Source: Spirochaetota bacterium
Lineage (GTDB): Bacteria; Spirochaetota; UBA4802; JAFGDQ01
Direction of reading: 5' to 3'
NCBI GenBank assembly: GCA_034190085.1
Contig: JAXHTS010000075.1
Coordinates: 1 to 43,888, forward strand
DNA length: 43,888 nucleotides
Shown here: positions 1 to 43,888 of the stretch, piece by piece
How the letters are laid out: each line of letters begins with the position of its first letter
Numbering within the stretch: position 1 is the first letter of the stretch
Translations under genes and position numbers: made by a program
The notes under the pieces: generated by a model
What the model was told of the DNA's origin: nothing
Databases searched by the model: none
What the model saw: only the letters and a program-made list of their open reading frames with translations

Positions 1-80
1 CCGCACTGTGCCCCCTTCGTACCGCACTGTGCCCCCTTCGTACCGCACTTTACCCCCCTTCGTACCGCACTGTGCCCCCC
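1..80. repeat. Short GC-rich tandem repeat, about 21 bp unit
   Basis: Four head-to-tail copies begin at 1, 22, 43 and 65. The first two are identical 21-mers (ccgcactgtgccccc plus ttcgta). The third has 22 bases with tg to ta changes and one extra C. The fourth is cut off after the C-tract at 80. The array starts at the window edge, so more copies may lie to the left. C-rich composition stands out in an AT-rich genome. The plus-strand frame would read a PHCAPFV heptad, but it runs into unrelated sequence and a stop near 160, so I do not call a gene. There are no spacers, so it is not CRISPR. Confidence 0.85.
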
Positions 81-439
81 ATGGTTGCCTCATGCTAAGG
101 ATAGTCACCTAGAAATATCAAATATTGAACAAGGAATTTAGAATTATGAAGTGTTTTACTCTTTTCTTCGATATTCAATGTCCAAAAAACTATATATATT
201 CTAAAATCTGTCTTAAGTTAACACATACCGCCTCTCTCCCGTAGATAAATTAGCATAGGTTAGCCTTGGGATTAGGGGTTCTTTTCCTCAACATTTATTA
301 GGTGGAAGGCAAGCCCATTAAATAAAAAAGAATTAAAACGGAAAAATATCATTTTCCCCCTCAATTTATGTAATGCTGAACTTAATTAGTAGGCTCGAAG
401 GCCCCTTGGACCCTAGTCTACACTTGATCCACTTTCACA
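81..439. other. Intergenic region downstream of hemL
   Basis: AT-rich sequence between the tandem repeat and the hemL stop codon. I see no convincing ORF, RNA gene or clear terminator hairpin. It lies downstream of the minus-strand haem operon. Confidence 0.5.
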
Positions 440-1741
440 TTACCATATCTCATCAAGCGAATCAGATATAGCCTTTGCGGTTCTATTGATATCATCATCA
501 GAATGGGCTGTAGAAAGGAATCCTACCTCATATCCGGAGGGGGAAAGATATATTCCCCTCTTGAGCATGCTGTTATGAAATTTAGCGAACATCTGCATGT
601 TGGATTCCTTTATTTGATCAACGGTTTTTATTGAAGTAAGGGGTGTAAAGAGGATTGAGAATATTGATTCCAGTTGTAGGAAGAGAACTCTTCCGGCATA
701 TCTATTCAGAATTGGTTGTAATAGTTCTCTAAACCCTAGGGCCTTTTCGTTCAGAATTTTATATGCATTGAGTTTGTCGAGCCTCTTCAGCGTCTGGGTC
801 CCTGCTGCAAGGGCTATGGGATTTCCAGAGAGTGTACCAGCCTGATATACAGGGCCCTCTGGCGCCACCTTTGACATGATCTCCTTTGAGGCGCCATAAG
901 CGCCAACAGGGAGGCCCCCTCCTATAATCTTGCCTATTGTGGTTATATCTGGCTTAACGTTGAAGTATTCCTGTGCGCCGCCCCTTGACAACCTGAATCC
1001 GGTGATTACCTCATCAAATATTAATAACGCATTATATCGGTCACAGAGATCTCTTACCTCTTTCAGATATTCCTTTTCAGGCATGATAAGACCATAATTG
1101 CAGGGAACAGGCTCAATTATTATTGCTGCTACATTATCACCCTCTTTTTTAAGCGCGTCTTCGAGGATGTTTGAGTTGTTGAAGGGTGCAACAATTGTGT
1201 CCTTTACATTATCCCTGTTTACTCCCGCAGAATCCGGCGTTCCAAGGGTGGCCAGGCCTGAGCCTCCTGCCACAAGAAGATCGTCCGCGTGACCATGATA
1301 GCAGCCATCAAACTTGATAATCTTCTCCCTGCCTGTGTATCCCCTCGCTAGTCTGATGGCGCTCATTGTGGCCTCAGTTCCTGAATTTACAAATCTAATT
1401 TTCTCCATGGAGGGAAATCGTTCAACAACCATCTCTGCTATTTCCACTTCATAGCGATTAGGGGTTCCAAAACTTGTGCCATTCCTTGCAGCCTCAATGA
1501 TCGCATCTATCACATCGCTATCAGCATGACCGAGTATAAGCGGTCCCCATGACATGCAGTAGTCAATGTAATCATTACCATCCTCATCGAAGATATGAGA
1601 ACCGGAACCCGATCTTATGAAAAGCGGGGTTCCGCCAACGGATCTGAATGCCCGTACCGGGGAGTTTACACCCCCTGGCATAAGATTTATAGCTTTGTCA
1701 TATAATTCAATCGATCTTTCTATCGTCACATTTGTCTCCAT
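440..1741 (-). CDS. hemL: Glutamate-1-semialdehyde 2,1-aminomutase
   Basis: PLP enzyme that converts glutamate-1-semialdehyde into 5-aminolevulinate in the C5 tetrapyrrole pathway, in the cytosol. 433 aa, the usual family length. Visible landmarks are MPGGVNSPVRAF at about 21-32, the cofactor phosphate segment NSGTEA at 119-124, CYHGHAD around 147-153, the FDEVITGFR aspartate motif at 242-250, and the Schiff-base lysine K271 in TIGKIIGGGLPVGAYG. The start is ATG at 1741; the upstream SD is weak (gaag). It is the last gene of the hem operon, 79 bp after hemB. Confusion with other class III aminotransferases is unlikely given the full GSAM signature. Glutamyl-tRNA reductase (hemA), which makes its substrate, is not in the window. 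Confidence 0.96.
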   Translation of the reverse strand: METNVTIERSIELYDKAINLMPGGVNSPVRAFRSVGGTPLFIRSGSGSHIFDEDGNDYIDYCMSWGPLILGHADSDVIDAIIEAARNGTSFGTPNRYEVEIAEMVVERFPSMEKIRFVNSGTEATMSAIRLARGYTGREKIIKFDGCYHGHADDLLVAGGSGLATLGTPDSAGVNRDNVKDTIVAPFNNSNILEDALKKEGDNVAAIIIEPVPCNYGLIMPEKEYLKEVRDLCDRYNALLIFDEVITGFRLSRGGAQEYFNVKPDITTIGKIIGGGLPVGAYGASKEIMSKVAPEGPVYQAGTLSGNPIALAAGTQTLKRLDKLNAYKILNEKALGFRELLQPILNRYAGRVLFLQLESIFSILFTPLTSIKTVDQIKESNMQMFAKFHNSMLKRGIYLSPSGYEVGFLSTAHSDDDINRTAKAISDSLDEIW

Positions 1742-1820
1742 TGCTTATTTCTTCATAATACATGATGTCGGTCTCGGGCTGTGATCAGACCCTGCTGATA
1801 TGAAATTTGGCCATTGCGAC

Positions 1821-2792
1821 TTACAACCAGCCCTCTTTAACTATATCCCTTGTATGATATGATATTACCATATCCGCGCCTGCCCTGAATATTGCTGTGA
1901 GGATCTCTATTACCATCATCCTCTCATCAACATAGCCCAACCTCGAGGCTGCCTTTACCATTGAGTATTCACCACTGACATTATAGGCGCAAAGTGGGAC
2001 ATTGACTATCTCCCTGGCCCTTTTGATAATGTCCAGATAGGCTAAGGCTGGTTTTACCATTACAATGTCTGCGCCCTCATCTATATCGAGCATTATCTCC
2101 TTCTCTGCCTCAAGTGAATTTCTGAAATCCATCTGATAGCTTCTCCTATCCCCAAACTGTGGCGCGCTGTCAGCAGCGTCCCTGAAGGGCCCGTAGAATG
2201 CGGAGGAGTATTTTGCGGCATAGGAGAGAATAGGCACTGAGTTATAGCCCTTCTCATCAAGGACCTCCCTAATGGCTCCAACCCTCCCATCCATCATATC
2301 CGAGGGGGCCACAATATCTGCCCCTGCGGTAGCGTGTGAAAGGGCTGTCTTTGCTAGTAGTTCAAGGGTGGGATCATTCAATATCCTTCCGTCTTCAACG
2401 ATTCCGCAATGACCATGGCTTGTATATTCACAAAGGCAGACATCAGTGACAATACAGATCTCAGGGATATTCCTTTTGATATCCCTAATCGCTCTTTGAA
2501 CTATACCCTCTTCATCGTAAGCCTGTGTTGCCCTATCATCCTTGGTCTCGGGTATCCCAAACAAGATGACTGTCTTAACGCCATGGCTGTAATCACTCTC
2601 AACATCCCTGATTAAGTTATCGATGGATAGCCGCTCAATCCCGGGCATGGATTTGATCTCTTCTCGCAGATTGCCCCCCTCGACTACGAAATAGGGAAAT
2701 ATCAATTTATTCTTATCTAATTGTGTCTCTGCAACGAGATCTCGAATTATTTGACTATTTCTGATCCTTCTTGGTCTGAAAATGGGTTCCAT
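1821..2792 (-). CDS. hemB: Delta-aminolevulinic acid dehydratase (porphobilinogen synthase)
   Basis: Condenses two 5-aminolevulinates to porphobilinogen. 323 aa from ATG at 2792. An upstream in-frame ATG at 2918 would add 42 unfamily-like residues and run into the previous gene; the start at 2792 has a GGAG seven bases upstream and begins the normal family N-terminus (EPIFRPRRIR). In this numbering the two active-site lysines are K194 (AAKYSSAFYGPFR) and K247 (MVKPAL). The zinc-type triad C119/C121/C129 sits in VCLCEYTSHGHCG, so this is the cysteine-rich Zn-dependent form, not the aspartate-rich Mg form. Follows the cobA-hemD fusion by 70 bp. Confidence 0.96.
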   Translation of the reverse strand: MEPIFRPRRIRNSQIIRDLVAETQLDKNKLIFPYFVVEGGNLREEIKSMPGIERLSIDNLIRDVESDYSHGVKTVILFGIPETKDDRATQAYDEEGIVQRAIRDIKRNIPEICIVTDVCLCEYTSHGHCGIVEDGRILNDPTLELLAKTALSHATAGADIVAPSDMMDGRVGAIREVLDEKGYNSVPILSYAAKYSSAFYGPFRDAADSAPQFGDRRSYQMDFRNSLEAEKEIMLDIDEGADIVMVKPALAYLDIIKRAREIVNVPLCAYNVSGEYSMVKAASRLGYVDERMMVIEILTAIFRAGADMVISYHTRDIVKEGWL

Positions 2793-2862
2793 TGTCGCTC
2801 CGAATTGATCTGATATCCTGCCGCAAAGTAGCTTGAGTTTGGCAATGCGCGGATAATGAGAT

Positions 2863-4365
2863 TTATAACGCTTTATTCCCTCTCCTCCACTCCACAATTG
2901 CCTCAACCAAACCATCAATGGTATATTCAGAGGCTATGATGTCAGGTGTATGTCCCTTCTTCTTTACTGCATCAGCGGTGATGGGACCAATGCATGCTGT
3001 TGCCGAATCTGTGTCTTTTATTATTGTAAAAAAATTTCTGGCTGTTGATGAGCTGGTAAAGGTTATCAGGCCTGCTGATTTTATCTCCTCCCTAATCGGA
3101 TCAGGGATACTCCCCGGAATAATAGTATCATATATATGTATTCTATCAACCCTGGCTCCGAGTTTGATGAGTCCATCCTTCAAAGTCTCTCTTGCCTCTT
3201 GAGCGCAGGGGAGCAGTATGTTGGCTCCATCTACACCGATTCGTTTCATCTCCTCAATTATCTCCTCTGCAACGTATTCAGAGGGGACCATATCCGGTTT
3301 AATTGATCTTTTCATCAACTCCTTTGCTGTTGCTGGTCCAATGGCGGCCACCCTAGCGGGGAAGAGACTCCTGGCATCCTTTGACATATTTTCAAGTGTT
3401 TTAAAAAATATCTTCACTGCATTTTGAGAGGTGAAGATTATCCAATTATAGTTTTCAATGTTTTCAATTGCGCTTCTCAGGGCGCTTAGATCCGACTTCT
3501 CTACTATCTCAATGGTCGGAAACTCAATGACCCCTGCCCCAAGGGCTAAAAGCTTTTCTGAAAGAATGGATGCCTGCTCTCTCGTTCTTGTAACAACAAT
3601 ATCTATGCCGAAGAGGGGAAGATTATCGAACCACTTGAGTCTGTCTCTCAGAAGAACTACGCCGCCAATGATAATTATGGCAGGGGCTCTAATCCCCTTA
3701 TCGCCGGCGATCTTTACAATATTCTTCAGAGTGCCTGTGACAACCCTCTGTCTTGGCGTAGTACCCCAGGATATTATTCCTATTGGGGTCTCCTCAGGAA
3801 AATTTTTAGAATTGATCAATTGATCCGTTATATAATCCAAATTTTTCATTCCCATTAGGAAGACAAATGTCTTATTCCCGTCATATTCCGGGAGATTTAT
3901 GCTCTCTTCAGGTGGAGCATCCCCCCTTCTGTGTCCTGTAATCACCTCAAAGGAGTTGGCATAATCCCTGTGTGTGAGCGGAATTCCAGCATAAGCGGGT
4001 GCGGAATAAAAAGAAGATATTCCAGGTATGACGCTGTAAGTAATCCCATTCTCAACAAGCTCTTCTGCCTCTTCGCCCCCCCTGCCAAAGATGAATGAAT
4101 CGCCCCCCTTTAACCTGGCGACCCTTTTCCCATCCTTTGCCTTTAGTATTAATAATTGGTTAATTTCATCTTGGGGAAGGGTGTGGTCGCTTCCCTTTTT
4201 CCCAACGTATATCTTTTCACAGTCCATTCCCTGAATGATATCAGAATTGGAAAGAAAGTCATAGATTATACAATCTACGTTGGCTAAAACATTTAACGCC
4301 TTTTGTGTAATAAGACCAGGATCCCCTGGCCCAGCTCCAATTAGATAAACATGTCCTCTCTTCAT
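2863..4365 (-). CDS. cobA-hemD: Uroporphyrinogen-III C-methyltransferase / uroporphyrinogen-III synthase fusion (CobA-HemD)
   Basis: Two-domain enzyme of 500 aa. Residues 1 to about 245 are a SUMT domain with the SAM-binding GAGPGDPGLIT at 10-20, RLKGGDSFIFGRGGEE, a GIPLTHRDYANSFEVITGH segment and a PAIIIIGGVV end. It methylates uroporphyrinogen III to precorrin-2, the branch to sirohaem and cobalamin. Residues about 255-495 are a HemD domain (VVTRTREQASILSEKL, IIFTSQNAVKIFF, AIGPATAKEL, LITFTSSSTARNFF) that closes hydroxymethylbilane to uroporphyrinogen III. The ATG at 4363-4365 overlaps the hemC stop in an ATGA, implying translational coupling. Fusions of this kind are known in several anaerobic lineages. 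Using one polypeptide joins ring closure to the methylation branch. Confidence 0.94.
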   Translation of the reverse strand: MKRGHVYLIGAGPGDPGLITQKALNVLANVDCIIYDFLSNSDIIQGMDCEKIYVGKKGSDHTLPQDEINQLLILKAKDGKRVARLKGGDSFIFGRGGEEAEELVENGITYSVIPGISSFYSAPAYAGIPLTHRDYANSFEVITGHRRGDAPPEESINLPEYDGNKTFVFLMGMKNLDYITDQLINSKNFPEETPIGIISWGTTPRQRVVTGTLKNIVKIAGDKGIRAPAIIIIGGVVLLRDRLKWFDNLPLFGIDIVVTRTREQASILSEKLLALGAGVIEFPTIEIVEKSDLSALRSAIENIENYNWIIFTSQNAVKIFFKTLENMSKDARSLFPARVAAIGPATAKELMKRSIKPDMVPSEYVAEEIIEEMKRIGVDGANILLPCAQEARETLKDGLIKLGARVDRIHIYDTIIPGSIPDPIREEIKSAGLITFTSSSTARNFFTIIKDTDSATACIGPITADAVKKKGHTPDIIASEYTIDGLVEAIVEWRRGNKAL

Positions 4366-5261
4366 ATCAGATCATCCGCCCCTTCTCTTTTCAATAGAAT
4401 AGCTAACTCCTCGCCAAGCTTTTCAGGTTCTTCGCCCACCACTGTTTTTCTTATAGAGATATCACCATCAATAGAAGTAATAACCCCTGATAGGTGTATC
4501 TTTCCCTTTTCAATATAGGCCAGGGTGCCCAATGGGATGTGGCAGCCTCCGCCAAAGTGCTGTAAAAAACATCTCTCAGCCTTGACAGATAGTTCGGTTT
4601 CTTTGTGGTTAAATTTTTTTAAAATCTTTTCGAGCTCATCATTGTCGTCTCTAATCTGAATGGCAAGAGCGCCCTGAGCAGGGGCCGGCAAAAAGAAGCT
4701 GTAGGGGAGAGTGAGAACCTGTAAGTCCGACATATCAATGCTTAGTCTCTTCAAGCCGGCCTTTGCCAAAACAATAGCATCAAATTTGCTCTCTCTTAAT
4801 CTCTTGACCCTGGTTGGCACGTTCCCTCTGAGCGGTTGTATATTAAGGGAAGTCATCGCACTCTTTAGCTGAGCCATCCGTCGTATGGAGCTTGTCCCAA
4901 CTATCGCGCCATCCTTCAGGGGTATAAAGTGATTATCATTGTAGCATTCCTCTCTGATTAATAAAACATCCGAGGGATCTTCTCTTTTCGTTGTAGTGAC
5001 TATCTTTAAACCAGGGACATCATCAGTTGGCAAATCCTTCATTGAATGTACTGCTATGTCGATCATATTATTTAACAGCGCCTCTTCGATCTCCTTTGTG
5101 AAAAAGCCCTTGCCTTCCATTTTCTCAAATGATACGCTTTGGATTCTGTCACCCTTTGTCTTAATTATTTTAATCTCTGATTTATCCCTGCCTATTAAGT
5201 CGGCGACATGATTTGCCTGCCATAGAGCTAAGTCACTTCCTCTTGTACCAATCCTTAACAT
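4362..5261 (-). CDS. hemC: Hydroxymethylbilane synthase (porphobilinogen deaminase)
   Basis: Polymerises four porphobilinogens into hydroxymethylbilane on a dipyrromethane cofactor. 299 aa from ATG at 5261; a TTG two codons upstream (5267) is also possible, and neither has a strong SD. The start RIGTRGSDLALWQ matches the family N-terminus. Other landmarks are AVHSMKDLP, the arginine-rich GTSSIRRMAQL, LRGNVPTRVKRL, PAPAQGALAIQ and the cofactor cysteine C240 in GGGCHIPLG. It is the promoter-proximal gene of the hemC / cobA-hemD / hemB / hemL operon and is divergent from the methyltransferase gene at 5461. Confidence 0.95.
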   Translation of the reverse strand: MLRIGTRGSDLALWQANHVADLIGRDKSEIKIIKTKGDRIQSVSFEKMEGKGFFTKEIEEALLNNMIDIAVHSMKDLPTDDVPGLKIVTTTKREDPSDVLLIREECYNDNHFIPLKDGAIVGTSSIRRMAQLKSAMTSLNIQPLRGNVPTRVKRLRESKFDAIVLAKAGLKRLSIDMSDLQVLTLPYSFFLPAPAQGALAIQIRDDNDELEKILKKFNHKETELSVKAERCFLQHFGGGCHIPLGTLAYIEKGKIHLSGVITSIDGDISIRKTVVGEEPEKLGEELAILLKREGADDLI

Positions 5262-5354
5262 AATCAAAATAATAAATCAGGATGCTATAATATCAAATGT
5301 TTTTTATAATAGGTTGAAATAATATTAATATAGGTTTTCACTTAAGGGAGAATG

Positions 5355-5375
5355 ATAATTGTTGACAACAATTAT
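5355..5375. promoter_or_regulatory. Perfect 21-bp palindrome, likely operator, overlapping a TTGACA
   Basis: Ten-base arms ATAATTGTTG and CAACAATTAT flank a single central A at 5365. A sigma-70-like TTGACA (5362-5367) is embedded; I see no good -10 at standard distance on the plus strand, so promoter direction is unresolved. The site lies in the 199-bp divergent region between hemC (minus) and the RNA methyltransferase (plus), where an operator could control either or both. The regulator is unknown; the sequence is not a textbook Fur, PerR or CIRCE box. Confidence 0.55.
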
Positions 5376-5460
5376 TTTATTCTATTGGGTTTAATATCAT
5401 TAACCGAGTTCCTAATATTATTTTATAAGGTGTCAGATACAAAAGTGATAAAGTTGGCTT

Positions 5461-6603
5461 ATGAATAAAAAGAAAGCAAAGCTTATTAGTGATCTTGCCA
5501 GGGAGTACAGGGATAAGGATATTACCCCAAATTGTCAGCACTTTGGAGAGTGCGGTGGGTGCATGTTTCAGGATATTCAATATGAAGATCAGCTTATCCT
5601 AAAGAAGAGGTATCTCAATATTATACTTGAAGGGGTTTGCGCTGTGGAAGAGGTCCTTCCATCAATCCCTTATGAATATAGAAACAGGATGGATTTAGTA
5701 ACCGCCTTTAGGAGGGTGGGTCTTAGAAGACGTGGCGATTACAGAGAGGTCGTGGATATTGACTCGTGCAAAATAATGCAGCCGGGATCGTCTGAGATTT
5801 TTTCTAAGGTAAAACCATTTCTTTGTGATGTGGAGGATTACGATTATCTGAAACATAGTGGATATCTCCGATACATCGTGCTGCGAGAGGGTGGGTTCAG
5901 TGGTCAAGTTATGGTGAATTTTGTTGTTTCCGAGAGGGAGAATAGGCTTGCGCATCCTATTGAGAATATAATTGATGAAGTTGATTCAATTTCTATCATC
6001 CTCAATGATGGAAGGGCTGATTTAAGCTTTGGAGAGATACTAGAGGATATTAAGGGTGGATATATTGAAGATTTTTTTGGGGACATAAAATTCAGGATAA
6101 CACCTAATTCATTTTTCCAATCCAATTCAAGGGTAGCCCTTGAGATATATAAGTTGATACGAGAGGATGTAATAGGGAAGACGCTCGATCTATATTCGGG
6201 AGTTGGAAGCATCTCCCTCTATGTGGCTGAGGGGGTTGGAGATATTACTGGGGTTGAGTTGTCATCAGAGGCGATAAGGGTTGCGAATATTAATAGAATC
6301 AATAATAATATTGATAACGTCAGATTTGTCTGTGATGATGCCCTTAAATTCCTTAGGAATGTGAATGAAAGATATGATACCATAATCCTGGATCCGCCAA
6401 GATCAGGTATCAATCCAAGGATGGTAAAATATTTAAATATGTTATCTCCCGATAAGATCATATACCTTTCCTGTAATCCCGATTCATTTAAGAATGATTT
6501 TCAGGCCCTGGGATCATATTCGATTGAAAAGTTTTATGCCTTTGATATGTTCCCCCAAACCCCACATATTGAAACCCTTGGGATATTGAAGAGAATGGGG
6601 TGA
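5461..6603 (+). CDS. RNA (uracil-5-)-methyltransferase of the RlmD/TrmA family, without TRAM domain
   Basis: SAM-dependent m5U methyltransferase, 380 aa. Iron-sulfur cysteines C25, C31 and C34 (CQHFGECGGC) and C103 (DSCKIM) match the RumA/RlmD 4Fe-4S pattern. The SAM fold follows: FFQSN at 218-222, LDLYSGVGSISLYVAEG at 242-258, GVELS at 264-268, DPPRSG at 311-316, and the catalytic nucleophile C338 in YLSCNP. The C-terminal HIETLG carries the expected general-base glutamate. The protein begins only 24 residues before the cluster, so the usual N-terminal TRAM RNA-binding domain is absent; an in-frame stop at 5449 shows it is not hidden upstream. The target (23S U1939, U747 or tRNA U54) cannot be told from sequence alone. 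Confidence 0.88.
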   Translation: MNKKKAKLISDLAREYRDKDITPNCQHFGECGGCMFQDIQYEDQLILKKRYLNIILEGVCAVEEVLPSIPYEYRNRMDLVTAFRRVGLRRRGDYREVVDIDSCKIMQPGSSEIFSKVKPFLCDVEDYDYLKHSGYLRYIVLREGGFSGQVMVNFVVSERENRLAHPIENIIDEVDSISIILNDGRADLSFGEILEDIKGGYIEDFFGDIKFRITPNSFFQSNSRVALEIYKLIREDVIGKTLDLYSGVGSISLYVAEGVGDITGVELSSEAIRVANINRINNNIDNVRFVCDDALKFLRNVNERYDTIILDPPRSGINPRMVKYLNMLSPDKIIYLSCNPDSFKNDFQALGSYSIEKFYAFDMFPQTPHIETLGILKRMG

Positions 6604-6687
6604 TTGATAGCGGCAGGATTGTTTTGCTATATGTTGAAGAGAGTCCTCACACCTGAGCGCCAATTATAACAGTTGATATGTTAGGTT

Positions 6688-7866
6688 TTAGGCCTCCCTA
6701 AAATCATTATACCTGAACATTGAGTATAGGCTTACTATTAAAAATATCAATAGTATAATGAATAGATATCTATGATCAAAATTTAGCATAAATCCGCTTA
6801 AGAATCCACCAGCGCTAAATCCCATAAATTGAGAAGAATTCAGGATACCCATCACAGTTCCATTGAGTTGAGTGTTGGGATGTTTTGAAACAGCAGCCGG
6901 CAATACAGGAGAGAGAATAGAGTGACCTGAATAGAATATAATAAATGAGAGGATATATGAGAATAGACTGTTAAAGAATATTGGAATAATGCTCCCGATT
7001 ATAGTAAAAAGGATTGCTGTTATGGCAACCCTAATGATGCCTATTTCATCTGCCTTTTGCCCGAAATAGAACATAAAGCTGGTGCCAATGATTGAGATAG
7101 GGACGTAAAGCTTCCACATTTGTGTAATCTCCATTTTGTCTTTAATAAGGATTGGCAGGGTAAAAAAAATGCTAATATGCACGAGACTGCCAATAAAACC
7201 CAATAGATTCAATCTGATTAAATCACGATTCCTTAATATGGAGGATAAGCTATCCTTTCGGATTCTAATGTGGAAATTGTAATTTACATCATAGCCTTGA
7301 TTATTCATGAAGAGTAGAATATAGATAATCGAGATGGATATAAGGGCGGCACAAAGGTAAAAGAGATGTGGAATCCCAATTTTGCCGGCAATAATAGGGC
7401 TGGTAGTAAATCCAATAATTACTGCTATACCGATACCGAGGGCTACATATGTGAGAGCTGATGTTCTTCGATTTTTGTCTATACCATCGGTTAACCATGC
7501 CATTGTTACCCCTGAAAAAGCGCCAGATCCTGTTATAAAACGGGCGAAGATGAGATGGTATATGTTTTTGGAAAGTCCGGATAAAATTGATCCAATAAAG
7601 AAGATTGATAGGCCCAGGATTGCTATTTGTTTCCGCCCACATCTGTCACTCAATCTTCCCATTGGGATCTGAAGAAGGGTTTGCGATATGCCGAATATCC
7701 CAACAGCTATTCCTGATAATGCTTCAGTTGTATAGGGTATCTCTGTGGCGTATATGGATAAAAAGGGGATGATTAAAGAAACCCCCAGCGTTCTCATCGA
7801 AGCAATAAAGCCTATGCCGAATATAAGCTTCTTTTCATTTATATTGAAATTAGAATGATTTTCCAT
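6688..7866 (-). CDS. Major facilitator superfamily transporter
   Basis: 392-aa inner-membrane protein with about 12 hydrophobic segments. The MFS motif A appears after TM2 as GRLSDRCGRKQIA, and a motif-C-like GSGAFSGVTMAWLTDG follows TM4/5. This resembles drug/H+ antiporters of the DHA1 group, but the substrate cannot be assigned. It converges with the methyltransferase gene (84 bp between stops) and lies about 110 bp downstream of the AAA ATPase gene on the same strand, so readthrough from that operon is possible. No domain fusion or truncation. Confidence 0.85.
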   Translation of the reverse strand: MENHSNFNINEKKLIFGIGFIASMRTLGVSLIIPFLSIYATEIPYTTEALSGIAVGIFGISQTLLQIPMGRLSDRCGRKQIAILGLSIFFIGSILSGLSKNIYHLIFARFITGSGAFSGVTMAWLTDGIDKNRRTSALTYVALGIGIAVIIGFTTSPIIAGKIGIPHLFYLCAALISISIIYILLFMNNQGYDVNYNFHIRIRKDSLSSILRNRDLIRLNLLGFIGSLVHISIFFTLPILIKDKMEITQMWKLYVPISIIGTSFMFYFGQKADEIGIIRVAITAILFTIIGSIIPIFFNSLFSYILSFIIFYSGHSILSPVLPAAVSKHPNTQLNGTVMGILNSSQFMGFSAGGFLSGFMLNFDHRYLFIILLIFLIVSLYSMFRYNDFREA

Positions 7867-7976
7867 TGATTTAGATCAACCAATCATATGTGGCATGATC
7901 TATTATGGTTGTAAAGGATATTCCTGGGTTTGTAAAGCACTTTCTTTTCGAGGTTAAATCTGATGTAGATATAGGA

Positions 7977-8828
7977 TTAAATCACATATCGTCCATATTG
8001 TGATAAATCTACATTTGCGTCTCCTGTTTCAACGTGTACAGAGAGAAGCAGTGACTCGAGCACATTCATTGATATTTGAAGACTATAAATGATGGCCTCA
8101 CGTAAAGTCGCCCCAGTGGACATTAGCTCAGCGATCATCAAACTATGCCGTATGGAAATGCTTATGTCTAACTGCTCATTATTCCTGAGTTTGTTGACTA
8201 CGTTTAGAATTTGATCAGCAAGTGCCGGATCTATTCCTGTTTTAGCAGTCAATACCTCTTTTTCAACATCCTTAGGAAGATACTCAAGATGTAAACGATA
8301 GAATCTATCCATAAGGGCGGCATCTACTTCATCAGTACCGGTAAATTCCTCACCTTCATTCATTGTAGCGAAGAAGATGACTCCCGGGACTACCTCAACA
8401 AGACCTAGTTCATCAATCCAGATAGATCTATCTTCGGATAATACAGAGAATAATTCGTTTAATGCATGGGGTGTTTCTGACCTGTTTATCTCTTCTAAAT
8501 GGATTATGCATCTTGGGGTTTGAATCGCCTGAGGAAATAGGAAGCTTTGGAAATAGGTTTCGCCCTCTCTCAATCTTTGTTGCCCAAAGAGCTGCCCTGA
8601 TTCTACCAGGAGCCCCACCTGGAAGGTCGCCATTGGTCGATTGTAATTGTTTGCGAACTGTCTTACTAAAGAAGATTTTCCACAACCCTGATTTCCCGTA
8701 ATTAGAATATTAATTGGATGCCTTTCTGATAATTTTTCCAATCTGTCTAAATTTAAGATGTCCTCTTTCTTTGCAAAAAAATTAGGATCAGCTTTAGGCA
8801 CCTTCAGTTGTTGTTTAACCTGTATCAT
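7977..8828 (-). CDS. MoxR/CbbQ-type AAA+ ATPase
   Basis: 283-aa AAA_5-family ATPase. The Walker A is GNQGCGKSS (residues 45-53, K51), Walker B ends in CIIHLEEIN with E112/E113, sensor 1 is in FFATMNE, and the arginine-finger region is AALMDRFYRLHLEYLP. A short helical lid follows. Such ATPases (MoxR, CbbQ, NorQ, CoxD) remodel or insert metal into partner enzymes, typically with a VWA-domain partner. No VWA gene lies nearby. Third gene of the set with the MoaD-like and 173-aa proteins, 160 bp after the latter. The client is unknown. Confidence 0.85.
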   Translation of the reverse strand: MIQVKQQLKVPKADPNFFAKKEDILNLDRLEKLSERHPINILITGNQGCGKSSLVRQFANNYNRPMATFQVGLLVESGQLFGQQRLREGETYFQSFLFPQAIQTPRCIIHLEEINRSETPHALNELFSVLSEDRSIWIDELGLVEVVPGVIFFATMNEGEEFTGTDEVDAALMDRFYRLHLEYLPKDVEKEVLTAKTGIDPALADQILNVVNKLRNNEQLDISISIRHSLMIAELMSTGATLREAIIYSLQISMNVLESLLLSVHVETGDANVDLSQYGRYVI

Positions 8829-8988
8829 TGTAAACTCCCAATCGTTGGTTAAGTAGTCTTTCCTATAAAAAATAGGATTGTAAATATAACATCTTGCTAC
8901 ATTTGGGGAAAATAATATATAATTTTACACACCTTTGTTAATCGAGTAAAATTCAGGTAAAATTTTTTTGATTAAATTAGATCGATAA

Positions 8989-9510
8989 CTACTGTTCCCA
9001 AGGTGAAAATATCTCATCTGGGTGATCAAATACATACCCTAATCTAGCCCTAGCATCCTCCCTTATAGCATTTGCTATCTCTTCACTGAAATTTTGTGAA
9101 TTAATCCAGAATTCAAGGAGTTGACCCCCGGGCATCCACATCTCCATTGTCTCCTTTTCAGTGACCCAGGCCTTGAATTCAACACCATGGTCCTTTAATA
9201 TCTCCCACACCTCTTCACTTTGACGCTTATCGCAATAGACCATCATAACACATTCTTTTAGATCTAGGTTGGCTGGCGGTTCACGATCATATTTGATACA
9301 GGGTATTACCCCATCCTCCACATATTGATCGAGCTTTTCAGCCATTTCATCGAGTTTGGATTTGTCTCCTAGAATAATCCATTTCCCCCAATACTGTAAG
9401 ACCTCACTATTGGTAAGCTCTCGACCCTTGTATACAGTATATTTCTTTCCCAAATAGACCTTAGGATGATAGACAAAGATAAAATGAGAATCTGGATCAT
9501 CAATAATCAT
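8989..9510 (-). CDS. Unrecognised 173-aa acidic protein between MoaD-like and AAA ATPase genes
   Basis: Soluble protein with no signal peptide or membrane segment, rich in Trp, Asp, Glu and Lys. Visible segments are YWGKWIILGDKSKLDEMAEKL (about 40-60), a VIPCIKYDREPP stretch, CVMMVYCDKRQSEEVWEILK (about 87-106), and a tryptophan/methionine-rich METMEMW-like region near 120. The KW...lde...K...vmvY layout faintly recalls the DUF1917/Bles03 family, but I cannot confirm this. Only 6 bp separate it from the MoaD-like gene upstream, so they are almost certainly co-transcribed and may act together. I give no function. Confidence 0.75.
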   Translation of the reverse strand: MIIDDPDSHFIFVYHPKVYLGKKYTVYKGRELTNSEVLQYWGKWIILGDKSKLDEMAEKLDQYVEDGVIPCIKYDREPPANLDLKECVMMVYCDKRQSEEVWEILKDHGVEFKAWVTEKETMEMWMPGGQLLEFWINSQNFSEEIANAIREDARARLGYVFDHPDEIFSPWEQ

Positions 9511-9516
9511 GATAAT

Positions 9517-9792
9517 TTATCCTCCTGCTGCATAAGGAATAATACTTATCTCATTGCCATCATTAACCGGGGTTGTTAAGCCATCCAAATTGAGAATATT
9601 CTCCCCATCAATGAAGATTAGTAATGAATTGGATATTTGTCCTTCGCTATCCAATACCATTTCCTTGAATCCTGAATGCATAGCGTCGAGGTCGTTTATG
9701 CATTCTTCAATAGTATTGCCCTCGCAGATCACATGATCATTGTCACCTAAGAATTTTTTGAGTGAAGCTGGAACCCTAATCGAAATACTCAT
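9517..9792 (-). CDS. MoaD/ThiS-family beta-grasp sulfur carrier
   Basis: 91-aa ubiquitin-like protein. It starts SISIRVPASLKKFLG, has a middle LLIFIDGENI strand pair, and ends NEISIIPYAAGG with the exposed C-terminal Gly-Gly that is adenylated and thiocarboxylated in this family. ATG at 9792 is preferred over one six codons upstream because AGGAG lies six bases before it. Family members donate sulfur for molybdopterin, thiamine, tungsten-enzyme or tRNA thiolation. No MoaE, ThiG, or E1-like MoeB/ThiF gene lies nearby, so the acceptor pathway is unknown. First gene of the three-gene operon. Confidence 0.85.
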   Translation of the reverse strand: MSISIRVPASLKKFLGDNDHVICEGNTIEECINDLDAMHSGFKEMVLDSEGQISNSLLIFIDGENILNLDGLTTPVNDGNEISIIPYAAGG

Positions 9793-9810
9793 TTTAACTC
9801 CTAGGCCCAT

Positions 9811-10170
9811 AATATATTTTTGTCTAGAATAATCTGTAAGGAATAATTGTCAAGATAAAACAGCAAGAAATGCAAAAATTCGATTGATTGTAACTTTTTG
9901 ATGGTATAGAATCTATTAATAAAGATATGTTTTGCTAACAATTGATTGATTATTGCTTATTCCAAATTCTGTTGTCTATGACTTTTGGCTCTTAAGAGCT
10001 GAATCAGATGGTGAATATTTATTGAGGTACTAAAAAATAAGTGTATTGACAATATTGTTATTGAAAAATCTAAGAGTTGTAGTATTAACATTTCTAAATA
10101 ATCCATTATATATATTGGAGTGTGTCGCTAATATTATTAAAAGGAGTTAAATTAAAAAAAAGTAATTACG
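9811..10170. other. Divergent intergenic region between the MoaD-like gene and hisI
   Basis: About 360 bp, AT-rich. It contains a TTGACA at 10046-10051 with a poor TCTAAG-type -10 at 10069-10074, a weak candidate promoter for hisIG. No ORF or RNA gene was seen. Confidence 0.4.
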
Positions 10171-10554
10171 ATGATTAAGCTGGACTTTGATAAAATGAAT
10201 GGTTTGATACCTGTAATAGCGCAGGATCATAAAAGTGGTGAAGTTTTGATGATGGCCTTTATGAATTCAGAGGCATGGGAGGAGACTATTAAGAGCGGGA
10301 TAGTCCACTACTATAGTAGATCGAGAAATAAGTTATGGAAGAAGGGCGAATCCTCAGGAAACATACAGGAGGTTAAGGAGATTAGGATTGATTGTGATGA
10401 TGATTGTATACTCATAAAGATCAATCAGGTGGGAGATGCGGCATGTCATACTGGTTATAGAAGTTGTTTTTACAGAATTCTTGAAGCGGGTGAGTTGAAG
10501 ATTGATGGAGATAAAATATTCAATCCTGAAGATAAGTATGGAGAAATAAGATGA
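10171..10554 (+). CDS. hisI: Phosphoribosyl-AMP cyclohydrolase
   Basis: Third step of histidine synthesis: opens the purine ring of PR-AMP. 127 aa, single-domain, not fused to HisE. Characteristic segments are [19 protein letters not shown], the [16 protein letters not shown] signature, and metal ligands in DCDDDC and [14 protein letters not shown] at 10171 is the only ATG after the in-frame stop at 10153, although the nearest AAGGAG (10141-10146) is 24 bases away, so leader pairing or a non-ATG start (ATT at 10165) cannot be excluded. Its stop overlaps the hisG start in ATGA. Confidence 0.94.
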
Positions 10555-11447
10555 AAAAACAGCTAAAGTTAGGTATTCCCAAAGGCAGTCTGGAAAAGGC
10601 GACAATAGAACTCTTTAAGAATGCTGGATGGAAAATAAGCGTTTCTTCCAGAAACTATTTCCCATACATTGATGATAGTGAAATATACTGCGCTCTAGTG
10701 AGAGCCCAGGAGATGCCCAGATACATAGAGAGTGGTACTTTAGATATGGGTCTAACAGGTCTTGATTGGATTTTAGAATATGATGCGGATGTTGAGATAA
10801 TCTCTGACCTCGTATATTCTAAGGTTAGCACAAACACCGCTAAATGGGTGTTAGCTGTGCCTGATGATTCTACTATTAAGTCGATAGAGGATTGCGCTGG
10901 CAAGACTATCTCAACGGAATTATTAGAGTTCACAAAGAGGTATTTTTCTGAAATGAACATTCCCGTAAATGTTGAATTTTCATGGGGGGCAACTGAGGCA
11001 AAGGTTGTTGAGGGGCTTGCGGATGCAATTGTCGAGGTAACAGAAACTGGCTCAACCATAAAGGCTCATGGATTAAAGATTATACATAACCTTCTTGAGA
11101 CCAATACAAAACTCGTCGCAAATCGAGTAAGCATGAAAGATGACTGGAAGAGGAATAAGATCCATCGAATTGCCCTTCTATTAAAAGGGGCCTTAAACGC
11201 TGGGAATATGGTTGGTTTAAAGATGAATGTATCAAACCAAAAACTTGATGAGATTGTGCAAATCCTTCCCAGCCTGACAGCCCCAACCATTTCACAATTA
11301 TATAAATCTGATTGGTTTTCTGTTGAGTCCGTTGTTAGTGAGGAGATTGTTAGAGAAATTATACCAGAGCTTATTGAAATGGGTGCTGATGGTATCGTTG
11401 AATATTCACTTAATAAGATTGTAGGACAGAATGATACCCTCCAGTAA
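10551..11447 (+). CDS. hisG: ATP phosphoribosyltransferase, long form
   Basis: Commits ATP and PRPP to histidine synthesis. 298 aa, the long HisG with a C-terminal ACT-like regulatory domain (about 210-290) that binds histidine for feedback control; the short HisZ-dependent form is about 210 aa. Landmarks are [17 protein letters not shown] at the start, [24 protein letters not shown], and the PRPP loop region [19 protein letters not shown] (about 156-174). The ATGA overlap with hisI implies coupled translation. The two enzymes are not consecutive steps, so other his genes must be elsewhere. Confidence 0.95.
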
Positions 11448-11590
11448 TTTATTTAGCAGATGGTCTTTGATGGAATTGGGATTTTAAATATTACATGGAT
11501 GTATTTTAGGATTATCTTCATAAGTATTAATATTTAGGTAATAACTCTCTCCTGGTTATTGTACGGAAAAATCCAAGGACGGTCAATTAT

Positions 11591-13228
11591 ATGGTTATTG
11601 AAGAAAAACCTATTAAATCTGAAAAATTTGTAGACAACCATTTAAACAATATTCTTGTTGTAGATGATGAGTTAGCGATAAGAAAAACAATTTCAAAATA
11701 TTTGGGTAAAATTGGATATAATGTTGATATCGCAGAGGATGGAATGATCGCTATAGAAAAGATGGAGAGGGATTCCTTTGATCTGGTTCTCACTGATCTA
11801 AGTATGCCCAACTGCGATGGTCGTGAGCTTTTAAAGACTATGGCTAGCAGATTTCCTGAAATACCGAAAATAGTATTAACCGGCATTTCGAGTGACGAGG
11901 ATATACTTATAGCCCTTAAAACCGGAGCGTACGATTATCTCACTAAGCCCATTGATGATTTTGCTGTATTGCGCAGAGCAGTGGAAAGAGCCTTGGAAGT
12001 GAAGAATCTAAGTGACGAAAAGAAGAGATATGTTGAGCAGGTTAATCAGATAAATGAAGTTATTTCAATGCTCAACAGAGGGAAGAACACTGATGAGGTT
12101 TTTAAGGCCCTGAACATCTCATTGAAAGAAGTGATAGCCTTTAACTGCTTAAAATTAATGATGGTAAATCCACAAAACAATACAGTTGCAACTAAATTGG
12201 TGGAGTCCGATAGGGAAGTGAAGATGGAAATTGGAGAGAGCTTTCCCTTAGAAGGTTCCTTTTTAATGGATGTATATGAAAAAAAGGACGTGTTAATCAT
12301 CAATGACCTGAAAGATTTCTTCTCAACACATCAGGATTCGGGTACTGACACTTCACTTATTGATGAGGGTATGGGTTCATCCCTAATCCTACCTCTAATA
12401 ATCGATGATAAGACGCGGGGGTTTCTGGTTTTTGTTGCAGTGGAACCCGATTTTTTCAGAGAGAGTCATATAACTTTCCTAAAATCTATAGTTGGTCAGA
12501 TCTCCTTTAGCATTCAGAGGGGAGAATTGCTGGCTGAATTGGAAGTACACTCAAAAAATTTGGAATATCTAGTAAAGGCTCGAACTGATGAGGTATTAAA
12601 GACACAAAAAACCACTGTTTTTGCATTAAGTAAATTGGCTGAGATCAGAGATCCTGAAACAGGAGAGCATCTTGAGAGAATAAGGAATTATGCTGTATTG
12701 ATTGCACAGATATTGAAATATTCAGGTCATGAGAATGAAATAACAAACCAGTATATTAGAGATATCTATGATTCTTCAATCCTTCATGATATTGGAAAGG
12801 TAGGAATTCCAGATACAATTCTTTTAAAGCCTGGTCCACTTACCAAAGAAGAGTTTGAAATTATGAAAACGCATACCACTATTGGTTATAATGCCTTGAA
12901 ATCATCTTCAAAGGATCTTGGCAAAAATTCCTTTCTCAACATGGCTATGGATATAGTCCACTTCCACCACGAGCGTTGGGATGGTAGTGGATACCCAATG
13001 GGTCTGCGTGAGAGGGAAATCCCTCTGTCAGCTAGGATAGTAGCGATATGCGATACATATGATGCTCTTACCTCAAAGAGACCCTATAAAGAACCCTTTT
13101 CTCATGAGAAAGCTGTAGGAATAATCAAGGAGGATACATTTCATTTTGATCCGGATCTGTATAAAATTTTTTATGAAAATTCAACGCAATTTGACAAAAT
13201 CAGAAAGCAATTTCAAGCTGACAATTAG
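11591..13228 (+). CDS. Response regulator with REC, GAF and HD-GYP domains (probable c-di-GMP phosphodiesterase)
   Basis: 545 aa. A receiver domain at about 19-130 has acid pair D25/D26, phospho-acceptor D69 in LVLTDLSMP, T97 and K119. A GAF-like sensory domain occupies about 150-310, then a coiled linker. The HD-GYP domain at about 340-530 has RDPETGEH, HDIGKVGIP (H399/D400), HHERWDGSGYP (GYP at 467-469) and DTYDALTSKRPY, all intact, so hydrolysis of c-di-GMP is expected. The cognate kinase is not adjacent. Only 15 bp separate it from the rhomboid gene. It may act with the PilZ protein at 42733, though that link is inferred. Confidence 0.93.
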   Translation: MVIEEKPIKSEKFVDNHLNNILVVDDELAIRKTISKYLGKIGYNVDIAEDGMIAIEKMERDSFDLVLTDLSMPNCDGRELLKTMASRFPEIPKIVLTGISSDEDILIALKTGAYDYLTKPIDDFAVLRRAVERALEVKNLSDEKKRYVEQVNQINEVISMLNRGKNTDEVFKALNISLKEVIAFNCLKLMMVNPQNNTVATKLVESDREVKMEIGESFPLEGSFLMDVYEKKDVLIINDLKDFFSTHQDSGTDTSLIDEGMGSSLILPLIIDDKTRGFLVFVAVEPDFFRESHITFLKSIVGQISFSIQRGELLAELEVHSKNLEYLVKARTDEVLKTQKTTVFALSKLAEIRDPETGEHLERIRNYAVLIAQILKYSGHENEITNQYIRDIYDSSILHDIGKVGIPDTILLKPGPLTKEEFEIMKTHTTIGYNALKSSSKDLGKNSFLNMAMDIVHFHHERWDGSGYPMGLREREIPLSARIVAICDTYDALTSKRPYKEPFSHEKAVGIIKEDTFHFDPDLYKIFYENSTQFDKIRKQFQADN

Positions 13229-13243
13229 ATATGAGGTTAGGTA

Positions 13244-14119
13244 ATGTTAAGACAACCCATGGGGTTTAGGATTGGAGGGCCAATAACTCCCATTGTAAAA
13301 AAGCTGATGATCATTAATGTTGGAATATTTATCTTCCAGCAATTTGCAGAGTTATTTTTCCCTGGCGGATTTGAGAAAATATTTGGATTATCCCATACAG
13401 GTCTATTATTCGAGTTTAAGATTTGGCAACCTTTAACATACATGTTTCTTCATGGGGGGGTAATACATATATTGTTCAATCTTCTTGCATTATGGATGTT
13501 CGCTGGTGAGATTGAGTCGGTTTGGGGGGATAGGCTCTTTCTCAAGTATTACCTCTTTTGTGGAACAGGGGCTGGAATATTCATCGCTATGATGAATGCG
13601 GTTATATATTCAAACTATAATGTTTCTCCAATAACCATTGGAGCCTCGGGAGCAATATATGGGATATTGTTAGCCTATGGCATCATGTGGCCGAACAGAG
13701 AGGTTTTGCTCTATTTCCTTTTCCCAGTAAAGATAAAATATTTGGTTATCGGCTTTGGAATACTAGAATTCTTTGGCACAATAGCAAGCATTCGTGGTGA
13801 TGCCGGAAATATCAGCCATATTGGACATCTGGGCGGTTTAATCTCAGGCTTTATCTTCATCAGGTTTCGACTACAGGCCAAAAGATCTAATAATAGATCA
13901 ACAAATAACGGAAGTTATTTTAGCCAATTTATAAAAAAGAGAAGAGTAAAAAAGAAACAGCATGTAATAGATCAAAGAGTAAAGGCTAAGAGGTTAATTG
14001 ATTCCCTTTTGGATAAAATAGCAAGGGAAGGAATGAGTTCGCTTACTCCAGAGGAGAGAAGGCTTTTAGATTGGGCAAGAAAGCACTATTATCCGGATAA
14101 TAGTGAGACAATTCATTAA
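13244..14119 (+). CDS. Rhomboid-family intramembrane serine protease
   Basis: 291 aa with about six membrane segments in residues 18-210. The catalytic serine is S135 in GASGAIYG and the catalytic histidine is H195 in HIGHLGGLISG. The loop HGGVIHILFN (70-79) carries the conserved His and Asn. The C-terminal 80 residues are basic and cytosolic, with KARGMSSLTPEERRLLDWA-like sequence seen in many bacterial rhomboids. It cleaves within transmembrane segments of substrates that cannot be predicted here. Directly downstream of the HD-GYP gene and probably co-transcribed. Confidence 0.93.
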   Translation: MLRQPMGFRIGGPITPIVKKLMIINVGIFIFQQFAELFFPGGFEKIFGLSHTGLLFEFKIWQPLTYMFLHGGVIHILFNLLALWMFAGEIESVWGDRLFLKYYLFCGTGAGIFIAMMNAVIYSNYNVSPITIGASGAIYGILLAYGIMWPNREVLLYFLFPVKIKYLVIGFGILEFFGTIASIRGDAGNISHIGHLGGLISGFIFIRFRLQAKRSNNRSTNNGSYFSQFIKKRRVKKKQHVIDQRVKAKRLIDSLLDKIAREGMSSLTPEERRLLDWARKHYYPDNSETIH

Positions 14120-14218
14120 ATGAATAGAATAATAATCCTGAATAACCTTTTGACTATCTTTCTTTATCCTACAAGATGACCTCCAGTTGAGGATAATTCT
14201 AAAGCTATGAGGGGTAAA

Positions 14219-14566
14219 ATGAAAAAAATTATCATTTTCATACTAGTCCTATTATTCACATCAGGTTCCTGTGAACAGAATAAGGAGAGGGATGTGTTGA
14301 TTAAGAAATGGTTTAAAGATTCGAATACATATATAATAGTCTGTAAGGGATATCCAAAGAGCGGTTCTTCAGGCCTTGCCAGAATAGAGACAGCCAAGGA
14401 GGCTGCTCTTATAAATGCTCAATACCTTGCTAAGGGTATCTTTAAAGAAACCCTTGATGTAATTACTAATGGCACAATTGAGGATTATAAAATATATGAT
14501 GACTATGTGGTTATAAATTATATTATTACAAAGAAGGGATTAAAAAAATATCTCAGGAAGAAATAG
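14219..14566 (+). CDS. Small lipoprotein with LPP20-like domain
   Basis: 115 aa from ATG at 14219, which has GAGGGG four bases upstream; an ATG four codons earlier lacks this. A signal peptide KKIIIFILVLLFTSGSC ends in a lipobox cysteine (C20 of the processed form's start). The mature part has CKGYPKSGSSGLARIETAKEAALINAQ, the pattern of LPP20/FlgT-N-type lipoproteins, in which a Gly-rich strand precedes an alanine-rich helix. It resembles a segment of the 409-aa lipoprotein at 15442. Function unknown; likely periplasmic or outer membrane. Confidence 0.75.
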   Translation: MKKIIIFILVLLFTSGSCEQNKERDVLIKKWFKDSNTYIIVCKGYPKSGSSGLARIETAKEAALINAQYLAKGIFKETLDVITNGTIEDYKIYDDYVVINYIITKKGLKKYLRKK

Positions 14567-14736
14567 AAGTGAATAACAAAATTGGTGACATGTAATGTCT
14601 ATTTTATTCATATCCCCAAATAGGTTTGTTATACCTTGATGTTTACATTAAATTTGGCTGAAGGTATAAATCTCTATTTCCCAAATTTATTGAGAATTGA
14701 ATAATATTCGAATATGAAAAGGAAGAGGTTAGTTAA

Positions 14737-15243
14737 ATGGCATTAGAGCAGACATTAGTATTGATAAAACCTGACGGATTAGTAAAATCCTTAACCGGCA
14801 ACGTCATTACACAACTATCGAAGGCAAAATTGATTTTAGTTGGATCAAAGGTTGTTAGGGTTAATAAAGAATTAGCTGAAAAACACTATGAAGAGTTAAA
14901 AGAAAAGTCCTTTTTTCCTGAATTGATTCAATATATTATGGGAGAAATTCATAATACCCCAAGGGTTCTGGCGCTTGTATATCAGGGAGATGATGCGATT
15001 AAGAAGATTAGAGATATTGTTGGCGCCACAAGCCCGGAAGAAGCGGATCCAGTATCAATCAGGGGCGCTTATGGAAGAATTACTACTTCCGGAATTATTG
15101 AAAATGTGGTTCATGCCTCTTCAAGTGTGGGGGATGCAGAGAAAGAGATCAAATTGTGGTTCAAACCTATAGAAATAGTAGAAAGGATATACTCAACTAA
15201 GAGTGTTATGCTAAATGGCATTGAGGATGAAGTATGGACTTAG
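14737..15243 (+). CDS. ndk: Nucleoside diphosphate kinase
   Basis: Transfers the gamma phosphate of ATP to NDPs by a phospho-histidine. 168 aa, longer than the usual 140-150, with about 18 extra C-terminal residues. Signature parts are TLVLIKPDG (5-13), PRVLALVYQGDDAI, IRGAYGR, and the catalytic H126 in NVVHASSS, where the usual HGSDS is altered to HASSS. SD is aagagg nine bases before ATG at 14737. Followed by a hairpin terminator at 15266. Cytosolic. Confidence 0.92.
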   Translation: MALEQTLVLIKPDGLVKSLTGNVITQLSKAKLILVGSKVVRVNKELAEKHYEELKEKSFFPELIQYIMGEIHNTPRVLALVYQGDDAIKKIRDIVGATSPEEADPVSIRGAYGRITTSGIIENVVHASSSVGDAEKEIKLWFKPIEIVERIYSTKSVMLNGIEDEVWT

Positions 15244-15265
15244 TTCTCTGATCTATACATTTCAA

Positions 15266-15292
15266 CCTGACCAGAAGTTATGGCTGGTCAGG
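15266..15292 (+). terminator. Stem-loop downstream of ndk
   Basis: Perfect 9-bp stem CCTGACCAG / CTGGTCAGG with a 9-base loop, 23 bp past the ndk stop and followed by a moderately T-rich gtctgttgttctc. A plausible intrinsic terminator, although it lacks a long uninterrupted U tract. Confidence 0.6.
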
Positions 15293-15441
15293 GTCTGTTG
15301 TTCTCAAAATTTGGTAATAGCGTATTTATTAAGGATTATCTGCATTAGACTATAATTGACTTATGAAAGGATCAGCATCTTTTTAGCGTTAATCTATAGA
15401 TTAGAAAATAGGCTATCCCAAGGGGTTGGTTATGTGTAGGG

Positions 15442-16671
15442 TTATTGCTTTTTCTTTGCTACAAGCATTATTCTATTGGGAAAAGTCTCTTTAATCTCAA
15501 TTTCAAATCCAAGATTTTCTGCCTTTGCTGAAAGTTCATCGGATAGATCAGTTGTCTTGCCGGCAAATTCAACCTCAATCTTTGCGTATTTTCCGCTCTG
15601 TCCCCTTGAATAGACCTTCTTAATACCCCTTATTCTATGTTGAATCTGATTTCTGAACTTTGTAAAGTCTTTATAGTTAAGACCAGATATATTCATCATA
15701 ATCATTCTCTGAGTAGCAGCGCGTAGAAATTTTTTAGTGATCTGATTCATAAAGGATCCGGATTTGAATTTGCCAGTCTCCTCATCAACCTTGCCTAATA
15801 TTCTTTGAAGGCACCTCTGAATTGCAATTTTTGAGGCTGTGGATCCATCTATGTGTATGCCTGGAGAATTAGCGCTTGTGCTAGCAAGAATTCTTCCTGT
15901 ATAAACATCAATTGACTTTAAGTTTAGTATTGCCTGTTTGGATTTCATGTTCTTTGATATTCCACTTATAGCATGGGACTGATCCATAGTCTTTGATCGC
16001 CCAATAATGATTACCTCCGCTCCCAAGTCGTCTAATAGGAGATTCTGAACATTGCCTCCAACATTGCCTTTTATGGCTTGCTGCATCTTGCTCTTCTCTC
16101 TTTTGAGTAATTGTTGGGTCATCTCTGCATCAACAAACTCGAAACCCGCATTACCCATTATCTCCATCATGGTGAGTTCAGTTACAGTAAAACCAGGCAT
16201 ATTCTGTTTGCCCTCAAAGGTCTCTTTAACCAACACCATAAATTTAGGTCTTCCATAATTTCGCAGGGTCGATTCTATGGTATCATTTACAGCCTGTGGA
16301 TATACTTCCCCCTCAAGGGTGACAACAAAAGCGCCTTGATCTGCGCCCTCCTTTATGATTGACCAGTCGCGAACCATACCTGTCGATTTTGCCTCTACTA
16401 TTGATTCAATGAGTACAAAATCTTCCACTACTGATCTTCCCTGAACTGTGGTTCCCAACACCTTCTTGACCAGTTTATTCATGGCATCATCTATGGCTCT
16501 GTCCCTGGCTAAGGCTTTATCATTGTCATAGATCGTAGCATAACCGGTCGCCTGTCCCCTCATCTCATCCCTTTGTGATTGTTCCCTTTTTATCTGTGAT
16601 TTCCCACCGCAATAGATTAAGAAGCCTGTAGATAGTATAAGTACTGAAAATAATATTTTTTTAATTATCAT
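15442..16671 (-). CDS. Lipoprotein with FlgT/LPP20-like domains, probable envelope protein
   Basis: 409 aa from ATG at 16671, supported by AAAGGAG nine bases upstream; the longer 430-aa reading has no such SD. A signal peptide (IIKKILFSVLILSTGFLIYC) ends in a relaxed, spirochaete-style lipobox. The N-terminal domain has QATGYATIYDNDKALARDRAIDDAMNK-type sequence and then a VVTLEGEVYPQ strand; this is the FlgT-N/LPP20 pattern. A middle domain (about 140-290) has FMVLVKE...GADVI-like beta/alpha repeats similar to LpoB/CsgG-like folds, and a C-terminal domain binds nothing recognisable. FlgT stabilises the flagellar base in Vibrio; equivalence here is only an inference. Confidence 0.7.
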   Translation of the reverse strand: MIIKKILFSVLILSTGFLIYCGGKSQIKREQSQRDEMRGQATGYATIYDNDKALARDRAIDDAMNKLVKKVLGTTVQGRSVVEDFVLIESIVEAKSTGMVRDWSIIKEGADQGAFVVTLEGEVYPQAVNDTIESTLRNYGRPKFMVLVKETFEGKQNMPGFTVTELTMMEIMGNAGFEFVDAEMTQQLLKREKSKMQQAIKGNVGGNVQNLLLDDLGAEVIIIGRSKTMDQSHAISGISKNMKSKQAILNLKSIDVYTGRILASTSANSPGIHIDGSTASKIAIQRCLQRILGKVDEETGKFKSGSFMNQITKKFLRAATQRMIMMNISGLNYKDFTKFRNQIQHRIRGIKKVYSRGQSGKYAKIEVEFAGKTTDLSDELSAKAENLGFEIEIKETFPNRIMLVAKKKQ

Positions 16672-17114
16672 ATTGCATATCTCCTTTGTTATCTTTGGAT
16701 TATTAATGGTATCAGCTAAAATCTTTGAATTCATAATAGTAGTTCAGATGATCATTGAGTAAAGACTTAATTGATTTTCTGTTATGCTGCAATAATCTGA
16801 AATGGTATAGGTTGAAGATAATAGTGTATTTAGCACTGATATGATGCTGAAACAAGTGTAATAAGTATTATATCTTAATTGTCATAAAGTATAATAGTCA
16901 AGTTATTTTTTAGATTAGCATAATTGATTTTCAAGAGTTGCTAATTCTATTGGTCATATCAATATTGGTGTCAATTTTTTTGGGAATAATGTGAAGATAA
17001 TGGTTATGGTGTTAATATTTATATTTAGAAATAGAACAGCTTGTAATTCAAATTTTAATAACTCTGGATAGTATGAAGGGATTTCCATCGATCAAATATT
17101 GGGAATTTTTTAAT
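16672..17114. other. Intergenic region, lipoprotein gene to speE
   Basis: About 440 bp, very AT-rich. The first 63 bp could encode an N-terminal extension of the lipoprotein that I reject. No RNA gene, terminator or repeat found. Confidence 0.5.
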
Positions 17115-17972
17115 TCACATGCTAATTCGATTGTGAATAAAACTTGGCAATGCAAAAGAACCCTTATGAATGTTTGAGTTATAATATTTTAGGGTAGGTT
17201 GAATATGGGCGACCCGCTCTTCATTAAAATCTTCCAGGTGATGATATCTTTTAGAGCAAAATGAAAAGCCAATCATCCCACTGGGGTATGTTGGAACAAG
17301 TGTATAATAATAGGAGGGAATCTGAAAATATTTTTTAGCATATCCAGTTATTTCCTCAACCAGATCAGCATCATAATAAAATGATTCTGATTGAGTAACT
17401 GCTATACCATCCTCTTTTAATATCCTTTTCAGATAAGAGTAGAATTCTTCAGAAAAAAGTATTTTAGCAGGCCCGATGGGATCTGAGGAATCTACAATTA
17501 CTATATCATAACAGTTTTCCCTCCCCTTTACGAAATTATAACCATCTTCATAATAGATGTTTACTCTCTCATCATTAAAGGAGGAAGCCATGGAAGGAAG
17601 ATGTTTTTTTGATAATCTGATTACATCTTCATCGATCTCACATATATCTACTCTTTTAACATTCGGATGCTTTAATATCTCTCGTGCTGTTCCACCATCT
17701 CCCCCACCAATAACTAAAACTGACTCTGGTTTTGGATGTACAAACATGGGAACGTGTGTTATCATCTCATGATATGCATATTCATCCCATTCTGTGCACA
17801 TTATTACACCATCAAGAACAAGCATTCTTCCGAATGGCTTTGTCTCATAAATCTCTATTCTCTGTATTTTCGAATCGTATTTTTCTAATATATTATTTAT
17901 CTTAATTTTGATGGTTCTTCCGGATTCAATTTCATATATCTCTTCAAACCATAGAGAGGATTCAACAGGCAT
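17115..17972 (-). CDS. speE: Spermidine synthase (polyamine aminopropyltransferase)
   Basis: Transfers an aminopropyl group from decarboxylated AdoMet to putrescine. 285 aa. Motifs: the VLDGVIMCTEWDEYAYHEMITH strand/helix, the nucleotide loop VIGGGDGGTAREI, the acidic ICEIDEDVI, and catalytic-loop IVDSSDPIGPA, with the decisive aspartates. SD AAGGAT sits seven bases before ATG at 17972. It is the third gene of a polyamine cluster with canonical speD (18622) and a SpeD-like paralogue (18039), all on the minus strand. No ornithine or arginine decarboxylase gene is adjacent. Confidence 0.94.
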   Translation of the reverse strand: MPVESSLWFEEIYEIESGRTIKIKINNILEKYDSKIQRIEIYETKPFGRMLVLDGVIMCTEWDEYAYHEMITHVPMFVHPKPESVLVIGGGDGGTAREILKHPNVKRVDICEIDEDVIRLSKKHLPSMASSFNDERVNIYYEDGYNFVKGRENCYDIVIVDSSDPIGPAKILFSEEFYSYLKRILKEDGIAVTQSESFYYDADLVEEITGYAKKYFQIPSYYYTLVPTYPSGMIGFSFCSKRYHHLEDFNEERVAHIQPTLKYYNSNIHKGSFALPSFIHNRISM

Positions 17973-18038
17973 ATCATCTATCCTTGATCTCGATTATTCG
18001 CATTATAATTTCTATGATTATATACTATATCAATTTTG

Positions 18039-18458
18039 TTATTTCCTGAGTATTACATTAACAGAATAGTCACTTCCTTTAAAATAACTCAATGAAAAAT
18101 GAGCAATGAGTTCGGGGTCATAGTATTTACAACTAAATACATCAATATAGGCGGCATTGGTATGATTAACAAAGTGACCAGATATTAATGAAGTCTCAAT
18201 AAGCTGGACCATAGAGAATCCTGCAACCTTCTCCTCCTTCCCAAAGTGAACCACCTGAGCCTCATTGAAGCGTTTCATCTCTAAGAGTTCACATAGTTGT
18301 ATTACATACTGTCTAATGGATTCTTCATCTCGAATAATGCCATAATCGCAATTGTGTATATCAACACTGCTATACAACCCCCATGCGCCGTGTTGATAAA
18401 ATTGGTCGCTTGATGGGATTATTTTATGAAAGTCTTCTCTCTTTAATGCGGTTTGCAT
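18039..18458 (-). CDS. Divergent SpeD paralogue (AdoMet decarboxylase-like)
   Basis: 139 aa with a strong SD (GGAGGTAAA before ATG at 18458). Aligns by eye with the canonical SpeD next to it: SVDIHNCD matches the ELFNCN strand, and S90, H95 and C110 in ETSLISGHFVNHTNAAYIDVFSC-type sequence (S90-H95-C110) occupy the same +5 and +20 spacing as canonical S63, H68 and C83 (pyruvoyl serine, processing histidine, catalytic acid). However, the residue before the serine is T instead of E, the next H is L, and the TWPE motif is replaced by FVNH. Self-processing is possible, but the substrate may differ. Alternatives: decarboxylase for another amino acid, or a regulatory partner subunit comparable to trypanosomatid prozyme. 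Lies between speD and speE. Confidence 0.8.
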   Translation of the reverse strand: MQTALKREDFHKIIPSSDQFYQHGAWGLYSSVDIHNCDYGIIRDEESIRQYVIQLCELLEMKRFNEAQVVHFGKEEKVAGFSMVQLIETSLISGHFVNHTNAAYIDVFSCKYYDPELIAHFSLSYFKGSDYSVNVILRK

Positions 18459-18621
18459 TTTACCTCCATAGGTGCTACTTCACTTTAGAATGAGGATGCA
18501 AAAGAATCGGAAACACAAACTTATAACCTTAACCAGATATAAATAATAGCGCAAACATTTACGGTCAATGCTCGAGAAAATAGAATCTGCTGGATATTAA
18601 TCCCTTTATGGTGGGGCAAAA

Positions 18622-18999
18622 CTATGTTACAGATATCTTTCTTCTCTTGATTTCAGGTATGATTCCTCTTTCAAACTGGAATATTGAGCATTTTTCAGTT
18701 TCTAACTCTCTTTTAATATAATCAAGGGCTGACTGATAGTCAAATTCTCCGCAGGTAAAAATGTCCACTGCAACATAACCATACTCTGGCCAAGTGTGTA
18801 TCGTAAAATGGGACTCTGCAATTACTACTACCCCGCTAACTCCGTAGGGTGAAAACTTATGAAAATAGTGTTTAACTACATTGGCCATGGATAGGTTCGC
18901 AGCAATCAACATAACCTCCTCAACCTTTTTCGAGTTGTTTATATATGATTCATTACAGTTGAAGAGTTCAGCTATTACATGTGTACCAAGACCCTCCAT
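18622..18999 (-). CDS. speD: S-adenosylmethionine decarboxylase proenzyme, class 1b
   Basis: Decarboxylates AdoMet to supply aminopropyl groups to SpeE. 125 aa, typical for the short bacterial/archaeal form. S63 (autocleavage and pyruvoyl source), H68 and C83 lie in IAESHFTIHTWPEYGYVAVDIFTC-type sequence, with numbering identical to the Thermotoga enzyme. GTHVIAELFNC forms the N-terminal strand. SD AGGGG precedes ATG at 18999 by about nine bases. First gene of the polyamine cluster, 163 bp before the paralogue. Confidence 0.95.
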   Translation of the reverse strand: MEGLGTHVIAELFNCNESYINNSKKVEEVMLIAANLSMANVVKHYFHKFSPYGVSGVVVIAESHFTIHTWPEYGYVAVDIFTCGEFDYQSALDYIKRELETEKCSIFQFERGIIPEIKRRKISVT

Positions 19000-19479
19000 G
19001 GCATTTACCCCTTTATGATAATTTTACATAAGACATTATTCATTAATATATATACCTGTATTTCAGATTATAGCTAGTACCACATGATTTATTATAGAGA
19101 GTTCAAAACCACTATAATGTATATGATTCAGCTTGATGTAATTGAATTTGGGATGATCAATGTGTAATGTAATAATGTCTGTGAGTTTCCACCACCTTCT
19201 TATAGCTAATTTACTGATCAAATAAAGTTGGGTATTTTTTTTAAAAATTAAATAATATATCAAGAATTTTTTTTAAATTTTTATAAAATATTTACTTTCA
19301 AAGACGAGGGATTATGCTCTACCTCACTGTTGAAGACTCTGATGAAATTGCAGTTTTAGGGTTTCAATCAAAACTTATGTCTCAGCTGTTAGGTCATTCA
19401 GTCTATTTCACTAGGGTGTTGGCATAATGAAAAACACTCTCTTAATGAATGAGCAAAATGCTTTAATTGATTTTTTCGA
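19000..19479. other. Intergenic region, speD upstream
   Basis: About 480 bp, AT-rich, upstream of speD and downstream of the CULT gene. I looked on the minus strand for SAM or polyamine riboswitch features and saw none. A 66-codon minus-strand ORF here has no recognisable content and is not called. Confidence 0.45.
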
Positions 19480-19923
19480 TTATACATTTTCAATTAGATG
19501 ATTCAGGATTAAACCGTAAAAGCTGCTAATCTTCGATTGATAATACCATCCTAGATGAATATGACAGATTGAACATATTGCATAGCACCAAGAAAAGCCG
19601 GAGAACCAAGTAAAATCAGTTGTGGGTTCTCCTGTTATTATACAACCCTTTGCATTGATAAAGCATCCAATTTGATATGTATATCCTACAGGATTTTTGA
19701 AGGTATGTTGATGTTTCCCGTTTATTACAATGCAATTATCGGGTGATGTGATTATGTTACTGCATAATTTGCAGAGTATCAAATGTTCTCTTCTGCTCTC
19801 ATCATCCCAATCGTTATCAGATAAGGGAGTGATTTTCCCGACTTCAAAGGGTGTTGTTTTTTTTAAGATTAGTCTGGGATCGTTTATAAAATTGAGTAAT
19901 TCGTTATTGATATTCTCGATCAT
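19480..19923 (-). CDS. CULT-domain (cereblon-like) protein
   Basis: 147 aa from ATG at 19923 (a TTG five codons upstream is an alternative). An N-terminal 40-residue tail precedes a single CULT domain. Zinc ligands C51/C54 (CKLC) and C117/C120 (CSIC) are present, and the aromatic cage tryptophans are W106, W112 and W126 in TWFSGFSW and HLGWYY. Their spacing of 6 and 14 equals human cereblon W380/W386/W400. KNPVGY and SFYGLI are other family hallmarks. The fold binds cyclic imides, uridine and related small rings. No signal peptide, so cytosolic. Natural ligand unknown. Its gene stands alone between polyamine and UDP-glucose genes. Confidence 0.85.
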   Translation of the reverse strand: MIENINNELLNFINDPRLILKKTTPFEVGKITPLSDNDWDDESRREHLILCKLCSNIITSPDNCIVINGKHQHTFKNPVGYTYQIGCFINAKGCIITGEPTTDFTWFSGFSWCYAICSICHIHLGWYYQSKISSFYGLILNHLIENV

Positions 19924-20450
19924 TTGTTTCAATCTCAATATTATTCAATCTATAGCCAATCATCGAGGTTATAGAGTCCGTCAATATACTACTTTCAAGC
20001 AACTCTTTGAATGGGTGTGTCTACCTGGATATCATCCCTGTGGCAAGATTGCTTGATGAATATGAATTGTAGGTTATCACGCCTTAGAGGATGAGATTGG
20101 ATGGATACACGTTGAAAGTTGAGCTTTGCCCTTACATGGAGAATTAAACAAAGAATCATTGTAGTGTCTCTTCCCATATAGGGAGTATGGATTCAGCTTT
20201 CATTAATTTTCGATCCTGAGTAACTATAATCCTTCGTCTAAGGCTATTTGAATCACCTCTTGATAAGCAGAAACATGTATAGTGATATCAATCTTGGAAA
20301 AGTAACATTGGATTAATTGGGTTCAAATAATTTTGAACTAAGTCTTAGTGCCTACATCTTGGTTTAGATTTGTCCCTAGACTCTATCTGTAATTGTTAAT
20401 GCTGATTTTAGGTAGTAAAAGAATTTTTTGTAATTTTTATTGGTTAAAGA
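19924..20450. other. Intergenic region between CULT gene and ugd
   Basis: 527 bp. It holds the frameshifted nuclease remnant described separately at 20156-20289. The rest shows no ORF, RNA or repeat. Confidence 0.5.
20156..20289 (-). pseudogene. Frameshifted remnant of a Mut7-C / DUF5615-like PIN-fold nuclease
   Basis: On the minus strand one frame reads SAYQEVIQIALDEG, then one frame away RRIIVTQDRKLMKAESILPIW, ending at a stop at 20156. Joined, this gives the pattern qevi.iAldeg-RIIvTqDrkL typical of Mut7-C or DUF5615 PIN-like RNase domains, which often act as toxins. The break falls at about 20224, requiring the loss of one base or gain of two. No intact N-terminus or antitoxin is visible. 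Call rests on a short motif only. Confidence 0.4.
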
Positions 20451-21836
20451 TTAAAAATGCGTTAATGCAGATTTTCCAATGGGATAAACATTAAATCCAA
20501 TATCAAATAATGTTTGATGATCTAATATGTTTCGTCCATCAAAGATAAAGGGAGGTTTGACCATATTCTGGAAAATCTTTTCATAATCTAAAGTCTTATA
20601 TAGATCCCATTCGGTAATAATTGCTATTGCATGTGTATTCATTGCAGCTTTATAGGGATCAATTTCAAATTCAAGATTGTTATTGAATCCTTTTAAATCC
20701 TGTTTAGCGTTTTCCAAGGCCTTAGGGTCTGTGATCACAACCTGAGCCTGTTCCTCCAATAGCCTTTTAGCAATATAGATACCTGGTGATTCACGAGTAT
20801 CTCCAGTATTTGCTTTAAAGGCAAATCCATATAAGGCAATGCGTTTATTGGCAATTGTGTTGAAAAGCGATTTGTTTATATTTTGAACAAACCGCCTCTC
20901 TTGATATTCATTGATTTTTACGACGTTTTCCCAGTATTCTGCGACTTCATATAATCCGTAAGATTCACAAATATAGACTAAATTAAGTATATCTTTTTTA
21001 AAACAGGAGCCACCAAAACCAACACTTGCATTGATAAATTTACTCCCTATTCTGCTGTCCTTCCCAACTGCATTAGCTACTTCTTTGATATCCGCTTCGG
21101 TTTTTTCACATAGAGCAGATACGCTATTTATTGAAGAGATTCGTTGTGCTAGGAAGGCATTTGCGACTAGTTTGGAGAGTTCTGAACTCCAAATATTGCT
21201 AGTAATGATTCGCTCTCTAGGCACCCAATTTGCATATATTTTTACAATTTCATTGCGTGCCATCCGTCCTCTATCAGTTTCTTGGGAACCAATCAATACC
21301 CTGTCGGGATTTTCTAAATTAGCGATTGCTGTCCCTTCGGCAAGAAACTCAGGGTTTGAAACAACCTCAAAGTGGATATTTTTTTCATTTGAATTCAGAA
21401 TTCGTTCCATCGCGCTTGCAGTCCGAACCGGGAGAGTGCTTTTTTCAACAATTATTTTATCTGATTTTGATGATTTTACGATATTTCTTGCTGTTTTCTC
21501 CCAATATTGTAGGTCCGCGCTTTTGCCTGCACCCTCTCCAAAAGTCTTAGTAGGGGTGTTGACAGAAACAAAAATGATATCAGCCTTCTCTATATTTTCA
21601 TCAACCTCCGGAGAAAAAAATAGATTTTTCCCTCTCACCCTTTTAACAATATCTAAGAGTCCAGGTTCATATATTGGAAGATCATCGGTTTGCCATGCTT
21701 GAATTTTTTTTGTGTTTACATCAACTACTGTTAATTTATATTGAGGGCATTTGGCTGCTATCATAGCCATAGTAGGTCCACCTACATATCCTGCTCCAAT
21801 ACAAAGGATGTGTTTTTCATGCTCTTTTTTGATCAT
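20451..21836 (-). CDS. ugd: UDP-glucose 6-dehydrogenase, eukaryote-like
   Basis: Oxidises UDP-glucose to UDP-glucuronate in two NAD+ steps, feeding surface polysaccharides. 461 aa. NAD-binding ICIGAGYVGGPTM-like start (GAGYVGG), NTPTKTFGEGAGKSADLQYWE, EKSTLPVRTA, K223 in SSELSKLVANAFLAQRIS, and the catalytic C278 in VGFGGSCFKKDILNL. Length and the GEGAGKSADL insertion resemble animal/plant UGDH more than the 390-aa E. coli type. ATG at 21836; SD GGAGAG is somewhat distant. Monocistronic in this window. Confidence 0.93.
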   Translation of the reverse strand: MIKKEHEKHILCIGAGYVGGPTMAMIAAKCPQYKLTVVDVNTKKIQAWQTDDLPIYEPGLLDIVKRVRGKNLFFSPEVDENIEKADIIFVSVNTPTKTFGEGAGKSADLQYWEKTARNIVKSSKSDKIIVEKSTLPVRTASAMERILNSNEKNIHFEVVSNPEFLAEGTAIANLENPDRVLIGSQETDRGRMARNEIVKIYANWVPRERIITSNIWSSELSKLVANAFLAQRISSINSVSALCEKTEADIKEVANAVGKDSRIGSKFINASVGFGGSCFKKDILNLVYICESYGLYEVAEYWENVVKINEYQERRFVQNINKSLFNTIANKRIALYGFAFKANTGDTRESPGIYIAKRLLEEQAQVVITDPKALENAKQDLKGFNNNLEFEIDPYKAAMNTHAIAIITEWDLYKTLDYEKIFQNMVKPPFIFDGRNILDHQTLFDIGFNVYPIGKSALTHF

Positions 21837-22029
21837 CTAATAGTCTCTCTCCACAGACAAATTTGGGTATAATACAAATTGCTATCATTAGCTGAATGTC
21901 ATAATCATTATTTTGCTATTGATGGATTTAATCGAAAAGGCTATGATTTATCAATAAATGAAGTATTATACACTAAGAATGATTCCTATAATTAATTGAA
22001 TATAGCGATTTTGCAAGCACTTTTCTTGC

Positions 22030-22046
22030 CCTCTCAATTTGAGAGG
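22030..22046. repeat. Palindrome CCTCTCAA-t-TTGAGAGG
   Basis: 8+1+8 perfect inverted repeat, 190 bp upstream of ugd. Too short a loop for an RNA hairpin; more like a dimeric repressor operator, function unproven. Confidence 0.4.
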
Positions 22047-22262
22047 ATTCAGATAAGATACATTTCAATAAGACATAAAATATCAATCTAAAGAGAATAT
22101 GATTTGATCTATCCGATTCATCTCTTTACATAAGTATCTAGTCTTTTAGATTGACATTTGTACAAGTAAACATAATTATTTACCTAATATCAATGTTATA
22201 TATTTTTTAATATTATAAATGAGAAGAGTGAGTAGTGATCCTTCATATTAGGAGAGCGATTC

Positions 22263-22284
22263 CTTTCAAGGTTTTACTTGAAAG
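22263..22284. repeat. Hairpin CTTTCAAG-gtttta-CTTGAAAG
   Basis: Perfect 8-bp arms around a six-base loop, 106 bp upstream of the MBL start. May be an RNA leader element or operator. Confidence 0.35.
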
Positions 22285-22390
22285 AGACATGAATATAAAC
22301 CTGAATGTATATCCAGATAAATGAGGATTCATAGAGATAGAAGGCCTCTGTTTGGGGCTACAAATATTTTACATTCAAAAGGAAGGGCAG

Positions 22391-23338
22391 ATGGAGAAGC
22401 AGAATTATTCAAAGGGTATACATAAAATTGGCAAAGATATATATGCATATCTTCAGCCAGATGGTGGCTGGGGATGGAGCAATGCTGGATTGATCGTTGA
22501 TAATGATGTTTCTTTGCTGGTTGATACCCTATTTGATCTTGATCTTACCCGTGAAATGCTGAGAGAGATGAGACGGGTGACAAAGGCAGCGGATCGAATT
22601 GATACCCTAATAATAACTCATGCTAATGGGGATCATTTTTATGGGAATGAGCTTGTCAAGAATGCAGAGATAATATCATCTAAAGCCTGTGCTGAAGAGA
22701 TGGTTGAAACCCCGCCTCAGGTTCTTGCCGAAATAGCTAAAGAAGCGTCGAATATGGGTGAACTCGGAGAATTCTTCCTTCGCTGCTTCAAACCCTTTAA
22801 TTTTGAAGGCATTACAATGACCCCTCCTACACGCACCTTTGAGAGACGTTTGAATTTGAGTATTATTGATAAGGAGGTCATCCTTATTGAGGTTGGGCCT
22901 TGTCACACAAGAGGGGATGTCATTGTATACATCCCAGATGATAAAACAATTTTCGCTGGGGATATACTCTTTATTGGTGGTACACCTATAATGTGGAGTG
23001 GGCCAGTGGCAAATTGGATTCGAGCTTGTGATATGATGCTTGATATGGATGTTGAATTTATCGTGCCTGGACATGGTCCCATTACGAATAAAAGGGGTGT
23101 AGAGTCGGTCAGGGAATATTGGGAATACGTCGAAACAGAGGCACGTATGCGTTATGATAATGGGATGAGTGCAGTCGAGGCAGCCATGGATATTGACCTT
23201 GGTAAATATGCCTCCTGGGGTGAGAAAGAACGTATTGTTGTAAATGTGGCCACGCTGTACCGTGAGTTCGGAAGTGACGACTCCTCACTCAATGTGGTTG
23301 AACTTTTTAGCTTAATGGCAAAAATGATGAAGGACTGA
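22391..23338 (+). CDS. Metallo-beta-lactamase-fold hydrolase
   Basis: 315 aa from ATG at 22391, supported by GGAAGG five bases upstream; an upstream ATG at 22352 adds 13 unlikely residues. The zinc site is visible: THANGDHFYGN (HxxxDH replaced by HANGDH), GPCHTRGD with the third histidine, FAGDILF with the bridging aspartate, and VPGHGPIT. Residues about 20-60 give the beta sandwich, QPDGGWGWSNAGLIVD. Closest in style to Zn-dependent MBL hydrolases of the quinoprotein/hydroxyacyl group; substrate unknown. Confidence 0.85.
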   Translation: MEKQNYSKGIHKIGKDIYAYLQPDGGWGWSNAGLIVDNDVSLLVDTLFDLDLTREMLREMRRVTKAADRIDTLIITHANGDHFYGNELVKNAEIISSKACAEEMVETPPQVLAEIAKEASNMGELGEFFLRCFKPFNFEGITMTPPTRTFERRLNLSIIDKEVILIEVGPCHTRGDVIVYIPDDKTIFAGDILFIGGTPIMWSGPVANWIRACDMMLDMDVEFIVPGHGPITNKRGVESVREYWEYVETEARMRYDNGMSAVEAAMDIDLGKYASWGEKERIVVNVATLYREFGSDDSSLNVVELFSLMAKMMKD

Positions 23339-23442
23339 TATACAGTGCGATGACTTCCACTTACGATTGATTGGAAGATAATTTTACATTTCTATGATTA
23401 TGATATAGTTGTTGTAAAAGTACTTAATGATATAGATAGAGA

Positions 23443-24141
23443 ATGTCAAAATATGATATCATCACAGTAGATTGGAATGCAGAACAAACCGAACTCTGGC
23501 TTTATTATGTCGAGAGGCATTGTCCAGACTCGAGAATCATTCTAATTCCTGATGAGAAGCCCATACCATGGTGCTGGAGTGGTGGAAAACTCAATTGCTT
23601 TAAACAGAAATTTGAAAGCCATCGTATAATCTATATGGATACAGATACCATTGTCTTTCGGGATATGTATCCTATATTCGAAATGATGGATGAAGCCCTT
23701 CTTGGATTTTCAACAAAGATAATTTCACATTCCTCAGACTATCGTAATCGAAAAGGCAGTATTTGCAATGATCTAATAATGCTGAGTAATTTTTTTGGTT
23801 TTAGAAAATTGCCTATTCATCGAAGCACAGGCATGATAATCCTGAATAAATATGATCCCCTTCGTCTCTATGAGGGTTGGAAATTGATGTTTGATTATGT
23901 TTCATCTTTCAATAACATCAAAGACGACCCCTTTGTTGATGAGATTGCCATGTCCTATTGGATTGCTTATGATTCTAATGAAGATGGTAAGGGGATATGG
24001 GATATCCCCTTAGATATACATAGGGTAAAATGGAGGGATATTGATGATTTGTCAGTTGTGGCACCTATGGTGTTTCATTATCATAGTATAGAAAGGTTAA
24101 TGATCTTTGGACTTGATCCAACTTTCCCATGCTTGGAATAA
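23443..24141 (+). CDS. Glycosyltransferase-like protein (GT-A fold, DxD)
   Basis: 232 aa, soluble, no signal peptide. A nucleotide-sugar fold is suggested by RIIYMDTDTIVFRDMYPIFE with the DxD motif D66-T-D68, and by a start DIITVDWN.... A later STGMIILNKY segment and HRVKW are also seen. Similar in layout to GT8-like enzymes, but I cannot name donor, acceptor or family. Alone between MBL and the next gene cluster. Confidence 0.65.
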   Translation: MSKYDIITVDWNAEQTELWLYYVERHCPDSRIILIPDEKPIPWCWSGGKLNCFKQKFESHRIIYMDTDTIVFRDMYPIFEMMDEALLGFSTKIISHSSDYRNRKGSICNDLIMLSNFFGFRKLPIHRSTGMIILNKYDPLRLYEGWKLMFDYVSSFNNIKDDPFVDEIAMSYWIAYDSNEDGKGIWDIPLDIHRVKWRDIDDLSVVAPMVFHYHSIERLMIFGLDPTFPCLE

Positions 24142-24468
24142 AGAATTATTTAGATTACTTAGAGAAGAAGCCCCTCCAAAAAAAAATTTAATTAAAAATT
24201 TTCATTTTCATTGAAGCGTTACAAACATTTAGGCTAATCATATATGAGGGATTAAAAAATTCTTGACATCCCCTGTAAAATCAAACCATAATATATGATT
24301 TGATAAAAAAATATGAAAGTACTTGATTTATTATTATGAGACATAAAGTATAGTACACAATTAAGTTCATTATTACTTCTCTTAGAAATAAAAAAACAAG
24401 ATGAATTATTACGATACCGATATATATTATATAAAACTAATAGTATAAGGAATCATAATTTAAGCATA
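24142..24468. other. Intergenic region before the envelope/elongasome cluster
   Basis: 327 bp, AT-rich, including poly-A and poly-T tracts. It contains the promoter candidate at 24263. No ORF. Confidence 0.5.
24263..24292 (+). promoter_or_regulatory. Sigma-70-type promoter candidate
   Basis: TTGACA (24263-24268), 18-base spacer, CATAAT (24287-24292, five of six matching TATAAT). It would drive the gene at 24469 and perhaps the TPR gene, leaving a 5' leader of about 170 bases. Confidence 0.5.
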
Positions 24469-25206
24469 ATGCTATATTTATCAATTTTATTGGTTACATC
24501 AGGATTGTTTTTATTTATATATTCTCTTTTCATTAGTCCCCAATATGATACATCATTAGATACATCTCCGAATGATGAAAAAATCGTTGAAACTTTTGAG
24601 TCTCCACCTTATGATATAGAAAAAGCAGAATCTATAGATCAAATACAAGCCAGATATAGAGAATATATCCCCGAAAATGATTTTACAGATGAGGACATTG
24701 ACATTCCGGATTACAGCCTGACCACTGATGAATTGAGTAAAATTGATAATGATTTTTTAAATTTATCAGATATCCCGGAAGATGAAGATGTTGGCGCTGC
24801 TTTTATTAAATCTCAAGAATCAATAGATGATACAAAAATTGAGTCTCTGGAAGAAGAGGCATCGGATGATTTTATAGAAGATGGAAGTCAAGCTTATCTT
24901 TATGAGGATACTTCCAACGTTCTTGATTATGAAAATAATATATCAATAATTGATCCTACTCTAAATGAATATTCAAAATTGAGAAGGATCGGAAAGGGAC
25001 GTATTGAAATCAAGGGTGATGGAATCAATTTTTTCATTGATAAAAAATTTTTCAGATTTGACTTTCACCAAATTGAAGATATCAAAAGTGGGGATAGTTT
25101 TATTGCTCTGTTTATTAAAGGGAGTGAAGTTGTGAGGTTGTTCCTATTTGAAGAGGGGATGACATTCAAACATGAACTAGAGCAAAGCATTAAAAATATT
25201 CTTTAA
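24469..25206 (+). CDS. Unknown membrane-anchored protein with acidic linker and C-terminal PH-like domain
   Basis: 245 aa. One N-terminal membrane helix (MLYLSILLVTSGLFLFIYSLF) is followed by a strongly acidic, low-complexity linker (about 25-160) and a C-terminal beta-rich domain (about 165-245) with GRIEIKGDGINFFIDKKFFRFDF. This shape suggests a single-span protein with a globular cytosolic or periplasmic domain. Twelve bases before the TPR gene, so probably an operon. No family recognised. Confidence 0.7.
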   Translation: MLYLSILLVTSGLFLFIYSLFISPQYDTSLDTSPNDEKIVETFESPPYDIEKAESIDQIQARYREYIPENDFTDEDIDIPDYSLTTDELSKIDNDFLNLSDIPEDEDVGAAFIKSQESIDDTKIESLEEEASDDFIEDGSQAYLYEDTSNVLDYENNISIIDPTLNEYSKLRRIGKGRIEIKGDGINFFIDKKFFRFDFHQIEDIKSGDSFIALFIKGSEVVRLFLFEEGMTFKHELEQSIKNIL

Positions 25207-25220
25207 GGATATAAGCCAAG

Positions 25221-26216
25221 GTGTATTATAGATACAAGTCAAATAAAAAAAACAAACGAATTTATAGGCTGACAATTATATTAATAGCAATATTTTGTGC
25301 TGTTTATATTGTGCAAAGGTATAATCATTACATTCTTTTTTGGGAATATTCATACAATAAGCTTCTTCATGAAATAAAAGGCATTGATAATTTTGATAGA
25401 GCATTCAGAAGAAATAGGTTAATAGAACTTCGCAAGATATGTACTGGAAATAAAGAGAAGAATATAGTATCTGCAAAGGATTTTTTCTTGTCAGGCAGGG
25501 TGCATTTTCAATTAGGTGAGACATATTTGAATGGCAGCTTCTCTGATATCTTGATACGTGATAGCATGGATCAAATAGATACTAGAGCTTTATCGGAATT
25601 CACAAAAGCTATAAAGGATATCAAGAAGGGGATAGCCCTTTGCAACAGAGATGAAGATATAGAGAGTTTAATAATTTTAGCCAAGGCCTGTTTCTATACA
25701 GGTTTTAATAACATTAGCGAGATATATAAGATTACTTCAAAAATTGAGTTAAGTAACCCATTATGCAAAGAAGAGGATATTAAATTCTGTTCCATTATTT
25801 GTGTATATAATGGAAGGGAGAAGGAAGGGCTGGAATTATTATTCAATAGATGCAGTCTTTCAGATAGTTTAAGGGATCTACTTTTCATTGCTACTGTAAA
25901 TAAGATTGCTAAGAGATATACTAGTTCAATATTAGATTACAAGCGTGTCCTTGACAAGTCATCAGATAATGAGATAATAAAAATAGTTCATATAAACCTT
26001 GGAAAAATTTACTTCAACCAGTCCCTTTATCAAGAATCATTATCCCATTTCTATAATGCCTCACAAATTGATAAAAGAGATGATTCTTTAAAAATATGGA
26101 TTGGTAAAAACTATTCTGCACTTGGAGACAGGATCAAAGCCAGGGCTATCTGGGGTGAGGTTTTGGCATCTGATCAATCAAACGTTGAGGCAAAGAGGCT
26201 TTTAGGATTAATGTGA
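25221..26216 (+). CDS. TPR-repeat membrane-anchored protein
   Basis: 331 aa with GTG start at 25221. A basic N-terminus and a hydrophobic segment (about 16-32, LTIILIAIFCAVYIVQRY) anchor it; the rest is helical. TPR-like helices are clearest near the C-terminus: VHINLGKIYFNQSLYQESLSHFYNASQID and WIGKNYSALGDRIKARAIWGEVLASD. Scaffold role is expected for this fold, partners unknown. Sits directly upstream of mreB on the same strand, a possible link to cell shape, but 320 bp separate them. Confidence 0.75.
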   Translation: MYYRYKSNKKNKRIYRLTIILIAIFCAVYIVQRYNHYILFWEYSYNKLLHEIKGIDNFDRAFRRNRLIELRKICTGNKEKNIVSAKDFFLSGRVHFQLGETYLNGSFSDILIRDSMDQIDTRALSEFTKAIKDIKKGIALCNRDEDIESLIILAKACFYTGFNNISEIYKITSKIELSNPLCKEEDIKFCSIICVYNGREKEGLELLFNRCSLSDSLRDLLFIATVNKIAKRYTSSILDYKRVLDKSSDNEIIKIVHINLGKIYFNQSLYQESLSHFYNASQIDKRDDSLKIWIGKNYSALGDRIKARAIWGEVLASDQSNVEAKRLLGLM

Positions 26217-26537
26217 AGATACCTTCTCTTCTATCTCATTAATTTTACCAGTAATCTGTATCCCTTATCGTTTATTATCATGAAATAGAGTGATAATACT
26301 ATAAAACAATATTATGTTTTTATAATAAGATGCTTTTTTATTATAAATTTATTGCAATGGTATGTTTATTGGAGTTGTATGGAGTAAACAGATTATAGGG
26401 AAATTTTTTGAGAATACTATGCCTTGAATCAATTAGAGGATGGTATATACTGAGCCTCCTTAAAATATGCAAGCAAGTATTTCACATTTTATTCAAAGTG
26501 AGATGTGACATTATTATAATTATGTATAGGTGATTGT
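26217..26537. other. Intergenic region upstream of mreB
   Basis: 320 bp, AT-rich. Probably the mre promoter region, with an imperfect AT hairpin (TATAAAACA and TGTTTTTATA arms) near 26300-26325. I see no convincing -35/-10 pair, ORF or RNA. Confidence 0.45.
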
Positions 26538-27563
26538 ATGATATTTAGTTCATTATATAGTCTGTTCTCAAATGATATGGGAATTGATTTAGGTACAGCT
26601 AATACTTTAGTTCATGTAAAGGGGCAGGGTATAGTATTAAGTGAGCCATCTGTTGTTGCTATGCAAACCGGCACTGGAAAGGTCTTGGCCGTTGGTCAAG
26701 AGGCGAAGAGGATGTTGGGGAGAACACCTGGAGATATTGTTGCGATTAGACCGATGAAGGATGGAGTAATAGCCGATTTCGAGACTGTTGAAAAGATGAT
26801 TAGATATTTTATTACCAAGGTACATAAGAGAAGGGCGTTAGTTAGACCAAGGGTTGTGATTGGAGTGCCCTCGAGTATCACTGAAGTTGAGAAAAGGGCG
26901 GTAAGGGAATCCGCCGAACAGGCAGGGGCTAGGGAGATTTTTTTAATTGAAGAGGCTTTAGCAGCAGCAATTGGCGCAAATATGCCTATTCATGAACCTG
27001 CAGGTCATATGGTAGTGGATATAGGAGGTGGAACCACAGAGATTGCTATTATATCCCTTGGTGGCATGGTGGTGACAAATTCAATTAGGGTGGCTGGTGA
27101 TGAGTTTGATGAATCTATTATTAAATATTTACGAACCCAATATAATCTAATACTGGGTGAAAAAATGGCTGAAGAAGTTAAATTTATGTTGGGTAATGCA
27201 TTTCCAGAGAAGAAGGTCTTAACAATGGAAATAAAGGGGAGAGATGCCATATCCGGTTTGCCTAGAACCCTAGAAATAGACTCTTCAGAGGTCAGGAAGG
27301 CTATAAAAGAACCAGTTGAGCAGATATTGGAGGCGATTAAGCATGCTCTTGAGCAAACACCACCGGAATTAGCCGCTGATATTGTAGAAAGAGGAATCGT
27401 AATGACAGGGGGTGGATCGTTGCTTAAGGGCCTTGAAAAGTACATCAGTAAGGAGACAGGAGTACCAGTAATTAAAGCAGAAAATCCACTAACCTGTGTT
27501 GTTCTTGGAGCTGGAAAATTCCTTGAAGAAATTAAAAATCTCTACAGGGTGAATTTGAAATAG
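26538..27563 (+). CDS. mreB: Rod shape-determining actin homologue MreB
   Basis: 341-aa actin-like ATPase that organises lateral peptidoglycan synthesis. Nucleotide-binding motifs: [13 protein letters not shown] (phosphate 1), [18 protein letters not shown] (phosphate 2) and the adenosine motif [16 protein letters not shown]. Family start [17 protein letters not shown] is complete. SD AGGTGA just before ATG at 26538. Heads the mreB-mreC-mreD-mrdA-rodA cluster. Confidence 0.98.
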
Positions 27564-27669
27564 ATCTATTTGCTTTATTCTTGAATAGATATCTACCTCT
27601 CCAACTATTACTTAAAGTCTCTCACAAATATTTACTAATTAATCAAATAATACGTTTACCAGTGATAGA

Positions 27670-28536
27670 GTGGAATTTATTACAAAACATAAGATTATCA
27701 TAATTTTTATAATAATTACCCTCTTTTGTATTGTGTCGTTATCCATTCAATCCTCCACCCTTACAAAGTCTTTAGAAGGAGTATGTAATGTATTGATGAC
27801 TCCATTCCAAAAAGGTTATCATGCAATACAAAAGGGGATACATATGTTATGGGCTGGTTTTACTGAACTCGATGATGTCCAGGATGAATTGCTCAGGGTG
27901 AGAAATAAGCTTCAAAGGTATGAAGCTCTAACCGAGGAGTTGACTGAAATACAAAAAGAGAACAAGAGGTTCCGTATACTACTTCAATTGCAGGAGCGTA
28001 TTCAATATGAGTCTCTTCCTGCCACAATAATTTCAAAGGATCCTGATAACTGGTTCAGAACTATTATAATTAATAGAGGTTCGACTGATGGTATTAAAAT
28101 AAATATGCCAATAATATCCTTTAGTGGTGAAAAAAAAGCAGTTGTTGGGAAGGTCATTGAAGTAAGAAGAAGTGTGGCAAGGGTACTGCCAATTATTTCA
28201 ACTAATATGAAATTGGGAGTAATGTTTAAAGGGAGTCGTTTCCCGGGTCTGTTGTCTGGATTTTCTCAAAGTTCAAATCTTTGCATTATGGATTATATTA
28301 ACAAGTCAGCTTCAATTGAACTTGGTGATATTGTAATTACATCTGGGCAGGGTGGAATCTTCCCATCTGGTCTTTTGGTCGGGGTGGTAAAAAAATCATT
28401 ATTAAAGGGGTCAAGCGCTTTTCAGAGAGTGGCTGTAAAACCAACAATAGACTATACTCGGTTAGAGGAAGTATTTGTAGTAAAAAAAGAACCCAATGAA
28501 GAATTATTAGAATTGATTGATATGAACAGAAGATGA
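27670..28536 (+). CDS. mreC: Rod shape-determining protein MreC
   Basis: 288 aa from GTG at 27670. One N-terminal transmembrane helix ([14 protein letters not shown]), a coiled coil at about 65-105 ([27 protein letters not shown]), then the periplasmic double beta-barrel with [18 protein letters not shown] and [20 protein letters not shown]. Bridges MreB/MreD to PBP2. Overlaps mreD by four bases (ATGA), so translation is coupled. Confidence 0.95.
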
Positions 28537-29033
28537 TTGTCACATATCTATATATACTTGCACTTATTATTACTTCTCTTTTGATTCAGGGGCATTCATC
28601 TTTTGATGTTTTGAGAATTGTAGGAATAAAACCAGATCTAACCTTTATTATAGTAATATATCTCGCTTATAACTTTGGTCCCTTCTATGGTGTAGTAACT
28701 GGATTTATTTGTGGAATACTTCATGATGCTGTTTCCAACTCTCCATTAGGACTCCTCACTTTACCTAAGGTTGCCTTGGGACTCATTGTCGGAATGTTTG
28801 GCAGATCTATTTTGAGAAAGAATATATTAAGCATTTCGATGATGATTCTATTTTCAACTATTGCAAAAGGATTGATAACACTACTACTATGTTATCTTTT
28901 TACAACGGGTTCATTGTCCACTGTTTGGCATATAATTTTACCAGAATCATTATACAATGCAATATTAGCTCCTTTTCTTTTTTATTTATTTGATAAGATT
29001 TTTAGAGAGGATCTGTCAAAGGAGGAATATTAG
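28533..29033 (+). CDS. mreD: Rod shape-determining protein MreD
   Basis: 166-aa polytopic membrane protein with five or six helices. [23 protein letters not shown] and [23 protein letters not shown] match the MreD family. Starts within the mreC stop (ATGA); ends 3 bp before mrdA with GGAGGA serving the next gene. Confidence 0.92.
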
Positions 29034-29036
29034 GAT

Positions 29037-30869
29037 ATGGAGAAGACCTCCATAAAGATGCAGATGCTGGAAGTCTTTCGGCAAAGGATGTATTATTTCC
29101 TAACGATTGCTTTAATTCTGTTTTTAGTTTTATTACTTCAGTTGATAAATCTTCAATTGATCCACGGTAGGGATTATAAATTAAAATCAAAGATGAATAT
29201 GGAAAATAGTATACCAATCCCTGCTTCAAGGGGGGAGATATATGATAGGAATTTTAAATCAGACAGTGATAATGTAACTTTAGTAACCAACAGACCATCA
29301 TTTAATTTAACAACAATACCTTCAAGGTTTAAAACAGAGGATGAATTAAACAGAACCTTTAATAACCTATCTCATCTTCTTGATATCTCAAATGAGGAGG
29401 TAATTGATAATATTAATAGTAAAAAAAGATGGGAGAGGGTAGCAATAAAGGAAGATATTGATTTTAACGTAATTGTTAAGATAGCATCGCATCAAAATAG
29501 ATTTCCTAACATCGAATGGGAAGCAGTGCCTGTGAGGGTATATAGCTATAAAGAGATGTTTTCGCATGTAATTGGCTACATCGGATACATTAGCAGTGGA
29601 GAATACAGAAGATTAAGGGGAAAGGGGTATAAACATTATCATAAAATAGGAAAGACGGGTGTTGAAAAAGAATATGATGAGATGCTGAGAGGGATTGATG
29701 GCTATATAAGGAGAATTGTAGATGTAAAAAACAGAATTGAAGGAGAGGAGGTAGGTTCATCCCCTGTAACAGGTAATAATATAGTATTAACTATCGATTA
29801 CGAGATCCAGAAGGTCGCTTATGAAGCGATGAAGAATCGGAGAGGAGCTATCATTGTAATAAAGCCTACAACAGGAGAAATAATCGCTTTGATTAGTAAA
29901 CCCGATTTTGATCCGAATTTATTAATATTGGGTAATAACAATGGTACAATTAGGGAATTGAGCAATAATACAGATAAACCCTTTATAAATAGAGCTATTC
30001 AGTCAAGGTATCCACCTGCTTCAACCTATAAATTAATTACAGCTATAGCAGCGCTTGAGGAAGAAAAATGGAAAGCAAAACATACCCTCTTTTGTCCTGG
30101 TAAATATACACTTCAGGGTTATGTTGATAGAAATTTTTACTGTCATAAGCCTCATGGTATTTTAGATATGCATGAAGCCATTTCAGAATCATGCAGTGTC
30201 TACTTCTATCAGCTAGGATATTTAATTGGCCCATCCATTATTCTCAAATATGCAGATTATTTTGGACTTGGTGAAGAAACTGGTATTGACATTCCTGGCG
30301 AAATAAGCGGCTTTATACCATCCAAAAAATGGAAACTAAAAACCTTTGGGCAACCATGGTTTGATGGAGATACACTTAACCTATCAATAGGGCAGGGCTT
30401 TGTCAGTGTTACTATTCTTGGTATGGCAAATTTTGTTTCAGGTGTCATAAATAATGGGGTAATTTACAAACCTCATATCATGAAAGAAATACGTACATTT
30501 GATAACCAAAAGGTTATTATGAGATCTTCTCCGAAACAAATTAGAGAGATACCCCTCTCGCCATTAACCAGTAATACAATCAAGCATGGAATGAGGTTGG
30601 CTGTTAGAAAGGGTACAGCCAGGAGACTTAAGTACATTAAGATTCCAATTGCTGGGAAAACCGGTACAGCACAAACTCGTTCAAGGCGAAAAGATGACTC
30701 AACACAGCATGCCTGGTTTGTGGGTTATGCTCCATATGGTGGAGATAAGGAGAGATCAATTGTTGTGGCTGTATTAGTAGAACACGGTATTACGGGTGCG
30801 GTGTGGGCTGTTCCAATAGCGGAAAAAATATTTTTAAGGCTTGTATCATTGGGATATTTTGATGTTTAA
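29037..30869 (+). CDS. mrdA: Penicillin-binding protein 2 (elongasome transpeptidase)
   Basis: 610 aa. N-terminal anchor (about 18-40), pedestal domain to about 245 with RGEIYDRN (65-72), and a transpeptidase domain from about 250. Catalytic S329 in STYK, a SxD/SxN-type SCSVYFY, and KTGTAQ near 540. Cross-links new lateral-wall peptidoglycan and is activated by MreC and RodA. SD GGAGG seven or so bases before ATG. Its stop overlaps the rodA start. Confidence 0.96.
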   Translation: MEKTSIKMQMLEVFRQRMYYFLTIALILFLVLLLQLINLQLIHGRDYKLKSKMNMENSIPIPASRGEIYDRNFKSDSDNVTLVTNRPSFNLTTIPSRFKTEDELNRTFNNLSHLLDISNEEVIDNINSKKRWERVAIKEDIDFNVIVKIASHQNRFPNIEWEAVPVRVYSYKEMFSHVIGYIGYISSGEYRRLRGKGYKHYHKIGKTGVEKEYDEMLRGIDGYIRRIVDVKNRIEGEEVGSSPVTGNNIVLTIDYEIQKVAYEAMKNRRGAIIVIKPTTGEIIALISKPDFDPNLLILGNNNGTIRELSNNTDKPFINRAIQSRYPPASTYKLITAIAALEEEKWKAKHTLFCPGKYTLQGYVDRNFYCHKPHGILDMHEAISESCSVYFYQLGYLIGPSIILKYADYFGLGEETGIDIPGEISGFIPSKKWKLKTFGQPWFDGDTLNLSIGQGFVSVTILGMANFVSGVINNGVIYKPHIMKEIRTFDNQKVIMRSSPKQIREIPLSPLTSNTIKHGMRLAVRKGTARRLKYIKIPIAGKTGTAQTRSRRKDDSTQHAWFVGYAPYGGDKERSIVVAVLVEHGITGAVWAVPIAEKIFLRLVSLGYFDV

Positions 30870-32175
30870 AAAGAATGAATATCAGATAGATTATATACTT
30901 GTATTTGCAGTGATTCTAATTGTATTTATAGGGACCTTAACAATATACAGCGCTGGTTTTGATCCAATTGAAAAGGTTAATAATGGTATTTATAAAAAAC
31001 AGTTGTTGTGGTTTATCATCGGATTTTCACTGATGATAGCAATTTCTTTTTTAAATTATCAATTATTAGGAGATTACTCACCCTATATATATATCACAGT
31101 ACTTATAGTATTAATATTTACAACAATTTTTGGGGAACCCATAAGGAATGCTAGAGCCTGGCTCAATTTCGGTTTCTTTTCAATTCAGCCTTCCGAATTT
31201 ATGAAATTGAGTTTAGTCATCCTTCTTGGAAAGTATATTGAACTGCGAGAAAGGGATATAAGAAACCTAAGAGAACTACTTATTCCTTCGTTGCTTACTT
31301 TAATCCCAATTTTCACCATCATTATGCAGCCTGATTTTGGCACAGCTATGATATTCATTCCCCTTCTCTTTACCCTCCTCTTTTTAGGTGGGGCTGATGT
31401 GTATCACCTTTTATCGATAATTGGCATTGCCATAATAGCATTGGTTGTTCCAATGATATTGACATACAGAGAATGGGTTGGTGTAAATAGCTCAAATTTG
31501 CTTCTAGACTTTTTTAAAGATATTACCCTAATATTTCAAGTCTCTAGTATCTTATTAGTTATTGCTATAATAGCGTATATTTTACATTTCTTCTTTGTAA
31601 AGAAGTATTATAGAAATATTTATATACCCTCATTTGTCTTTTCCTTTGGATTGTATTTCTCTGTCATAATTCAAAAATTTTTAAAGGTGTATCAAAAGAA
31701 GAGGATCATGGTTTTTCTTAATCCTGACCTTGATCCTCATGGTTCTGGATATAATATAATTCAATCAAAAATAGCAATAGGGTCTGGAGGTGTTTCTGGA
31801 AAGGGGTTTCTAAATGGGAGTCAATCCCAATTAGGATTTCTTCCAGAAAAGACCTCGGATTTTATATTTTCTGTTGTTTCCGAAGAATGGGGTTTTATTG
31901 GAGGCTTGGTGTTGATAATACTTCTTTCAATAATTGTCTTTAGGGGTATTCAGATATCACTAGACGCAAAGGATAAATTTGGGGCTTTATTGGCAAGCGG
32001 CATAACCTCAATTTTCTTTTTTCATATTGTTATCAATATTGGCATGACGATTGGTATAATGCCGGTTACTGGTCTCCCCCTATGCTTTGTCTCCTATGGC
32101 GGTTCAAATCTTGTGATGTCAATGATATCTATTGGAGTATTAATCAACATCAGGATGAGAAAATATATTCATTAG
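30862..32175 (+). CDS. rodA: Peptidoglycan glycosyltransferase RodA (SEDS family)
   Basis: 437 aa from ATG at 30862, overlapping the mrdA stop by 8 bases; a TTG at 30841 is less likely. Landmarks: FGEPIRNARAWLNFG, IQPSEFMKLSLVILLGKY, MQPDFGTAMIF, LNPDLDPHGSGYNIIQSKIAIGSGG and GFLPEKTSDFIFSVVSEEWGF, including the SEDS catalytic aspartate in the FLPEKTSD loop region. Residues about 205-290 hold 70-90 extra residues with two additional hydrophobic segments compared with the 370-aa E. coli RodA. Partner of PBP2. Confidence 0.95.
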   Translation: MFKKNEYQIDYILVFAVILIVFIGTLTIYSAGFDPIEKVNNGIYKKQLLWFIIGFSLMIAISFLNYQLLGDYSPYIYITVLIVLIFTTIFGEPIRNARAWLNFGFFSIQPSEFMKLSLVILLGKYIELRERDIRNLRELLIPSLLTLIPIFTIIMQPDFGTAMIFIPLLFTLLFLGGADVYHLLSIIGIAIIALVVPMILTYREWVGVNSSNLLLDFFKDITLIFQVSSILLVIAIIAYILHFFFVKKYYRNIYIPSFVFSFGLYFSVIIQKFLKVYQKKRIMVFLNPDLDPHGSGYNIIQSKIAIGSGGVSGKGFLNGSQSQLGFLPEKTSDFIFSVVSEEWGFIGGLVLIILLSIIVFRGIQISLDAKDKFGALLASGITSIFFFHIVINIGMTIGIMPVTGLPLCFVSYGGSNLVMSMISIGVLINIRMRKYIH

Positions 32176-32289
32176 CCCTAAACTTACCTAAAGAATACAT
32201 CTTTATTTGTTGATTATTCCCAGTGGGGATAGGGAAGATATTTTATCAAAGATAGAAAAGGCTAGTCATTAATAGAAATAATACACCGG

Positions 32290-32760
32290 GTGGATAAATT
32301 GATCTATCTTTACTCACAAATAATGCTTTTAGAGATAACAATTGCCCTGTCATTATATATACTAGTTCAAGATTTGCTCCATAAGGATAATAAACGTAAG
32401 AGATTATTAATAGGCATAATAATTTGGAATGTAATTTATACCCTCATCATTTATATTCAGATTCATCTTGATCTGTTTTTTACCGGCACTCTTAATTATA
32501 CATTTATATTTTGGATTTTATCAGGCTTAATTATGGGTGTGGCTCTTTATTATCAAATGTTAATTATTGTAAATCTCTATAAAAGAAGGCGGGATCGTGA
32601 ATTTTATCATTATAATATTTTCGGGAAAAAGGTTTTTAAGAAGGATATTGTATTGATTAGAGAGTTGTGGGTGTTTCTGATTACAATTCCATTTTTCCTG
32701 CTTCCTGGTGGATATTTTGTTGCAAGACTAATCAATTTTATACTTTATGATCGCTTATAA
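32290..32760 (+). CDS. Small four-helix membrane protein, unknown
   Basis: 156 aa from GTG at 32290 (ATG at 32323 is an alternative). About four transmembrane helices separated by basic loops, e.g. HKDNKRKR and KRRRDREF. Lies between rodA and queC with 115 and about 140 bp gaps. No family recognised. Confidence 0.6.
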   Translation: MDKLIYLYSQIMLLEITIALSLYILVQDLLHKDNKRKRLLIGIIIWNVIYTLIIYIQIHLDLFFTGTLNYTFIFWILSGLIMGVALYYQMLIIVNLYKRRRDREFYHYNIFGKKVFKKDIVLIRELWVFLITIPFFLLPGGYFVARLINFILYDRL

Positions 32761-32906
32761 GTGTTGTTTATAACTTTAATAGCGATGTTGGAAGTAAAAT
32801 GATAGCAATCAGTGAATAATTCTATTATAGGTTTAATAATGAAAAATTTTAGTTTATACTTCTATAATATATTTCATGAAGATTGTAATATCTTGAGTAG
32901 TTGATC

Positions 32907-33599
32907 ATGTTCAAGAAAAGGGCAGTAATTTTATTAAGCGGCGGCATTGATTCTGCGACTGTTGCAGCTATAGCTATTCGTGATGGTTTTGAGGTATTCC
33001 CAATTACCTTTGATTATGGTCAAAAGCATAGTATAGAGATTGTATTTGCTAGGCGGCTGCAGCAATTCTTTAAGATAAAAAAAAATGTAATAATTGATAT
33101 ACCATCTTATATTTTTAACTCCTCTGCTCTATCATCCGAATCAGAAATTGAGATTCCAAAAAATCGCGATGTTTCATCATTAAATGGCATCCCTTCAACC
33201 TATGTACCTGCTAGAAATATTATTTTTTTATCATACGCTTTGGCATATGCTGAATCGATCAATTCAAGAGATATCTTCATTGGCGTTAACTCCATTGACT
33301 ATAGTGGATATCCCGACTGCAGACCTGAGTTCATTATGGCCTTTGAGAATATGGCAAATAAAGGAACAAAGGCAGGGGTATTGAATGACAGGTTTACTAT
33401 ACATGCACCCTTGATTCATCTTAAAAAATGTGAGATAATAAAATTTGGTATAGATCTTGGTGTGGATTATTCACTTACCCACAGTTGTTATGACCCATAT
33501 TCAGATGAATCATCCTGTGGAGAGTGTGATAGCTGTCTCATTAGAAAAAAGGGTTTTGAAGAGGCAAAGGTCCCTGATCCAACCAGATACAGAAAATAA
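32907..33599 (+). CDS. queC: 7-cyano-7-deazaguanine synthase
   Basis: ATP-dependent conversion of carboxydeazaguanine to preQ0 on the queuosine pathway. 230 aa from ATG at 32907 (TTG at 32901 is less likely). PP-loop LLSGGIDSATV at residues 9-19, RNIIFLSYALAYAE, and zinc cysteines in SCYDPYSDESSCGECDSC-type sequence near the C-terminus. No other queuosine genes are adjacent. comF follows 6 bp later. Confidence 0.95.
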   Translation: MFKKRAVILLSGGIDSATVAAIAIRDGFEVFPITFDYGQKHSIEIVFARRLQQFFKIKKNVIIDIPSYIFNSSALSSESEIEIPKNRDVSSLNGIPSTYVPARNIIFLSYALAYAESINSRDIFIGVNSIDYSGYPDCRPEFIMAFENMANKGTKAGVLNDRFTIHAPLIHLKKCEIIKFGIDLGVDYSLTHSCYDPYSDESSCGECDSCLIRKKGFEEAKVPDPTRYRK

Positions 33600-33605
33600 C
33601 CTTTA

Positions 33606-34328
33606 ATGAATTCCCTATTGTCTGACATCTTTTATTCAACAGTTGATTTCCTATTCCCTTCAAGGTGTATTTGCTGCAATAAGGTGATACCATTTCAGCA
33701 AAACCATTTATGTGAAATCTGTTTTAGTAGGATTGTATTATTAGATGAGAGGTGTGAGGTATGCTCTGGAGTTGTAATAAATGGGATATGCGCTATCTGC
33801 TCAGATAGGAGGTTTTATATAACAAAGAACATTGTAATAGCGGAGTATACAGGAGTAATGAAAGAGATATTACATAATTATAAATTTAATAAGAAGATAA
33901 GATTGTATAAACAATTATGCAGATTGTCATTCCCTCATATTGTGAAACATAGGGATCATTTTGATATACTAACAGCTGTTCCAATGAATAGTAGAAAGAA
34001 ATGGAAAAGGGGATTCAACCAATCAGAACTAGTTGCAAGGGAGTTGGCAGATAGATTAAATATAAAATTTTACACATTATTAAAGGAAAAGATATACTCT
34101 AAAACACAAAAGGATCTTGGATTTAGGGATCGTTTCTTGAATATACTGGACAGATATGAGATGAAAAAATCAAATATACTGAATGGTGAAAAGATACTCC
34201 TTGTTGATGATATCTTTACTACTGGTGCAACAATAAATGAATGCGCAAGAATTCTGATGTCCTCAGGGGCTGATAGTGTTTATTCATTGACACTAGCAAG
34301 GGCTAGCTTCAAAAGACTTGGACACTAG
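33606..34328 (+). CDS. comF: ComF-family phosphoribosyltransferase-like protein
   Basis: 240 aa. N-terminal zinc-binding part with CICC, CEIC, CEVC and CAIC pairs (about residues 21-65), followed by a type I PRTase fold with VDDIFTTGATINECA near 200. RGFNQSE and a KTQKDLG loop match ComFC. Supports DNA uptake in competent bacteria, with ssDNA processing as the likely role. Follows queC closely; functional link uncertain. Confidence 0.9.
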   Translation: MNSLLSDIFYSTVDFLFPSRCICCNKVIPFQQNHLCEICFSRIVLLDERCEVCSGVVINGICAICSDRRFYITKNIVIAEYTGVMKEILHNYKFNKKIRLYKQLCRLSFPHIVKHRDHFDILTAVPMNSRKKWKRGFNQSELVARELADRLNIKFYTLLKEKIYSKTQKDLGFRDRFLNILDRYEMKKSNILNGEKILLVDDIFTTGATINECARILMSSGADSVYSLTLARASFKRLGH

Positions 34329-34515
34329 TGAATCAAATATTCACAGTTGCTCTATCACCCTCTTCCAGAAGCTTGGAGAGTTTTGATATCATATTTACAT
34401 TTGTATAAACCTTCAACTTTGTTATAATTTTCTGCTAACTAATGGAGAAATCCTATTATACATCTACTTGACAAGGATGAATATGGATGAAATTGTATAG
34501 TTGCTGGCAATTTAT

Positions 34516-34800
34516 CTAATTCACCTTTCTTAGACTTGTAGTAAACACCTTTATTCCAATCCCCGGGAACTGCTCTTCCAATTTTTTGGTAGCCTCAATG
34601 ATATTCTTTTCCCTATTGTTTTCAATCGCCACCATCATACAGTTATTAATAGATGGCCATATATGACTGCCAAGATGGGGTTCTCCATGTCCCTCTCCCT
34701 GAACACCTAAAAATTTTGTATATCCATCAGCATTTTTTTTGACGATTTCTACTATCTCCTCATCAACCGCATTGTCGTATACAATAAACATTAAAAACAT
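34516..34800 (-). CDS. PII-like small signalling protein at the end of an RND operon
   Basis: 94 aa. A ferredoxin-like alpha/beta pattern with FIVYDNAVDEEIVEIVKK, GHGEPHLGSH, MMVAIENNRE and GIGIKVFTT matches the PII-like group found beside metal and drug efflux genes. SD AAGG overlaps the RND stop, 9 bp upstream. It lacks the T-loop tyrosine of classical GlnB/GlnK. Possibly senses a metal or nucleotide to tune the pump; this is an inference. Confidence 0.75.
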   Translation of the reverse strand: MFLMFIVYDNAVDEEIVEIVKKNADGYTKFLGVQGEGHGEPHLGSHIWPSINNCMMVAIENNREKNIIEATKKLEEQFPGIGIKVFTTSLRKVN

Positions 34801-34809
34801 AGTATTACC

Positions 34810-37800
34810 TTAAGTTTTCTTTTTTCTGAGTCGCATCCCTACTCTTTCAGTAAGGGTATCAAAGAGTGAGTATACCACAGGCAAGAATATCAATGTAAAA
34901 ATAAATGAGGAACTCATCCCCCCTATAACTGACATGGAGAGTTGCCTCATCATCTCAGAGGCCTCGCCCAATCCCATTGCTAAAGGTAATAGTGCAAAGA
35001 TGGTTGTGAATGTAGTCATCATTATAGGCCGCAACCTCTTTTTCCCGGCTTCAATTAGCGCTTCTCTGACACTCATACCCCGCGCCTTGAGGATGTTTGC
35101 ATAGTCAACGAGTACTATTGCATTATTAACAACAATACCAGCAAGCATCAGAACGCCAATAAATGACACAACATTGAAGGTTGTTCCAGTGAGGAAGAGA
35201 AATACCATTACACCAAAGATAACTGTCGGTATTGTAAACATTATTATAAATGGAGATAGAAAGGATTCAAATTGAGACGCCATTATTATATAAATCAGTA
35301 TTATGGCAAGAATCAGAGCTAAAGTTAGGTCCCTAAATGATTCCTGCATATCCTCGTATGCGCCTCCAATATGCACATAGAAATTAGTGGGCTTGGGTAT
35401 CCTGCTGATCCTTTCCTGAATATCTCCAACCACCTCGTTTAATGCTCTTCCTTCAGCCTTGCAATTAATATATGTGACGCGTTCCTGTTTCCTCCTCTCA
35501 ATAGTCACTGGACCGCTCTCTGAATTTATATCAATAATGTTTCCCAATGGGACAGTGACCCCCACCGGGGTATTAACCCATATATTCTCAATATCATCAA
35601 TAGTTTTTCTATCCTCGTCTCTGAGCCGCACCATTATATCGTATTCCTTGCCCTTCTTCCTGTATCGTGACGCCACTTTCCCAGCAACATTGTTCTTGAT
35701 CAAATTGGAGACAATAGCAGCATTAAGCCCCATCTTTGACGCCTTGTCCCTATTTATCCTGATAACATGTTCAGGAAGACCCTCCTCTCTCGAAATATCT
35801 ATGTCTGCCAATCCTTTTATGTCTTTTATTGAATTGTATATTTCTGAAGTAAATCTAGCGGATTCTTCAAGATCATATCCATAGATCTCGATTACTATCT
35901 GCGCTCCACCCATACCAAAAGCGCTCTCCCCAGCACTTCGCGCTGAAAAATTAAATGTTACTCCTGGAATATCAGCCAATGCATTTCTTGCAGCCTCTCT
36001 AATCTCATTTACATGCCTCTCCCGATCAACCTTCATTACAAGACGTGTCTCCACCTTTGCAGTATGATCAGTAGTACCTGCAAAAGCCGCTGCAAAACCA
36101 GTGCCATATCCAGCCCTAATTGATAAAGCCCTGTACTCCTCCTTTTTTAAAACACCTAACATTCTCTTTTCAACAAGCTTCAAAACGCTTTCTGTAGTAT
36201 CAAGATTTGTTCCAACTGGAAGACTTGCCTCAAAGGTCAACATTGCCCTATCCTGATCAGGCATGAATTCCATTCCAGCTATGGGAAGCAGAATAGCACC
36301 GATAACTATAGCTATCAAAGTAAAGAGTACAACCTTTTTCCTGTTATTTAGCGCCCATTCAATAGCAATTGAATAAAAACCTTCAAGAATGTTAAATTTT
36401 TCTTCACTCCACACATAAATTCTGTTTATTATAGTGAATCGGCCACTATGTTCAACCTTAACTGACTTGATAAATCTTGATGTCAACATCGGTATAAGGG
36501 TAAGTGCAATAACCAGAGAGCTTAGAAGCGAGAAGGATATAGTGAGTGACATCTCCTTAAAGAGTTGGTTAGTTATACCCTCAGTAAAGAGGAATGGAAT
36601 AAATACGCATATTGTTGTAAGGGTAGAGGCAGTAATCGCCATTGCCATCTCATCTGCCCCAAGTTTTGCTGCCTCCTTTGGTCTTGCCCCCTTTTCTCTG
36701 AATCTGAAGATATTTTCGAGAATTACAATGGAGTTATCAATAAGCATTCCAACTCCAATGGCAAGTCCTCCCATGGACATCATATTGAGGGTAAGATCAA
36801 AATAATACATAACAATAAAGGTCGCAATCATAGATATTGGGATCGATAAACCGAGTATTATTGACGACCTTATACTTCTCAGAAATATAAAGACAACAAA
36901 CACTGCGATTATCCCACCTAATATGGCATTATCTACAACACTAGTTATCGCATTCTCAATGAAATCTGCTTCATTAAACATTGGGGATATCTCAATCCCC
37001 TTTGGAAGGGTTGATCTAACCTTTTCTAGCTGCGAAAGAATTGACCTTGCCACAATTACAGTATTTTTATCTGATTGCTTGTTAACCCTGAGGGATACTC
37101 CATTCTCGCCATTAAGCCTTAATATTTCCTTTCTTTCTGCCGGCGCCTCGAATACCCTGGCAATATCCTTGAGATATATGGGTGTATTGTTTTTTACAGC
37201 TACAACAACATTCTCTATATCATCCAAATTCTCAAACTCACCCCTTGTCCTAAGGGTGAATTTTTTATTTATCGATTCTATATTGCCTCCAGCAACATTC
37301 ATGTTCTCATATCTCAGTATCGATAACACTGAATCAATAGTGATATTATAGGCATCCATCCTATTCTTTATAAGCTCAACATGCACCTCATTTATCTCTC
37401 CACCGCTGACCACTGCAGACGCAACGCCATCAACCTGTTCAATAAGATTCTTAACTGAATCCTCTGCAAATTCTCGAAGCCATGCGTTATCCCTATTGCC
37501 AGACAAAGATAACACCATTATGGGCATCATTGACACATCAAACTTGATAACAATTGGAGTTTCAATATCCTCAGGCAAAAATTTCTTGGTAATATCTAGC
37601 CTCTCCCTTATGTCTGATATTGCCAATCCCATATCTGTGCCCCATGTAAACTCAATCCTAACCATTGAGATTCCTTCCTTGGATTCACTAATAACCGTTT
37701 CAACATTATTGATTCTGGAGAGGTTCTCCTCTATAGGCCTGGTTACTGTACTCTCAATTTCCTTTGGCCCAACCCCCTCATATTCAGTAATCACCACAGC

Positions 37801-37932
37801 GATGGGAAACTCTATATCCGGTATGAGATCAAGTGGAATCTTTGAAAAGCTGACAATCCCAAGTACAACCAGAGCTACAAAAATCATAATTGCTGTAATG
37901 GAACGATCAACGGAAAGATCTGATAGCTTCAT
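34810..37932 (-). CDS. RND-family efflux pump inner-membrane protein
   Basis: 1040 aa, 12 transmembrane helices in the two-fold RND layout with two large periplasmic loops. Start SVDRSITAIMIFVALVVLGI, then PLDLIPDIEFP. TM4 carries the proton-relay region GMLIDNSIVILENIF (D-N rather than the D-D of AcrB), as in Gram-positive-like SwrC and other HAE subgroups. C-terminal MLAGIVVNNAIVLVDYAN and RLRPIMMTTFTTIFALLPLA. Probably hydrophobe/amphiphile efflux; substrate unknown. ATGA overlap with MFP. Confidence 0.94.
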   Translation of the reverse strand: MKLSDLSVDRSITAIMIFVALVVLGIVSFSKIPLDLIPDIEFPIAVVITEYEGVGPKEIESTVTRPIEENLSRINNVETVISESKEGISMVRIEFTWGTDMGLAISDIRERLDITKKFLPEDIETPIVIKFDVSMMPIMVLSLSGNRDNAWLREFAEDSVKNLIEQVDGVASAVVSGGEINEVHVELIKNRMDAYNITIDSVLSILRYENMNVAGGNIESINKKFTLRTRGEFENLDDIENVVVAVKNNTPIYLKDIARVFEAPAERKEILRLNGENGVSLRVNKQSDKNTVIVARSILSQLEKVRSTLPKGIEISPMFNEADFIENAITSVVDNAILGGIIAVFVVFIFLRSIRSSIILGLSIPISMIATFIVMYYFDLTLNMMSMGGLAIGVGMLIDNSIVILENIFRFREKGARPKEAAKLGADEMAMAITASTLTTICVFIPFLFTEGITNQLFKEMSLTISFSLLSSLVIALTLIPMLTSRFIKSVKVEHSGRFTIINRIYVWSEEKFNILEGFYSIAIEWALNNRKKVVLFTLIAIVIGAILLPIAGMEFMPDQDRAMLTFEASLPVGTNLDTTESVLKLVEKRMLGVLKKEEYRALSIRAGYGTGFAAAFAGTTDHTAKVETRLVMKVDRERHVNEIREAARNALADIPGVTFNFSARSAGESAFGMGGAQIVIEIYGYDLEESARFTSEIYNSIKDIKGLADIDISREEGLPEHVIRINRDKASKMGLNAAIVSNLIKNNVAGKVASRYRKKGKEYDIMVRLRDEDRKTIDDIENIWVNTPVGVTVPLGNIIDINSESGPVTIERRKQERVTYINCKAEGRALNEVVGDIQERISRIPKPTNFYVHIGGAYEDMQESFRDLTLALILAIILIYIIMASQFESFLSPFIIMFTIPTVIFGVMVFLFLTGTTFNVVSFIGVLMLAGIVVNNAIVLVDYANILKARGMSVREALIEAGKKRLRPIMMTTFTTIFALLPLAMGLGEASEMMRQLSMSVIGGMSSSFIFTLIFLPVVYSLFDTLTERVGMRLRKKKT

Positions 37933-38864
37933 AAGCCTTCCCTCCCTTGTCCACTCTTTGCGTCAATATCCTCTCGATAAATAATCAACTCATCACCATC
38001 TGAAATATTTTCGTGACCCAGTGTAATGACAATATCATCTCTCTTGAGACCGCTTATTACTTCAGTATAATTATTAACGGTTAGTCCTGTAATAATTTTC
38101 TGTAATACCGCCCTTTGATTTTCTACTTTATAAATACCTATGCTCTCATATCCGATTTTTATTACTGAATCTTCCGGAACAGCTATTACCCCCTTCCTCT
38201 CTCCCAAGATTATCCAAACATCAGCAAACATTCCATGCCTAAGTGCAAGTTTTTTGTTGTTGATTTTTATTCTTACCTCCTGGGTTCGACTTCTTTCATC
38301 GAGAACGGGACTCTTTTTGTATACTTTTCCTATAAATATTCTATCTGGAAATGCCTCAACCCTTATATTTGCCGTCATGCCTACTGTTACTCTATTGATA
38401 TCCTCTTCCATCAGTCTTATCTCTGCCTCGACAGTTGTCATATTCACTACCTGACATAAGGCAGTGTTAGGTGAAACAGCCATTCCCCTGTCTACCATAA
38501 TTTTTCCTATGTATCCAGTTATAGGAGATTCTACAACCGCAAGCTTGTATTCCATTCCTACGATGTCCCTGTTTATCCTGAATAGTGTCTTATCTTTCCA
38601 AACCTTTTGCCCCTCTTGTATTAGTATTGAATGTATCTTGCCAGGCACTTGAGGAAACACCTTCACTACTTCTGTTCCGATAATGCTGCCTGTGAATTTC
38701 ATTTTATTGACCATATCCATTTGCTTTATGGCCACAGCTTTGACTGGAATTTTATTGAAACCGCTCTCAGCCTTATCTCCTTCAGATGAAAACCGTACTA
38801 TAAGCCTGTATGCAGAAATTCCTAAAATAAAAAGAACTATAATAATAAGGATGACTTTTCTCAT
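37929..38864 (-). CDS. Membrane fusion protein (HlyD/AcrA type)
   Basis: 311 aa, periplasmic adaptor anchored by an N-terminal helix (VILIIIVLFILGISAYRLIV) with no lipobox. Lipoyl halves: GTEVVKVFPQVPGKIHSILIQEGQKVWKDKTLF and VVESPITGYIGKIMVDRGMAVSPNTALC. The helical hairpin between them is nearly absent, giving a compact adaptor. A beta-barrel and membrane-proximal domain follow. SD GGAG; ATGA overlap with the pump gene. Confidence 0.92.
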   Translation of the reverse strand: MRKVILIIIVLFILGISAYRLIVRFSSEGDKAESGFNKIPVKAVAIKQMDMVNKMKFTGSIIGTEVVKVFPQVPGKIHSILIQEGQKVWKDKTLFRINRDIVGMEYKLAVVESPITGYIGKIMVDRGMAVSPNTALCQVVNMTTVEAEIRLMEEDINRVTVGMTANIRVEAFPDRIFIGKVYKKSPVLDERSRTQEVRIKINNKKLALRHGMFADVWIILGERKGVIAVPEDSVIKIGYESIGIYKVENQRAVLQKIITGLTVNNYTEVISGLKRDDIVITLGHENISDGDELIIYREDIDAKSGQGREGL

Positions 38865-39064
38865 CGTTTACTCCATAACAAAAAATATTCATGATGTTGA
38901 TTCATTAAAAAACCATCTTGAAAAGATCAAAGTCGATTTATGTACCAAGAGTGAATATTAAATCAGAAACATTTAAAATCAATAGATATATCGACAGTGT
39001 GACTTTATGTCTATACAAAGTGCTAGACGAACTCACATCAGATGTAATTTTGCTGGTTTATATG
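38865..39064. other. Gap inside the efflux operon
   Basis: 200 bp between the tolC and MFP genes on the minus strand. No ORF or hairpin strong enough to call; may hold an internal promoter. Confidence 0.4.
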
Positions 39065-40465
39065 TTACTCGATTGTAAAGTATTCCTTGCCGATTGCCTT
39101 GTTCAACTCAGCCTTTGCAACCTGATAGTCGTATAAGGACTGTATAAAAAGGGTTTTGGCAGTTGTTAGTTGAACATTTGCCTCCAAAAGCCTTGTATTG
39201 TCAATAATCCCATTTCTAAATTGAATGTTTGAAACCTTTAACGTCTCCTCTGCTGTTTCAATGTTTCCCTTTTGCGCTTCTAAAGAATTTGATGCTGACT
39301 TTAATTTTAAATAACCCCTCTTAACCTCTAACTTTACAGCCTCAATAAAATCTTTTAACTGATACTCTGTCTGCTTTGCTTTGCTTCTGGCCTGTTTGCT
39401 CTTCGCATGTGATGAATCAATGCTGAAGAGGGAACCCCAGCGGTAGGTGGCGCCGAATGTAACAGCCCATTGTCTATTCCACTCACTTGGGGAAAAGCTC
39501 TCCTGAATACCGCTAAACATCTGATCCATATCCGGATCACCTGTTGAAAAATCCTCACTCTTGCGAAGAGTCTTGGATTGGCCATAATTACCACTAATAA
39601 AAAAGGTAGGCCACATATAAATAGACTCACCAGCTTTAGCTCCATAAACTTCCGCATCCCTCTTCTTCTTTATCTGTATCAATTCTGGTCGATTCTTTAA
39701 TGCCTCGCCAATCATTTCTATTATTAATTTACCTCCATCATTTGTATCCAATCCATCTAATGATGTATCCCTAACTTGTAAGCCTACACTCTTCGACAGT
39801 TTTATCGATTGATTGATATCCTTGCCCAATTGTATATTGAGCATTGAGATAGCAGTAAGATAATCATTTTCTGCATTTATAAGCATGGTTCTTGCATTGG
39901 AAACGGCAACCTTTGCCCTTAAAAAATCAAGCCTTGAAAGAATCCCCTTTTCATAACCCGCAGTTACTGTCTTCAGATTTTCCATGAGAGATTCCAGCGA
40001 CTCTCTCCTCATCGTTACTGTTTCTCGTGTGAGCATAACCCTATAATAAAAGCTGATGGTCTTTATCGTTGTATCCGATTTTATTTTTCTTCTATTGTTA
40101 ACAGCGATAATATGTCCGTCCCTGGAGGCTTTTAAAGAATGATAAAAGATTCCAGGATTTACGGCAATCTCTCCATTTATAAATTTGATATCATATTGTC
40201 CCTCAATGCTGGAATTAAATCCCGTCTCTGCACCCATTCGGGTATAAGCGATGTCAGTTGAAAGCGTTGGCCATAACATTCCCCAAGTCTCACGAACCTT
40301 TAATCTGCTCTCCTCAACTGACTCTGTAGCGGCCTTGTAATTATTGTTATTATTCAATGATAATAATATTGCCTGCCTTAATGTAAGGTTAGACTCTGCT
40401 GGAATTTCAACAGCAAAAAAAGATTGAAAAAAAATAAAATATACAATTAATAATTCCTTCCACAT
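39065..40465 (-). CDS. TolC-family outer membrane channel
   Basis: 466 aa from ATG at 40465 (GTG one codon earlier is possible). Sec signal peptide to about residue 19 (ELLIVYFIFFQSFFA). The duplicated helical TolC repeats are seen: NLTLRQAILLSLNNNNNYKAA with ESVEESRLKVRETWGMLWP, and again LIEMIGEALKNRPELIQIKKKRDAEVYGAKAGESIYMWPTFF. Ends AKAELNKAIGKEYF. Forms the outer-membrane exit for the RND/MFP pair. Confidence 0.92.
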   Translation of the reverse strand: MWKELLIVYFIFFQSFFAVEIPAESNLTLRQAILLSLNNNNNYKAATESVEESRLKVRETWGMLWPTLSTDIAYTRMGAETGFNSSIEGQYDIKFINGEIAVNPGIFYHSLKASRDGHIIAVNNRRKIKSDTTIKTISFYYRVMLTRETVTMRRESLESLMENLKTVTAGYEKGILSRLDFLRAKVAVSNARTMLINAENDYLTAISMLNIQLGKDINQSIKLSKSVGLQVRDTSLDGLDTNDGGKLIIEMIGEALKNRPELIQIKKKRDAEVYGAKAGESIYMWPTFFISGNYGQSKTLRKSEDFSTGDPDMDQMFSGIQESFSPSEWNRQWAVTFGATYRWGSLFSIDSSHAKSKQARSKAKQTEYQLKDFIEAVKLEVKRGYLKLKSASNSLEAQKGNIETAEETLKVSNIQFRNGIIDNTRLLEANVQLTTAKTLFIQSLYDYQVAKAELNKAIGKEYFTIE

Positions 40466-40469
40466 CACC

Positions 40470-41063
40470 TTATATTCCTTTTATGCCTTTCAGGAAAATA
40501 TCTATAAACAGTTCAATTTCTCTATCTTGATTTTTCATTCTGTCATTTTGATAAGAATTTTTGATAATTCCCCTAACGCTGAAAATAAAAATTCTGGACC
40601 AATCTCTAATCTCTTTCCTGTCTCTCAGTGATGAATCCGCTTGTAGGATGGCTTCTACAAACTCAATATTCTTTCTAATGAAACCCTCTCTTATTTTAAT
40701 TATATTCTTATAGTTCTCATAAAGATCATCCACTGTTAAATTATATAAATTTAAAAATTGTTTATAATAAAGGTATTTGTTTTTGCTGAATTTAAGTAGT
40801 TTCCCCTTTGTGGAAGACGATTTTCTAATATCAATGTTTAACTTGTTAAAAAATGTATCTATCTCAAACTCAATAACGCTGCAGAAAATATCCTCTTTGT
40901 TTTTATAATAGTGATATAAAGCACTCTTTACTATATCCAGACTATTTGCAATATCCTCTAGAGTGCTTTTCTTATAACCGTGCTTAGCAAATATCTCTTT
41001 TGCAACCAAGACGATTTCCATGGCTTTATCTCTATTATTGTCAATAGTAATGCTGTTTTTCAT
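40470..41063 (-). CDS. TetR-family transcriptional regulator
   Basis: 197 aa from ATG at 41063; a GTG at 41105 would add 14 residues and cannot be excluded, as neither has a strong SD. HTH domain AKEIFAKHGYKKSTLEDIANSLDIVKSALYHYYKNKEDIF, then a ligand-binding helical bundle. First gene of the efflux operon and 4 bp before the tolC gene, so likely an autoregulated repressor of the pump. Confidence 0.9.
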   Translation of the reverse strand: MKNSITIDNNRDKAMEIVLVAKEIFAKHGYKKSTLEDIANSLDIVKSALYHYYKNKEDIFCSVIEFEIDTFFNKLNIDIRKSSSTKGKLLKFSKNKYLYYKQFLNLYNLTVDDLYENYKNIIKIREGFIRKNIEFVEAILQADSSLRDRKEIRDWSRIFIFSVRGIIKNSYQNDRMKNQDREIELFIDIFLKGIKGI

Positions 41064-41676
41064 ATAATTGATTCTTTTTATGATAGTTATTTCATTTTTG
41101 TTCACTCGTAGTGCAATCGAGTTGAATCTTTGACTATTATGTTCAATAATTGAATAAACACTAATTATGTCAAGAAGAAATATAATAATTTTTATAACAT
41201 AATCCTACTGATGTTTATTCATCATAAATGTAAAATATTTATGTGTATATTCAAATGATCAGGTATCAATATTTATAATCTGTATGGCTTTTACCAGTAT
41301 TATAGGGAAAGCAATTGAGACACGAATGATAAAATTCTTATATATCTAAAAAATGTCATGAATCATTGTATATGTTTATTTGAGTCATGGCTTATGTCTT
41401 TTAGAAAATACTTTTTTTGTTGATTTTTTATTTTAATGATGTATAATGTACTTAAAATATTCAAAATAATCTTAATAAAATAAGAACAAAATACATAGTT
41501 AATTTCTTGAGAATATTTTTGGAAGTAATGATTTAGAACGATCATAAACTGATAATTAACCTAGTATGAAACAATATACTCGGCTAAAAAAGTATGAGTA
41601 GGGCAACCTTTAGAATAATACTGACATATAAAGATCTTGTTGATAATTAAAAAATTGATAAATATTGGAGCCTGCA
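41064..41676. other. Divergent intergenic region tetR / padR
   Basis: About 610 bp, very AT-rich. Should contain the efflux promoter and TetR operator, but I see no clear palindrome. A 60-codon minus-strand ORF at 41363-41545 has low-complexity content and is rejected. Confidence 0.5.
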
Positions 41677-42183
41677 ATGAAAATAGAAATTACAATTTTA
41701 GGATTACTCATGGAACAAAATTTATATGGGTATGAGATTAAGAAAAAAATTGTTGATAGAATAGAGGACTATTTTGATATAAAATTTGGTTCCATATATT
41801 ATGCGATTAAAAAGGCTGTAAAAAATGGTTGGGTAAAAAGGGTAGGAGCTGAGAAAAAGGGCGGTAATCCAGAAAGATATATTTATCAAATAGTACCCTC
41901 TGGCAGAAAACACTTTAGGAAGATGTTAAAACAATATTTTGATAACAACCTTATCCATTTTGACATTGATATTGTGTTGATGTTCTACAATTCCCTTACG
42001 CAGGAACAGAAGGAGCAGTTTATTTACGAAAGAACAGCTACAATCAAGGATAAATTATCATATATTAAAAAGAAAATTGATGAGGAATCCAATGTCCCAG
42101 AGAGTAGTTCACAGATGCACCTCTTTACGTACGTAGAAAATCATCTAAAAGCTGAACTTGCTTGGCTGAAATCTCTGAAGAGC
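41677..42183 (+). CDS. PadR-family transcriptional regulator
   Basis: 168 residues from ATG at 41677, with GGAG six bases upstream; a TTG at 41665 is rejected. Winged-helix domain: LGLLMEQNLYGYEIKKKIVD, FGSIYYAIKKAVKNGWVKRVGAEKKGGNPERYIYQIVPSGRKHF, followed by a C-terminal helical domain (Vir_act_alpha_C-like) to 168. Such regulators often repress a neighbouring transporter; the nearest one is the RND operon on the other strand 570 bp away. No gene sits directly downstream. Confidence 0.88.
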
Positions 42184-42186
42184 TGA

Positions 42187-42732
42187 AATTAGACCGGGGA
42201 CTAATGGATCGAAATCTTACATTTCCATTTCGGATTCCTCTCGCTAATACACCTTTTGGGAAGACTTCGCAAACCGTTAAAAGCCTGAATTCTCAGGGAT
42301 TTTCATTATCCTGCCTTCATAACTGAGTAGGTTTTAATATTCCCTGACAAAAATCCATAATGTGTTAATGACTCAGATCAATTTAGTTAATTTTTGACAT
42401 TATTCCATCACATAATTCCCGAATAAAACAAAATATACATCAGCAAAGCATATAAATGTAAATCAAATAGGTCTAGGCACCCATGTGGGCGGGAAAGGAT
42501 AATTAATTAAGACGTTTTGAGGATAAAAATGCTGCATGAACCGAAGATTACTGTAGCTGGAGTATTCAAAAATTTAATTTGCTACCCTCACAGGAGGTAA
42601 TGAAAAAATAGAATTTTTCTTGAAAAATCAAATATTTAATATATATTAATCTATCCAATAAAAAAACCTGTGAAATATATTTAATTTACTAAAAACATCT
42701 TCTTCCAAAGGCAATAATAGGGATATAACATT
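42187..42732. other. Intergenic region padR to PilZ gene
   Basis: 546 bp, AT-rich. It contains a strong AGGAGG at 42592-42597 followed by ATG AAA AAA TAG (42600-42611) and a CCCAtgTGGG mini-hairpin at about 42480-42489. No ORF of real length or tRNA. Confidence 0.45.
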
Positions 42733-43521
42733 TTGAATATTTCAACTAATATAATTGAAGGGAAAAAAACATTCTTTCTCTATCCTCATATCCCTCAGGG
42801 AAAGCATATTATTAAATATTTGATTAAAAATGAATATGAGGCATATCCTCTCAATAATCATTTGTCAGCGATCAACCTTTTTGATGAATTCAGTAATTCG
42901 ATATTATATGTTAATATAGATTTTAAGCTTAATCATCATGATTGGATGCTGTATATAGAATCAATACTTGAAAACCCTACAACAGATACAATCATAGCGG
43001 GGGTTATTACAACGAATGGAAACGATGAGTTTTTACAGACTGATTTATCAAATCTAAATATTCCAGGTGGATATATATGCATTGATAATGGATTGGATAA
43101 ATGTACTAATAGTATTATTAACATATTAAATAGCCAGAATGCGCGGGGAAGAAGAAAATATTTAAGAGTAAAATGTAAGAATATCTATAAGGCTTTATTT
43201 AGTATAAAATTGGGAAAAGATTTATTTCAAGGACGTGTGGTTGATATAAGTTCAGCAGGGATGTTATGTATGTTTAATCATAATATCGAATTATCATCCG
43301 GCATCTATTTGAATGATATACTGTTAAATCTGAAAGGTTATATATCCAAAGTCGCCGGTCAGATAGCAGGTGAAAGAAAAATAGATGGCAATGACCTTTA
43401 TGTCATTATGTTCGACTATAGAAAGACATATAAGGAAAGAGATAAGATACATGATTTTATATATAATATTCTTGAGCAACAAATGTCAGCAAAAATTAAA
43501 GAGATCGAGATTTCTGTATAA
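42733..43521 (+). CDS. PilZ-domain protein (c-di-GMP effector) with unknown N-terminal domain
   Basis: 262 aa from TTG at 42733. The N-terminal half (about 10-135) has alternating hydrophobic strands and helices like a receiver/Rossmann fold but lacks phospho-acceptor residues. The PilZ domain begins near 138 with R141-xxx-R145 (RRKYLRVK) and D171-x-S-x-x-G (DISSAG), the c-di-GMP-binding pair. Ends in amphipathic helix. Cytosolic. It could respond to the HD-GYP enzyme at 11591, though not linked in position. Confidence 0.8.
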   Translation: MNISTNIIEGKKTFFLYPHIPQGKHIIKYLIKNEYEAYPLNNHLSAINLFDEFSNSILYVNIDFKLNHHDWMLYIESILENPTTDTIIAGVITTNGNDEFLQTDLSNLNIPGGYICIDNGLDKCTNSIINILNSQNARGRRKYLRVKCKNIYKALFSIKLGKDLFQGRVVDISSAGMLCMFNHNIELSSGIYLNDILLNLKGYISKVAGQIAGERKIDGNDLYVIMFDYRKTYKERDKIHDFIYNILEQQMSAKIKEIEISV

Positions 43522-43710
43522 AGCAGGTTGAGTTTGTTATAATGTCCTAGTAGGATACAATGTTGTAATATTACATGCAGGATTTCATTCAAGTATTGAA
43601 TATAATACACCTCATATTTTGATAACAGTACATTCAATCCAAATCATTCAAAATTGTGACACACAATCCTCTAATCGGATACATATGTCCTGCATATTTT
43701 AGCGCATCGG

Positions 43711-43748
43711 AATTTTAAAGAATTACACGGATGTAATTCTTTAAAATT
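43711..43748. repeat. Perfect 17-bp inverted repeat with 4-base loop
   Basis: Arms AATTTTAAAGAATTACA and TGTAATTCTTTAAAATT around loop cgga. AT-rich stem not followed by a T-run, so not a standard terminator; could be an RNA leader hairpin, an operator or a small mobile-element relic. Confidence 0.7.
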
Positions 43749-43769
43749 TACATAAATTATAAATTTGAC

Positions 43770-43786
43770 TACCAGCTATGCTGGTA
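43770..43786. repeat. Short hairpin TACCAGC-tat-GCTGGTA
   Basis: Perfect 7-bp arms around a three-base loop, 22 bp after the 17-bp hairpin. Part of the same structured stretch. Confidence 0.55.
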
Positions 43787-43847
43787 AGTTTGGAAGAGTT
43801 CCACCTATTATTAGCTTAAAAAATTATTAGTTTAGAAGAAGTTAAAA

Positions 43848-43888
43848 ATTTTTCCTCCTGAACAAAAATATGCTACAGGAGGAAAAAT
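43848..43888 (+). promoter_or_regulatory. 13-bp inverted repeat pairing CCTCCT with a terminal Shine-Dalgarno
   Basis: Arms ATTTTTCCTCCTG (43848-43860) and CAGGAGGAAAAAT (43876-43888) with a 15-base loop. The right arm holds AGGAGG at the correct distance for a start codon beginning at or just beyond the window edge. The arms would hide this ribosome site in the RNA. Downstream gene not visible. Confidence 0.5.

Follow-up and report, generated by a model that had tools for sequence, protein, structure and literature searches.

A free-standing spirochaete CULT protein with an intact tri-tryptophan cage, and hints of a link between bacterial CULT genes and protein quality control

Introduction

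The thalidomide-binding domain of animal cereblon is a CULT domain with a tri-tryptophan cage. Protein ends that carry a C-terminal cyclic imide are recognised by animal cereblon, and human PCMT1 is able to generate them from C-terminal asparagine (PMC11974815, PMC13001092). Small bacterial CULT proteins have also been described, among them MsCI4 ('cereblon isoform 4', MGR_0879) from Magnetospirillum gryphiswaldense. A spirochaete was already present in the alignment that defined the family: WP_020769190 from Leptospira, listed there, is likewise a single-domain CULT protein (PMC4287342). What bacterial CULT proteins bind in nature, and to what end, has been a question ever since they were first described, and an earlier note on the DNA analysed here, which called such proteins known and their role unclear, agrees with the literature in this respect (PMC4287342, PMC4449219).

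The present analysis concerns a gene within a stretch of 43,888 nucleotides (hereafter the window) from a Spirochaetota bacterium. The product is almost certainly a small free-standing bacterial CULT protein with an intact tri-tryptophan cage, and is a new member of an already known family. Like MsCI4, it has a single CULT domain, the cage, the zinc cysteines and a closely similar predicted fold; it differs from MsCI4 in its N-terminal region, to which a hydrophobic-basic motif and an acidic linker belong.

Results and Discussion

Identity, cage and predicted fold

The CULT gene lies at 19480..19923 on the minus strand and encodes 147 amino acids from an ATG start, stop codon included in these coordinates; the assignment is based on the open reading frame and its translation, phmmer, AlphaFold2 and Foldseek. 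An in-frame TTG upstream of the ATG would lengthen the product by five residues, to 19938. In a promoter and terminator scan around the gene, sites were no commoner than in shuffled sequences.

The CULT domain comprises residues 48-147 (19483..19782, minus strand), as delimited by the MsCI4 alignment, pLDDT and Foldseek. When PDB chains were searched with phmmer, this region matched MsCI4 with an E-value of 6e-22 and the protein matched animal cereblon with values of 2e-11 to 4e-9; nothing further was significant, the next match having an E-value of 0.8. The domain shares 37% identity with MsCI4, and W106, W112 and W126 together with C51, C54, C117 and C120 coincide with the cage and zinc positions of that protein. 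Pfam places Yippee-Mis18 (PF03226) below threshold, at 16.6 bits against a cut-off of 26.6, so that membership of the Yippee/Mis18 family was rejected; no other Pfam family matches, and an NCBIfam search returned nothing relevant. The LON domain likewise has no Pfam match, only a short extension precedes the CULT domain, and assignment to the cereblon-type E3 substrate receptors was rejected since the 147-residue protein lacks both the LON domain and the DDB1-binding region. Unlike animal cereblon, it thus has no LON domain and no DDB1 partner, and carries phenylalanine at what we take to be the position of His378 in human cereblon; phenylalanine is found there in 115 of 179 bacterial relatives.

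An AlphaFold model was built from the window protein and 56 relatives. The CULT domain is modelled with a pLDDT of about 97 (94-98 per block), residues 1-47 have low pLDDT, and the best 50 Foldseek matches of the model are all MsCI4 or cereblon, mostly with an rmsd of 1.2-1.6 Å; the protein is accordingly predicted to adopt the beta-tent fold. Sequence, profile and predicted fold agree on a free-standing CULT protein, as the earlier note had proposed from the letters of the DNA. The residues that it singled out are correctly numbered, with W112 six residues after W106 and W126 a further 14 on, and with the two zinc CxxC pairs at 51/54 and 117/120; similarity searches, whose failure to place the protein in the CULT or Yippee-like families it had named as a refutation, lead to CULT by way of MsCI4 and cereblon.

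The cage tryptophans W106 (19606-19608), W112 (19588-19590) and W126 (19546-19548), which together span 19546..19608 on the minus strand, are conserved in 177, 178 and 177 of the 179 relatives, respectively. On the same strand, the first zinc pair (C51 and C54, 19762..19773) is kept in 177 and the second (C117 and C120, 19564..19575) in 178, while N77 is present in all 179. Because these residues are nearly invariant across relatives that span several phyla, a chance origin of the cage and zinc pattern is excluded.

One reading makes the protein a pyrimidine (uracil/uridine) sensor, in which uridine or deoxyuridine, recognised by the cage, would signal a metabolic state or DNA damage: MsCI4, whose cage is the same as that of the window protein, has been shown to bind uridine in vitro and has a crystal structure with deoxyuridine (PMC4449219), and 4v31 is among the Foldseek matches. 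However, no pyrimidine-metabolism family is prominent beside the 179 loci, and the ugd gene beside the window gene is not conserved; we consider this reading very improbable.

Distribution of bacterial CULT genes

Of 393 genomes sampled in the phylum, 32 contain a CULT gene, as do 29 of 46 in the order. Further CULT genes came from samples taken around loci of Myxococcota, Desulfobacterota, alpha- and gammaproteobacterial type, labels that follow the record titles of the loci. The window protein clusters with five others from the same order (L111, L112, L113, L114 and L124) in a six-member clade with a FastTree support of 0.83. Two loci, L106 and L133, the latter from a genome of the same order, have identical CULT sequences. 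Viral carriage was rejected, as none of 85 pattern matches was confirmed. Long open frames at Myxococcota-type loci of high GC content suggested CULT fusions; these were also set aside, the residues ahead of the domain resembling, on inspection, out-of-frame translation of high-GC DNA. A CULT sequence nearly identical to MsCI4 occurs in a Stygiobacter metagenome-assembled genome (L105, 5455-6306) and is probably alphaproteobacterial contamination of that bin.

The N-terminal motif and acidic linker

Ahead of the CULT domain, residues 17-25 (19849..19875, minus strand) form a hydrophobic-basic motif with the sequence RLILKKTTP. It precedes the first zinc cysteine by about 33 residues, as it does in many relatives. 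With a pattern written after inspection of the sequences (two hydrophobic residues, then F/L or alternatively Y, M or C, then R/K), the motif is found at positions -38 to -29 relative to the zinc site in 34 members of a non-redundant set of 115 relatives (below 60% identity), as against 3.3 ± 1.8 and at most 10 in shuffled sequences; in a set of 54 below 50% identity it is found in 14, as against 1.6 ± 1.3. The alphaproteobacterial relatives L108, L208 and L209 have short N-termini that lack it. Residues 35-46 (19786..19821, minus strand) form an acidic linker that is probably disordered, judging from the low pLDDT and from the bias towards acidic residues that relatives show at -4 to -15 of the zinc site. 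The fixed position of the motif would suit an element that docks outside the cage; by analogy with the N-terminal extension of cereblon (PMC4449219), it could alternatively fold over the cage. A shared N-terminal motif in bacterial CULT proteins appears to be new, as far as we are aware.

Recurrent neighbours across CULT loci

No gene is conserved beside CULT family-wide, either across the 111 loci first compared or across the 179 that followed, and most bacterial CULT genes are loners. This habit, together with varied neighbours, would suit a reader of some other small cage ligand, such as a free cyclic imide, a hydantoin or an ammonium or methylated group, possibly imported. Aromatic cages often bind such groups, but MsCI4 was not observed to bind choline, carnitine or betaine (PMC4287342); moreover, among transporter and catabolic families none recurs in independent lineages, and the proposal is improbable.

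In seven of the 179 loci, representing about five independent events, CULT is accompanied by a gene for protein quality control. CULT is followed on the same strand by clpS and then clpA in L068, and by clpS in L081, where clpA comes after one opposite-strand gene; lon lies directly after CULT, also on the same strand, in L113. A gene for a LonB-like protease follows CULT on the same strand in L283 and L280 (gap 489 bp in L280), and pcm precedes it, again on the same strand, in L124 and L168. In the window protein's own clade of six, such a neighbour is found in two, L113 (lon) and L124 (pcm). The CULT-LonB-like pairs, at 8279-11935 in L283 and 9829-12267 in L280, belong to one divergent CULT clade of Desulfobacterota type. 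The PCM of L124 scores under the pcm equivalog cut-offs. That of L168 (2714-3520, minus strand) has an N-terminus resembling that of a lipoprotein, which would not be expected of an isoaspartyl methyltransferase, so it may occupy another compartment.

Searches of 2.39 Mb of flanking DNA, with E. coli proteins and adjacent genes found at the loci as queries, revealed no ClpS, PCM, Lon or LonB away from CULT; FtsH occurred once, at 3.2 kb from CULT, and four loci have ClpA-like ATPases at 5-9 kb. Adjacent same-strand slots make up 8.3% of 2293 gene slots, or 7.1% when a gap below 200 bp is required. The binomial probability of the adjacency is 2e-5 to 6e-5 for all matches, 2e-4 to 4e-4 once related loci are collapsed, and 1e-3 to 3e-3 if lonB is omitted too; these values are optimistic because the panel of proteostasis genes was drawn up post hoc, after the first neighbours had been noticed, and the LonB query came from a CULT-adjacent gene. 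Since genes around the loci were, in addition, called by a simple longest-ORF rule, the statistics are indications rather than proofs. Within clades, some other neighbours are found repeatedly at more loci, namely hemD/cobA (eight loci), UPF0173 MBL-fold hydrolases (five) and TauE (five). The adjacency to clpS-clpA, lon, lonB and pcm, which is apparently new, hints at a connection with protein quality control, on statistics that are modest and partly post hoc. In an open-access literature search of limited coverage, no proteolytic role was found proposed for bacterial CULT proteins, and no gene neighbourhoods were found described.

A possible reader of damaged protein ends

The reading that we favour, at a rough probability of 0.38, is that CULT, working with AAA+ proteases, PCMT or both, is a receptor or adaptor whose substrates are proteins that end in a cyclic imide. 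A C-terminal aspartimide or glutarimide would arise through chain breakage at asparagine or glutamine, or be made by the isoaspartyl methyltransferase PCMT acting on C-terminal asparagine, and would be bound by the tri-tryptophan cage. The folded cage would grip the damaged end while the N-terminal motif, on its disordered acidic linker, docks elsewhere, and either an AAA+ protease (ClpAP, Lon or LonB) or, for repair, PCMT would receive the damaged protein, making the whole a ubiquitin-free counterpart of cereblon. The pcm, clpS-clpA, lon and lonB neighbours fit such a bacterial chain from damaged end through CULT to protease or repair. The near-invariant cage, the recognition of C-terminal imides by animal cereblon, the positionally fixed N-terminal motif and the presence of PCMT in every genome of the order also speak for it; the small number of loci with these neighbours and the lone position of the window copy speak against. 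The ligand, the adaptor role, the partner and the likeness of the window copy to its relatives in behaviour are inferred.

ClpS and SspB are protease adaptors that combine a small terminus-binding domain with a flexible tail. The resemblance of CULT to them would be one of working principle, with clpS as its direct neighbour in two loci; their fold is unrelated to CULT, whose adaptor activity is putative.

A complete bacterial C-degron pathway independent of ubiquitin, in which PCMT or spontaneous cleavage makes the imide, CULT reads it and ClpAP, Lon or LonB degrade the protein, is rather unlikely as it stands. Were it true, the reading of imide ends by a cereblon domain would not be tied to ubiquitin ligases. 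If bacterial CULT proteins do read C-terminal cyclic imides, whether for AAA+ proteases or for repair by PCMT, bacteria would have an equivalent of what the thalidomide receptor does physiologically, and the proteins could be put to use in targeted protein degradation in bacterial cells. Concrete candidate partners are named by the loci with clpS-clpA, lon, lonB and pcm.

Imide groups might also be sequestered or repaired without proteolysis, CULT presenting the aspartimide or glutarimide to PCMT or to a UPF0173-type MBL-fold hydrolase so that damage is restored or detoxified. A Lactamase_B_3/UPF0173-type gene is adjacent on the same strand in L034, L057, L101, L262 and L283 (in L283 on the side of CULT opposite the LonB-like protease) and occurs nowhere else in the flanks, its product could be a cyclic-imide hydrolase, and pcm adjoins CULT in two loci. 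However, the MBL queries came from CULT-adjacent genes, the gene is confined to some lineages and its link to cyclic imides is putative, whereas the clpS, lon and lonB adjacency indicates degradation; this alternative is quite unlikely. The presence of PCMT was discarded as a discriminator within the order, being encoded in all 46 of 46 genomes, one of which (G000) has three matches.

Neighbours of the window gene

None of clpS, lon, lonB or pcm adjoins the window CULT gene. Downstream lie genes for AdoMetDC, a second AdoMetDC-like protein and SpeE, and upstream a nucleotide-sugar dehydrogenase gene of the ugd type, all on the same strand as CULT. The earlier note was right to name polyamine genes on one side and ugd on the other, but the relevance that it implied is not borne out by conservation: in the neighbour comparison across relatives that it suggested, spe genes do not recur near the 179 CULT loci, and the same-family genomes L111 and L112 have other neighbours, sharing none of the AdoMetDC/speE/ugd set. 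Same-strand placement is what would speak for a function of CULT in polyamine metabolism or with ugd, a reading that is hardly credible given flanking gaps of about 480 and 527 bp and neighbours not common to other loci.

The two neighbouring AdoMet_dc-family genes beside speE (18039-18458 and 18622-18999, both minus strand) encode proteins with 25% identity over 92 alignment columns. One is canonical (TIGR03330, with the motif ESHFTIHTW); the other is divergent, with a Pfam E-value of 1.7e-21, no NCBIfam match and SGHFVNHT in place of ESHFTIHT, and may be a non-self-processing partner subunit. Elsewhere in the window, 15442-16734 (minus strand) encodes a protein of 430 residues that is probably lipoprotein-like and matches FlgT_N weakly, just past the cut-off (Pfam E-value 4e-7).
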